From positions 310,001-374,000 of the forward strand of contig SVOB01000002.1 of assembly GCA_015066565.1 (NCBI GenBank): DNA of 64,000 bases. Direction: 5' to 3'. Each line of letters begins with the position of its first letter. The stretch's first letter is position 1. Positions 1 through 64,000 of this stretch are shown in pieces. Position numbers and translations under genes: made by a program. Below the pieces are notes generated by a model. That model saw only the letters and a program-made list of their open reading frames with translations, was not told the DNA's origin and made no database searches. Source of the stretch: Oscillospiraceae bacterium (GTDB lineage: Bacteria; Bacillota; Clostridia; Oscillospirales; Acutalibacteraceae).

Positions 1-1909
1 TGGTTACCTTTTGATTGTTAATATAATAATAAACATTATCGTTTTCTTCAATGAAGCCATTTTTGTTTTTGGGAACGGTAACGGCGGCATAATACAATCT
101 GCTTCCGCCGTCGGAACTTCCGATGAAGCCATCCTGCCCGTTGATTGTGGTGTTCATAGCCGAAGCAAAAACTCTTTCACCCGTAGCAGTAAAACGGATG
201 GCAACGACATAGGTCTTATTAGCTTCGAATGTATCTGTCAGAGTCATTCTGTTGGAAGTGTCAGCGGCGAATGGATTGTCCGTATTATACCAGCCGTAAA
301 CTGTTGCGAAATAGTCGCTTTCACCCGCCGTGACGGTAGTTGAGCCGGTTTGCGCACCCGGCGTAATACCGCCGACAGTTGCAGAAAGGTTCTTTATTTC
401 CTCGGGAGCGTCTGCTGTTAAAACTCCTATGCGTATCTGATTTGTTACGCCGAGAACAGTGTCAACCGAGGTGTTTTTATCCGGGTCAAAGTATTTTATT
501 ACAGTGTTTTCGTCAACTGCATATTCAGTGTCGTCCCAGCTCATATCAATAAAGAGCTTATATCTGTGTCCTGCTTGAGCTACCGTATTTTCGGGCAGAA
601 CACCGCTGAAGGAATCATCGTCATAAAGCTCAATCCAATAGTATTCGTTTATTGTGACAATATCCGAGGCTGATGTCGGAACGCCCAGTTTCTGACCGCC
701 GAGCGGCGTTTTTACGTTGAATTTTACGTTTGAAACGTGGGTGAGCGCTTTGTCATAGACGGGCTGAACTTCAACGGGGTCGGCGCCCATTGTGAATGTT
801 GTAGTTTCGGAATATGCGTTTGCAAGAGAGGCATTTCCGCTTGGAACAACCCAATGATTAAACACCTTGCCGGAAATCTTTTTTGCCGTAATGGTTACCG
901 TATCGCCGTATGCGGCATAGTTCGGAGAAGCCGTTCCGTTGCCGTTTGTAACGGTTACATAGTTTTTAGCAGATTTGGAAATTATCTGTATGTTTTTTGC
1001 AAAATGGAGGTCGTCGTATGCTGTGCTGATAAGAGCATATCCGCCGGTAACCTCGTACCAGTAATAAGCGCCGGTTTTAGCCTTACCGAATGCATTGGCA
1101 TATTCTGTGTTTTCAACGAAAACCCGTCTGCTTGAAGACGGCGCAAAAGCAGAAATTATGTTTTCCGATACTTCCACGCCTGAGGTAAATGTAGCGGAAA
1201 CTATAGTTAAATTGGGTGTGTTTATATGGGCCGAGCCGTAACCCGAAATTGAAAACTGAGTCGGCGTGCCGCTGATACCGTCGCTTGTTGTGAGCTTAAC
1301 GTTTTTGTCAAGAAAAATATCAGCTGTAGATGTGCTTTCGTCAAAAAGGGCGAAACCGTTGAATGCCTTGATTGTGCCTGCCTCAATGGTTACGGTTGCG
1401 CTGTCGCTTGTTTTTATAGCAGGGCCGTTTGACATCATATTTACATTAACGTTCGTAAGAACAAGATATGCATTGTCCCGTGCGGCGAACACTCCGCTTA
1501 AGGTTCTGTCGGCTGTATTGGAAGAATAGTCATATAAATTGACAAACGATACCGTACCGTCTAAGACTGTAAGACTTGCGTTTTCGCTGACGGTAAACAG
1601 AGTGCTGTTCTGCGGAAACGTTTTGCTCTCATTTTTGACATAAAGCGTATGTCCGGCAAGATCCAGTGTAATTGATGTGTCGCCGTATATGGGATTAAGA
1701 TAAGTAGCAGGCGTGAGCGTGGTATTACCGTTGTCTGCAATCGTATAAGAGATATCATTTGCCAGTGTAATACTTTCTTTTCCCGAGTGTATAGCCTGCC
1801 AGAGCTGTTGATAGGTTGAAACCTGTGTTTCCTCAGCGAAAACAGTTATCGGCGCAACCGACAAAAGCATAATGGCGCATAGGATAATGCTTATTATTTT
1901 TTTAGTCAT
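1..1909 (-). CDS. Secreted/surface protein, C-terminus off window (partial); signal peptide MTKKIISIILCAIMLLSVAPITVFAEE, beta-helix-like N-terminal region, InlB B-repeat-like segment
   Basis: Manual translation of the minus strand from ATG at 1907-1909 (SD ggagg upstream) stays open to the window edge; segment NYVTVTNGNGTASPNYAAYGDTVTITAKKISGKVFNHW resembles divergent InlB B-repeats; absent from ORF track because it is truncated. Confidence 0.85.
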   Translation of the reverse strand, partial: MTKKIISIILCAIMLLSVAPITVFAEETQVSTYQQLWQAIHSGKESITLANDISYTIADNGNTTLTPATYLNPIYGDTSITLDLAGHTLYVKNESKTFPQNSTLFTVSENASLTVLDGTVSFVNLYDYSSNTADRTLSGVFAARDNAYLVLTNVNVNMMSNGPAIKTSDSATVTIEAGTIKAFNGFALFDESTSTADIFLDKNVKLTTSDGISGTPTQFSISGYGSAHINTPNLTIVSATFTSGVEVSENIISAFAPSSSRRVFVENTEYANAFGKAKTGAYYWYEVTGGYALISTAYDDLHFAKNIQIISKSAKNYVTVTNGNGTASPNYAAYGDTVTITAKKISGKVFNHWVVPSGNASLANAYSETTTFTMGADPVEVQPVYDKALTHVSNVKFNVKTPLGGQKLGVPTSASDIVTINEYYWIELYDDDSFSGVLPENTVAQAGHRYKLFIDMSWDDTEYAVDENTVIKYFDPDKNTSVDTVLGVTNQIRIGVLTADAPEEIKNLSATVGGITPGAQTGSTTVTAGESDYFATVYGWYNTDNPFAADTSNRMTLTDTFEANKTYVVAIRFTATGERVFASAMNTTINGQDGFIGSSDGGSRLYYAAVTVPKNKNGFIEENDNVYYYINNQKVT

Positions 1910-1978
1910 ACTTATTCCTCCGTTTGAAAAGGTTAAAGTTATACATATATAATTTTATAATACTTAAATCAAAAAGTC

Positions 1979-1996
1979 ACTGGCACAAGTGCCAGT
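1979..1996. repeat. Perfect palindrome ACTGGCAC-AA-GTGCCAGT in divergent intergenic region
   Basis: 8-bp perfect arms with 2-nt centre. Confidence 0.8.
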
Positions 1997-2033
1997 TTGT
2001 TTTATGCCTGAAAAAATTGATAAGCTTTTTGTG

Positions 2034-2062
2034 TTGACAAAAGAAGAAAAAAAGTTCATAAT
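2034..2062 (+). promoter_or_regulatory. Sigma-A type promoter TTGACA-N17-CATAAT upstream of leader ORF/mgtE
   Basis: Consensus -35 and near-consensus -10 with 17-bp spacer. Confidence 0.75.
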
Positions 2063-2110
2063 ATACGGGCTTGTTACCAAAGAAATATTAATTATTGTGA
2101 GGTGAAAATA

Positions 2111-2197
2111 ATGGAATCCGGTAATAGCGGCGGAGCGAAGCCCGAACCCCGAAGTAGAAAAATGGATATTACCGTGATATCCGTTATTTCTCTTTAA
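2111..2197 (+). CDS. Candidate 28-aa leader peptide MESGNSGGAKPEPRSRKMDITVISVISL
   Basis: ATG preceded by gaggtgaaaata SD, closed by TAA, between a strong promoter and mgtE. Confidence 0.5.
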   Translation: MESGNSGGAKPEPRSRKMDITVISVISL

Positions 2198-2218
2198 CTT
2201 AATACAGTTTGGGTTTCG

Positions 2219-2242
2219 CCCTATTTTAATATTGAAATAGGG
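2219..2242 (+). promoter_or_regulatory. Hairpin CCCTATTT-N8-AAATAGGG abutting/overlapping mgtE Shine-Dalgarno
   Basis: 8-bp perfect inverted repeat; right arm runs into the GGGAGGG SD. Confidence 0.6.
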
Positions 2243-2253
2243 AGGGAACTGAA

Positions 2254-3591
2254 ATGCTTGAGACTGTAATCGAACTGCTTGAAAACAAGAGTTATAAACA
2301 GCTCAAAGAAATGCTTTCCGAAATGAACGAGGCGGATATTGCCGCGATTCTCGTTGAACTCGATGAGGAACAGCTTGTTCTCATTTACCGAATTTTGCCC
2401 AAGGAGCTTGCGGCGGAGGTTTTCGTTAATATGGATTCCGACGCTCAGGAGGTTCTTATCCACAGCTTTTCGGATAATGAGCTTAAGGAAGTTCTCGACG
2501 AGCTTTATGTCGACGACGCCGTTGACATCATTGAGGAAATGCCCGCAACTGTTGTAAAAAGAATTTTACAGCAGACTGACCCCGAGACAAGAAAATCGAT
2601 AAACGAATTGCTTAACTATCCCGAGGACAGCGCAGGCAGTCTTATGACAATTGAATATGTTGACCTCAAGGCTCATATGACGGTTGAGGATGCGTTTACG
2701 AGAATTCGCCGTACAGGCGTTGACAAGGAGACGATTTATACCTGTTATGTCACTGATAACAGCAGGCATCTTCAGGGCGTTATAACCGTTAAAACCTTGC
2801 TTCTTTCGGACTATGAGGACCTTATAGGCGATATTATGGAAACAAACGTTATTTCCGTAAATACGCTTGAGGATAAAGAAGTCGTAGCCGAAATGTTCCA
2901 GAAGTACGACCTTCTTGCGCTTCCCGTAGTCGACAGGGAGGAACGCCTTGTCGGTATTATCACTATCGACGACGCTATGGACGTTTTGCAGGAAGAGAAC
3001 ACCGAGGACTTTGAAAAAATGGCGGCTATTACGCCTACGGACAAGCCCTATACTAAAACGGGCGTGTTCGCAACCTGGGGTAAAAGGATACCATGGCTTC
3101 TTTTTCTTATGATTTCGGCAACGTTTACCTCAAAGATAATTCAGTCATTTGAGGATGCGCTTGCGGCTCAGGTTGTGCTTACAGCGTTTATACCGATGCT
3201 TATGGATACGTCGGGTAACGCGGGCACTCAGGCGTCGGTTTCGATAATCCGCGCGTTAAGTCTTAACGATATTGAATTTAAAGATTATTTCAGGGTAGTT
3301 TTCAAGGAATTCCGCGTGGCTATAATGTGCGGCGTAGTGCTTGCAACGGCGAATTTCTTTAAGCTTCTTCTTATCGACAGGGTGAGTATGCCTATTTCAC
3401 TTGTTGTCAATCTGACGCTTCTCTTTGCGATTATAATAGCTAAATGCGTAGGCTCAACCTTACCTATGGTTGCCCAGAAGCTGAAGCTCGACCCTGCGGT
3501 TATGGCTTCGCCTCTTGTAACTACAATAGTCGACGCCCTTTCGCTTCTGACTTATTTTTCAATCGCTACGAAAATTTTACATCTTGAATAA
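2254..3591 (+). CDS. mgtE: Magnesium transporter MgtE (MgtE_N, CBS pair, membrane domain)
   Basis: ORF 445 aa; PEDSAGSLMTIEYVDL, CBS-domain and GNAGTQAS motifs. Confidence 0.95.
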   Translation: MLETVIELLENKSYKQLKEMLSEMNEADIAAILVELDEEQLVLIYRILPKELAAEVFVNMDSDAQEVLIHSFSDNELKEVLDELYVDDAVDIIEEMPATVVKRILQQTDPETRKSINELLNYPEDSAGSLMTIEYVDLKAHMTVEDAFTRIRRTGVDKETIYTCYVTDNSRHLQGVITVKTLLLSDYEDLIGDIMETNVISVNTLEDKEVVAEMFQKYDLLALPVVDREERLVGIITIDDAMDVLQEENTEDFEKMAAITPTDKPYTKTGVFATWGKRIPWLLFLMISATFTSKIIQSFEDALAAQVVLTAFIPMLMDTSGNAGTQASVSIIRALSLNDIEFKDYFRVVFKEFRVAIMCGVVLATANFFKLLLIDRVSMPISLVVNLTLLFAIIIAKCVGSTLPMVAQKLKLDPAVMASPLVTTIVDALSLLTYFSIATKILHLE

Positions 3592-3596
3592 AAATA

Positions 3597-3628
3597 AAAC
3601 GGACAGTTCATTTGAACTGTCCGTTTTT
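3597..3628 (+). terminator. Rho-independent terminator
   Basis: ACGGACAGTTCA-TT-TGAACTGTCCGTTTTT. Confidence 0.9.
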
Positions 3629-3661
3629 CGTAGGGAGCGGCGACCTCGACGCTCCTTTGTT

Positions 3662-4873
3662 TTATTTCCCGAGAAAATGCGGCATTAACGTTGTGCAGTC
3701 GTCAATAAAAATTCCCGTCTGCTTTGCCGACTCCTCATTGATTGATTTAATTCCGCTTTCTACTTCGCCGTTTTTATGGTAAATCATAAACGGAACAGGG
3801 TCGGAAGCGTGGGTCATGGTAACTATCGGCGTCGGGTGGTCGGGTAATATCATAATCTTGTAATCGTCATATTTATCAAGCGCTTCAAGAACAATCGGAA
3901 GCACCCGTTTGTCAATCATTTCGATTGACTTAACCTTATTTTCCGGCTCGTTTCTGTGGCCGCATTCGTCGGGCGCTTCAAAATGAATGTAAGCAAAATC
4001 GCAGCCGTTTTCAAGCGTTTCCATAGCGGCTCTTGCCTTGCCCTCAAAATTCGTGTCAAGATAACCGGTTGCGCCTTCAACCTCGGGAGTCTGCATTTTA
4101 GCGCATTTGCCTATGCCTTTTAACAAATCGACAGCCGAGGTAACAGAGCCGTCAATGCCGAATAAATCCTTAAAGGCGGGAAGCATCGGCTTTCTTCCCT
4201 CGCCCCAGAGCCAGATTGAGTTTGCGGGGCGCTTTCCCTCGGAAATTCTTTTAAGATTAACGGGATGGTTTTTAAGAAGCTCGTAGCTTTCCTTCATCAT
4301 TTTTATAAGAGGCCCGGCGTTTTCGCTTGTCGAAAGATATTCTCCTATAACTCTTCCCGAAATATCGTGAGGAGGAGTCATTTTTTCCAGGTCAGTAGTG
4401 CCGTTATTCCATACAAGGCAGTGACGGTAAGCAACTCCGCAGTAAAAGGCGAAAATTTCGTTTCTGAAATGCCCGTCAACGGTCTTAATGATTTCGGCTG
4501 CCTCCTCGGTCGAAATATCCCCTGCCGAGTAGTCGACCATTGTCTTGTCCTCATAGTTTTCCTCATCCGAAAGGGTTACTATGTTACAGCGAAGAGTGAC
4601 GTCAGTCTCCTTTAAATCAATTCCTATGCTTGCCGCTTCAAGAGGCGACCTGCCGGTGTAATATTTTTTCGGGCTGAAGCCCATAACACTCATATTTGCA
4701 ACGTCGCTGCCGGGCTTCATTCCCTCGGGAACAGTGCGAACAAGCCCGACCTCGCTTTTTGAAGCGAGTGAATCGAAAATCGGCTTGTCGGCTACCATCA
4801 TAGGCGTTTTGCCGTCAAGGGCGGGTACGGGATAATCCGCCATGCCGTCATATAAAACTACAACATACTTCAT
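3662..4873 (-). CDS. apgM: Archaeal-type cofactor-independent phosphoglycerate mutase
   Basis: MKYVVVLYDGMADYP...GSDVANMSVMGF; 403 aa. Confidence 0.9.
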   Translation of the reverse strand: MKYVVVLYDGMADYPVPALDGKTPMMVADKPIFDSLASKSEVGLVRTVPEGMKPGSDVANMSVMGFSPKKYYTGRSPLEAASIGIDLKETDVTLRCNIVTLSDEENYEDKTMVDYSAGDISTEEAAEIIKTVDGHFRNEIFAFYCGVAYRHCLVWNNGTTDLEKMTPPHDISGRVIGEYLSTSENAGPLIKMMKESYELLKNHPVNLKRISEGKRPANSIWLWGEGRKPMLPAFKDLFGIDGSVTSAVDLLKGIGKCAKMQTPEVEGATGYLDTNFEGKARAAMETLENGCDFAYIHFEAPDECGHRNEPENKVKSIEMIDKRVLPIVLEALDKYDDYKIMILPDHPTPIVTMTHASDPVPFMIYHKNGEVESGIKSINEESAKQTGIFIDDCTTLMPHFLGK

Positions 4874-4902
4874 TTTTGTTACCTCTTATCTGAATGGATT
4901 TT

Positions 4903-5613
4903 TTACCATTTGTCTGTGTGACTTTTTTCCATAGCGCCGACTATTTTTTCGTGAATACCGGGGTACTTCTTATCAAGCTCTTCAAGAAGCGCTTTTGTTT
5001 CCTGCCTTGCCGTCTGCTTGTCGGCGGGACACTTCGACTTGACAACGGGTAAGCTGTTTCGCTTAACCGCTGAAGAAATTTCGCTTTCCCTTATAAAAAC
5101 GAACGGGCGAATCATGGTAAGGTCTTTTTTTGAAAGATACGAAACAGGGGAGAAGGAACCGATTGTACCGCCCTGAAACAGGTTCATAATAAAGGTTTCG
5201 GCAGCGTCGTCAAGATGGTGGCCGAGAGCGATTTTGTTACAGCCGAGCTCTTTCGCCGTGTCGTGAAGAATACCTCTTCTCATTTTTGCGCAGAGCGAGC
5301 AGGGGTTCGTTTCCTTTCTTGTTTCAAAAATAACGTGATAGAGATTTGTTTTCTTTATGACATATTCAACGTTCAGTTTTTCGCAAAGCTTTTCAATTTC
5401 GGAAAAATCGCCGTCAGCGTTATTGAACTGATAGTCGAGCGTTATTGCGACAACCTCAAACTTTTTCGGGTAAAAACGGCGCATTTCGGCGAGTGCGACA
5501 AGAAGCGCAACCGAATCCTTACCGCCTGAAACTCCGACAGCTATACGGTCGTTTTCTTCTATCATATTGTATTTTTCGACTGCCGCTCTTGCCTTGGAAA
5601 GCAACCGCTTCAT
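4903..5613 (-). CDS. ttcA: TtcA-like tRNA 2-thiocytidine biosynthesis protein (PP-loop ATPase)
   Basis: VGVSGGKDSVALL, CSLCAKMRRG; start moved to MKRLLSK because gaggtggaat SD precedes it. Confidence 0.85.
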   Translation of the reverse strand: MKRLLSKARAAVEKYNMIEENDRIAVGVSGGKDSVALLVALAEMRRFYPKKFEVVAITLDYQFNNADGDFSEIEKLCEKLNVEYVIKKTNLYHVIFETRKETNPCSLCAKMRRGILHDTAKELGCNKIALGHHLDDAAETFIMNLFQGGTIGSFSPVSYLSKKDLTMIRPFVFIRESEISSAVKRNSLPVVKSKCPADKQTARQETKALLEELDKKYPGIHEKIVGAMEKSHTDKW

Positions 5614-5855
5614 ATTCCACCTCGTTAAAAAACTTATACTATTATATATTATAGAGGTCGAGTTTTCAACATTTTTGTTATTTTTTAAAAATAATAAATC
5701 AGCAAACATATAGAAAAACAGAGAAAACTAAAGAAAACAAGAGAAAATGAAATGTGAATTAAAAAATATAAAATTTTTTGTTGACAGTTTTTTTAGGTTG
5801 TGATAATATAATCAAGCAAAATTTATTTAAACGTTATGTTTTGGAGGTAAGTATT

Positions 5856-6284
5856 ATGTCTACTTATATGCCTAAAGCGGGCGACATCACCCGTAACTGG
5901 TATGTACTTGATGCAGCAGGCAAGCCCCTCGGTAAGGTTGCTGTCGAAGCTGCTAATCTTCTTCGCGGTAAGCATAAGCCCACCTTTGCTCCTCATGCTG
6001 ATTGCGGCGATAACGTAATCATCATCAATGCAGAGAAGGTTGTTCTTACAGGTAAGAAGCTTGACCAGAAAATGTATTATCATTTCACAGGTTACATCGG
6101 CAACCTCAAAGAGGTTAATTACAAAACGCTTATGAAGACAAAGCCCTGCTTTGTTGTTGAGAAGGCAGTTAAGGGTATGCTTCCCTCTAACTCACTCGGC
6201 AGAACTCAGTTCGGCAGACTTCACGTTTACGCAGGCGACGAGCACAAGCACATGGCTCAGAAGCCCGAAGCAAGAGAATTTTAA
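5856..6284 (+). CDS. rplM: 50S ribosomal protein L13
   Basis: [28 protein letters not shown] ggaggt; start refined from 5778. Confidence 0.97.
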
Positions 6285-6302
6285 GAAAGGGAGGCATGAA
6301 TA

Positions 6303-6701
6303 ATGTACGAGGGTAATCCTTATTTCTATGGCACAGGCAGAAGAAAGAAATCAGTTGCGCGTGTTCGCGTTTACGCAGGCACAGGCAAAATCACAATCAA
6401 CGGCAGAGATATCGACGATTATTTCGGTCTTGAAACATTAAAGCTCATCGTTCGTCAGCCTCTCACCTTGACTGACACGCTCGGCAAGTTCGACATCGTT
6501 GTCAACGTTGCAGGCGGCGGCGTTACAGGTCAGGCAGGCGCAATCCGTCACGGTCTTTCACGTGCTCTTCTTCAGTATGACGAGGCTCTTCGTCCCACAC
6601 TTAAGAAGGCAGGTCTTCTCACAAGAGACCCCAGAATGAAAGAGAGAAAGAAATACGGTCTCAAAGGCGCTCGCCGTGCACCGCAGTTCTCAAAGAGATA
6701 A
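6303..6701 (+). CDS. rpsI: 30S ribosomal protein S9
   Basis: [15 protein letters not shown]...[14 protein letters not shown]. Confidence 0.97.
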
Positions 6702-6718
6702 TCATTTTTCAAAAGATA

Positions 6719-6745
6719 TGCCTCTGCTTATGCAGGGGCATTTTT
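6719..6745 (+). terminator. Rho-independent terminator
   Basis: TGCCTCTGC-TTAT-GCAGGGGCATTTTT. Confidence 0.85.
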
Positions 6746-6836
6746 ATTTTCTGCAACTAAGATATATAAACGGGCATATTTTTCCTGCTTTCAAATACGG
6801 CAATAATAATTACTAAGGAAATGGGGTGAGAAAGGA

Positions 6837-8102
6837 ATGTGTGCCGAATCCGATGAAAAAAGACCGTCCCCGCTTTGGACGAGGGACTTTACGATAATCA
6901 CACTTGGCAGTGTAGTCTCAATGCTGGGAAATTCACTGTCCGGCTTTGCCATGAGTTTAATGGTGCTTGATATTTCAAAGTCAACGCTTCTTTATGCCGT
7001 ATATATTGCGATGTATACCGCGCCACAGCTCTTCATGCCCATTTTTTCCGGCGCCATTCTTGACCGTTTTTCAAGAAAAAAGACCATTTATACTTTGGAT
7101 TCCATATCGGCGGTTTTATACGCAATTATGGCTGCGGTGCTTGCGACGGGGTGGTTCTCCTTCCCCGTTTTCGCCGCGTACTGCTTTGTTCTCGGGTGTA
7201 TCGAAAGTACCTATATGGTGGCGTATGACAGCTTTTATCCGCTTCTTATTTCTGAAGGAAACTTTCAGAAGGCGTATTCAATAGCGAGCGTTCTCGAAAC
7301 TCTGTCCGCCGTTATGGTGCCCGTGTCCGCATTTTTGTACCGACATATGGGACTTGCACCCCTTCTCGGGTTAAACAGCGTCTGCTTTTTTGTCGCTGCG
7401 GTAGTGGAAACGCGGATCCGTGCTGATGAGAGGTATCTTTTGACTCAGGAGGAAACGAAGCAGGAGGGACTGACTGCGCCACGTCAGATGTTGCGGGATG
7501 TGCACGAGGGCTTCTCCTATCTTTTTGCTCAAAAGGGACTTCTGTCGATAGCGATTTACTTCTTCTTTTCCGCTATCTGCGGCGGCGTATCCTCCGTTAT
7601 AGTGCTCCCGTGGTTCAAATCCGCATTTGAAAACGGAGAATACTATTATATGCTTGTCTGGGGTATGGCGCTCGTCGGACGGGCTGTCGGCGGAATGATT
7701 CATTACAGGTTGAACATTCCGTCAAAGTTCAGATATCGCGTTGCGCTTACTGTGTATATAGTAATATCAATATGCGAAGGCGTTTATCTTTTCACACCGA
7801 TACCTGCCATGATGATATTGTGTTTCATTATCGGAATAGGCGGAATAACGAGTTACACGATACGCGTGTCAGCCACTCAAAGCTATGTTCCCGACGAACG
7901 CAAGGGACGGTTTAACGGCGCATTCAATATGCTCTCCACATCCGGCGCGCTTTTCGGAGAAGTGATTTCGGGAGTGTTGTCATTATTTATGTCTGAGCGA
8001 ATCGTGCTTCTTTGCGTTATGCTTCTGTGCGCTCTTGCCGCAGCGGTGTTCATCGGTGGCGGTCGGAAATATGTGTCATACATCTACAACAGAAGCCAGT
8101 AA
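6837..8102 (+). CDS. MFS transporter
   Basis: 421 aa, multiple TM segments, GAILDRFSRKK loop motif. Confidence 0.85.
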   Translation: MCAESDEKRPSPLWTRDFTIITLGSVVSMLGNSLSGFAMSLMVLDISKSTLLYAVYIAMYTAPQLFMPIFSGAILDRFSRKKTIYTLDSISAVLYAIMAAVLATGWFSFPVFAAYCFVLGCIESTYMVAYDSFYPLLISEGNFQKAYSIASVLETLSAVMVPVSAFLYRHMGLAPLLGLNSVCFFVAAVVETRIRADERYLLTQEETKQEGLTAPRQMLRDVHEGFSYLFAQKGLLSIAIYFFFSAICGGVSSVIVLPWFKSAFENGEYYYMLVWGMALVGRAVGGMIHYRLNIPSKFRYRVALTVYIVISICEGVYLFTPIPAMMILCFIIGIGGITSYTIRVSATQSYVPDERKGRFNGAFNMLSTSGALFGEVISGVLSLFMSERIVLLCVMLLCALAAAVFIGGGRKYVSYIYNRSQ

Positions 8103-8140
8103 CCGCTTTGAAAATCTTTCATCCTTTTGTCTTTATATAA

Positions 8141-8167
8141 AAGAAGCTCCTCGGAGCTTCTTTTTTT
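8141..8167 (+). terminator. Rho-independent terminator
   Basis: AAGAAGCTCC-TC-GGAGCTTCTTTTTTT. Confidence 0.9.
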
Positions 8168-8271
8168 AATCTGTTACAATCTTTTACAATTTTCTTATCT
8201 TTATTGACAAAGACAGTCGATTTTGATAATATAAAATTAAGCAAATACTATATCTTGTGTTGAGGGTTTTT

Positions 8272-9438
8272 ATGTCCGGAAAGAGAACTGTTATTGATTC
8301 AAATATAACCTACGGCAAGGACGACGTTATTTTTGAAGAAACAAAGTCAAAAAAAACTAAAAAAACAAAAAAGAATGACACGAACGGTAAAAAGAAAAAC
8401 GTTAAAAAGCGTGTGTTAATAACGCTTGGTGTTTTCCTTTGCCTTCTTGTCGTTTTTTATTTGCTTTTCGCCTTCGGTAATTTTTATCCGTTTAAACAGC
8501 TTCGCGAGATTTATGTTGAAACGGCTATGACAACTGATGAGCATCAGTGGCTTGCGGAGTGGTTTTTGCCGAAAAGCGTTATAGAAAAGGTTATGAAAAG
8601 GCAGGTCAAGGCGTTCGATGACGTAAGCGAAGCTGACGTTAAAATCGCCGCCGACGAGGGCGTTGACGATATTCTCGGTCAGCGTGACCTGAAGGTCGGC
8701 GACCTTGACTATACGGGAAGAGAAATCCTGATTAACGATATTGACCAGGGAATTATGGTTTCAAAAATAACGGGCGAGGGCTATGTCGGAAAGATAATGC
8801 TCGTTGACGACCCGTCAAGAATTTTCCTCGGCGTTACTCCTTACTGGGGTTCGAGGGGAATAGTTATGGTCGATATGCTTGCAAATTACGATGCGATTGC
8901 GGGCATTAACGCTTCGGGCTTCCGTGACCCGAACGGACACGGCGACGGCGGCTCGGCGGATTCCTGCAACCGTTCAGAGGGCGTGACAAGAGGCTCGTAC
9001 AGATATGACAGGGCGACTATCGGCTTTAACGAGGACAATAAGCTCGTTGTCGGAAATATTCCCGCAAACGAATGGGATGACTATAAGCTTACCGACTGTT
9101 GCCAGTTCGGACCGGCTCTTGTAATAGAGGGCGAACAGATGGTCTTTGATTCGGCGGGCTACGGGCTTCACCCGAGAAGCGTTATCGGTCAGCGCGAGGA
9201 CGGCGTTGTTATGCTTATGATAATCGACGGCAGACAGGTCGGTTATTCGCTCGGAATTACCCTTGGCGAGTGTGCGAAGATTATGCTTGAATACAAGGCG
9301 GTGTCTGCGGCGGCGAATGACGGCGGCTCGTCGGCAGTGCTCGGATATGACGGCGAAATAATTACAATACCGTCGTCAAAAAGCCTTCGCTCAACGGGAC
9401 GTTACCTTCCCGACGCATGGCTCGTAAAGAGAAAATAG
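8272..9438 (+). CDS. Phosphodiester glycosidase (NAGPA domain) membrane-anchored protein
   Basis: N-terminal TM; AGINASGFRDPNGHG, GPALVIEGE, PRSVIGQREDG, NDGGSSAVLGYDG; start refined to MSGKRT. Confidence 0.85.
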   Translation: MSGKRTVIDSNITYGKDDVIFEETKSKKTKKTKKNDTNGKKKNVKKRVLITLGVFLCLLVVFYLLFAFGNFYPFKQLREIYVETAMTTDEHQWLAEWFLPKSVIEKVMKRQVKAFDDVSEADVKIAADEGVDDILGQRDLKVGDLDYTGREILINDIDQGIMVSKITGEGYVGKIMLVDDPSRIFLGVTPYWGSRGIVMVDMLANYDAIAGINASGFRDPNGHGDGGSADSCNRSEGVTRGSYRYDRATIGFNEDNKLVVGNIPANEWDDYKLTDCCQFGPALVIEGEQMVFDSAGYGLHPRSVIGQREDGVVMLMIIDGRQVGYSLGITLGECAKIMLEYKAVSAAANDGGSSAVLGYDGEIITIPSSKSLRSTGRYLPDAWLVKRK

Positions 9439-9463
9439 TATACTATTATATATATGTATAAGG

Positions 9464-9491
9464 AAAGCTGCTCTGTTGAGCAGCTTTTTTT
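9464..9491 (+). terminator. Rho-independent terminator
   Basis: AAGCTGCTC-TGTT-GAGCAGCTTTTTTT. Confidence 0.9.
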
Positions 9492-9731
9492 CTTGTTTTC
9501 GGTCGCAGTGGGGAATGAAAGACGAAAAACAGCTTGTTTTTTCATATTTTTTGCCGAAAAATGCCCCGAAATCCCATAAAAGTGGATTTTTAGGTTTTTC
9601 ACAAAAATTCACTTTAGCGCAATAAAGCGAAAAATCGAGAAAAATCGAAAATACACAATATATAGTGGATTTTGACAACAGCTTGCCATACGATTTATGC
9701 AAATTAAACAAAAAATGTATAAAAAAAGAAT

Positions 9732-9760
9732 TTGACATTCATTAAAAGCGTAATTATAAT
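9732..9760 (+). promoter_or_regulatory. Perfect sigma-A promoter TTGACA-N17-TATAAT
   Basis: Consensus hexamers with 17-bp spacing, upstream of G5/3D gene. Confidence 0.85.
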
Positions 9761-9787
9761 TACCCGCGTATCAAGAAGCGAAATAAC

Positions 9788-9835
9788 AGTATCCGGTTTT
9801 TGCGTTCGCAATATTCATTTTTTAGTTCGGATACT
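9788..9835 (+). promoter_or_regulatory. Structured 5' UTR: AGTATCCG/CGGATACT stem enclosing TTGCG/CGCAA hairpin
   Basis: 8-bp perfect outer inverted repeat between promoter and SD. Confidence 0.6.
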
Positions 9836-9849
9836 GAATAAGGAGCAGA

Positions 9850-11103
9850 ATGATGATTAGAAAAATTAAAGGCAAAACGCTTGCGTTCAAGCTCAGGGCG
9901 TTGGCAGTAATTCTTGTACTGCTTGTCATTGCGCTTACCGTTACAGCATTTGCCGCAACTGCCGCCAGCACATATACGGTTGATATTTATGAAAACGGCG
10001 CAGTTACAAGAGTAGAAACTGCTAAGCAGGACGCTTCATCTATCCTCAAGGGTATGAAAATTGAGGTCGGTGAAAACGACAGGCTCGATTTGTCGGACTT
10101 TACTGCAGGACAGGACAGCTCAATAGTAATTTATCGTTACTCTGATATATCGTTTACCGCCTTTGATAAGAAAAAGGCTGAAATTGCCTTTGCAGGTACG
10201 GTAGGCGAGCTTTTGGAGGCTCAGGGTATTAAAGTAACTGAGGACGACGTGGTTAATTATCCCGATTACACCGTTGTAACCGAGGGTATGGAAATTGAAG
10301 TTAAAAAGGCGTGCCTTGTAACCGTTGTTTCCGACGGCGAAGAAAAGGACGTTCGCCTTGGCTTTGTCACGGTTAAAGAGGCCGTTGAAAAAGCCGGCGT
10401 TTCGGTAGGTGAGGACGATATTGTTTCACCCTCTGAGGATACTACTGTCAAAGACGGTATGAAGATTACCGTTAAGCGCGTCGTAACCGAGGAAAGAACC
10501 GAAACCGAAAAAATATCTTATACTACAACAACAAAGGAATCAGGCGCTTTCTTACAGGGTACAAGACAGGTAACCACTCGCGGTAAAAACGGCGAAAAAG
10601 AGGTTGTCTATCTTGACAAATATGTTGACGGCGAGCTTGTTGAAAGCACTGTCAAGGAAGAAACCGTTACAAAGGAACCCGTTGATGAGGTTGTTACCGT
10701 CGGCACAAGAAGCGCGGCTGTAACCTCGGTTATGGCTAACGGCAACGGCGCTATAAGCGAGCTTTCGGTTCCCTCACGCGTTAAAATAGTAAACGGCGTT
10801 CCCGAAAACTATAAGTCGGTTGTTACCGGCAAGGCGGCTTCATACACCGCTTCAGCCGGCGCAGGCACAGCCAGCGGCAGAAAGGTAAAGCCGGGTTATA
10901 TTGCGGTTGACCCCGAGCAGTTCCCCTACGGAACAGAGCTTTATATTGTCGCTACTGACGGAACAGTTTACGGCTATGCAATAGCGGCTGATACGGGCGG
11001 ATTTGTCCATAACGGCAGCGGCTTTACAATCGACCTGTTTATGAACACCTATGATGAGTGTGTAAAATGGGGCGCAAGGGACGTTATCATTTACGTTCTG
11101 TAA
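9850..11103 (+). CDS. YabE/RpfB-like cell-wall protein: DUF348 repeats, G5 domain, 3D domain
   Basis: VDIYENGAVTRVETAKQDASSILK; G5-like segment; C-terminal YGTELYIVATDG...AADTGGFVHNGSGFTIDLF 3D domain. Confidence 0.9.
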   Translation: MMIRKIKGKTLAFKLRALAVILVLLVIALTVTAFAATAASTYTVDIYENGAVTRVETAKQDASSILKGMKIEVGENDRLDLSDFTAGQDSSIVIYRYSDISFTAFDKKKAEIAFAGTVGELLEAQGIKVTEDDVVNYPDYTVVTEGMEIEVKKACLVTVVSDGEEKDVRLGFVTVKEAVEKAGVSVGEDDIVSPSEDTTVKDGMKITVKRVVTEERTETEKISYTTTTKESGAFLQGTRQVTTRGKNGEKEVVYLDKYVDGELVESTVKEETVTKEPVDEVVTVGTRSAAVTSVMANGNGAISELSVPSRVKIVNGVPENYKSVVTGKAASYTASAGAGTASGRKVKPGYIAVDPEQFPYGTELYIVATDGTVYGYAIAADTGGFVHNGSGFTIDLFMNTYDECVKWGARDVIIYVL

Positions 11104-11118
11104 AAAAACAGATATTTT

Positions 11119-11147
11119 AAGAGCAGTCTCTGACTGCTCTTTTTTTA
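11119..11147 (+). terminator. Rho-independent terminator
   Basis: GAGCAGT-CTCTG-ACTGCTCTTTTTTT. Confidence 0.9.
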
Positions 11148-11240
11148 TTAAAAAATTTACTAAATATTGTCTTATTGGTGTTGTTATAATCTGTTTTTTG
11201 TGATACAATTAATTGATTATTAATTCACGGAGTGATTTTT

Positions 11241-12656
11241 TTGGTTTTTTCAAGTCCAACCTTTTTATATATATTCTTACCGATTTGTCTGGTGCTATAT
11301 AATTTAAGCAAAAACGTCAAGTATAAAAACATAGTTTTGCTTATTATGTCGCTTGGCTTTTACGCCTGGGGCGAGCCTAAATGGATTATAATTATGCTCG
11401 CAACCGTTCTCGTTGACTACTTTGCGGGTAAGATTATCGACACCTACCGTGGACGGCCGCTTGCTAAGGCGACCCTTATTATCGCTACGGTTATTACTAT
11501 CGGCTTCCTCGCCGTATTTAAATATGCAAATCTCTTTATTTCAAGCATAAACGGAATTTTTAATTCCGAACTCGGACTTTTGTCGATAGGGCTTCCGATA
11601 GGTATTTCTTTCTATACCTTCCAGGCGTTGACCTATGTAATTGACGTTTACAGGGGTGACACGAGAGTTCAGAAAAGCTTCTACAAGCTTCTTTTATATG
11701 TTTCGCTTTTCCCACAGCTCATAGCAGGCCCGATTGTAAGGTATGTTGACGTTGAAAACGAGCTTAATTACAGAAAGGTTTCAGCCGAGGATTTTGCCTC
11801 GGGCGTAATCCGCTTTTCAGTCGGCCTTACTAAAAAGGCGGTGTTTGCGAATATCGCAGGCATGCTCTGTAAGAAGCTTATTGAAAACGACCTTTCAAAC
11901 GCAAGCACCTTGGGCGTATGGGTCGGCATAGCGGCTTTCGCTTTACAGATTTACTTTGATTTCTCGGCTTATTCCGATATGGCGATAGGCCTCGGTTATA
12001 TGCTCGGCTTCAGATTCAGGGAAAACTTCAATTATCCCTATATCTCAACTTCGATAAGCGATTTCTGGCGCAGATGGCATATAAGCCTTACCCAGTTCTT
12101 CAGAGAGTACGTCTATATCCCTATGGGCGGCAACCGTTCAAATTTTGTAAGAAATATGCTCGTCGTCTGGCTTCTTACGGGCTTCTGGCACGGCGCAAGC
12201 TGGAACTATCTTCTCTGGGGACTTTACTATTTCGTTTTCCTTATGATAGAAAGAGTCTTCCTCGGAAAAGTTCTCAAAAAGCTTCCCAAGTTTATCGGTT
12301 GGATTTACTCAATGGCGGTTGTGCTTGTCGGTTGGGTATTCTTCTATTTTGAGGATGCAGTAAGACTTAAATATGCGCTGAGCATTATGTTCGGCGTAGT
12401 AAATCACGGCTTGATTGACCCTGTTGAAAAGGCGATTATCGGCAATTTCCTGCCGTTTATCATAATCGGCGTTATCGCTTGCTTTCCCGTTGCGAAGCTT
12501 GTTAAGAATTTGCTTAATAAGTTTTCCGAAAAGGGTAAGGGCGCCGAGGTTGTTACCGATGTCTTAACGGCTTTGTTCGTTGCGTTCAACCTGTTTATCA
12601 GCACGGCGGCTCTTATAGGCTCAAGCTATAATCCGTTTTTGTATTTCAGGTTTTAA
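11241..12656 (+). CDS. MBOAT family O-acyltransferase (AlgI/DltB-like)
   Basis: MVFSSPTFLYIFLPICLVLYNL..., FWRRWHISLTQFFREYVYIPMGGNR, GFWHGASWNYLLWG; TTG start at 11241 fits SD cggagtg better than the track's GTG at 11232. Confidence 0.92.
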   Translation: MVFSSPTFLYIFLPICLVLYNLSKNVKYKNIVLLIMSLGFYAWGEPKWIIIMLATVLVDYFAGKIIDTYRGRPLAKATLIIATVITIGFLAVFKYANLFISSINGIFNSELGLLSIGLPIGISFYTFQALTYVIDVYRGDTRVQKSFYKLLLYVSLFPQLIAGPIVRYVDVENELNYRKVSAEDFASGVIRFSVGLTKKAVFANIAGMLCKKLIENDLSNASTLGVWVGIAAFALQIYFDFSAYSDMAIGLGYMLGFRFRENFNYPYISTSISDFWRRWHISLTQFFREYVYIPMGGNRSNFVRNMLVVWLLTGFWHGASWNYLLWGLYYFVFLMIERVFLGKVLKKLPKFIGWIYSMAVVLVGWVFFYFEDAVRLKYALSIMFGVVNHGLIDPVEKAIIGNFLPFIIIGVIACFPVAKLVKNLLNKFSEKGKGAEVVTDVLTALFVAFNLFISTAALIGSSYNPFLYFRF

Positions 12657-12668
12657 GGAGGAGCTTGT

Positions 12669-13049
12669 ATGAAAAACGAAAAAAATCTATATAAGCCCTT
12701 CAAGCCTAAAACAAAGGTCGGTTCGGTTATAATTTGTCTAATTCTTATTGTTCCGATTATTTTCTTCTGTGTTTTCAGCTTTGTCGATAAGGATAAGGAA
12801 ATATCCAAGGATGAAAACAGAATGTTGAAGCAAAGACCGAAGTTTTCGTATTCGGAGTTATTTAAAGGAAAGCTTACCGAGGATTTTAACGGCTATTATT
12901 CAGACCAGTTCCCGCTGCGTGACTTCTTTGTAGGAATAAACCTCAAGGTCAATAAGCTTCTCACCCAACATTCGGGCAAAGACGATATTGTTATTGTTGA
13001 CGGCGCGGGCAAGGATGATTTTCACGGGGAGGAAGCCGGCAATGGCTGA
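12669..13049 (+). pseudogene. Truncated DHHW-like protein (N-terminal part only) of MBOAT locus
   Basis: N-terminal TM plus DENRMLKQRPKFS...YYSDQFPLRDFFVGI motif; ends at 126 aa before the expected SGNH-like/DHHW core. Confidence 0.6.
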
Positions 13050-14460
13050 CGAGTGGATAAAAGCGTCCTCGGTTGTTCCGAGCGAAAGACAGCTTAACTG
13101 GCAGGAAACTGAATTTTATGCGTTCTGTCATTTCGGTATGAACACCTTTACCGATAAGGAATGGGGAGACGGGACCGATTCGCCCGAGCTTTTTAATCCG
13201 ACCGATTTTAACGCTGACCAGTGGGTTGAGGCGATTAAAAACGGCGGTATGAAGGGCTTGATACTGACCTGTAAGCACCACGACGGCTTTTGTCTCTGGC
13301 CGAGCAGGTACACTGATTATTCGGTTAAAAACAGTCCTTTTATGAACGGTCAGGGAGATATAGTCCGCGAGGTGTCCTCCGCCTGTAAAAAAGCGGGAAT
13401 CAAATTCGGCGTTTATCTTTCCCCGTGGGACAGGCACGAAAAGACCTACGGCACGGGCAAGGACTACAATACATATTTCAAAAATCAGCTTGAAGAGCTT
13501 CTTACGAATTACGGCGAGCTGTTCTGCGTCTGGTTTGACGGAGCCTGCGGCGAGGGTAAAAACGGGAAGAAGCAGGAATATGACTGGCAGGGTTATTATT
13601 CCTTAATCCGTCGCCTTCAGCCGAACGCCGTTATAAGCATAAGCGGACCGGACGTGCGCTGGTGCGGAAACGAAGCGGGTATTTGCAGAAAAAGCGAATG
13701 GAGCGTTGTTCCGTCGGAGTTCTGTTCTAATCTCTACACTGCGGAACACTCACAAAAAACAGACGGCGAGGCGCCGAAGAAAAAGGAAATGGTGCTTGAC
13801 CTCGGCTCAAGAAAGGCTATAAAGGGGAAAGACGATTTCATCTGGTATCCCGCCGAGGTTGACGTTTCCATAAGACCGGGTTGGTTCTACCACGAGAGCG
13901 AGGATTTTAAGCTTCTCGAAATTAAAAAGTTAAGAACAATTTACTATAATTCAGTCGGCGCTAACGCAAATCTTCTTCTCAATATTCCGCCTGACAGAAC
14001 AGGCAGGATAAATAATATCGACTGTCTTGAGCTTGACTCTTTCCGACGTTCGATTGAAAAGGACTTTTATTATGACCGTTGTGAAAACGCTCACGCTTTC
14101 GCAACGAGTGAAGCAGGTTCCGATTGCCCTGCGAAAAACATTCTTGAAAAGGGCGGCTCTTTCTGGCAGTGCGACTCGGACGACGAGACTCCCGAGGTGA
14201 TAATCAATCTCGGCGGGGAAAAAACGTTTGACAAGGTTGTGCTTATGGAAAATATCGCAACAGGTCAACAGATTGAGCAGTTTACGCTTTTTTATGATAA
14301 GGGCGGTAAGTGGAAACGCCTTTTCAAATCAACCGTTATCGGTTATAAGAGGATTTGTCTTTTCAAGGCGGTTAAATCCTCAAGAATCAAAATACGCATA
14401 GATTCCTGTCGGAATAAAGCGACGCTTAAATTCGCAGGGGTTTATATGTCGAAGGAATAG
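13042..14460 (+). CDS. GH29 alpha-L-fucosidase with C-terminal F5/8-type-like domain
   Basis: CHFGMNTFTDKEWGDG, LILTCKHHDGFCLWPSRYTDYSV, CVWFDGACGEG; ATG 13042 with SD gggagg; overlaps upstream ORF by 8 nt. Confidence 0.9.
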   Translation: MADEWIKASSVVPSERQLNWQETEFYAFCHFGMNTFTDKEWGDGTDSPELFNPTDFNADQWVEAIKNGGMKGLILTCKHHDGFCLWPSRYTDYSVKNSPFMNGQGDIVREVSSACKKAGIKFGVYLSPWDRHEKTYGTGKDYNTYFKNQLEELLTNYGELFCVWFDGACGEGKNGKKQEYDWQGYYSLIRRLQPNAVISISGPDVRWCGNEAGICRKSEWSVVPSEFCSNLYTAEHSQKTDGEAPKKKEMVLDLGSRKAIKGKDDFIWYPAEVDVSIRPGWFYHESEDFKLLEIKKLRTIYYNSVGANANLLLNIPPDRTGRINNIDCLELDSFRRSIEKDFYYDRCENAHAFATSEAGSDCPAKNILEKGGSFWQCDSDDETPEVIINLGGEKTFDKVVLMENIATGQQIEQFTLFYDKGGKWKRLFKSTVIGYKRICLFKAVKSSRIKIRIDSCRNKATLKFAGVYMSKE

Positions 14461-14502
14461 GCCATTATTTTCAGTAATGATAAAAAATACGGAGGGTTAT
14501 TT

Positions 14503-15462
14503 ATGGCAGCAAATTTTGAACATTTATTTGTCGAATCCGAAACAGACGGGCTTAAGCTCGGCGTTGAGATTTGTACGCCTAAAAAGAAAAAGGTTATAGG
14601 CGTTATTCAGCTTATTCACGGTATGTGCGAGCATAAGGAAAGATATTTCCATATGTGCGAATACTTTGCCGAAAAGGGCTACGCTTCGATTATTCATGAC
14701 CACAGAGGCCACGGTGAGAGCATTAAAAATGCGGATGACCTCGGTTATTTCTATGAGGACGGCTTTAACGGAATGATTGACGACGCTCATCAGATTACCC
14801 TTCTTATGAAAGAAAGATATCCCGACGTTCCGTTCTTCCTTTTCGGACACAGCATGGGCTCTCTTATCGTAAGAAGCTATCTTAAGAGATATGACTATGA
14901 GCTTGACGGACTTTTTATCTGCGGTTGCGTTGCAAACCCCGTTGTTACTCCTGCGGTTAAACAGGGTATCAAATATATGATAAAGGCTAAGGGCGACCAC
15001 CACAGACCCGAAAAGATTACGGGGCTCGGCATTGACTTCTTTAACCTCAGATTCGATAACGTCACGGGAAGCAACGAGTGGATTTGCGCTAATCCCGAAA
15101 CCCGTGAAAAGCAGGCGGCTGACCCGCTTTGTAATTTCACCTTTACTCTTAACGGCTACGATACGCTTATGCGTCTTGTTTCCTACGTTTATTCACGCCG
15201 CGGCTGGAAGCTTAAGAATCCCTCGCTTCCTATCTGCTTTATTTCGGGCAGGGACGACCCGTGCATGGTTACAAGAGGAAGGTTTATCGACGCTATAAGC
15301 CAGCTTCAGCTTGACGGATATGAAGAGGTTTCCTATCATCTTTATCCCGGTATGCGTCACGAGCTTATGAACGAGAAGGACTGCAATACGGTCTTTGACG
15401 ATATGCTTAAGAAAATGGATGTTTGGGCTTATATCAAAAAGTCAAAGGAAACGGCTGAATAA
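14503..15462 (+). CDS. Alpha/beta hydrolase (monoacylglycerol lipase/lysophospholipase-like)
   Basis: LIHGMCEHKERY, HDHRGHGES, FGHSMGSLI, YPGMRHELMNE. Confidence 0.9.
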   Translation: MAANFEHLFVESETDGLKLGVEICTPKKKKVIGVIQLIHGMCEHKERYFHMCEYFAEKGYASIIHDHRGHGESIKNADDLGYFYEDGFNGMIDDAHQITLLMKERYPDVPFFLFGHSMGSLIVRSYLKRYDYELDGLFICGCVANPVVTPAVKQGIKYMIKAKGDHHRPEKITGLGIDFFNLRFDNVTGSNEWICANPETREKQAADPLCNFTFTLNGYDTLMRLVSYVYSRRGWKLKNPSLPICFISGRDDPCMVTRGRFIDAISQLQLDGYEEVSYHLYPGMRHELMNEKDCNTVFDDMLKKMDVWAYIKKSKETAE

Positions 15463-15467
15463 TTATT

Positions 15468-15501
15468 AAGCGATGCGTATTTTTATGCGCATCGCTTTTT
15501 T
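15468..15501 (+). terminator. Rho-independent terminator
   Basis: AAGCGATGCG-TATTTTTATG-CGCATCGCTTTTTT. Confidence 0.9.
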
Positions 15502-15661
15502 ACGAATAAACAGGGAATGAAAACAGTGAATAATTGACGCTAATGCACAAAAAATCATTGTATAAAATGAAAGAATATACAAAAAAACGTTATCACGGTT
15601 GAATAAATCAGAATATTGTTTTATTATATAAATATCTATAATTAACGATAGGAGAATATTT

Positions 15662-18388
15662 ATGAAAAAGTTTAAAGCGGCTTTAACAGTATCCCTATCC
15701 CTGGTTTTGGCTTTTAGCCTTATTGTTTCGGTTTTTGCCTATGCGGGCAAAATTTCCGAAAGTGTTATCGAAGACTCAACTGTAATCGCAAATCAGATTG
15801 AGTCTGAGGGAACCGTCCTTCTTAAAAATGAGGATAAGGTTTTACCCCTTAAAAATAAAAAGGTCAATGTTTTCGGCGTCGGCTCTGTCGCCCCTTATAT
15901 CGGCGGAACAGGCTCGGGCGCAGTTACCACATTGAACTTTACCGATTTTTACGGCGGTCTTGATATGGCGGGTGTAAAATACAACGCCGATTTAAGACAG
16001 GAGTATGAGGATTGGTATGCGCCGAAAAGAATACCGACAACCTCAAACACCGTTGTTAATAATGCTCTTCAGTTCGTTTTACAACAGCATAGCCTTGAGG
16101 AAATGCCCGTAAGCGATATTTCCTCCGACGTTTTGAGCGAAGCGAAAAAATATTCCGACACGGCTATTCTCTTTATTGCCCGCGCGGGAAGCGAGCACGA
16201 GGATTATTCAGCCGAGCAGATTGCGCTTTCCGAAGAGGAAACAAGAACTCTCGAATATGTTACCGATAATTATAAAAACGTAATTGTCGTTTTAAATATT
16301 TCAAATATTATTCAACTTGATTTTATCAATAATTACCCGAGTATCAAGGCGGCTCTTATTATCGGTATTCCGGGCGAAGTCGGTTTTCAGGCTGTCGGAA
16401 AGATACTCAAGGGCGACGTTAACCCGTCGGGCAGACTTGCAGATACTGTCGCTTTCAGCGCTTCCGACCACCCGTCAGAGCAGAATTTCGGCAGCTATCA
16501 GTATGAGGGAATGGAAGAAAAAAGCTATTTCGTCGAGTATGAAGAGGGAATATATGTCGGGTACAGATATTTTGAAACCTTCGCTCCCGAAAAGGTAATG
16601 TACCCCTTCGGCTACGGGCTTTCTTACACTTCTTTCAAGCAGGAAGTCGTTTCTTATTCAGCAAACGCCGATAAGGTTAAGATTAAAGTAAAGGTTACTA
16701 ATACAGGCTCCGTCAGCGGCAAGGACGTTGTTGAAGCGTATTTCTGTCCGCCTTATACCGCTTCGGGAATTGAAAAGAGCGCAATCTGTCTTGCGGGCTT
16801 TGAAAAGACGAAGGAGCTTTCTCCCGGTAAAAGCCAGACTGTTGAAATCTCGTTCGACACGCGTTCAATGTCATCCTATGATATGACGAGGGAAGCCTGG
16901 GTTTTAGAGCAGGGCGACTACACAATAAAGGTCGGTAAGAATATAAGAGAGTTTGCAGGTCAGTTTACTTACTCAAACTCCACAGACGTTATATATAAAA
17001 CTGACGATAAAACGGGAACTGAGATTAACAATCTTTTTGATTTTTCAACGGGCAGGGCAGTCTTCCTTTCGAGAAGCAATCCCGCTGCTACTTACCCGAC
17101 GTCTCCGACCGATTTTTCAGCTCCCGAAAATGCGGCTGAAATTGATAAACGACCCGACCCCGCTTCGGGTGAAGCGCCGAAAACAGGCGTAAAGAACGAC
17201 CCCGTTATTATGCTTGCGGATGTCTATGAGGACGAGAGCCTCTGGGACGCCTTCCTTGACCAGCTGACCGTTGACGAAATGATGATGCTCTGTACCGACG
17301 GCTGTTACCATACAATCGCTATTGACAGAGTAGGCGTTCCCGCCACCGTTGACAATGACGGACCTGCTCAGGTTAAGGGCGTAGGCGGCGTTGCATACAC
17401 GACCTCGGGACTTTGCTATCCCGCCGAAAGCGTTCTCGGCTGTACCTGGAACAAGGAACTTGCAAGGCAGTTCGGCGAGAGAATAGGCATTGAAGCCGAA
17501 AATATAGGAACTGACGTCTGGTATGCACCCGGCTTTAATATCCACCGTAATCCCCGTCAGGGAAGGAACTTTGAATATTATTCCGAAGACCCGTTGCTTT
17601 CGGGACTTCTCGGAGCCGAGACAGTAAAGGGCGTTCAGAATCACGGAGTTGCCGTAACTATAAAGCACTTTACAGTCAACGAGCAGGAAACTCACAGAGC
17701 CGACAACGGCTTGTTTATCTGGACTAACGAACAGGCTTTGAGAGAAATTTATCTCAAGCCCTTTGAAATAACGGTCAAAACCGCTGAGCCGTGGGGCGTA
17801 ATGTCCTCATACTCGAGAATAGGAATTCAGTGGTGCGGCGGCTGTCCGGCGCTTCTTAACGACCTTCTCCGTGAGGAATGGGGCTTTGACGGCTTTGTAA
17901 TTACCGACTACTGTTCAAACTTTAAGGGCACGGGTTATATGGACCCGGCGCTTGCGGTTTATTCGGGAAACGACCTTATTCTTTCCGGACTTTCTGTTCT
18001 TACAATAACTCCCCAGAACGCCGCTATGAGAGGCGCTTATAAAAACGACCCCGTAGGCTTTACTTGGGCGCTGAGAACCGCCACGAAGAATATTCTCAGA
18101 ATGAAAATGAGAACAAATGCTTTTAAGCGAATGATTGAGCCAGCAAATGCAGACGAGGAAAGTCCGACCGAAACTCAGACAAATCCCGCTGAGAATAACG
18201 GCGGCGCAAATACTCCCGCTTCAACAAACGGAACGAACACGAATTCGGGTATCGCGGGCGGAAGAAACCCGTCGTCAGGCAGAATTCAGGAATATAACGC
18301 GGTTGCGTTGCCTGTCCTTTCAGTCTCTGTAATTCTTCTCGGAGCGTTAATAATAGTTAAAAAGAAAAAAATCAGAGGAAATGTATGA
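15662..18388 (+). CDS. GH3 beta-glucosidase with permuted domain order, signal peptide and C-terminal TM anchor
   Basis: GH3 C-domain motifs (ESEGTVLLKNEDKVLPL) and Fn3-like region precede the barrel motifs (GRNFEYYSEDPLLSG, KHFTVNEQETHR, GFDGFVITDY); C-terminal VLSVSVILLGALIIVKKKK. Confidence 0.92.
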   Translation: MKKFKAALTVSLSLVLAFSLIVSVFAYAGKISESVIEDSTVIANQIESEGTVLLKNEDKVLPLKNKKVNVFGVGSVAPYIGGTGSGAVTTLNFTDFYGGLDMAGVKYNADLRQEYEDWYAPKRIPTTSNTVVNNALQFVLQQHSLEEMPVSDISSDVLSEAKKYSDTAILFIARAGSEHEDYSAEQIALSEEETRTLEYVTDNYKNVIVVLNISNIIQLDFINNYPSIKAALIIGIPGEVGFQAVGKILKGDVNPSGRLADTVAFSASDHPSEQNFGSYQYEGMEEKSYFVEYEEGIYVGYRYFETFAPEKVMYPFGYGLSYTSFKQEVVSYSANADKVKIKVKVTNTGSVSGKDVVEAYFCPPYTASGIEKSAICLAGFEKTKELSPGKSQTVEISFDTRSMSSYDMTREAWVLEQGDYTIKVGKNIREFAGQFTYSNSTDVIYKTDDKTGTEINNLFDFSTGRAVFLSRSNPAATYPTSPTDFSAPENAAEIDKRPDPASGEAPKTGVKNDPVIMLADVYEDESLWDAFLDQLTVDEMMMLCTDGCYHTIAIDRVGVPATVDNDGPAQVKGVGGVAYTTSGLCYPAESVLGCTWNKELARQFGERIGIEAENIGTDVWYAPGFNIHRNPRQGRNFEYYSEDPLLSGLLGAETVKGVQNHGVAVTIKHFTVNEQETHRADNGLFIWTNEQALREIYLKPFEITVKTAEPWGVMSSYSRIGIQWCGGCPALLNDLLREEWGFDGFVITDYCSNFKGTGYMDPALAVYSGNDLILSGLSVLTITPQNAAMRGAYKNDPVGFTWALRTATKNILRMKMRTNAFKRMIEPANADEESPTETQTNPAENNGGANTPASTNGTNTNSGIAGGRNPSSGRIQEYNAVALPVLSVSVILLGALIIVKKKKIRGNV

Positions 18389-19281
18389 TTTATACCGTCA
18401 CCTTTAATCCGTCGGTGGATTATTATATCAAAAGCGAATCCTTTAATCTCGGTGAAATCAACCGAACCCGTGACGAACAGCTTTTCGTCGGGGGAAAGGG
18501 CATTAACGTTTCTCTCGTCTTAAAACGGCTCGGCGTTGAGTCGGTAGCCTCGGGCTTCACGGCGGGCGAAACGGGTTCGCTTATTGAGGGCGAGTTGAGG
18601 AAGAACGGAATCAAGACCGATTTCGTAAGAGTTAAAAACGGCTTTTCAAGAATAAATATAAAGCTTACAACCGATACTCAGACCCAGCTCAACGGCAGCG
18701 GCCCGTCGGTTTCAAGAATTGAGCTTCAGCGCTTCTATTCTAAGCTTGAAGCGCTCTCTGCAGGAGATATTCTTGTTCTTTCAGGCTCTGTTCCGGGCTC
18801 AATGCCGCAGAATACCTATGAAAAAATACTCGAGTATCTTTCGGGCAGGGGAGTTCTCTCCGTTGTTGACGCCGAGGGAAAGCTGCTTACCAATACCCTT
18901 AAGTTCAAGCCGTTTTTAATAAAGCCCAACCGTGAGGAATTAGAGGAGATTTTTTCAAAGAAAATGCTCACCGACGACGAGATTATAAAGGCGGCTTCAA
19001 GGCTTCAGAAAAAGGGCGCGAGAAACGTCCTTGTTTCCCTTGATGAGGACGGCGCTTTGCTTCTTGACGAAACGGGGAAAATTCACCGTCAGGGAACGAG
19101 AAGCGGAACCGTAATAAACCCCGTTGGTGCGGGCGACTCAATGATAGCGGGCTTTATAGCGGGGTACCTTAAGAAAAAGGACTACGAATACGCCCTAAGG
19201 CTCGGAACCGCCGCAGGAACCGCAACCGCTTTTTCACGTTCTCTCGCTTCAAAAACCGCAATAGAAAAACAGATGTTATAA
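18385..19281 (+). CDS. pfkB: 1-phosphofructokinase/PfkB-family hexose kinase
   Basis: MIYTVTFNPSVDYYI, GGKGINVSLVLKRLG, NPVGAGDSMIAGFIAG; ATGA overlap with GH3 gene. Confidence 0.9.
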   Translation: MIYTVTFNPSVDYYIKSESFNLGEINRTRDEQLFVGGKGINVSLVLKRLGVESVASGFTAGETGSLIEGELRKNGIKTDFVRVKNGFSRINIKLTTDTQTQLNGSGPSVSRIELQRFYSKLEALSAGDILVLSGSVPGSMPQNTYEKILEYLSGRGVLSVVDAEGKLLTNTLKFKPFLIKPNREELEEIFSKKMLTDDEIIKAASRLQKKGARNVLVSLDEDGALLLDETGKIHRQGTRSGTVINPVGAGDSMIAGFIAGYLKKKDYEYALRLGTAAGTATAFSRSLASKTAIEKQML

Positions 19282-19284
19282 AAC

Positions 19285-19314
19285 AAAGGCATTGGATTTT
19301 CTCCAATGCCTTTA
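19285..19314 (+). terminator. Rho-independent terminator
   Basis: AAAGGCATTGGA-TTTTC-TCCAATGCCTTTA. Confidence 0.85.
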
Positions 19315-19509
19315 TTCTTTATGAAGATATTCGTTTATTTCGTCCTCTGTTCTGTTTGCGGCGATTTTTCCCGCTTGCTCTATTTTTTGGTCATAGCCCG
19401 TAAGCGCCGCAAATGGTGCGAACTGCGCCGCCCTGTCATAAAGCGACATATGAGGTCTTTTTTCGCTCTGATGATGGGGGAGGTTTATTATATCGTCATA
19501 TTTTCCCAT
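19312..19509 (-). CDS. Small conserved protein paired with Y-family polymerase (YolD-like context)
   Basis: MGKYDDIINLPHHQSEKRPHMSLYDRAAQFAPFAALTGYD; ends/starts contiguous with polymerase gene. Confidence 0.75.
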   Translation of the reverse strand: MGKYDDIINLPHHQSEKRPHMSLYDRAAQFAPFAALTGYDQKIEQAGKIAANRTEDEINEYLHKE

Positions 19510-20993
19510 TACGCCTTGTGACCTCCTACCTGTTCGTTTCTTTCCTTGGCGGTTGCGCCCTCTTCAAAATTCATTCCTTTAAGAATTGCGTTTTTTCCGA
19601 ATTTATCCTTAATCGAAATAACCGCCTGCTGAATTTTCTTTTCCTTTTCAATGGCTTCGTTTTGCTCTTCCTTTTCCTTATCCCTTTTTTCGTAGTCGGT
19701 GAACAAATCCATCTGTTCAAACTGTTCTTTGTCTTTAAGGCTTTTTTCGGGTAAAACCCGATTGGCAACAACATACATCCGCCTTACTGTATATTGTCTG
19801 TCAACAATTCTGTCAAAAAGCTTTATGACCGCGTCAGTAATAATTTTTGTTGACGAGGTATACATATTGAGGTTAATCGAGCCGTGGGCGGATTTCGGCG
19901 TTTTTCTTCCGTAACGGTCAATTTCGCTTTCGCTGACGTTTTTTGTGTTTTCAATATCGTAGCCTACCGTCAGCACCATCTGGTCGGTGACAAGCCCTTT
20001 TTTAACTAAGTCAAGCACAAGGTTGTCCGTCATTTCACGGACGATAAGCCTTGCCTTTTCAAACGGGTATGGTGAGGACAGAACCTGACCGAGACTTAAG
20101 CTGTTGCTTTCGGGAACATAGCTTTTTATATCCGACATACGGCAGGGCTCATAACCCCAGGCGTGGTCTATAAGAAGCTCGGCGTTTATTCCGAACAGCT
20201 TATACAGCTTATCCTCGTTTTCTATCGAACAGCGGGCAACGTCGCCCATTGTATACATTCCGTTGTTCGCAAGTCTTGTGGCATAGCCCTTTCCTACACG
20301 CCAGAAATCCGTAATCGGAGTGTGTTCCCAGAGTTGTTTTCTATAACTCATTTCGTCAAGTTCGGCTATTCTTACGCCGTCCTTGTCGGCGGGAATATGC
20401 TTTGCAACAATATCCATGGCGATTTTGCAAAGGTACATATTTGTTCCTATGCCCGCCGTGGCTGTAATTCCCGTTGAAGAAAGCACGTCACGAATCATAG
20501 TCATAGCTAATTCGTGAGCAGTTTTCTTATAGGTTTTAAGATAATTCGTTGCGTCAATAAAAACCTCGTCAACCGAATAGACGTGAATATCCTCAGGCGC
20601 AATATATTTTAAATAGATGTTATAAATATTCGTGCTGATTTCCATATATCTCGCCATCTGAGGCGGAGCGACAATGTAATCAAGCTCAAGCGCGGGGTTG
20701 CTTTCAAGCTCGTCAGCGAAAACGGATTTCCCCGCCAGTTTGTTTTTAGGCGCTAATGAACGGCGAAGCGAATTGACTTCACGAACTTTTTCAACAACCT
20801 CAAAAAGCCTTGCCCGCCCCGGTATGCCGTGTTTTTTCAATGAGGGTGAAACGGCGAGGCAAATCGTCTTTTCCGTGCGGCTCTGGTCAGCCACGACAAG
20901 ATTTGTGTTAAGCGGGTCTAACCCACGCTCGACACATTCAACCGAAGCGTAGAAGGATTTTAAGTCTATAGCGATGTAAGTGCGCCCGTCCAT
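19509..20993 (-). CDS. Y-family DNA polymerase (UmuC/DinB-like)
   Basis: YIAIDLKSFYASVECVERGLDPLNTNLVVAD, VYSVDEVFIDATNYL, GIGTNMYLCKIAMDIVAKH. Confidence 0.92.
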   Translation of the reverse strand: MDGRTYIAIDLKSFYASVECVERGLDPLNTNLVVADQSRTEKTICLAVSPSLKKHGIPGRARLFEVVEKVREVNSLRRSLAPKNKLAGKSVFADELESNPALELDYIVAPPQMARYMEISTNIYNIYLKYIAPEDIHVYSVDEVFIDATNYLKTYKKTAHELAMTMIRDVLSSTGITATAGIGTNMYLCKIAMDIVAKHIPADKDGVRIAELDEMSYRKQLWEHTPITDFWRVGKGYATRLANNGMYTMGDVARCSIENEDKLYKLFGINAELLIDHAWGYEPCRMSDIKSYVPESNSLSLGQVLSSPYPFEKARLIVREMTDNLVLDLVKKGLVTDQMVLTVGYDIENTKNVSESEIDRYGRKTPKSAHGSINLNMYTSSTKIITDAVIKLFDRIVDRQYTVRRMYVVANRVLPEKSLKDKEQFEQMDLFTDYEKRDKEKEEQNEAIEKEKKIQQAVISIKDKFGKNAILKGMNFEEGATAKERNEQVGGHKA

Positions 20994-21010
20994 TTTTTCA
21001 CCTCGCCTTT

Positions 21011-21028
21011 ATTATAGCACATTTGTTC
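21011..21028 (-). promoter_or_regulatory. Candidate LexA-like box GAACAAATGTGC adjacent to TATAAT -10 of the Y-polymerase operon
   Basis: 7 of 8 defined positions of GAACN4GTTC, directly next to TATAAT on the minus strand. Confidence 0.4.
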
Positions 21029-21114
21029 TTTTATTTAAATAGTCAATCGACATAATATTATTGACAATAATTATATCGTGTGTTATTTTTTAGAAAAAAC
21101 GAGAGGTGAAAAAT

Positions 21115-21600
21115 ATGAAAACAGCAGTAGTGTTCTATTCAATGAGCGGTAATGTTAAAAATACCGCCGAAAAAATTGCAGAAACAGTTTCAGCCGACTT
21201 AATCGAATTAAAGCCTGAAAAGACATACCCCGACAAGGGCTTTAAAAAATTCTTCTGGGGCGGAAAAAGCGCCGTAATGGGTGAAAAGCCTGCGCTTATG
21301 CCCTATTCGTTTGAGGCAGGGGAGTATGACAGAATTGTTTTCGGTTTTCCCGTTTGGGCTTCAACCTTTGCCCCTCCGATAAGGACGTTTGTCGAGGATA
21401 ACAGACAACTTCTTGAAAATAAAAAAATATCCGCCTTTACCTGTATGAGCGGTAGCGGCGGCGAAAAAGCGATTTCAAAGCTCAAAGACTTTCTGAAAAC
21501 AGATTCTCTTGAATCGGAATTGATTCTTATTGACCCCAAGGACAAACCGTCAGTTGAGAATGATGAAAAAATCGCTTCATTCTGTGAAAAACTCGGTTAA
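21115..21600 (+). CDS. Flavodoxin family protein
   Basis: VVFYSMSGNVKNTAEKIAE, FGFPVWASTFAPPI; ATG 21115 with SD gagaggtg. Confidence 0.88.
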   Translation: MKTAVVFYSMSGNVKNTAEKIAETVSADLIELKPEKTYPDKGFKKFFWGGKSAVMGEKPALMPYSFEAGEYDRIVFGFPVWASTFAPPIRTFVEDNRQLLENKKISAFTCMSGSGGEKAISKLKDFLKTDSLESELILIDPKDKPSVENDEKIASFCEKLG

Positions 21601-21674
21601 CACCCCAACTCAACCGTTAGTTTGTTTACTTTTATAATAATTCGTGATACCGTTTAGTCGAGGAGGCGAGGAAA

Positions 21675-22292
21675 ATGAATCAGCAAAAAACAGGACGGTT
21701 CATTTCGTCACTTAGAAAAGAAAAGGGACTTACCCAGTCGGCGCTCGCAGAAAAACTCGGCATAACCGACAGGGCGGTTTCAAAATGGGAAACGGGCAAA
21801 AGCCTGCCCGATGCGGCGATTATGCTTGAATTATGCAAAATACTCGGCATAAACGTAAACGAATTATTATCAGGGGAGAGGTTGGAAATGACAAACTACA
21901 ATGAAATGGCGGAAAAAAATCTTCTCGAAATGAAAAAGCAAAAGGAGCAGACAGACAGAAGGCTTTTAAGAATTGAAATTGTAATAGGGCTTCTGATAAG
22001 CGTAGTATTTTTTGCGCTGATATTTATTGCTTCATTTGCACAGATTGAGGATTGGCTGAGAATAACGCTTATTATAACCGGCTTTATTCCGTTTGCCATA
22101 ATGTTACCGTTTGCAATCAGGATTGAACAGACGGCGGGCTATTATGAATGTCAGAAATGCGGCAACAGATATATTCCGAAGTATTCAAGCGTGCTTTTTG
22201 CTATGCACGTCAACAGAACAAGATATATGAAATGCCCGAAATGTAATCAGAGAAGCTGGCAGAAAAAGGTTATTTCAAAGGAAGCAGAATAA
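21675..22292 (+). CDS. XRE-family regulator with two TM segments and C-terminal zinc ribbon
   Basis: KGLTQSALAEKLGITDRAVSKWETGKSLPD; TM pair; CQKCGN...CPKCNQ. Confidence 0.9.
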   Translation: MNQQKTGRFISSLRKEKGLTQSALAEKLGITDRAVSKWETGKSLPDAAIMLELCKILGINVNELLSGERLEMTNYNEMAEKNLLEMKKQKEQTDRRLLRIEIVIGLLISVVFFALIFIASFAQIEDWLRITLIITGFIPFAIMLPFAIRIEQTAGYYECQKCGNRYIPKYSSVLFAMHVNRTRYMKCPKCNQRSWQKKVISKEAE

Positions 22293-22344
22293 TTTAAAGG
22301 GGCGGGAAAAACTCCCGCCCTACCGATTAATTTTTCAATTGACA

Positions 22345-22442
22345 TTTGTAGGGGTTGGCGTCCCCGACAACCCGTTGTCTGTTTACGGACAATTTGCCGT
22401 TAAAACGGCAAACGGGAGGGTGCAGAGACCCTCCCCTACAAA
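22345..22442. repeat. 98-bp MITE-like element with TIR TTTGTAGGGG/CCCCTACAAA
   Basis: 10-bp perfect terminal inverted repeats plus internal hairpins. Confidence 0.65.
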
Positions 22443-22511
22443 ATAATTGCGTTGATTATCAAGTTGTGTAGGGGCGGGCTTCCACGCCCGCCCGAAAAAA
22501 TATTGATTTAA

Positions 22512-22597
22512 CGGGACGTCGAGGTTACGGCTTCGCCATTACCCTTTTGTCACTTCGTGACATTTCCCCTATCAGGGGAATCTTCGCCGTCCCCTAC
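22512..22597 (-). repeat. Dispersed structured repeat, copy B
   Basis: Reverse complement aligns almost end to end with 35275..35358. Confidence 0.85.
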
Positions 22598-22701
22598 GAT
22601 TGCATTTGAATTTTTATCATCCCGTAGGGGCGAGTATCACTCGTCCGTTTGTTATATAAATCCTTTATGCTGTCCGGTGAAGTATCTCGTCTCGGCTCGA
22701 T

Positions 22702-22855
22702 GTGAAATATTTGTCTTGGGACAAACGTGAAATTTTGCGATAAATCGCAAAGTGAAATGAAATAAATCTATCCACGCCCGCAGGCATTTCACACGCCGAA
22801 GGCGTATTTCACGCCCGAAGGGCATTTCACAAATCCCGACAGGGATTTATTTCAC
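22702..22855. repeat. Hairpin cluster punctuated by GTGAAAT (x3) / ATTTCAC (x4)
   Basis: GTGAAAT at 22702, 22727, 22752; ATTTCAC at 22786, 22806, 22824, 22849; hairpins between consecutive heptamers. Confidence 0.9.
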
Positions 22856-22856
22856 T

Positions 22857-22889
22857 AAAAAAGGACTTGCCTAAGCAAGTCCTTTTTTA
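22857..22889 (-). terminator. Terminator for tRNA-Ser
   Basis: AAAAAGGACTTGC-TTAG-GCAAGTCCTTTTTT on minus strand. Confidence 0.9.
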
Positions 22890-22893
22890 CTTA

Positions 22894-22978
22894 CGGAGAG
22901 TTAGGGATTCGAACCCTAGGTACATTTCTGTACACAGCATTTCGAGTGCTGCACCTTCGACCACTCGGACAACTCTCC
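22894..22978 (-). tRNA. tRNA-Ser (anticodon CGA)
   Basis: GGAGAGTTGTCCGAGTGGTCGAAGG..., anticodon loop CTCGAAA, long variable arm, GGTTCGAATCC T-loop. Confidence 0.95.
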
Positions 22979-23269
22979 GTGTTTGCTTGAATATTCTATC
23001 AAATAGCGCTCTGTTTGTCAATGAAAAAGAATTGAAAAATAATTTTTCTTTTCTTTGAAATACCTATTGACTTTTTGACAGACCCCGATTATAATATTAC
23101 AATCCATAATAATGGAGAGATATGCGCTTTTGCGATTTTTGAGGGTTTTAAATTTCTCTTTTTTAGCAAAAATTAAGCATATTTTACCTAACTTTTTAGT
23201 CATTTTACCTTTATATATATGTATCGGTTTGATGATTAAGACAAAATAACGGACGGAGAGTGATAAGCT

Positions 23270-26200
23270 ATGGTAAATGTTAAACCTATCCAGCTTGGAA
23301 CAAACACCCGTATGACCTTCTCGAAAATCAATGAGGTAATGAAGATGCCTAACCTTATTGAAATTCAGAAGAAGTCCTATCAGGATTTCATTGAAAAGGG
23401 TCTTCACGAGGTGTTTAGAGACATTGCAGAGATTACCGATTACACAGGTAACCTTGTGCTTGAGTTCATTGATTACAGAATGGACGAAAAGCCGAAGTAT
23501 ACCGTTAAGGAGTGTAAGGAGCGTGACGCAACTTACGCTGCTCCCCTGAGAGTAACCGCACGTCTTCTCAATAAGGAGACAGGTGAAATTAAAGAGAGCG
23601 AAGTTTATATGGGCGACTTCCCGCTCATGACCGAAAGCGGTACTTTCGTAATCAACGGCGCTGAGCGTGTTATTATTTCACAGCTCGTGCGTTCACCCGG
23701 CGTTTACTTTGATATGACGCATGACAAAACAGGTAAAGAATTGTATTCGGCTACCGTTATCCCGAACAGAGGCGCATGGCTTGAATATGAAACAGACCTT
23801 AACGATTTAGCTTACGTCCGTATTGATAAAAACAAGAAGATTCTTATTACAACCTTTGTAAGAGCGCTCGGACTTTCTTCAAATGCCGATATTCTTGAAT
23901 TCTTCGGTAATGACGACAGAATCAAGGCTACTCTTGAAAAGGATACAACAATCAATGTTGAGCAGGCTCTCATCGAGGTTTATAAAAAGCTTCGTCCCGG
24001 CGAGCCTCCGACGCTTGAAACTGCTCAGAGCTATCTTGACGGTCTTCTTTTTGACCCCCACAGATACGACATCTCAAGAGTCGGCAGATATAAGTACAAT
24101 AAAAAGCTCTGCCTTAGCGCAAGAATTAACGGCTGTAAGGCAACTGAGCCTATCATCGCTCCTCTTACCGGCGAGGTACTCGCTGACGAGGGCGATACAA
24201 TTACAAAGGAACTCGCTTACGCTATTGAGCAGGCAGGCATCAGCTCGGTAGTAGTTGAAAAAGAGGGTGTCAAGGTAAAGGTCGTTTCGAGCGGCATGGT
24301 TGACATCGGCGAGTACGTTCCCTTTACCGAAGACGAGCTTGAAGAAATCGGCGTAAACGAGAAGGTAAGATTTTCGGTTCTCGCCGAAATTCTTGAGAAA
24401 TGCGGCGACGATAAGAAGGCTCTCTATGAGGAACTGAAGGTCAGATGCGACGACCTTATTCCGAAGCACATTATTGTTGACGATATTCTCGCTTCAATTT
24501 CCTATATGAACGGTATTGCTTCGGGCGTCGGCGTTACAGACGATATCGACCACCTGAGCAACAGACGTATCCGTCAGGTAGGCGAGCTTCTTCAGAACCA
24601 GGTACGTATCGGCTTCTCAAGAATGGAAAGAATGGTCAAGGAGAGAATGACTCTTCAGGCGCAGGACGCCGACAAGACTCCCGCAGCTCTTATTAACGCA
24701 AGACCCGTTATGGCTGCTATTAAAGAGTTCTTCGGTTCTTCACCGCTGTCTCAGTTCATGGACCAGACCAACCCTCTTGCAGAGCTTACTCATAAGAGAA
24801 GACTTTCAGCCCTCGGCCCCGGCGGTTTGTCGAGAGACCGCGCCGGTTTCGAGGTTCGTGACGTTCACTATTCTCACTACGGACGTATGTGCCCGATTGA
24901 GACTCCCGAAGGCCCGAACATCGGCCTTATCTCTTACCTTGCAACTTTCGCAAGAATTAATAAGTATGGCTTCATCGAAGCTCCGTTCCGCAGAATCGAT
25001 AAGGAAACGGGCGTAGTTCTTGATGAGGTTGACTATATGACAGCCGACGTTGAGGACGATTTCATCGTTGCTCAGGCTAACGAGCCCCTCGACGAGAACG
25101 GCAGATTCGTCCGCAAGAAAGTCAACGCACGTCACCGCGACGGCTTCCTTGAAATCGAAGGAAGCAAGGCTGACTATATGGACGTTTCGCCGAAGATGGT
25201 TGTTTCCGTTGCTACGGCTATGATTCCCTTCCTTGAGAACGACGACGCAAACCGCGCCCTTATGGGTTCTAACATGCAGCGTCAGGCAGTTCCGCTTCTT
25301 AAAACGGAGTCGCCGATTGTCGGTACGGGTATGGAATATAAAGCGGCAGTTGACTCCGGCGTTGTCGTACTCGCTAAGCACGACGGCGTTGTTAAGAGCG
25401 TAAGCGCTGATAAGATTGAGATTGAGATTGCCAAGAAGGAAATCGAAACCTACGAGCTTATTAAGTATATGCGTTCCAACCAGGGCACTTGCATTAACCA
25501 GAGACCTATCGTTTCAAAGGGTCAGAAGGTTAAGGCGGGCGACGTAATCGCCGACGGCCCTGCAACAAGCAACGGTGAAATTTCACTCGGTAAGAACGCC
25601 CTTATCGGCTTTATGACCTGGGAAGGTTATAACTACGAGGACGCTGTTCTTATCAACGAAAACCTTGTAAGAAACGATACCTATACTTCAATCCATATTG
25701 AAGAATATGACCTCGAGGCGAGAGATACAAAGCTCGGACCCGAGGAAATCACGAGAGATATTCCCAACGTCGGTGAAGAAAACCTTGCCGACCTCGATGA
25801 AAACGGAATTATCCGTATCGGCGCCGAGGTACATTCGGGCGATATCCTTGTTGGTAAGGTTACGCCCAAGGGCGAAACCGAGCTTACCGCTGAAGAGAGA
25901 CTTCTTCGCGCTATCTTCGGCGAAAAGGCGAGAGAGGTTCGTGATACCTCACTTCGCGTTCCTCACGGCGAATACGGTATCGTTGTTAATGTTGAAGTAT
26001 TCACAAGAGAAAACAGCGACGAGCTCAACCCCGGCGTAAACAAGGTTGTTCGTTGCTATATCGCCCAGAAGAGAAATCTTAATGTCGGCGATAAGATGGC
26101 GGGACGTCACGGTAACAAGGGCGTTGTTTCGAGAATTCTTCCTCCTGAAGATATGCCCTTCCTTGACGACGGTACTCCGCTTGATATAGTTCTTAACCCG

Positions 26201-26977
26201 TTGGGCGTTCCGTCCCGAATGAATATCGGTCAGGTACTTGAGGTACATCTCGGCTTCGCTTACAGAAAGCTCGGTCAGAAGATTGCTACTCCCGTATTTG
26301 ACGGCGCTCACGAGGAAGATATAAGAGAAGCTCTTAAGGAAGCCGGTTACAGAGAAGACGGTAAGTCAATTCTTACCGACGGACGTACAGGCCGTAAGTT
26401 TGATAACCCCGTAACAGTCGGCGTTATGTACTTCCTTAAGCTGTTACACCTTGTTGACGATAAGATTCACGCCCGTTCAACAGGCCCGTATTCGCTCGTT
26501 ACTCAGCAGCCCCTCGGCGGTAAAGCCCAGTTCGGCGGCCAGCGTTTCGGTGAGATGGAGGTTTGGGCGCTTGAGGCTTACGGCGCGGCTTATACTCTTC
26601 AGGAAATCCTGACGGTTAAGTCGGACGATGTAGTCGGTCGTGTTAAGACTTACGAATCAATCGTTAAGGGACTTAATGTTCCGAAGCCCGGTGTTCCCGA
26701 GTCGTTCAAGGTTCTTATTAAGGAAATGCAGTCACTCGGTCTTGACGTAAGAGTACTTGATAAGGATGACAATGAAATTGACCTTCGTCAGAACTTTGAT
26801 GATGAAATCGGTAACCTTCCGCCCGTAGACGCAGATGCGTTCCAGACAGTTAACGACGCAAGCCTTGATGACGGCTTCGTTGCTGACGGCGAGGACGCTG
26901 ACGACTATTCGGACAGCGACGGTTACGAAGATGATTATTCACGTGATGACGACGATTACTATTCAGACGAAGAATAA
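23270..26977 (+). CDS. rpoB: DNA-directed RNA polymerase beta subunit
   Basis: 1235 aa; [61 protein letters not shown]. Confidence 0.99.
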
Positions 26978-27018
26978 TCAACCTTTATCAAATTATTAAG
27001 GAAGAAGGGCAACTGACA

Positions 27019-30546
<3,528 letters not shown>

Positions 30547-30572
30547 TCCAAATTCAATTAATAAAAAAAGAC

Positions 30573-30612
30573 TTGACAAGCTAAGGTTTTTAGTGATAAA
30601 ATCTTAGCTTGT
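30573..30612 (+). promoter_or_regulatory. Promoter TTGACA-N18-TAAAAT embedded in inverted repeat ACAAGCTAAG/CTTAGCTTGT
   Basis: 10-bp perfect arms at 30576-30585 and 30603-30612. Confidence 0.65.
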
Positions 30613-30692
30613 GCGGGTCTGTAAATCCGCATTTTAGGTGTTTACGGGGTTTTCCCGTTTTCATAAAATTTAAGAAAAGGAGGAAACTGAAC

Positions 30693-31115
30693 TTGCCAAC
30701 CTTTAATCAGCTTGTACGCAACGGCAGACAGACCGTTGAAAAGAAGTCAAAGGCTCCGGCTCTTGGTAAGGGTTTTAACTCTAAGAAAAATGTCATGACT
30801 GACAAGAACTCTCCCCAGAAGAGAGGCGTTTGCACAGTCGTTAAGACAGACACACCCAAGAAGCCTAACTCTGCACTTCGTAAGCTTGCCAGAGTTCGTC
30901 TGACAAACGGTATTGAGGTTTCTGCTTACATCCCCGGCGTCGGCCACAACCTTCAGGAGCACAGCGTTGTTCTTATCAGGGGCGGACGTGTTAAGGATTT
31001 GCCCGGTGTTCGTTACCACATTATCCGCGGTACGCTTGATACTCAGGGCGTAACAGGCAGAATGCAGAGCCGTTCAAAGTACGGTGCAAAGAGGCCGAAA
31101 AAAGCTGCAAAGTAA
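30693..31115 (+). CDS. rpsL: 30S ribosomal protein S12 (TTG start)
   Basis: [25 protein letters not shown] aaggagg upstream of TTG 30693. Confidence 0.97.
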
Positions 31116-31266
31116 TTTGAAGCTGAAAAATTAAGACAGAATCTATCATCAAAAGTCAAAGCGCTATTGGTGTTATTATATTATATATAGTATACGCCTC
31201 GCCTTGACACCACGGGTTTTGTCACCGAGTACCTATGATATCATCAATATGAAGGAGGGAAGTGCT

Positions 31267-31737
31267 GTGCCAAGAAGAGGCCAGATCGCAAAACGTGATG
31301 TTTTGCCCGATCCACTTTACAATTCAAAACGTGTCACACGCCTTATCAACAGTGTTATGCTTGACGGTAAAAAGGGCGTAGCTCAGAAGATCGTTTACGA
31401 AGCTTTTGAGATTATCGCTGAAAAGACCGGCAAGGAGCCGTTGGAGGTTTTTGACGCAGCTATGGAAAACGTTATGCCGGTTCTTGAGGTTAAGGCTCGC
31501 CGTATCGGCGGCGCTACCTATCAGGTACCGCTTGAGGTTCGTCCCGAAAGAAGAGAAACTCTCGGTCTTCGCTGGATAACTCTCTATGCCCGTCAGCGTT
31601 CGGAAAGAACAATGAAGGAGCGTCTTGCTAACGAAATCATGGATGCTGTCAACGAGACAGGTTCCGCATATAAGAAGCGTGAAGACACTCACAAGATGGC
31701 AGAAGCGAACAAGGCTTTTGCACACTTCAGATATTAA
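31267..31737 (+). CDS. rpsG: 30S ribosomal protein S7 (GTG start)
   Basis: [29 protein letters not shown] ggaggg upstream of GTG 31267. Confidence 0.97.
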
Positions 31738-31775
31738 TCGTTATCTGAATTTATTTAACCTAATTGGAGGACTAT

Positions 31776-33857
31776 ATGCCACGTAAGGTATCTTTAGAGA
31801 AAACCAGAAACATTGGTATTATGGCCCACATAGACGCAGGTAAGACCACTACTACCGAAAGAATTCTTTTCTATACAGGTAGAACTCACAAAATAGGTGA
31901 GACTCATGACGGCGACGCCGTTATGGACTGGATGGCTCAGGAGCAGGAGAGAGGTATTACTATTACTTCTGCTGCTACCACCTGTTTTTGGAAGGACCAT
32001 CGTATCAATATTATCGACACACCCGGTCACGTTGACTTTACTGTTGAGGTTCAGCGTTCATTACGTGTACTCGACGGTTCAGTAACCGTTCTGTGCGCCA
32101 AGGGCGGCGTCGAGCCTCAGTCTGAAACCGTTTGGCGTCAGGCTGACGAATACCATGTTCCCCGTATGATTTACGTCAATAAGATGGACATTATGGGCGC
32201 GGACTTTTTCAGAGTTCTTAACATGGTAGAAGAGCGTTTTAACTGCAATCCCGTACCGATTCAGCTTCCTATCGGCGCTGAGGCTACGTTCAAGGGCATT
32301 GTTGACCTGGTTGCTATGGACGCAGAAGTTTATTATGACGATCTTGGTAAGGACGTAAGACACGAGCCTATCCCCGAGGATATGGTTGACCTTGCCAATG
32401 AATACCGTGAGAAGCTCATTGAGGCTATTGCCGAACAGGATGACGCTCTTATGGAAAAATACTTCAACGGCGAAGAAATCACTGTTGAAGAGATTAAATC
32501 AACAATCCGTAAGGCAACTATTGCCAACGCTATGGTTCCGATCTGCTGCGGTACCTCTTACCGTAACAAGGGTGTTCAGCCGTTGCTTGACGCTATTGTT
32601 GACTATATGCCCGCCCCGACAGACGTTGAGGCTATCAAGGGCGTAAATCCCGATACTGACGAAGAGGAAGTAAGACATTCTTCCGACGACGAGCCTTTTG
32701 CAGCTCTTGCTTTCAAGATTGCTACTGACCCGTATGTTGGTAAGCTTTGCTTCTTCAGAGTTTATTCGGGTACCGTAAACGCAGGCGCAACCGTTCTTAA
32801 CGCGGTTAAGGATAGCCGTGAAAGACTCGGCCGTATCCTGCAGATGCACGCAAATCACAGAGAAGATATTGAAACCGTTTACGCAGGCGATATTGCGGCT
32901 GCAGTAGGTCTTAAGAACACCACAACAGGTGATACTCTCTGCGACGAAAAGCATCCCGTTATTCTTGAATCAATGAATTTCCCGGAGCCTGTTATCCGTG
33001 TCGCTATTGAGCCCAAGACCAAAGCAGGTCAGGAAAAGATGGGTATCGCTCTTCAGAAGCTTGCTGAAGAAGACCCCACCTTCAAGTGCTACACTGACGA
33101 AGAAACAGGCCAGACTATTATCGCCGGTATGGGTGAATTACACCTTGAAATTATCGTTGACAGAATGCTTCGTGAATTTAAGGTTGAGGCTAACGTAGGT
33201 AAACCTCAGGTTGCTTACCGTGAGACTATCCGTAAGCCTGCGTCATCCGATACGAAGTATGCCCGTCAGTCAGGCGGTAAAGGTCAGTACGGTCATTGTA
33301 AGATTAACATTGAACCCAACCCCGGTAAGGGCTATGAGTTCGTTAATAACATTGTCGGCGGCGCTATTCCCAAGGAATATATCGAGCCCGTTAATCAGGG
33401 TATCCAGGGCGCTATGCAGTCAGGCGTACTCGCAGGCTACAATATGGTCGACATCAAGGTAACACTTTACGACGGTTCATATCACGAGGTAGACTCCTCT
33501 GAAATGGCGTTCAAGATTGCCGGTTCAATGGCTCTTAAAGACGCCGCCAAGAAGGCTGACCCCGTTCTTCTTGAGCCGATTATGAAGGTAGTTGTTATCG
33601 TTCCCGAAGAGTATATGGGCGACGTTATCGGCGACCTTAACTCACGCCGTGGCGAAATCCAGGGCTTTGAGGACAGAAGCGGCGGAATTAAGCAGATTAA
33701 TTCCCGTGTTCCGCTTTCGGAAATGTTCGGCTACGCTACCGACCTTCGCTCGAAAACACAGGGCAGAGGACAGTATGTAATGGAACCCGACGGTTATAAA
33801 GAGGTTCCGAAGTCAATTTCCGAAAAGATTATCAGCGATAAATCCAAAAAAGACTGA
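31776..33857 (+). CDS. fusA: Elongation factor G
   Basis: [37 protein letters not shown] ttggagg. Confidence 0.98.
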
Positions 33858-33957
33858 TATTTTTATTAAAAGTATTGATTTTTTGCTAAATAATTGGTAA
33901 AATATCAAACGGCAACAAAACAATATGTTTTTCCCAAAATAAAGGAGGAATTTCTCA

Positions 33958-35160
33958 ATGGCAAAAGAACATTTTAACCGTACCAAACCTCACGTAAACA
34001 TTGGTACAATCGGCCACGTTGACCACGGTAAGACAACTCTTACTGCTGCTATTACAAAGACTCTCGCTATGAAGGGTTACGCTAAGTTCGAAGCATACGA
34101 TATGATCGATAAGGCTCCCGAAGAGAGAGAGCGTGGTATCACAATCAATACAGCTCACGTTGAGTACGAGACCGATGCTCGTCACTATGCTCACGTTGAC
34201 TGCCCCGGCCATGCTGACTATATCAAGAACATGATCACAGGTGCTGCTCAGATGGACGGTGCTGTTCTTGTTATCGCTGCTACAGACGGCCCCATGGCTC
34301 AGACTAAGGAACACCTTCTTCTTGCCCGTCAGGTTGGCGTACCGAAGATCATCGTTTTCCTTAACAAGACTGACCAGTTAGATGACCCCGAACTCCTCGA
34401 ACTCGTTGAGATGGAAGTTCAGGAAACTCTTGAAGAGTACGGCTTCGATCCGAACTGCCCGATTATTAAGGGTTCAGCTCTTAAGGCTCTTGAGTACGAC
34501 GGCGGCGACATCAACGCTCCCGAGCTTGCTCCCATTTGGGAACTCTTGGACGCTATCGACAGCTACATTCCTACTCCTGACCGTAAGGCAGACCAGCCCT
34601 TCCTTATGCCCGTTGAGGACGTTTTCACAATCACAGGTCGTGGTACAGTTGCTACAGGCCGTGTTGAGCGTGGACAGCTCAGAACAGGCGAAGAGGTTGA
34701 AATCGTTGGCCTTAAGGACGAGAAGCAGAAGACAGTTGTTACAGGTATCGAAATGTTCAGAAAGATCCTCGACTATGCTGAAGCAGGCGATAACATCGGT
34801 GCTCTTCTTCGTGGTATCCAGAGAACAGAGATTGAGCGTGGACAGGTTCTTTCCAAGCCCGGTTCAATTCACCCCCACACAAAGTTCAAGGGTCAGGTTT
34901 ACGTTCTGACTAAGGACGAGGGTGGCCGTCATACACCTTTCTTCAACAACTATCGTCCCCAGTTCTATTTCAGAACTACTGACGTTACAGGTATCATTTC
35001 TCTTCCCGAGGGAACAGAGATGTGCATGCCCGGCGATAACGTTGAAATGAGCGTTGAGCTTATTACTCCTATCGCTATTGAAGAAGGCCTTCGTTTTGCT
35101 ATCCGTGAAGGCGGCAGAACAGTAGGTTCAGGCGTTGTTACAGCTATTCTCGGTGACTAA
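33958..35160 (+). CDS. tuf: Elongation factor Tu
   Basis: [33 protein letters not shown]. Confidence 0.99.
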
Positions 35161-35187
35161 TTAATAATTAGAAACCAACAATAATTA

Positions 35188-35221
35188 AACCCCGTACCAA
35201 TCGGTACGGGGTTATTTTTTT
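35188..35221 (+). terminator. Rho-independent terminator of tuf
   Basis: AACCCCGTACC-AATC-GGTACGGGGTTATTTTTTT. Confidence 0.9.
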
Positions 35222-35274
35222 GCCTTCACCTTGAGGGGAAGGGGGTGAATTTATGCGACGGATGAGGTGCCGCA

Positions 35275-35358
35275 GGGGACGGCGTGATTCCCCTGATAGG
35301 GGAAATGTCTGCGAAGCAGACAAAAGGGTAATGGCAAAGCCGTAACCTCGACATCCCG
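35275..35358 (+). repeat. Dispersed structured repeat, copy A
   Basis: Near end-to-end match to reverse complement of 22512..22597. Confidence 0.85.
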
Positions 35359-35407
35359 CAAATAAAATGTCATTCTGAGCGTAAGCGAATAATCTCAACC
35401 TATTAAC

Positions 35408-35520
35408 AACCCCTCCTGTTAAGGAGAGGGGGACCGCCGTTCAGGCGGTGGAGAGGTTTAAACCCCTCAGTCTCGTTGCACTCGACAGCTCCCCTTGGCA
35501 GTGGAGCCTTGGTGCCGCCG
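35408..35520. repeat. Additional palindromic intergenic repeat block (CCCCTCC..GGAGAGGGGG, ACCGCC..GGCGGT, CTCCCC..)
   Basis: Several short inverted repeats in noncoding DNA. Confidence 0.5.
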
Positions 35521-35727
35521 TTAAAAATAGAATAATTCTTCAAACTTTACATCAAGTGCGACACAAAGCACCAAAGCCAGCTTTGCCGTCGGACTGTATT
35601 GTCCTGTTTCTATTGAGCTTATCGTATTTCTTGAAACTCCGACCGTTTCGGCGAGCTGAGATTGTGACAAGCCCCTTTGTGAACGTATTTCCTTTAAATT
35701 GTTTTTTAGTATAAGCTTATCGTCCAT
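35521..35727 (-). CDS. Small XRE-family HTH regulator
   Basis: NLKEIRSQRGLSQSQLAETVGVSRNTISSIETGQYSPTAKLAL. Confidence 0.92.
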   Translation of the reverse strand: MDDKLILKNNLKEIRSQRGLSQSQLAETVGVSRNTISSIETGQYSPTAKLALVLCVALDVKFEELFYF

Positions 35728-35730
35728 TTT

Positions 35731-36054
35731 TTACCTCACAATCCTCATAATATGAAGAACAAGGAACACAACGGCAAGGGCAAGCTGAATAAGCCCGAAA
35801 ATAAGCTCGTGCGTCTTCCTGAGAGACTTATATTTAACAAGAAGCATCGTTCCCGTCATTGAAAGATAAATCGCCCACAGGCTCAAGGAAGGACCGTTAT
35901 CGGTAAGTATAACTTCGAGAAGGAGAATTACCATACAAAGAATTCCGCCGACCGCACATGCGGTTCTGCCCGCATTTGAAAATGCGTTCTTTTCCATCTC
36001 GTCCTGATTCTTATTATCTTCTCTGTTTTTAGCAAGGATTTCTTCTTTATTCAT
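35731..36054 (-). CDS. DUF6442-like small membrane protein
   Basis: MNKEEILAKNREDNKNQDEMEKNAF..., TM segments; start refined, SD ggaggtg. Confidence 0.75.
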   Translation of the reverse strand: MNKEEILAKNREDNKNQDEMEKNAFSNAGRTACAVGGILCMVILLLEVILTDNGPSLSLWAIYLSMTGTMLLVKYKSLRKTHELIFGLIQLALAVVFLVLHIMRIVR

Positions 36055-36079
36055 AAAAACACCTCCAAAGAAATATGCC

Positions 36080-36127
36080 AAGTTAACTTTGCAACTTGAT
36101 TATAATATTGCCAAGTGAACTTGTCAA
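36080..36127 (-). promoter_or_regulatory. Perfect promoter TTGACA-N17-TATAAT with palindromic sites CAAGTTCACTTG and AAGTTAACTT
   Basis: -35 at 36122-36127, -10 at 36099-36104; palindromes at 36112-36123 and 36080-36089. Confidence 0.8.
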
Positions 36128-36174
36128 GAGTTTTTATAAAAAAAGAGGGCGGATGATATCCGCCCCGGCATTTC

Positions 36175-37485
36175 TTATCTGATATATTTTAGCAATTCCG
36201 ATTTAATATTCTCGCATTTCCCGTCGATAACTGCGTCAACAAGCATATCAAGCGTCTGCCCGAGCTGTTTTCCTGCGGGGATTCCCGCCTTTATCAAATC
36301 GTTTCCGCTGATGTCAAGCTGTTTAACCGAATAGCAGAGATTGTTTTCTTTTATCTCTTGAAGATAAACCTTCATATTTTCAAGCAACTCTTCGCCGTTG
36401 TGCTTGTCAGCCTTGCCCTGATTATCGGCGTATTTTGCGGTTATGAGATAAACATATCCGTCCTCGCCGATTCGTTTAAGGAGCTTTAACGCTTCATATT
36501 GAGAACGGGGAAGCATCTCGTCGTGAACGGCGATAAACTTGACTGTTTTATCAACAGTTGCGTTGTCAAAGCGAAGCCTTCTGAGAATTTCAAAGGCTTT
36601 AAGCGAGCTTTCCCTCGGGTGACCTTTGAAATGGTCAATTCCGTTTTCATCAGTCGTTTTACATTCCGGCTTTGCAATATCGTGAAGAAGCATAGCGACC
36701 TTAAATTCCTCGGGCGCCGCTTCAACCGTGTAAGCGGTGTGGGTGTAAACGTCAAAACAGTGATAGGGCGTGTTCTGGGGAAAATCGAAGGTCGGTATAA
36801 GCTCGGGAATGAAAACCGCAATAATATCACGGTAATCGAGAAGAACCCTTTTGACGTCTTTTCCGTTAAGAAGCTTTACAAGCTCAACCCGAATTCTTTC
36901 CGCCGCTATATTGTTAAGCAGTAATTTGTTCTTAAAAACGCTCTCAGAGGTCTTATTTTCGATTTTAAAGCCGAGTACGGAAGAAAACCTAATCGCTCTT
37001 AAAATGCGTAACGCGTCCTCGTTAAAGCGTTCGTCGGCGTTGCCTACACAACGGATTATTCTGTTCTTTAAATCGTCCTGTCCGCCGAAGCAGTCAACAA
37101 TTCCCGTTTCGGGGTTATAGGCGAGGGCGTTAACCGTGAAATCACGGCGTGACAGGTCATCCTTAAGGTTTCTCGTGAACGAAACCGAGTCGGGATGACG
37201 GTTATCGGAATACGCCCCGTCAACTCTGTAGGTTGTAATTTCAAGGGGCATTTTATCAATAAGAACGGTGACCGTTCCGTGCTTTATTCCCGTTTCGATA
37301 ATGCGAAAGCCCTCGAATACCTTTTCGGTTTCTTCGGGAAGGGCGCTCGTAGTAATATCCCAGTCAGAAGGGGAGAAGCCGAGCAGGGAATCGCGGACGC
37401 AACCGCCTACGATAAACGCCTCAAAGCCCGCTTGTGAAAGCAGGCGCAGAGCTTTATCAACCTGTACGGGAAGCCGAATTTCCAT
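36175..37485 (-). CDS. cca: CCA tRNA nucleotidyltransferase
   Basis: AFIVGGCVRDSLLGFSPSDWDITTSALPEE, RRDFTVNALAYNP, HD motif LLHDIAKPEC. Confidence 0.93.
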   Translation of the reverse strand: MEIRLPVQVDKALRLLSQAGFEAFIVGGCVRDSLLGFSPSDWDITTSALPEETEKVFEGFRIIETGIKHGTVTVLIDKMPLEITTYRVDGAYSDNRHPDSVSFTRNLKDDLSRRDFTVNALAYNPETGIVDCFGGQDDLKNRIIRCVGNADERFNEDALRILRAIRFSSVLGFKIENKTSESVFKNKLLLNNIAAERIRVELVKLLNGKDVKRVLLDYRDIIAVFIPELIPTFDFPQNTPYHCFDVYTHTAYTVEAAPEEFKVAMLLHDIAKPECKTTDENGIDHFKGHPRESSLKAFEILRRLRFDNATVDKTVKFIAVHDEMLPRSQYEALKLLKRIGEDGYVYLITAKYADNQGKADKHNGEELLENMKVYLQEIKENNLCYSVKQLDISGNDLIKAGIPAGKQLGQTLDMLVDAVIDGKCENIKSELLKYIR

Positions 37486-37526
37486 AAAACCCCTCATTTA
37501 AAAATCAATCGGATATTATAATAACA

Positions 37527-37558
37527 AAAAACAGTTGCATTTAGCAACTGTTTTTTAA
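37527..37558 (-). terminator. Terminator of cohesin gene/operon
   Basis: CAGTTGC-TAAAT-GCAACTGTTTTTT on minus strand. Confidence 0.85.
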
Positions 37559-37570
37559 TTATATTTGATT

Positions 37571-38839
37571 TTATTCTGTGTAATTATCGTCGTCAACGGT
37601 GTATGTTCCCTCTTCGGCGACTGCCTTTTCTCTCTTTCTGAGCTTTACGGCGAGGGTTACAACGGCAATTATTGAAGCTAAAAGAACAACCGCAAGAGCG
37701 CAGATTGCTTTAATCATTGTCGTCTTTTTCATTCCGATATTGTTATCGGGGTCAGCCTGAGTTGTAGGCTCGGTTGTCGTTTCGGGCTCGGACTCCTTAA
37801 CGCTCAGACCGTAATACTTCTGAATCGACCCGTCGTTTTCGTCATAGACGTAAAGCGAGGAATTACCGTCCTTAAGGCTGAGCGCATAGAGAAGATAAAG
37901 CCCCTTCGCCTTGAATTCGTCGTTCTGGTAAGCGGCGATTTCCTTGTCGTTAATCTTAATATTAACGGGCTTGTAGCTTTCGGGAATTGAATTCTTTTTC
38001 GCCGCAAGAAGAACAAGCGGAAGAGATTCCGACTTGATTCTAATGTACTCGCTGAATGAATCGCTTTCGTCGTCAAACAGCGCAAAGCTCTTCTTTCCGT
38101 CCTCGTCCTCAATGCAGACTATCTGCTGAGTTTTATCCTTCGAGGTGTAGGTGAGAATTCTGTTGCCCTTGTAGTCCGAATAGGTTTCGTCAAAGCCGTC
38201 GGGAGCGTCAACAAAAGCCGAATCGTCAACGAGAGTATAGGTTTTGCCGTTAAGAACTACCTTGTCATCCTTAGGCTTGGTAGTGGTTTCGGTTGTGTTT
38301 TCGGTTGTGGAAGCTGTTGTAGTTGTCGAATCCCTGCGGGTAGTGGTTTCGGGCGCTCGCGTTGTGGTTGCGGGAGCCTTTGTAGTAGTTTCGGGCGCTT
38401 TTGTAGTCGTTTCCTCGGGAACAACCTTAAGAGTAGCCGCCGCGCCGGAAAAGCCGTTTATTTTGTCGCCTGCGTTATCGCTGACGAGAACGCTGCTTAC
38501 CTGAATTGTTGTAGAGCCGACCTTATTCGCCTTGAATACAAAGCTTACGCTGTGGCTTGAAGCAGAGGAGTTATCGTCATACCAGACGGCTGTTCCTCCG
38601 TTAAAGCTCGCTCCGCTGCAGCTTTTGTATGTGAGAATACTTGAGTCGTAGCTGATGGAGAACTGAACGCCGGCTATGTTACTGCCTGAAAAACGGACTG
38701 TAACCGTAACTGAGTCGCCTAACTCAACGTTATTCTGTGAAAAAGCGATTGTTGTGCTTGCGGCAAACGCCACCAGCGAAACGTTTAAGCATATTATAAA
38801 TGCAACAAGTACGGAAATTATTAACCTTGCCTTTTTCAT
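37571..38839 (-). CDS. Membrane-anchored cohesin-domain protein with Thr-rich linker
   Basis: Signal peptide; VELGDSVTVTVRFSGSNIAGVQFSISYDSSILTYKSC cohesin-like; (TTTKAPE)n linker; C-terminal TM AICALAVVLLASIIAVVTLAVKLRKRE. Confidence 0.8.
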   Translation of the reverse strand: MKKARLIISVLVAFIICLNVSLVAFAASTTIAFSQNNVELGDSVTVTVRFSGSNIAGVQFSISYDSSILTYKSCSGASFNGGTAVWYDDNSSASSHSVSFVFKANKVGSTTIQVSSVLVSDNAGDKINGFSGAAATLKVVPEETTTKAPETTTKAPATTTRAPETTTRRDSTTTTASTTENTTETTTKPKDDKVVLNGKTYTLVDDSAFVDAPDGFDETYSDYKGNRILTYTSKDKTQQIVCIEDEDGKKSFALFDDESDSFSEYIRIKSESLPLVLLAAKKNSIPESYKPVNIKINDKEIAAYQNDEFKAKGLYLLYALSLKDGNSSLYVYDENDGSIQKYYGLSVKESEPETTTEPTTQADPDNNIGMKKTTMIKAICALAVVLLASIIAVVTLAVKLRKREKAVAEEGTYTVDDDNYTE

Positions 38840-38853
38840 ATTTTTTCCTCCTG

Positions 38854-40962
38854 TTATGCGAGAATAATATTTCGTATTTTAACTATGTCACGTATGTCGA
38901 GCGCCGCGTCGCCGTTTATGTCGGCGGCGTTGAAATTGACGCCGCTAATCTTTTTGGTGTTGAGAATGTGGTTTCGCACCTTGACTATATCGAGAATATT
39001 AGTCTCGCCGTCGCCGTTTACGTCGCCGATAACGCCGATTTTATAAACATAGTCAATTCCCGCCTTGGTTACCGTGAGGGTCATTCCCGTTGAGATATTT
39101 CCCTTTGTAACTGCGTCCTTGCCGTCCTTAACCGTCGCCGAAGCGCCCTCGGTAAGTCCGAGCGCCTTTATAAATGAACTGTAAGACGTTTTATCAGAAA
39201 CCGATAAAATATACTTGTTCTTTTCGTCAACCTTGTATTTCGTGCTGAAAAGGTCGGTGTTTGTTGTCGGCTCTGACGGGGGAGTAGTGTCCTCAGCCTC
39301 CTGACGGGTTATAGTAAGAACATAGGTTCTTGAAGAACCGCTTGGCGAAGTAACCTTTATGTTGTATGTGTTCTTGCCTTCCTTCAGGCTTACCTTGCTG
39401 TAGCTCGAGGTAGTAACGGTATCCATTTCGATATAATTACTGCTGACCCAGCCCTTAAGGGTAGTGCCGCTGTATGAAAAGCTAATCTGATACCATACCG
39501 TTTTATTGACCGTCTGTTCGCCCAGCTTCTTTATGGCGGTGCCGTTCTTTATTCCGACGTATTCGCCTTTATATTTCAGTCTGTTTTCATTTTCGTCGGG
39601 AGATGAAACGCCTGCGCTTGTACGAACTCTTAGGTTTGAATTTACGTTTACAACCTTACCCGTATCGGCGACAGAGGTTGTTGTCGTGACGGGAATACCC
39701 GAAACGGTAGCCTTTGAATAATAAGGCTCAGCCGAAATTGTAACCTTTTTAACCGAATTGGGAACAGTTACCGTGTAATTATTCGTAGTTACCTGAAGAG
39801 TGCTTGACGGGCTTAGGGTGTAGGTATCAACCTTTAAGGATTTAAGCCAGCTCCACGGGCTGTCAGCCGTAATCGGAAGCGGACTGATTTTTGAGGGCAT
39901 ACTGTTATAAACGGGAATAACGAAGGTGAATGCGTTATCGAGCGCGCCCAGGTCCTTATATGTTGAATAAACCGACCTACCCTCAGTATAAGCGGCTGTT
40001 ATATTTCCCATATACTGATGGGTGTAAAGCGAGGTGTCGTTGTATTCGCCTACAACGTCAAACTTTTCAAGATAAAGGGTGTTTTGTTTATTGTTGATGT
40101 ATCCCTCGCCGATGTACGTAGCACCGCCGACAATGGACTTATACTGTGAGGTCCAAGGTCTTCCGTAGCTCTTGGATGGATCCGAAACCTTTTGCGAGGC
40201 CCATTTAAGACCGTTTGCTATCGGGTTTGAGCCCGAATAAGCGCCGATGTTATAGAAATTATAAATTCCCTTGTACGTTTCGGAGTATGTGCCGCTTGTC
40301 GAGCCGCTTCCGCTTTTGCCGACCTCCTGAATTGTTCTTGCGGCAAGGTGATAGGGGCTTACGTTTGAGTGCTTTGCGGCGTCAATATACGCCTGAGCGT
40401 AGAGAATACTCTTGTTACTCGTGTTTGTTATTTTTTTGCCGTCCATAAAAGAGCCTTTAAGAATAGCCTTAACGCCGTCGATGGTATGTATATCTTCGTC
40501 GTAGGAAAGTTTTTCAAACTGGAAAATATCAACGTCCGTGAAAAAGTTTCTCGGGTCCATATAATATGAAACCGTTTCAGCCGCCGCCATATACCAGCCG
40601 CCTGCGTCGTAAGAGGTATAGGTGTCGGTCGAGCCGTTATAGGATTTTGAAACTATAGAACGGTATGACTTCGGAAAAACATATGAGATAAGGCTTCTGT
40701 CGGGGACTGACGGGTCGGTTTCCTTTGCTATTACGTCCGACCACTTAAGACCCGTATAGAAAAACTCGAACTTCCAGTTCGGATGAGCCTTTTTAAGCGC
40801 GTTGATATAGGTTTTATAGACTGACGGAACGGTGGAAGAAACGTATTGGCTCGCCGCCGCTTCGGTATTAATCGGTTCAATAAAAGATACCAGTGAAAAA
40901 ACCATTAGGAACGCTAAAACAAGGCTGAACGTCCGTTTCAAGAAAACTCTCATATTTTTCAC
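38854..40962 (-). CDS. Secreted glucosaminidase-like cell-wall hydrolase with SH3-like, cadherin-like and C-terminal type I dockerin
   Basis: VSPYHLAARTIQEVGKSGSGSTSGTYSETYKGIYNFYNIGAY; SH3-like VNVNSNLRVRTSAGVS; dockerin DVNGDGETNILDIVKVRNHIL...DINGDAALDIRDIVKIRNIIL. Confidence 0.88.
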   Translation of the reverse strand: MKNMRVFLKRTFSLVLAFLMVFSLVSFIEPINTEAAASQYVSSTVPSVYKTYINALKKAHPNWKFEFFYTGLKWSDVIAKETDPSVPDRSLISYVFPKSYRSIVSKSYNGSTDTYTSYDAGGWYMAAAETVSYYMDPRNFFTDVDIFQFEKLSYDEDIHTIDGVKAILKGSFMDGKKITNTSNKSILYAQAYIDAAKHSNVSPYHLAARTIQEVGKSGSGSTSGTYSETYKGIYNFYNIGAYSGSNPIANGLKWASQKVSDPSKSYGRPWTSQYKSIVGGATYIGEGYINNKQNTLYLEKFDVVGEYNDTSLYTHQYMGNITAAYTEGRSVYSTYKDLGALDNAFTFVIPVYNSMPSKISPLPITADSPWSWLKSLKVDTYTLSPSSTLQVTTNNYTVTVPNSVKKVTISAEPYYSKATVSGIPVTTTTSVADTGKVVNVNSNLRVRTSAGVSSPDENENRLKYKGEYVGIKNGTAIKKLGEQTVNKTVWYQISFSYSGTTLKGWVSSNYIEMDTVTTSSYSKVSLKEGKNTYNIKVTSPSGSSRTYVLTITRQEAEDTTPPSEPTTNTDLFSTKYKVDEKNKYILSVSDKTSYSSFIKALGLTEGASATVKDGKDAVTKGNISTGMTLTVTKAGIDYVYKIGVIGDVNGDGETNILDIVKVRNHILNTKKISGVNFNAADINGDAALDIRDIVKIRNIILA

Positions 40963-41072
40963 ATCCTTTTCTTTATTTCGATTATAAGGGCTAATGCCCG
41001 TTAGTTCAATTAAAGATTTTTTCCTGCTTTGTAAAAATATGCATATTACTGCATTTTACTATATTTAATGTA

Positions 41073-42263
41073 TTATAACATACTTTTTATGTTTTGTAAC
41101 TCTTTTTTTGCAACTTTTTCGATATTTTTGCCGAAAATATGGGAATAAGAGAAAAAAGCGACGCCACATATTGTGTTTTTCTGTAAAATCAGCCTGATTT
41201 GTCTTGAAATTATATCGTCGTTGTCAAGCCATTCGTTTTTCCCGCTTCCTGCGTTCGGGTCGGCTTTTCCGCATTTGTAAAACGCCAGCCCGATAACGAG
41301 CTTAACATCTTTGTTTTCGGTAAGTGAAACCCATTCGTCAACCGTCTTTTCAAAGGGCGCATTTTCGTTTTCAAAGCCGAAATACACCTGTGGAATAACC
41401 GTATTAACCCATCCGTTTTCAAGCCACAGCGGTATGTCGGCGAATTTTAATGAATAGTTTTTTTCCGTGTTCGCCATAGGGCTTATGACGAGCGAAACGT
41501 TATTCTGAGAAGTGAGGGTATGAAGAGAAGAAATAAGGGAGCTGACGTTTTCTCTTCTCCAGTTTTCAACCGAAAGAGAGCCGCCGTCTTTTTTATAATT
41601 TTCATAGCTTTTCCTATCCGCAAAGGAGGTCATATCGGGATAAAAATAATCGTCAAGGTGAATAGCGCCGACGGGGTATTTTTCAATAATCTCCCTTGCC
41701 TCGTCAAGTATAAGCCGTTGAACAGATTTGCCCGCAGGGTTGAGATATATTTCATTTTCGGTGATAATAAGATTGTTACTGTCGTCGGAATAAAGCTTCC
41801 TGACCGTAGGATTATTCTTTAAAACCGACAAATCCTTTGCAGACGAAATTCTGTACGGATTAATCCACGCCTGAATTTCAATTCCTGCCGAAACGCAGGC
41901 GTCGCAAATAACGTCGAAAACGTCAAAATCGGTTTTACTTTTTATATATTTGCTTTTCATCAGCAGGTCGCTTTCATAGAACGAATCGCAAAAAGCCACG
42001 GCGTGAACTATAAGGGTGTCAGAGCGGATTGAAAGAAGATTGGCGCAAAGATTAATAATTTCTTCCCTGAATTCTTCCTCGGTTTTACCCTTAACTAATT
42101 CGGATATTTCAAAAAAACTCAGCCATACGGCGTTCGTGAAACCGCTTTGATAACTGATTTTTCCTTTATAATCCGAGGTTTGATTTTCGTTTTTTGCAGA
42201 GTTCCCCGCACATGAACAAAGCAAAAGGGAGATGATAAGTAACAGTGATACAATTCTTTTCAT
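41073..42263 (-). CDS. GH10-like (GHL10/YngK-type) lipoprotein
   Basis: Lipobox LLLCSCAG; AVWLSFFEISEL, IEIQAWINPYRIS, GAIHLDDYFYPD. Confidence 0.85.
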   Translation of the reverse strand: MKRIVSLLLIISLLLCSCAGNSAKNENQTSDYKGKISYQSGFTNAVWLSFFEISELVKGKTEEEFREEIINLCANLLSIRSDTLIVHAVAFCDSFYESDLLMKSKYIKSKTDFDVFDVICDACVSAGIEIQAWINPYRISSAKDLSVLKNNPTVRKLYSDDSNNLIITENEIYLNPAGKSVQRLILDEAREIIEKYPVGAIHLDDYFYPDMTSFADRKSYENYKKDGGSLSVENWRRENVSSLISSLHTLTSQNNVSLVISPMANTEKNYSLKFADIPLWLENGWVNTVIPQVYFGFENENAPFEKTVDEWVSLTENKDVKLVIGLAFYKCGKADPNAGSGKNEWLDNDDIISRQIRLILQKNTICGVAFFSYSHIFGKNIEKVAKKELQNIKSML

Positions 42264-42311
42264 TTTTTCCTCTCAGTTGACAAAAATAAAAATATTCTTA
42301 TAATAATAGTT

Positions 42312-42596
42312 ATGAAAAGTTACTTTATTTATATCATTATTTATTACATTCTTATTACTCTTTACGCTATCGGGCTGACTGTTATTGACAAGTCCCACGC
42401 CTTAAAGCGTAAACGTCGCATACCCGAAAACGCTCTCTTATGGATTGGCGTTCTCGGCGGCGCAGGGGGTATGTATTTAGCCATGAAGGTTCTTCACCAT
42501 AAAACAAGGGTGAAAAAGTTTATGGCGTTTTTACCTGCGTTGACAATCGTTCACCTGATTGTAATTATTGCGCTTTTTGTTTTGTCAATAAGATAA
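42312..42596 (+). CDS. DUF1294 family membrane protein
   Basis: DKSHALKRKRRIPENALLWIGVLGGAGGMYLAMKVLHHKT. Confidence 0.85.
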   Translation: MKSYFIYIIIYYILITLYAIGLTVIDKSHALKRKRRIPENALLWIGVLGGAGGMYLAMKVLHHKTRVKKFMAFLPALTIVHLIVIIALFVLSIR

Positions 42597-42609
42597 TAAG
42601 ACAGTAAAA

Positions 42610-42647
42610 GAACACCCGAAACTGTTGTTTCGGGTGTTTTTCTTTTT
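42610..42647 (+). terminator. Rho-independent terminator
   Basis: AACACCCGAAA-CTGTTG-TTTCGGGTGTTTTTC. Confidence 0.85.
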
Positions 42648-42652
42648 ATTGA

Positions 42653-45709
<3,057 letters not shown>

Positions 45710-45787
45710 TTAACTATACCATATTTCGTAAAAATATGCTATTATATTTATGGAAAATTTTTGAACTTTTGAATAAGGAGGATTTTT

Positions 45788-46861
45788 ATGGAAAAAACAT
45801 ATCTCGGCTTTAAGGATTGGGACTTCAAAAGCGAGCAGAAGGAATATACCTCTCCCGTCAAGCTCCTTGCAGGAGACGGCACTCTGATACCTAAGGGCTG
45901 GGCAAGGCACAATGTGTTTGATTATGACAGAAAAAAAGTCCTTAAGCAGATGCGCCGTAAGGAATGGGATTTCTATCAGCTTTCAAACGGCAGAATGATG
46001 GTTCAGATAAGCTTTGCGAATATTTCTCTGGGCGGTTATGCCTCGGCGGTTCTGGTTGACCTTATTGAAGGCAGGGTTATTAAGTCTCAGATGGCTCCGT
46101 TCGTCGGCGGTAAGGATAAATATGTCCTTCCTCCCAAGGGCGACGTTCCTAACAACGTAAAGTTTAAGGTCGGCGCTGCCGAAATTGAATTTGATACCAA
46201 AGAAAACAGCCGTACTCTTTATTTCAAGATGAACGACGTTGAATGTCATTTTGAAATGGATATAATGCCCGGGCTTGAAAATATCACCACCGTTCTTCCC
46301 TTTGACGGTCACCCCGACAGGTATTTTATGACCACGAAGCAGAATTCAATGCCCTGCGAGGGAACCTTCAGAAACGGAAACGACGTTTACGAGTTTTCAA
46401 AGGACGACACGTTCTGTATTCTTGACTGGGGCAGGGTGTGCACTCCCTACAGCCTCGTCTGGTACTGGGGCAACGGCTCGACCTACCTCGTTGACGAAAA
46501 GGGCGAAAAGCACATTTTCGGCTTTGAAATCACCTGGGGAATAGGCAACGAAAAGAACGCCACCGAAACCTGTATGTTCTATGACGGCAAGGCTCATAAA
46601 TTCGGCGCGGTTGACGTTGAAACGTTCCCGAAGCCCGATAAGTATATGGAGGACTGGGTCTTTGTTTCCGAGGACGGAAGATTTAACCTCACTATGACCC
46701 CGTTTTATGACCACCACTCAGACCTTAATGTTTACGCTATGCGTATGCACTCTCATCAGGTTCACGGAAAGTGGAACGGCACTGTAACTCTTGACGACGG
46801 AACGGTGCTTGAAATTAAGGATATGTACGCGTTCTGCGAATATGTTGAAAACCGTTGGTAA
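45788..46861 (+). CDS. DUF2804 family protein
   Basis: GWARHNVFDYDRKKVLKQMRRKEWDFYQL; SWHE-like fold family recognised by pattern. Confidence 0.8.
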   Translation: MEKTYLGFKDWDFKSEQKEYTSPVKLLAGDGTLIPKGWARHNVFDYDRKKVLKQMRRKEWDFYQLSNGRMMVQISFANISLGGYASAVLVDLIEGRVIKSQMAPFVGGKDKYVLPPKGDVPNNVKFKVGAAEIEFDTKENSRTLYFKMNDVECHFEMDIMPGLENITTVLPFDGHPDRYFMTTKQNSMPCEGTFRNGNDVYEFSKDDTFCILDWGRVCTPYSLVWYWGNGSTYLVDEKGEKHIFGFEITWGIGNEKNATETCMFYDGKAHKFGAVDVETFPKPDKYMEDWVFVSEDGRFNLTMTPFYDHHSDLNVYAMRMHSHQVHGKWNGTVTLDDGTVLEIKDMYAFCEYVENRW

Positions 46862-46886
46862 TATTTTTTAAGGAAGTTTATAAACA

Positions 46887-47981
46887 ATGAAATTAGGTAT
46901 TGTAGGTTTGCCCAATGTCGGCAAAAGTACGCTTTTTAACGCTATAACGAACGCGGGCGCTCAGGCGGCGAATTACGCTTTCTGCACAATCGAGCCGAAT
47001 GTCGGCGTTGTAGCCGTTCCCGATTACAGACTTGACAAGCTGGCCGAAATGTATAACCCCGTCAAGTTCACCCCCGCAACGATTGAATTTGTCGATATTG
47101 CAGGTCTTGTAAAGGGCGCTTCAAAGGGCGAAGGACTCGGCAATAAGTTCCTTTCCCATATAAGAGAGGTCGACGCTATTATCCACGTCGTAAGGTGCTT
47201 CGACAATGACGATATTATGCACGTTGACGGAACGGTTGACCCGAGAAGAGATATAGAAACGATTAACCTTGAGTTAATACTTTCCGACGCCGAAATTCTT
47301 GACAGAAGAATTGACAGGGATACAAAGGCTATGAAGGGCGATAAAACCCTCGGCCCGCAGGTTGAGTTTCTAAAACGCGTCAGGGCGGCTCTTGACGAGG
47401 GAATCAACGCCAGGGCGGTTGAAATGGACGAGGATGAAAAAGCGATTCTCGATACTGTCGCTCTTCTTTCGGCAAAGCCCGTTATCTACGCCTGTAATAT
47501 GAGCGAGGACGATTTCGCCGCAGGTGTTGAAAATAACGAGAGATACAAGGCGGTCTGTGAAATAGCTTCTCAGGAGGGCGCTGAGGTGCTTCCTATCTGC
47601 GCCGAGTTTGAAGCCCAGATTTCTTCGCTTTCAAAAGAGGATAAGCAGATGTTCCTTGACGATATGGGAATTGAGCACGGCGGACTTGATTTGCTTATTC
47701 AGCGTTCGTACAGTCTTCTCGGACTTATCTCCTTTCTTACTGCAGGTCAGCCCGAGGTCAGAGCATGGACAATTAAAAAGGGAACAAAGGCTCCTCAGGC
47801 GGCGGGTAAAATCCACTCCGATTTTGAACGCGGCTTTATTCGCGCCGAGGTTATCGGCTTTGACGAGCTTATGCAATACGGTACAATGCAGGCAGCCAAG
47901 GAAAACGGCAAAATCCGTTCCGAAGGCAAGGATTACGTTATGCAGGACGGCGACATAGTTCTGTTCAGGTTTAACGTATAA
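46887..47981 (+). CDS. ychF: Obg-family GTPase/ATPase YchF
   Basis: MKLGIVGLPNVGKSTLFNAITNAGAQAANYAFCTIEPNVGVV. Confidence 0.97.
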   Translation: MKLGIVGLPNVGKSTLFNAITNAGAQAANYAFCTIEPNVGVVAVPDYRLDKLAEMYNPVKFTPATIEFVDIAGLVKGASKGEGLGNKFLSHIREVDAIIHVVRCFDNDDIMHVDGTVDPRRDIETINLELILSDAEILDRRIDRDTKAMKGDKTLGPQVEFLKRVRAALDEGINARAVEMDEDEKAILDTVALLSAKPVIYACNMSEDDFAAGVENNERYKAVCEIASQEGAEVLPICAEFEAQISSLSKEDKQMFLDDMGIEHGGLDLLIQRSYSLLGLISFLTAGQPEVRAWTIKKGTKAPQAAGKIHSDFERGFIRAEVIGFDELMQYGTMQAAKENGKIRSEGKDYVMQDGDIVLFRFNV

Positions 47982-48015
47982 TCAATTTGAGGTGAATTAA
48001 TTTCACCTCATATAT

Positions 48016-48089
48016 GTGCGTATAGCTCAGCTGGATAGAGCGTCAGACTCCGACTCTGAAGGCCGGCGGTTCGAATCCGCCTACGCACG
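48016..48089 (+). tRNA. tRNA-Arg (anticodon CCG)
   Basis: GTGCGTA/TACGCAC acceptor; anticodon loop CTCCGAC; GGTTCGAATCC T-loop. Confidence 0.95.
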
Positions 48090-48113
48090 CTTTTAATTGT
48101 GAAGGTGATTAAA

Positions 48114-49049
48114 ATGAAAAAAATAATCAAGAGAGTTATTCTCGCAGTATTATGTATTCTTCTGGCGGTGGTGTTAATTATGGCTGCAAATCTTTTCTTC
48201 TATTATCCTCATTACAGAAAAAATAAGGCTCCTATAACCTTTACCTCGCAGGTTGATACAAGTGACGATATAACGGTTATGAGCAGTAACCTTCGTTGCC
48301 TTAATCCCGGCGACAAGGGTAAAAGGAGCTGGTTTTACAGGGCCGACCTTATTTTGAAGAATATTGAAAAATATCAGCCGTCGATAATCGGCTTCCAGGA
48401 GGCTACACCCTGGCAGTATGACTATATGGTCGACTGTCTTGAAGGCTTTGATTCGGTAATTGAATTCAGGGATGAGGCAGTAAATACCGAGGGCTGTCCC
48501 GTGTTTTACAGAACCGATATGTATAAGCTCATTGACAAGGGTTCATTCTGGCTTTCCGAAACTCCCGATAAAATGAGTAAGGGCTGGGGCGCGGCTTGTT
48601 ACAGAATTTGCAGCTACGTAATTCTTGAAGAGCTTGAAACGGAAAAGCAGTTCGTTGTATTCAACACCCACCTTGACCACGTAAGCGAGGAAGCGCGAAT
48701 TAACGGAATGAATCTTGTGCTTGAAAAAATTGCTCAGTTCGGCTCGCTCCCGAGTATTATTATGGGCGACCTGAATGCGGATGAAAATTCAGTTACATAC
48801 GAAAATGTAACAAGGAATTTCCTTGACGCCAAATATCAGACCGAAAATACAATGTCGGGCTGTACATACCAAAGCTTCGGCGAAGAGCTTGACCATCCCT
48901 GCATTGACTACTTTATGATTTCAAAGACGGGAATTACCGTTAATGAATACAAAATCGTTACCGATTTGTATGACGGCGTTTATCCGTCCGACCATTTCCC
49001 GATTCTTATGAGGTTTACTCTTGACGCAGGTGAAAATAATGCCGAATAA
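48114..49049 (+). CDS. Endonuclease/exonuclease/phosphatase family protein, N-terminal TM
   Basis: VMSSNLRC, IIGFQEATPWQ, VVFNTHLDHVS, IIMGDLNADENS, YPSDHFPILMRF. Confidence 0.9.
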   Translation: MKKIIKRVILAVLCILLAVVLIMAANLFFYYPHYRKNKAPITFTSQVDTSDDITVMSSNLRCLNPGDKGKRSWFYRADLILKNIEKYQPSIIGFQEATPWQYDYMVDCLEGFDSVIEFRDEAVNTEGCPVFYRTDMYKLIDKGSFWLSETPDKMSKGWGAACYRICSYVILEELETEKQFVVFNTHLDHVSEEARINGMNLVLEKIAQFGSLPSIIMGDLNADENSVTYENVTRNFLDAKYQTENTMSGCTYQSFGEELDHPCIDYFMISKTGITVNEYKIVTDLYDGVYPSDHFPILMRFTLDAGENNAE

Positions 49050-49221
49050 GACAAACTGCGAGGAATGCGCAAACTACTATTATGACGAAGAGGCGGACTG
49101 CTATTGCTGCGATATCGACCTTGACGAAGACGAAATGCAGAGGTTTCTGACCTATTCGAATTATGCCTGTCCGTATTTCAACCGATATGACGAATACGGA
49201 ATAGTCAGAAAACAGAACTGA
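49039..49221 (+). CDS. Small Cys-rich DUF6472-like protein
   Basis: MPNKTNCEECANYYYDEEADCYCCDIDLDEDEMQRF. Confidence 0.75.
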   Translation: MPNKTNCEECANYYYDEEADCYCCDIDLDEDEMQRFLTYSNYACPYFNRYDEYGIVRKQN

Positions 49222-49227
49222 GAAATT

Positions 49228-50577
49228 ATGAAAACAGAGAAAATAGAAAAGTATATTAAAAAAAGTGTTGAAAACTTTGCAAAATCTATAAATGCTATTG
49301 GTGTTTCTGTTGAACAGGAAAAGAAACTTTCATGTTTTATAATAGAACTTAATAAAGCAAAAATTGAATTTGTCTATTATAAGAGTGAAACTATGTATTG
49401 TCCTGTCAGTACGTTATTTTGCCGTATTTATCCTAATAAAAACGATTATAGAAGTTATCATATTCCCGAAATAATTGATCTGCTTTATTTAAATGATTTT
49501 CATTGCTACTATTTCACTTTTATAGAATCAGAGCAAAGGGCTGACCTCTGTCTTAATTGCCTTTATGACTTTATAACAACAAATCTTCAAAGCATTATAA
49601 ATCTTTCTTGTGAACAGGCAAAGTGTGAAGAGTACCGAGATTCCTATATTCGTGATAATTTCAAAAATATACAAAATTACGATGAAGCTGATGAAACGGA
49701 AAAAAGAGGCTACTGGATTGTTTGTGACAATATTTATACGATGAGCTTTACAGTAAATAATGCATATAGAGCTTTTTTGAACGGTGATTATCAGGCGGCG
49801 TTGAAGAAATACAAAAAGAAAAAAGATCTTTTTCCGTATGAAAAACGGCTCGTTGAGTTTATCGAAAGCCTTGACGGATATTTTGAAGCCATAAATCCCG
49901 AATGTGCTTCAATGCTTGACGTGAAAAAATATAACGGCTCAAAAAACGATTTTTTTGCTCTTGTTTTGTCTTTTGTTCTTGGAATGGTTATTTGCGCAAT
50001 TCCTTTTGTATTAATATCTGTTGCTTTAAATGTCTATTATTCGAAAACTGCTGTCTATTATGATCAAATGCCGCCGTTGATTTTAGCAATTCTGTTTGGC
50101 GGACTTCCCGGTATCTTTCTGGGTATTGTAATTAAGGAAAGAGTATCGTCATTTTTGAATAGAAAAGACAGAAACGTAAAGGATTTTTATGACATCTTAA
50201 CTCCAGATTCAACAATGAAGTTTGCAAGAATCATTTGCTACACGGTTTTTGTTGCTTCGGTTTTTCTTTTCTTAAGCATAGGGAAATCTGTTGTAGTAGC
50301 ATATGATGACGGCTTTTCATATAATAACCCTAACCGTCTTTTTTCAAGAACTGAAAAGTTTTCTTATAATGATATACAAGCTATCTATAAAACCGAGGGG
50401 AGATATTATTTCGAGGATAAATATGAAGAGGGATCAACAATTATTATTAAGATGAAAGACGGCACATTGATTGATTCTATTGACCTTGTAAGTGAAAACG
50501 ATGACTTTGAAAAAGAGTTTTTGCCCTTGACGGGGAAGAAAATTATAAGTGTTCACAGCGACAGGGATATTGATTAA
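49228..50577 (+). CDS. Hypothetical membrane protein, unusual composition
   Basis: 449-aa ORF with several TM segments; no family recognised. Confidence 0.75.
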   Translation: MKTEKIEKYIKKSVENFAKSINAIGVSVEQEKKLSCFIIELNKAKIEFVYYKSETMYCPVSTLFCRIYPNKNDYRSYHIPEIIDLLYLNDFHCYYFTFIESEQRADLCLNCLYDFITTNLQSIINLSCEQAKCEEYRDSYIRDNFKNIQNYDEADETEKRGYWIVCDNIYTMSFTVNNAYRAFLNGDYQAALKKYKKKKDLFPYEKRLVEFIESLDGYFEAINPECASMLDVKKYNGSKNDFFALVLSFVLGMVICAIPFVLISVALNVYYSKTAVYYDQMPPLILAILFGGLPGIFLGIVIKERVSSFLNRKDRNVKDFYDILTPDSTMKFARIICYTVFVASVFLFLSIGKSVVVAYDDGFSYNNPNRLFSRTEKFSYNDIQAIYKTEGRYYFEDKYEEGSTIIIKMKDGTLIDSIDLVSENDDFEKEFLPLTGKKIISVHSDRDID

Positions 50578-50580
50578 GAG

Positions 50581-50638
50581 TTGACAAAATAAAAAAATTG
50601 GGTATAATAAAAAGTAGGATATATTTATCCTACTTTTT
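50581..50638 (+). promoter_or_regulatory. phd-doc promoter TTGACA-N16-TATAAT with 13-bp inverted repeat AAAAAGTAGGATA/TATCCTACTTTTT
   Basis: Perfect arms at 50609-50621 and 50626-50638. Confidence 0.8.
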
Positions 50639-50657
50639 TATTTTGGAGATGAAAAAA

Positions 50658-50903
50658 ATGAAGATTGATACAAATACACTGTTTTCAATGTCGCAGGCAA
50701 ATCAGAATTTTTCGGCAGTGGCAAGAAGTGTTGATAAAAACGGTGAAGCGGTTGTATTAAGAAATAATAAACCTAAATATCTTGTTATTGATATTGATAA
50801 CGATGATTATATTCTTGACCTTACGGATGAAGAAAAAATAGACATTGTAGCAAAAAGAATTCTTGAAAGATATCTTCCTGCGTTTAAGGAGTTGGCAAAA
50901 TGA
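50658..50903 (+). CDS. phd: Phd/YefM-family antitoxin
   Basis: SMSQANQNFSAVARSVDKNGEAVVLRNNKPKYLVID; start refined, SD ggagatg. Confidence 0.85.
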   Translation: MKIDTNTLFSMSQANQNFSAVARSVDKNGEAVVLRNNKPKYLVIDIDNDDYILDLTDEEKIDIVAKRILERYLPAFKELAK

Positions 50904-51280
50904 TTAAATTCAGTAAAGAGAAGGTTTTGCTTTTACATCAAATTATGGCTGAGGCAACAGGCGGAGATGTCGGAGTTCGCGACGAGGCATTACTTGAGTC
51001 GGCAATTGAAAATGTTTATTCAACTTTTGACGGTCAGGAGTTATACCCAAGTAAAGAGGAAAAAGCGGCTCGCTTAGGCTTTTCGCTTATCTCAAATCAC
51101 GCGTTCGTTGACGGGAATAAAAGAATAGGAATGTATATAATGCTTTCTTTTCTTGAACTAAACGGAATAAGTATTGAGGCAGAAAATAACGAGGTTTCAT
51201 CCTTGGGCTTAGCTGTTGCAAGCGGTGCGGCAGGTTATGAAGAAGTTCTTAACTGGGTAAAAACGCACGAAAAGCTTTAA
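50900..51280 (+). CDS. doc: Doc-type Fic-fold toxin
   Basis: HAFVDGNKRIG (HxFxxGNKR variant), GGDVGVRDEALLESAI; ATGA overlap with antitoxin. Confidence 0.9.
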   Translation: MIKFSKEKVLLLHQIMAEATGGDVGVRDEALLESAIENVYSTFDGQELYPSKEEKAARLGFSLISNHAFVDGNKRIGMYIMLSFLELNGISIEAENNEVSSLGLAVASGAAGYEEVLNWVKTHEKL

Positions 51281-51283
51281 TTC

Positions 51284-51327
51284 TATACGCTCAATTCCTT
51301 GACATATCAGGGGATTGAGCGTATAAT
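51284..51327 (+). promoter_or_regulatory. Perfect promoter TTGACA-N17-TATAAT of alaS within inverted repeat TATACGCTCAATTCC/GGGATTGAGCGTATA
   Basis: -35 51299-51304 lies in the loop, -10 51322-51327 overlaps the right arm (14/15 pairing). Confidence 0.8.
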
Positions 51328-51362
51328 TTATTGGATATTTTTATAAAAGAGGAATTCTGTTT

Positions 51363-53990
51363 ATGGAATGGACATCACTTAACGATTTAAGAGAAAAATA
51401 CCTGTCATTTTTTGAAAGTAAGGGACATTTAAGACTGCCGAGTTTTTCGCTCATCCCGCAGAACGATAAAAGCCTTTTGCTTATAAATTCGGGTATGGCT
51501 CCGATGAAAAAATATTTCACGGGCGAAATCACCCCGCCGAGAAAAAGGGTTACAACCTGCCAGAAATGTATCCGTACTCCCGATATTGAGAGCGTAGGCA
51601 AAACCGCCCGCCACGGAACATACTTTGAAATGCTCGGCAACTTCTCCTTCGGAGATTACTTTAAACCCGAAGCTATTGCCTGGGCGTGGGAGTTTCTGAC
51701 TAAAGAGCTTGAAATACCCGCAGACCGCTTGTGGATAACTATCTACGAGAGCGATGACGAGGCAGAACAGATTTGGGAGAAGAACATAGGCATCCCTCAC
51801 GACAGAATAATCCGTCTCGGTAAGAAAGACAATTTCTGGGAACACGGCTCAGGCCCGTGCGGACCTTGCTCGGAAATACACTTCGACCGCGGCGAAAGTT
51901 ACGGTCCTTTTGAGAGCTTTGAACAGGCGAGCGACTGCGACAGAGTTATTGAGATATGGAACCTTGTGTTCAGTCAGTTCGACAACGACGGCGAGGGTAA
52001 TTACACTGAGCTTAAAAACAAGAATATCGACACCGGTATGGGGCTTGAAAGACTTGCCTGCGTAATGCAGGGCGTTGACAATATCTTTGAGGTCGATACC
52101 GTTCAGAATATTATGAAGCACATAATGAAAATCGCCGGTGTCGAATATCATAAAGACCCCCAGAAAGACGTTTCCCTTCGTGTTATAACCGACCATATAA
52201 GAAGTACGACTATGATGATAGGCGACGGCGTTATGCCTTCAAACGAGGGCAGAGGCTATGTTCTTCGCCGTTTGCTCAGAAGAGCCGCAAGACACGGGAG
52301 GCTTTTAGGTATTAACGAAACCTTCCTTTCCGAAGTTGCCGAAACGGTTATTAACGAAAATAAATCGGCTTATCCGAACCTTGTTGAAAAACACGACTTT
52401 ATTATTAATGTTATCAAGGCTGAGGAAGAATCCTTTGCCAAGACAATCGATACGGGACTCGCGATTTTCAACCAGATGATTTCTTCTCTCGAGGGTAACT
52501 GCCTTTCGGGCGAGGACGCTTTCAAGCTTTCCGATACATACGGTTTCCCGATTGACCTTACGAAAGAGCTTCTTGAAGAAAAGGGACTTACGGTTGACGA
52601 GGAAAGGTTCAAGGAATTAGTTAAAGAACAGAAAACAAGGGCGAGAGCCGCTCATAAGGGCGCCGGCGCTGAAGCCTGGGAAGGCTCGGGCGTTGCTACG
52701 AACGGGCTTGAAAAGACCGATTTCGTAGGCTACGAAACCCTTTCGGCAAAGGCTTCAGTTAAAGCTGTTATCGTTGACGGCGAAAGAAAGGATTTCGCTT
52801 CGACGGATGAAAATATTACTCTTGTTCTTGATACAACGCCTTTCTATGCCGAAAGCGGCGGACAGGTCGGCGACAGGGGTAAAATCCGTGGCGACGGCTT
52901 TGTTTTCGAGGTTGAAAACACGACTAAAACCCACGACGGCGTTGTTCTTCATCACGGTGAAATTATTGAGGGCGAAGCTCTTAAGGTTGGCGACGGAGTT
53001 TCGGCTGAAGTTAACGAAGAAGAAAGAAAGGCTACTATGAGAAGTCATACGGCCGCCCATCTTCTTCAGGCGGCTTTGAGAAAGGTTCTCGGCTCTCACG
53101 TTGAGCAGGCGGGTCAGCTTGTAAACAGCGCTGAAACCCGTTTCGATTTCACTCATTTCTCGGCGCTTACAACCGAAGAAATAAACGCGGTTGAAAAAGA
53201 GGTTAACTCTGTTATTCTCGAGGCTGTTCCCGTTGAAACTATGGAAATGCCTATAGACGAGGCTAAAAAGCTCGGCGCTATGGCTCTTTTCGGAGAGAAG
53301 TACGGCGATATTGTAAGAGTAGTAAAAGCGGGTGATTTCTCGACCGAGCTTTGCGGCGGCACTCACGTTAAGAATACGGGCAATATCGGTCTGTTCAAAA
53401 TTCTTTCCGAGTCGTCAGTCGCCTCGGGTGTAAGAAGAATTGTTGCCGTTACGGGCTTTAACGTAATGGATTATATCAATAAAAACAACGCTCTTATCGG
53501 TGAAGCCTGCGCTTCAATTAAGGTTACAAACACCTCTGACCTTGCGGTTAAAACAGCGGCTCTCGCTTCAGAGCTTAAGGAAAAGGAAAAAGAAATCGAA
53601 AGACTTAATTCCGAAATTAACGCCCAGAAAGCGAAGCAGTTTGATTCAATAGACCTTGGCGCAGTTGAGCTTGTTGCTAATTCTGGCATTGATTCATCGG
53701 TCGACATCCGTTCGCTCGCCGAAACAATCCGCGACGAAAAGGCAAACCGTGTTGTTGTTCTCTCTTCTGTCAACAGCGAAAAGGGAACCGCTACCTTTGT
53801 TTGCGCCTGCGGTAAGGATGCTGTGGCAAACGGAGTTCTTGCAGGTAACGTAGTCCGTCAGGTCGCTCAGATTGCGGGTGGTAACGGCGGCGGAAAGCCC
53901 GATTTTGCTATGGCTGGCGGCAAGGATATTTCAAAGGTTGACGAAGCAATTAATTCAGCCGAAAATATTGTTAAATCAATGCTTAAATAA
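51363..53990 (+). CDS. alaS: Alanyl-tRNA synthetase
   Basis: FFESKGHLRLPSFSLIPQNDKSLLLINSGMAPMKKYF; 875 aa. Confidence 0.98.
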   Translation: MEWTSLNDLREKYLSFFESKGHLRLPSFSLIPQNDKSLLLINSGMAPMKKYFTGEITPPRKRVTTCQKCIRTPDIESVGKTARHGTYFEMLGNFSFGDYFKPEAIAWAWEFLTKELEIPADRLWITIYESDDEAEQIWEKNIGIPHDRIIRLGKKDNFWEHGSGPCGPCSEIHFDRGESYGPFESFEQASDCDRVIEIWNLVFSQFDNDGEGNYTELKNKNIDTGMGLERLACVMQGVDNIFEVDTVQNIMKHIMKIAGVEYHKDPQKDVSLRVITDHIRSTTMMIGDGVMPSNEGRGYVLRRLLRRAARHGRLLGINETFLSEVAETVINENKSAYPNLVEKHDFIINVIKAEEESFAKTIDTGLAIFNQMISSLEGNCLSGEDAFKLSDTYGFPIDLTKELLEEKGLTVDEERFKELVKEQKTRARAAHKGAGAEAWEGSGVATNGLEKTDFVGYETLSAKASVKAVIVDGERKDFASTDENITLVLDTTPFYAESGGQVGDRGKIRGDGFVFEVENTTKTHDGVVLHHGEIIEGEALKVGDGVSAEVNEEERKATMRSHTAAHLLQAALRKVLGSHVEQAGQLVNSAETRFDFTHFSALTTEEINAVEKEVNSVILEAVPVETMEMPIDEAKKLGAMALFGEKYGDIVRVVKAGDFSTELCGGTHVKNTGNIGLFKILSESSVASGVRRIVAVTGFNVMDYINKNNALIGEACASIKVTNTSDLAVKTAALASELKEKEKEIERLNSEINAQKAKQFDSIDLGAVELVANSGIDSSVDIRSLAETIRDEKANRVVVLSSVNSEKGTATFVCACGKDAVANGVLAGNVVRQVAQIAGGNGGGKPDFAMAGGKDISKVDEAINSAENIVKSMLK

Positions 53991-54000
53991 GGAGTAAGTT

Positions 54001-54336
54001 ATGGATTGTTTATTCTGTAAAATAATAAACGGCGAAATTCCTTCTTCAAAGGTCTATGAGGACGAGCTCTGCTACGCCTTCAATGACATCAATCCCCAGA
54101 GCGAAAAGCATATTCTGGTTGTTCCCAAAGAGCATATTTGTTGTCTGAACAAGGTTGACGAACACAACTCTCATCTCGTTGCCCATATCTTTGAGGTCAT
54201 CCCGAAAATTGCAAAGGAGAACGGCTTTGAGAGCTACCGAGTTATAAACAATTGCGGCGAAGCAGCGGGACAAACTGTTATGCATCTTCATTTTCACGTT
54301 CTCAGCGGCTCGAACTTAGGCGAAAAGCTCGTATAA
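54001..54336 (+). CDS. hinT: HIT family protein
   Basis: CLFCKIINGEIPSSKVYEDE; HLHFHVLSG. Confidence 0.95.
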   Translation: MDCLFCKIINGEIPSSKVYEDELCYAFNDINPQSEKHILVVPKEHICCLNKVDEHNSHLVAHIFEVIPKIAKENGFESYRVINNCGEAAGQTVMHLHFHVLSGSNLGEKLV

Positions 54337-56469
54337 ATGAAACGCACTTTTGCCGTTATCGGCGCTTCGGCGCTGTTTAGCCTGTGCGCGTTCAGGTTTG
54401 TTAATATCAAGGCGATAAAGGCAGTTTTTATAATTGCCTTTATCGCTTTCTTTGTTTTTTTGCTTTTTAAGAAAATCCGTAAGGACGGAACCCTGCCGAT
54501 TACGACGGTTACCGTTTGTTGCTGTTGCGTGCTTTTCTGTGCTTATGACAAATCGGTTCACGGTAAAATTGATGTCTTTTCAGACAGGGAACAAACGCAT
54601 AGCATATCGGGCGAGATAGTTTCTCTGCCAACCTATGATAACGGCAGAGTATATTATATTGTCAGAACGGATACAATCGACGGAAATAATAACAACCTTA
54701 AAATCCGCCTTTCGTTTGATAAAAAGTTGAATGCTTCTCCCTTTGACAGAATTGAGGGCGATTTTCATCTGTATCGCTTAGGCTCGTTTTCAAGCGAAAT
54801 CGAAGACTATTATTCTTCAAAAGGGCTGTTTTTAGGCGGCTATACATTTGAGGATGAAAAAGTCAAAATCGGCGGGCAAAGCGGCTTTCATCCGATGTAT
54901 TACGTCCTTTGCGCAAAGCAGAAAATACTTGACAGCGTTTCTCTGAATATTCCGAATGAATACGGAGGCTTGCTGACCGGGCTTCTGATAGGCGAAAAGG
55001 GTCAGATAAACGAAAAAACGCTCAACAGCTTTTCCCTTATAGGCTCTTATCATCTTCTGGCGGTTTCGGGCTTGCACGTCACTGTCTGGGCGGGCTTCGT
55101 CTATGGACTTTTCGGTCTGTTCCGTTTGAAAAGGAAGCTCAAAAGTATACTCTGTATTCTGTTTATTCTTTTCTTTATGGCGCTTACAGGCTTTAACCCG
55201 CCTGTTGTAAGGGCGGGTACGCTTCTTATATTTGTCTTTCTCGGAAATCTCTTTGAAAGGGAGGCGGACAGCCTGAATTCAATCGGCTTTGCCGTTACGT
55301 TAATGCTTATTATTAATCCTTATGCGGCGCTTTCAAAAAGTCTGTGGCTTTCCGTTTTCGCTTCAGTCGGAATAATAATTCTTTATCCGAAAATATATGA
55401 AAGATTAAACAAAGGAAGCTTTGAGAATAAAACAGTTGAATATATAAAAGCGTTTGTTTTACAAAGTCTTTCGGTAAGCCTGTCGGTAGTCATTTTTACC
55501 CTGCCTCTGACAGTTCTTTTCTTTGAAAGGTTTTCCCTTTTATCCGTTATTTCAAATCTTCTGCTTATTGAAATTTCGTCTGCAGCTATGATACTGACGG
55601 GTTTTGCGGTTCTGTTTTTCTTAATCGGCGTTTCGTTTATTTCTTATCCGCTGTTCTTTGTCGCTCAGTTTCTTTCTAAGGCTATAACCGAAATTGCAAG
55701 GCTTCTCTCTTCAATTCCTTTCAGCACCGTAAGCGCTGATTTTCTTCCGCTTAAAATTACTGCGTTTGCCTTGCCCGTAGCGGTCGCTCTGATTTATTAT
55801 CTGAAAAAGAAAGATAAAATAAAATTATCAAAAATTACGGCGTGGGCAGTCGCTTGTTCCTTTGTTACGGTTTGTATTTTCGGGCTTGTTGAGGGTAAAA
55901 ACAGAAGGCGAATTTACTTTCCCGCTGTCGGCAACGGAACCTCGGTGGTTTTAGTTGACTCGAATAAAGCTTCGGTTATAGGTTGCGGCGGAAATTACTT
56001 TGCATATTCCTCAGTTTGTGGTATAATGAAAAGAGAGGGCGTAAAAAATCTTGAGCTGGTTTTTGTTCCCTCCGAAAGAAAATATGTATATTCGTTTTTT
56101 GACGGTATTTTAAACGGCTTTGATATTTTTTCCGTTAAACAAAGCGAATTCGGTAAGGCTATTCTTTCCGACGGAACGGAAATTGAATGTGAAAAGAATT
56201 TTTCGTTTATAAAAAACGGTAATCTGACTGTCCTTATAGTTTTCAATCCCGATTTCAATATGGATTATCTTCCCGAGGAGTATTCCTCGGCGGATTATCT
56301 TTTGACAAGAGAAAGAACGCCCGTGAATTTTAAAAAAGAGAATTTTAAATCGGTTATTATTTCAGCCGAAGACGGAGAAAATGACGGCTGTTTTTATTAC
56401 AATAACGGAAAAACGCTTTATCTGGAGGTGAAACAGAATGGACGAGCAAGGCTTGAAACAGCAGATTAA
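54337..56469 (+). CDS. comEC: ComEC/Rec2 competence protein
   Basis: GLLTGLLIGEKGQI, LLAVSGLHVTVWAG, GFNPPVVRAG. Confidence 0.9.
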   Translation: MKRTFAVIGASALFSLCAFRFVNIKAIKAVFIIAFIAFFVFLLFKKIRKDGTLPITTVTVCCCCVLFCAYDKSVHGKIDVFSDREQTHSISGEIVSLPTYDNGRVYYIVRTDTIDGNNNNLKIRLSFDKKLNASPFDRIEGDFHLYRLGSFSSEIEDYYSSKGLFLGGYTFEDEKVKIGGQSGFHPMYYVLCAKQKILDSVSLNIPNEYGGLLTGLLIGEKGQINEKTLNSFSLIGSYHLLAVSGLHVTVWAGFVYGLFGLFRLKRKLKSILCILFILFFMALTGFNPPVVRAGTLLIFVFLGNLFEREADSLNSIGFAVTLMLIINPYAALSKSLWLSVFASVGIIILYPKIYERLNKGSFENKTVEYIKAFVLQSLSVSLSVVIFTLPLTVLFFERFSLLSVISNLLLIEISSAAMILTGFAVLFFLIGVSFISYPLFFVAQFLSKAITEIARLLSSIPFSTVSADFLPLKITAFALPVAVALIYYLKKKDKIKLSKITAWAVACSFVTVCIFGLVEGKNRRRIYFPAVGNGTSVVLVDSNKASVIGCGGNYFAYSSVCGIMKREGVKNLELVFVPSERKYVYSFFDGILNGFDIFSVKQSEFGKAILSDGTEIECEKNFSFIKNGNLTVLIVFNPDFNMDYLPEEYSSADYLLTRERTPVNFKKENFKSVIISAEDGENDGCFYYNNGKTLYLEVKQNGRARLETAD

Positions 56470-57469
56470 AGAGAATACCTTGTCAGGCGCATACCTGTTT
56501 CACGGTGAAGAGGACTACCTTAAAGAGCTATATGTGTCCCGTGTCCTTAAAAGGTGCGTAAACCCCGGCTTTGAGGGATTTAATCTTCATAAATACGACG
56601 GCGAAAGCGCCTCTCTTAACGATATTATTGACGCATCCCAGGTTTTGCCTATGATGAGCGACAGGGTAGTCGTTCTCGTAAGGGATTTTGATTTGTCAAA
56701 GCTAAATGCCGACGAAAACGAACAGCTCGAAGAAATGCTAAAGGATTTACCCGAAACTACGGTGCTCGTTTTCTGGCTTGACTCTATTAAGTTCAATCCG
56801 AAAAAGGATAACAGGTGGAAAAAACTTGTTTCTCTTTTCAATAAGTACGGCAAGACGGTTGAGTTTGAAAAAAAGGATAAGAATTATCTTTCAAAATTCG
56901 TTATCGCCCTTGCGAATAAGCAGGGCAGAAATATTTCGGTCAATGACGCTTACTATCTTATTGACACCGTCGGCGACGACCTCAATGTGCTCGAAAACGA
57001 AACGAATAAGCTTTGCGCCTACTGCGAAAACGGAACTGTTGACAGAGAAGCGATTAACACCGTTTCAACAAGAACGGTTACCGTTAAGGCGTTTGAACTG
57101 ACTAAGGCTGTTTCCTCAAACAACCTTAACCGCGCGTTTGAAATTCTTAATGTGTTCTTTGAACAGAAGATGGAACCGACGGTAATTCTTAACGAAATAA
57201 TTACCGCGTATGTCGATATGTACAGGGCGAAGGTTTCCGTTGCGGCGGGCGAGGGCAGTGAAGCGTTAGCGCCTGATTTTAATTATGGGAATACTTCGTT
57301 TCGGCTTCGCAACGGCGCTTCCTACGCTTCGGATATTTCCGTTGAACAGTTAAGGGAATGTCTTTTTGAACTGGACAAGGCGGACACAATAATAAAATCA
57401 ACGGCAGGGGATAACAGGCTTGCTCTTGAACAGCTTCTCGTTTCTCTCGCGGTAATTTCAAACAGGTAG
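56438..57469 (+). CDS. holA: DNA polymerase III delta subunit
   Basis: GAYLFHGEEDYLKELYVSRV; overlaps comEC by 32 nt with SD ggaggtg. Confidence 0.88.
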   Translation: MDEQGLKQQIKENTLSGAYLFHGEEDYLKELYVSRVLKRCVNPGFEGFNLHKYDGESASLNDIIDASQVLPMMSDRVVVLVRDFDLSKLNADENEQLEEMLKDLPETTVLVFWLDSIKFNPKKDNRWKKLVSLFNKYGKTVEFEKKDKNYLSKFVIALANKQGRNISVNDAYYLIDTVGDDLNVLENETNKLCAYCENGTVDREAINTVSTRTVTVKAFELTKAVSSNNLNRAFEILNVFFEQKMEPTVILNEIITAYVDMYRAKVSVAAGEGSEALAPDFNYGNTSFRLRNGASYASDISVEQLRECLFELDKADTIIKSTAGDNRLALEQLLVSLAVISNR

Positions 57470-57474
57470 ATAAA

Positions 57475-58059
57475 ATGATTAAAATAAACCAGGCGGTTAT
57501 AGTTGAGGGCAGGTATGACAGAAAAAAGGTTGAAAACATACTTGACACCCTGATTATAGAAACCGACGGCTTTGCGATATTTAAAAATAAAGAAAAGCAG
57601 GCGTTAATTCGACGGCTTGCCGATACAAGAGGGATTGTCGTTCTTACCGACAGCGATACGGCGGGTTTTAAAATCCGTTCGTTTTTAGGGTCGATTGTCC
57701 CTCCCGAAAAGATAATCCACGCCTATGTTCCCGACATTCTCGGAAAGGAAAAGCGAAAGGACAAGCCATCAAAGGAAAATAAGCTCGGCGTTGAGGGGAT
57801 GACGGCTGAAATTATTCTTGACGCTCTTGATAAGGCGGGCGTAACCTGCTCAAAAAGCGAAGAAAGCCACCGTCAACCCGTCACTAAAATTGATTTGTAC
57901 GAGGACGGTATTACGGGCGGAAAAAACAGCAAGGCTAAAAAGGCTTTGCTTCTTAAAAAGCTTGACCTTCCCGAAAGACTTTCGACAAACTCCCTTCTCA
58001 AGCTTATAAATACGTTTATGACCTATGAGGAATATAAACAGATAATCAGCGAAATATAA
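57475..58059 (+). CDS. rnmV: Ribonuclease M5 (toprim)
   Basis: QAVIVEGRYDRKKVENILDTLIIETDGFAIF, VVLTDSDTAGFKIRSFL. Confidence 0.92.
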   Translation: MIKINQAVIVEGRYDRKKVENILDTLIIETDGFAIFKNKEKQALIRRLADTRGIVVLTDSDTAGFKIRSFLGSIVPPEKIIHAYVPDILGKEKRKDKPSKENKLGVEGMTAEIILDALDKAGVTCSKSEESHRQPVTKIDLYEDGITGGKNSKAKKALLLKKLDLPERLSTNSLLKLINTFMTYEEYKQIISEI

Positions 58060-58063
58060 ATAA

Positions 58064-58103
58064 AAACGGGTAACGCATTTAATTAATACGTTACCCGTTT
58101 TTT
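58064..58103. terminator. Bidirectional Rho-independent terminator
   Basis: AAACGGGTAACG-N13-CGTTACCCGTTTTTT. Confidence 0.85.
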
Positions 58104-58314
58104 ACTGTTCGTCGGAAGCGAGAACCTCGTTCTCCCTGAACAGCAGTGAAATGCACCAGATACCTGCAAGAGCGACCAAGGTGTAAATAATCCTGCTTAT
58201 AATCGCTCCCTGCCCGCCGAAGAGCCAACCGACTATGTCAAACCTGAAAAGACCGATTGAACCCCAGTTAAGCGCGCCGATTATTACAAGTATCAGAGAA
58301 ATTCTGTCAAGCAT
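58102..58314 (-). CDS. DUF378 family membrane protein
   Basis: MLDRISLILVIIGALNWGSIGLFRFDIVGWLFGG; start refined, SD aaggag. Confidence 0.9.
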   Translation of the reverse strand: MLDRISLILVIIGALNWGSIGLFRFDIVGWLFGGQGAIISRIIYTLVALAGIWCISLLFRENEVLASDEQ

Positions 58315-58377
58315 ATTTTCACTCCTTGTGTTTGCGTTCACAAGGATATTATTGACCGAAAAATTTATTTTATTCTT

Positions 58378-59565
58378 TTAATTAATGCCTGCCGCTTTTC
58401 TTAAGGCGTCAACCTTGTCCGTCTTTTCCCAGGTGAAGTCGGCGTCCTCTCTGCCCATGTGACCGTAAGCCGCCGTCTTTTTATAAATAGGACGTCTTAA
58501 GTCAAGCTTGTCAATAATTGCCGCGGGGCGAAGGTCAAATACCTCGTTTACTATGTCTGCAAGCGTATCGTCTGAAATTACGCCTGTTCCGAAGGTGTCA
58601 ACCATAACCGAAACGGGCTTCGCAACGCCTATAGCGTAAGCTAACTGAATTTCACATTTTTTCGCAAGCGAAGCGGCTACGATATTCTTGGCAACGTATC
58701 TTGCCGCGTAAGCTGCTGAACGGTCAACCTTTGTCGGGTCCTTGCCCGAGAAAGCGCCGCCGCCGTGGCGTGAATATCCGCCGTAGGTGTCAACAATAAT
58801 TTTTCTTCCTGTCAGTCCGCTGTCGCCCGTAGGTCCGCCGACAACAAATCTGCCCGTAGGATTTACATAAATTACAGTGTCGTCATCCATTAATTCCTCG
58901 GGAATAATAGGCTTGATGACGTTTTCAACAATGTCTTTTCTGATTTGGTCAAGCTCAACGTCAGCGCTGTGCTGAGAAGAAATAACAACCGTGTCAACTC
59001 TTACGGGTGTGCTGTCTTCATATTCAACGGTAACCTGAGTCTTTCCGTCGGCGCGAAGATAGGGAAGAGTGCCGTTCTTTCTGACCTCGGTAAGTCTTAA
59101 AGCGAGCTTATGCGCAAGCGAAATCGGAAGCGGCATTAATTCCTTCGTTTCGTCACAGGCGAAGCCGAACATCATACCCTGGTCGCCGGCGCCGTTGAGG
59201 TTGTATTTTTCATCCTCGCCGCCCTTTATTTCATAGCTTTTATCAACGCCTAAAGCAATATCGGGGCTCTGTTTGTCGATAGTGACCATTACCTTGCAGG
59301 TGTTGCCGTCGAAAAGCTTTTCCTTATCGTCATAACCGATTTCACAAATAGTTTTTCTCGCAATTTTTTCAATATCAATATCAGCCGTGGTGGAAATTTC
59401 GCCCATTACGAGAACCTGGTCGGTCGTGCACGTTGTTTCGCAGGCAACTCTTCCGAATTTGTCCTGCTTTAAAATCTCGTCAAGAACTGCGTCTGAAATC
59501 ATATCGCAAATTTTGTCGGGATGACCTTCGGTAACAGATTCCGAAGTAAAAAGATGTCTTGCCAT
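58378..59565 (-). CDS. metK: S-adenosylmethionine synthetase
   Basis: [24 protein letters not shown]. Confidence 0.98.
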
Positions 59566-59591
59566 TTTTAAGTCTCCTAAGAATAATAATC

Positions 59592-59728
59592 AAAAAATTA
59601 AGCACCCTAAGGTGCTTAATATAAACACCTTATCTTCCGGCTTTACGCCGCAGGAATTAGCACCTTGCGTTAAAGCAGGTTGCCGTGGTTTCAAAGGGCC
59701 TGTCCCTCCGCCACTCTTAATAAGGAAA
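59592..59728 (-). ncRNA. SAM-I (S-box) riboswitch with terminator
   Basis: Minus strand CTTATTAAGAGTGGCGGAGGGACAGGCCCTTTGAAACCACGGCAACC...AAGGTGCTAATTCCTGC...GAAGATAAG, then ATTAAGCACC-TTAG-GGTGCTTAATTTTTT. Confidence 0.96.
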
Positions 59729-59777
59729 GGTATTTAATTTTTTGTCGAATTAATGATACTACTATTATAAGCCGTTG

Positions 59778-60386
59778 TCAATCCCTTTTTCCCTTAAGAA
59801 TGGGGGAAAGAGGCTTGTAAATAAGCATACAGAAAAAAACGTCAATCAAGCCCTTGACAAGAGTAAAGGGAATGTTGAAGATGACGAGCGCCTGTAAAAT
59901 GCTTTTCGTCGAGGGTAAAATCGCCTGATACATTCCGAGAACGGCTTCCTCGGGAAAGTTGAGGATTGAATAGTACATAGGATAGATTGCGAAATAGTTT
60001 AACGGGAGCGAAACCGCCGCCATAACAACAGCCCCGCAAACGCCCGCTATAAGCGCCGTTTTCTTTGACTTTCTGTATTTATAAATCATTCCCGCCGTGA
60101 ACGCAAACGAGGCGCCGAGAATAAAGTTCGAAAGCTCGCCTACGAACTGCGAACCGCTTGCGGGCAGGTGAATGAGATTTTTTATAAGCGCTATTAGAAC
60201 TCCCGCAATGGGACCGTAGGCAAAGGCGCCTATAATCTCGGGCAAATCCGAAAAGTCGAGTTTTATAAAGCCCGGCATTATCGGAATGGGGATTTCAATG
60301 TACTGAAGCACAACAGCAACGGCTATAAGCAAGCCGCAGCCTGTTATGAGCTTTGTTTTTTTGATTTGTTTTGATTCGTTTGACAT
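59778..60386 (-). CDS. ribU: Riboflavin ECF transporter S component
   Basis: VVLQYIEIPIPIMPGFIKLDFSDLPEIIGAFAYGPIAGVLIALIKNLIHL; FMN riboswitch upstream. Confidence 0.93.
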   Translation of the reverse strand: MSNESKQIKKTKLITGCGLLIAVAVVLQYIEIPIPIMPGFIKLDFSDLPEIIGAFAYGPIAGVLIALIKNLIHLPASGSQFVGELSNFILGASFAFTAGMIYKYRKSKKTALIAGVCGAVVMAAVSLPLNYFAIYPMYYSILNFPEEAVLGMYQAILPSTKSILQALVIFNIPFTLVKGLIDVFFCMLIYKPLSPILKGKRD

Positions 60387-60407
60387 AATTTTCTCCTTTT
60401 CCTCGGG

Positions 60408-60440
60408 GAAAAGAAAAGCCCTGATGAAATCCATCAGGGC
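60408..60440 (-). terminator. Terminator of FMN riboswitch expression platform
   Basis: GCCCTGATG-GATTT-CATCAGGGCTTTTC on minus strand. Confidence 0.85.
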
Positions 60441-60462
60441 GTGTTTTCTTAAAAAAGAATTC

Positions 60463-60592
60463 TTCTGATTCTCTCATCCGGACTTATGATAAAGCTATCA
60501 ATTACCGTCGGTTTCGGAATTGCACCGAATCAACCTGAAAACAGGTTCGCAGACTATACTGCCGGTGGGGAATCTCACCCCGCCCCGAATAC
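60463..60592 (-). ncRNA. FMN riboswitch (RFN element)
   Basis: Minus strand TTCGGGGCGGGGTGAGATTCCCCACCGGCAGT...GGTGCAATTCCGAAACCGACGGT...AGTCCGGATGAGAGAA. Confidence 0.96.
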
Positions 60593-60643
60593 AGTTTTAT
60601 TGTGTTTTTATTATATTCCCGCTAACAGAAATTGTCAACGGAA

Positions 60644-61627
60644 TTATTTTGTGTACTTGTCAATAAAGTTCTTGACTGCCGGCCAGTACATTTCCGGATG
60701 ATAACAACAGCTTCTTGCGTGAATTGCGTCGGGAATTGAAACCTTTTCCTTTTCTGTCGGGCAGGCGTCATAAACCTGGTCGAGCATACGGTAGGGAACA
60801 AAGTCGTCCTCTTCACCGTGGATAAAGAGCATAGGAGTCTTGCTCTTCTTAAGCTGTTCAATGCACGAAGCGTCCTTGAAGTCATACTTACTGCGAAGCT
60901 TTGTAACCATATCAACGCTGTAAAGAAGCATTGACTTCGGAACTTTAGTTACATTCTTAATCTGGTATTCAAAAATATCCCAGACAGAAGTGTAACCGCA
61001 GTCCTCTATAGCGCATTTAACGTTGTCGGGAAGCTCTTCGCCGCAGGTCATCATAACCGTAGCCGCGCCCATTGAAACGCCGTGAAGAACGATTTTACAA
61101 TCGGGATATTCGTTAACAAGATATTTAATCCATTCAACGATATTGAGTCTGTCGTCCCAACCCATTGTTACCTTGTCGTTTTCGCTGTCAGCGTGACCGT
61201 TAAGGCTGGGCATAAGAACGTTATAGTCGAACTCGCCGTTGAAATATTTTGCGTACATACCCATATACATAGGAGCCGAGGTGTAGCCGTGGATACAGAT
61301 AACCCAGATGTTAGTCGGGTTCTTCGCTCTAATAATATCGGCATAGAGGTTTTCGCCTGAGGGTGAAACGATAGTGACCTTTTCCTTTGATTTCTCGTTG
61401 AACCAGTCAATTCCCTCTTTGAAAATCGGCATTTCGTCGTATGTGTCGCCTGCAACTGCGTCATAAATTTTCTGTCTTAACGCGCCCTCAAGGCCCTGCC
61501 TTTTGAGGTTGATGCTGTAAAATGCGTTCGCCGCGATAGCGTAAACAGCGGCGCCCGTAGCGGCGCTTATAACGATTGCTTTGACGGGGGTCGGAACGTG
61601 CTTTGCGTTATTTTTATTGGCTTTCAT
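60644..61627 (-). CDS. Alpha/beta hydrolase with N-terminal TM
   Basis: WVICIHGYTSAPMYMG, LHGVSMGAATVMM, MLFIHGEEDDFVP. Confidence 0.9.
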   Translation of the reverse strand: MKANKNNAKHVPTPVKAIVISAATGAAVYAIAANAFYSINLKRQGLEGALRQKIYDAVAGDTYDEMPIFKEGIDWFNEKSKEKVTIVSPSGENLYADIIRAKNPTNIWVICIHGYTSAPMYMGMYAKYFNGEFDYNVLMPSLNGHADSENDKVTMGWDDRLNIVEWIKYLVNEYPDCKIVLHGVSMGAATVMMTCGEELPDNVKCAIEDCGYTSVWDIFEYQIKNVTKVPKSMLLYSVDMVTKLRSKYDFKDASCIEQLKKSKTPMLFIHGEEDDFVPYRMLDQVYDACPTEKEKVSIPDAIHARSCCYHPEMYWPAVKNFIDKYTK

Positions 61628-61788
61628 AAGAAACCTCCTTGTTTTTTATGAAAACATTATACACCACCGAAAAATTATAGTCAATAAATAACCTTTAATA
61701 AAAGGCGAGAAATTTGTTGTTTTTGGGTTGTTTTTAGTCAGCGGATTTGATATAATAATCCGTAGTCCTTATGAAAAGGGGTTTTGAA

Positions 61789-62529
61789 ATGGAAAACGGC
61801 AAAAAATTCAGAAGCTCAATGTTCGGCGGCTTTAATAAGCAGGACGTTATGAGCTATATTGAACAGCTTACAAACGAGCTTTCCGAGGTTAAAAAGCAGT
61901 TCGCAGAGCTTGAAGAGCAGTTTAACGCTCAAAGCGAAAAGCTTGAAGAAATACCCGTTCTCGAACAGCAGCTTGAAGAAAAAAGCAAGGTCGAGGAAGA
62001 AAACGAAAAGCTTCTTTCAGAGGTTGAACAGTTGCGTTCGTCTCAGAGGGCGGCTCAGGATGAATATGAAAAGGTCAAGGCGGCTGAGGCTCAGCTCGGC
62101 GCTGCCTTTGTTGACGCGCGCCGTTATTCCGATGAAATAGTTTCCGCCGCTAAAGACAGGGCGGCTGACGTTTCAAAACAGGCGAGCGACGATATTTCGC
62201 TTAAGGCGGAACAAATCCGTCAGGTCGCTTCCGACGCGGAAAAGCTCACTGCCGAAATGCGTTCTAAGATGGAAGCCCTTTCAAGAAGCATCTCCGACCT
62301 TTCGGGTAAAATGAGCGCCGTTGCCGTAACCCTTGTTAAAACCGAAGCGCCCACAGCCTTTAAGCCGAGAGTTGATTTCGACGCTTTAAAGGAGATGGGC
62401 TTTGATAAAACCGACGATATAACTGCGGTTGAAAAGGACGAGGAAACGGGGCTTACCTTTATTTCATACGAGCCTAACACCCATTTCAACAATGACCTTG
62501 ATTTCAAGCCCGAAGCGGCGGAGAGTTAA
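61789..62529 (+). CDS. DivIVA-domain coiled-coil protein
   Basis: MENGKKFRSSMFGGFNKQDVMSYIEQLTNELSEVKKQF followed by coiled coil. Confidence 0.75.
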   Translation: MENGKKFRSSMFGGFNKQDVMSYIEQLTNELSEVKKQFAELEEQFNAQSEKLEEIPVLEQQLEEKSKVEEENEKLLSEVEQLRSSQRAAQDEYEKVKAAEAQLGAAFVDARRYSDEIVSAAKDRAADVSKQASDDISLKAEQIRQVASDAEKLTAEMRSKMEALSRSISDLSGKMSAVAVTLVKTEAPTAFKPRVDFDALKEMGFDKTDDITAVEKDEETGLTFISYEPNTHFNNDLDFKPEAAES

Positions 62530-62535
62530 TTTTTA

Positions 62536-64000
62536 ATGAACATCGAAAAGCTTTTAAACTTAAGAAAACAGATTATCGAGAAGGATTTTTCTTCTCTTAA
62601 CAACATGCAAAAAGAAGCGGTCTTTAATGCTAAAGGGCCGCTTTTAATTCTTGCAGGGGCGGGAAGCGGAAAAACAACCGTAATAGTAAACCGTATCGCT
62701 TCGCTTTTAAAATACGGCGAAGCGTATTATTCCGATTATTTTGAACGTACTCCGCAGGAGGGCGACGAAGCTCTTTTGCAGGCTTATCTTGACGGAGATA
62801 AAACCGTTTATGACGATATAAAGGATTTACTTAAGGTCAATGCGCCCGAGCCCTGGCAGATTCTCGCAATCACCTTTACCAATAAGGCGGCGGACGAATT
62901 AAAGCAGAGAATTTCGCTTGTCGTTCCCGAGGGCGCCGAAGAGATAACCGCCTGCACCTTCCACTCGGCGTGCGTCCGTTTTTTAAGACGTTTCGGCGAG
63001 AGCCTCGGTTATACAACCCATTTCACGATTTACGACACTGACGACTCGAAAAGAGTTGCTAAAAAATGTCTTGAAGCGCTGAACATCAACGAAAAGATTT
63101 TTCAGCCCAAAACGGTTGTGAATGCAATTTCTTCGCTTAAAAACAAGGGCGTTTCTCCCGAGGTTTATTCGTCACAGAATTTTATAAATCCTATGGATAA
63201 AACCGTCGCCGAGCTTTATGTTGAATACCAGAAACAGCTTAAAGAAGCCGACGCCATGGATTTTGACGACCTGCTTTTAAATGCGGTAAAGCTTCTTGAA
63301 ACGAATGAGGACGCGAGAAATTATTATCAGAACCGCTACCGCTTCGTTATGGTTGACGAGTATCAGGATACGAATATTGTTCAGTATCAGCTGACGCACC
63401 TGCTCGCCGATAAATATAAAAACCTCTGCGTAGTAGGCGACGACGACCAGAGTATTTATGCGTTCAGGGGCGCTACGATTGAAAACATACTAAAGTTTGA
63501 AGATAACTACCCGAACGCAAAGGTCATAAGACTTGAACAGAATTACCGTTCGACAGGCAATATTCTTGCGGCGGCGAACGAGGTTATAAAGAACAACAAC
63601 GCCAGAAAGGGTAAAAATCTCTGGACCGATAAGGGCGACGGCGAAAAGATTACCGTAAAAAACGTTCCCGACGAATACGGCGAAGCGGATTATATTGTCG
63701 ATACTGTTCTGAATAATGTTGCCAAGGGTATGAAGTGGTCCGACCACGCCGTGCTTTACAGAATGAACTCACAGTCGAATACAATTGAGCGCGCGTTTTT
63801 ACGCCAGAGTATTCCCTATAAATTAATCGGCACAAAGTTTTATGAGCGTAAGGAAGTCAAGGATATTCTCGCTTATCTTTCGGTCGTTTCAAACCCGAAC
63901 GATACCGTAAGGCTTAACCGTATTATCAACGTTCCCAAGAGGGGAATAGGCGATACGACTATGAGTAATGTCGCCTCTATTGCTTCAACTCTCGGCATAA
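62536..64000 (+). CDS. pcrA: UvrD/PcrA-family ATP-dependent DNA helicase (3' end off window)
   Basis: Manual translation: MNIEKLLNLRKQIIEKDFSSLNNMQKEAVFNAKGPLLILAGAGSGKTTVIVNRIASLL...LAITFTNKAADELKQRI...VDEYQDTN; open to window end, absent from ORF track. Confidence 0.95.
   Translation, partial: MNIEKLLNLRKQIIEKDFSSLNNMQKEAVFNAKGPLLILAGAGSGKTTVIVNRIASLLKYGEAYYSDYFERTPQEGDEALLQAYLDGDKTVYDDIKDLLKVNAPEPWQILAITFTNKAADELKQRISLVVPEGAEEITACTFHSACVRFLRRFGESLGYTTHFTIYDTDDSKRVAKKCLEALNINEKIFQPKTVVNAISSLKNKGVSPEVYSSQNFINPMDKTVAELYVEYQKQLKEADAMDFDDLLLNAVKLLETNEDARNYYQNRYRFVMVDEYQDTNIVQYQLTHLLADKYKNLCVVGDDDQSIYAFRGATIENILKFEDNYPNAKVIRLEQNYRSTGNILAAANEVIKNNNARKGKNLWTDKGDGEKITVKNVPDEYGEADYIVDTVLNNVAKGMKWSDHAVLYRMNSQSNTIERAFLRQSIPYKLIGTKFYERKEVKDILAYLSVVSNPNDTVRLNRIINVPKRGIGDTTMSNVASIASTLGI

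Follow-up and report, generated by a model that had tools for sequence, protein, structure and literature searches.

A dockerin-bearing glucosaminidase and an adjacent membrane-anchored cohesin protein: a putative cell-wall hydrolase pair in gut Firmicutes

Why should a secreted hydrolase of the cell wall end in a dockerin, and why should the gene next to it encode a membrane protein that begins with a cohesin? Most of what is known of cohesin-dockerin pairs concerns cellulosomes, which they hold together, and a few glycan-degrading complexes, and to our knowledge most pairs termed "non-cellulosomal" are without a known function. The window, a stretch of 64,000 nucleotides from a genome of 1.96 Mb in 3 contigs, places two such genes side by side on the minus strand. 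Gene H (38854..40962) encodes 702 amino acids from a GTG at 40962, with an ATG at 40953 as an alternative start, and specifies a secreted GH73/SagB-type glucosaminidase with a dockerin. Gene C (37571..38839), downstream of H, encodes a membrane-anchored cohesin protein of 422 amino acids. A sequence-only reading of this DNA had placed C 14 nt downstream of H, and its coordinates and spacing are correct. This gap contains a perfect AGGAGG ribosome-binding site for C (38847..38852, minus strand) and no terminator-like site, and a likely intrinsic terminator with a 14-pair stem and a T-rich tail lies 3' of C (37525..37557, minus strand). It appears that H and C are co-transcribed as one operon. 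Upstream of H on the same strand is a gene for a GHL10 lipoprotein (41073..42263; PF02638, E 2.1e-34). H is 74% identical to its homologue in the nearest named relative, likely the water-buffalo rumen Clostridia MAG RGIG8336.

H consists of a signal peptide, a GH73/SagB-type domain, a cadherin-like domain into which an SH3-like domain is inserted, and, at the C-terminus, a type I dockerin. The catalytic region (39883..40854, minus strand; residues ~37-360) matches the NCBIfam SagB model (E 4.9e-13) and the PDB structures 5wqw (E 4.4e-7), 6fxo and 4pi7, and the glutamate E210, found in LAARTIQEVG, is invariant across 12 homologues (alignment A2). The catalytic domain and the conserved glutamate thus place H in GH73; with 48.9 bits against a curated cut-off of 425, H is not SagB by the rule of that model. 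The best of two stretches of the cadherin-like beta-sandwich (39301..39492, minus strand; residues 491-554) scores 26.8 bits with PF12733 (cut-off 24.2), and the SH3_3-like domain (39427..39552, minus strand; residues 471-512) reaches a sub-threshold 21.1 bits with PF08239 (cut-off 27). The dockerin (38863..39027, minus strand; residues 646-700) scores 36.5 bits with PF00404 (cut-off 22.9). Its symmetric F-hands, DVNGDGETNILDIVKVRNHIL and DINGDAALDIRDIVKIRNIIL, are both intact, with D or N at loop positions 1, 3, 5, 9 and 12, and are identical at 13 of 21 positions (0.62). The description of H as a glucosaminidase/SH3-like protein ending in two symmetric dockerin F-hands therefore holds, with the SH3 part below threshold. 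The best PDB dockerins for H are 6kg9, 6kge and 5nrm, and the first dockerin matches are chains of Clostridium acetobutylicum CaDoc0917, whose partner in those entries is CaCohA2, which is consistent with a pairing of H and C and is no test of it.

The downstream protein has the make-up that had been read from its sequence, namely a signal peptide, a cohesin-like domain, a Thr-rich linker and a transmembrane helix. The hydrophobic N-terminus that ends in SLVAFAA is a putative signal peptide (38762..38839, minus strand; residues 1-26), and the cohesin (38417..38758, minus strand; residues 28-141) is followed by the linker (38279..38416, minus strand; residues 142-187), the position of which is taken by a cadherin-like domain in most relatives (PF12733 in 8 of 10 family members). 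Whether the N-terminal domain is a cohesin at all is answered differently by two Pfam searches: hmmscan yields 18.3 bits with PF00963, below the cut-off of 24.1 and with BatD competing at 17.4, and a six-frame search of the whole genome yields 28.8 bits, above it. Of the two Pfam assignments, the dockerin therefore stands and the cohesin passes in one search only; surveys that rely on Pfam cut-offs can miss cohesins of this type. The assignment is based instead on an AlphaFold2 model of residues 25-350 (six sequences in the alignment), because this model matches PDB cohesins and the Pfam score alone is doubtful. In the cohesin part of the model the pLDDT is about 80-92, and residues 25-141 form about ten strands. 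The first 33 Foldseek matches of the model in the PDB are all cohesin entries, led by the cohesin of C. perfringens GH84C (2w1n, 2jh2), CaCohA2 and 2vo8, with 5n5p and 6kgc also among them. Compared with single-cohesin chains, the TM score by target is about 0.6-0.72 and the rmsd 3-4. A profile of 23 family cohesins (A6) retrieves scaffoldin cohesins from the PDB with a best E of 4.3e-9. The modelled fold settles the N-terminal domain as a cohesin, bearing out the cohesin proposed for residues ~28-140. BatD was rejected as an identity for this domain, the PDB matches of the model being cohesins.

Between the linker and the membrane lies a domain of ~155 amino acids (37802..38272, minus strand; residues 190-346) that has no counterpart in Pfam, as searched with C itself, and no significant one in the PDB, and which is the defining module of the C family (alignments A1 and A3). 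This conserved domain is absent from the sequence-only reading. It is followed by the transmembrane helix (37646..37717, minus strand; residues ~375-398), seen in the hydropathy of relatives and in the window sequence, and by a short cytosolic tail. As this membrane-proximal domain carries no dockerin information, it could serve as a probe (A3) for C genes irrespective of their neighbours. The probe is present in 7 of 399 genomes of the phylum and in 19 of 297 of the order. Among the loci drawn from its matches and from earlier relatives, 24 besides the window have a dockerin-GH73 gene that is followed immediately, on the same strand, by a C gene, with gaps of -17 to 34 nt. These loci span seven families of the class (f1, f10, f14, f16, f17, f21, f28) as well as Bacilli-type MAGs labelled Bacilli, Tenericutes or Erysipelotrichaceae; at L054 and L175 the GH73 gene is split into two frames ahead of the dockerin, and four loci at contig ends (L164, L166, L174, L184) were excluded from the judgement on pairing. 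Genes of the H-C type thus stay adjacent in distant relatives, and chance adjacency of two common domains is rejected in view of the 24 other loci. The GH73 tree contains at least 4 changes of paired state on well-supported branches (with the frame-broken L054 scored as solo), indicating repeated gain or loss of the pair.

C also has other dockerin partners. At L185 (genome G352) the dockerin partner of C consists of SpoIID, SH3_3 and a dockerin; since SpoIID is a peptidoglycan-lytic family, the socket seems to be kept while the wall enzyme changes. The partner at L178 is an fn3-like protein, and at L143 a dockerin fragment at a contig end precedes two tandem C genes. The exception is a Lachnospiraceae MAG (L051, genome G756), where a GH73 gene lacking a dockerin precedes a C homologue by 52 nt and a search of the genome with PF00404 gave no match, so that C can persist without an interaction of this kind. 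It could thus be argued that H and C cooperate without docking, with a cohesin-like domain that binds another protein or glycans of the wall, and with direct contact between the GH73 enzyme and the membrane-proximal domain, much as Staphylococcus aureus SpdC scaffolds SagB for glycan trimming (PMC10581084). Besides L051, this idea can draw on the membrane-proximal domain, which has no known relative and is retained throughout the C family, and on the Bacilli-type C homologues, the N-terminal domains of which appear only Ig-like: they are shorter, were not detected by the cohesin HMM, and the PDB matches of a whole-chain model were no more specific than Ig-like, in a list made up largely of multi-Ig chains and of little weight. 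Nevertheless, all other C genes with an intact upstream neighbour have a dockerin gene there, even at L178 and L185 where GH73 has been replaced, and dockerin class and cohesin type switch jointly within the genus, making cooperation without docking unlikely.

This joint switching is apparent among same-genus genomes, one of which is likely Candidatus Fimenecus excrementavium. Within the genus, one lineage of GH73 enzymes bears different dockerin classes. Of 13 same-genus genomes in which the GH73 dockerin is of class FK.K.GE, 12 have a cohesin-transmembrane protein of ~260 amino acids that differs from C; of 13 with other classes, none has it (Fisher 2.7e-6, a value that ignores shared ancestry). 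At L128, L130 and L132 the gene for this protein is two genes upstream of the GH73-dockerin gene, with one gene of ~400 amino acids, in the GHL10 position, between them. As the FK.K.GE class tracks this gene, dockerin and cohesin types change together, which is the pattern expected of interacting partners.

The dockerin of H is similarly set apart from the others in its genome. Scored with an HMM of the paired class from which the window and its nearest relative had been left out, it reaches 76.4 bits, compared with 20-40 bits for the other 16 dockerins of the genome, 24-51 bits for same-genus GH73 dockerins that lack an adjacent C gene, and 61 bits for the L120 dockerin, which belongs to another genus and lies at a contig edge. 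Paired dockerins have near-identical repeats (median identity 0.67) and a K.RNH.L-like second helix; the other dockerins of the genome are mostly asymmetric (median repeat identity 0.34), and many have AFD or GFD in the second repeat. These differences matter for the possibility that C serves all 17 dockerin proteins alike as a surface anchor or scaffold and lies beside H only incidentally; the genome would then have a minimal system for displaying adhesins or a cellulosome. In favour of such an anchor, the genome has only 2 cohesins to its 17 dockerins, and single-cohesin transmembrane anchors are described as "nonSLH-anchoring" scaffoldins (PMC11557425). However, none of the other 16 dockerins shares the class of the H dockerin, and across families the C gene adjoins the gene for a wall-lytic dockerin protein, which leaves a general anchor very improbable. 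Membership in a cellulosome was rejected: each of the two cohesins is single on its protein, the second one, at C2:672548, being carried by a GLUG/MBG protein of 1266 amino acids with an N-terminal dockerin and a sortase-like-looking tail. Among the 16 remaining dockerin proteins, BspA-type LRR, FIVAR or InlB-repeat surface proteins predominate, and Pfam found no plant-polysaccharide hydrolase domains in them. The module count thus supports the non-cellulosomal use that had been claimed for the pair.

Taken with its recurrence, the make-up of the locus makes it probable that the H-C operon is a two-part wall-remodelling device in which H is docked on membrane-anchored C at the membrane-wall interface. 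Tethering of H through putative cohesin-dockerin binding is well supported by the comparisons of domains and loci, and C is, we conclude, a membrane socket that is dedicated to a wall hydrolase and that H would bind. C would sit in the cytoplasmic membrane with its cohesin outside, spaced off by the linker and the membrane-proximal domain. Secreted H would fold its dockerin with Ca2+ and plug into this cohesin; given the symmetry of the F-hands, docking in two alternative orientations is most likely. Held in this way between membrane and wall, H, as a SagB/LytG-type endo-glucosaminidase, would trim nascent or septal glycan strands of its own cell. The Ca2+ dependence, orientation, substrate, physiological role and effect on the wall are what we infer for such a device.

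A wall role is suggested by the GH73/SagB family of H, by the SpoIID alternative, by the GHL10 neighbour and by the LCP and Glycos_transf_4 genes that flank the pair in L053, a Bacilli-type MAG. In L118 too the GH73-dockerin gene has a GHL10 neighbour (PF02638, E 4.1e-35), and a gene of matching position and size suggests the same for L049 and most same-genus genomes. GHL10 is the family of E. coli DigH. The substrate of DigH is denuded septal glycans (PMC12288456). From its GH73 family, H would be expected to act on the peptidoglycan glycan strands of its own cell. H could also be an anchored feeding enzyme that acts at the cell surface on foreign peptidoglycan or other GlcNAc polymers, in keeping with the gut setting and with cohesin-dockerin complexes elsewhere, which serve mainly in the breakdown of extracellular polymers. 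The SagB-type family, the SpoIID partner and the GHL10 and LCP/GT4 neighbours point away from feeding, as does the membrane site expected for H, which lies underneath the cell's own wall, and we regard a feeding role as decidedly unlikely.

The recurrence of the pair across many gut Firmicutes suggests a further use of the cohesin-dockerin fastener, the retention of cell-wall enzymes at the membrane. A wider proposal, which we offer tentatively and think somewhat doubtful as a whole, is that the C family comprises widespread Firmicutes membrane sockets (cohesin, often a cadherin-like domain, the unnamed domain and a transmembrane helix) into which peptidoglycan-lytic enzymes (GH73, SpoIID) plug in a Ca2+-dependent manner. 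The unnamed domain would orient or gate the enzyme as SpdC does SagB, and dockerin and cohesin types would be exchanged jointly, insulating the wall pair from other dockerins. The unnamed domain and the possible gating of the enzyme could be the most novel part of the H-C system. If a conserved one-to-one wall-hydrolase pair of this kind exists, it would give many non-cellulosomal pairs a job, represent a new bacterial way of keeping dangerous autolysins in place, and be a source of naturally orthogonal cohesin-dockerin pairs.

Among the papers covered, a literature search found no description of a dockerin-bearing wall hydrolase paired with a C-type membrane cohesin, although a prior mention is possible, and several known systems share parts of this arrangement. 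Single-cohesin scaffoldins with a C-terminal transmembrane helix are reported from Herbinix luporum, C. cibarium and Lachnoclostridium sp. MSJ-17, with partners given as unclear (PMC11557425). Like C, these combine one cohesin with a transmembrane helix; the accessible text describes neither an adjacent dedicated wall hydrolase nor a membrane-proximal domain for them, so they are set apart from C by description only. The Limousia mucinolysome and the Ruminococcus amylosome and cellulosome likewise employ cohesins and dockerins in gut Clostridia, with scaffoldins for mucin, starch or fibre (PMC12997984, PMC5814915, PMC4081043), whereas H and C would form a one-to-one pair for wall hydrolysis. 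GH73 is present among the Ruminococcus dockerin proteins (Tables 2 and 3 of PMC4081043), and R. albus is called cohesin-deficient (PMC4081043). The glycoside hydrolase modules of C. perfringens (2jh2, 2ozn, 2w1n, 2vo8) also constitute a non-cellulosomal cohesin-dockerin link and include the nearest cohesin folds to C. Those cohesins are found on secreted glycosidases that act on host glycans, whereas C is without a catalytic domain, membrane-anchored and paired with a wall hydrolase. By this comparison the nearest functional analogue of the putative H-C pair is SagB-SpdC of S. aureus (PMC10581084), in which a GH73 glucosaminidase likewise has a dedicated membrane partner. The means of attachment differ: SpdC, a homologue of CAAX proteases, is polytopic, and SagB itself associates with the membrane, whereas C is a single-pass cohesin protein without a CAAX-protease-like domain, and H carries a dockerin.

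The cohesins of the gene C family, the membrane-anchored proteins whose window member lies beside the GH73-dockerin gene (gene H), share a Ser/Gly-rich loop (S-G-x-G ... GGGG) that follows the YDxSxLxYxS strand in their alignment (A6). The dockerin partner at such loci can be a protein other than GH73. At L185:3107-6871 (genome G352), two cohesin-TM genes stand in tandem after a SpoIID-SH3-dockerin gene, and the latter of the two seems to run on across the contig start (L184). Genome G087 carries, in addition to its GH73 pair, a second pair of the dockerin/C type (contig C40, L178:1900-5590). The dockerin-bearing member of this second pair contains an fn3-like domain, and no enzyme is recognised in it. 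A GH73 gene lacking a dockerin adjoins a cohesin-like C homologue at L051:4966-8671 in genome G756, in which no match to the dockerin model PF00404 was found. In sister species, the GH73-dockerin gene has a different cohesin-TM gene of ~260 aa two genes upstream (L128:3104-3895, L130:1622-2434, L132:4799-5695), which is accompanied by its own dockerin class.

Besides the gene C cohesin, the window's own genome has only one more (G000:C2:672548-672961, L018), borne by a 1266-aa GLUG/MBG protein (L201:4183-7980) with an N-terminal dockerin and a sortase-signal-like PKTGN-TM-KRK tail. The same genome encodes 16 dockerin proteins beyond gene H (L193-L204), predominantly BspA-type LRR, FIVAR and InlB-repeat surface proteins, with one transglutaminase-like member. 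Many of these 16 have a common AFD/GFD second repeat, a sequence feature which argues that a second, larger dockerin network exists beside the H-C pair.
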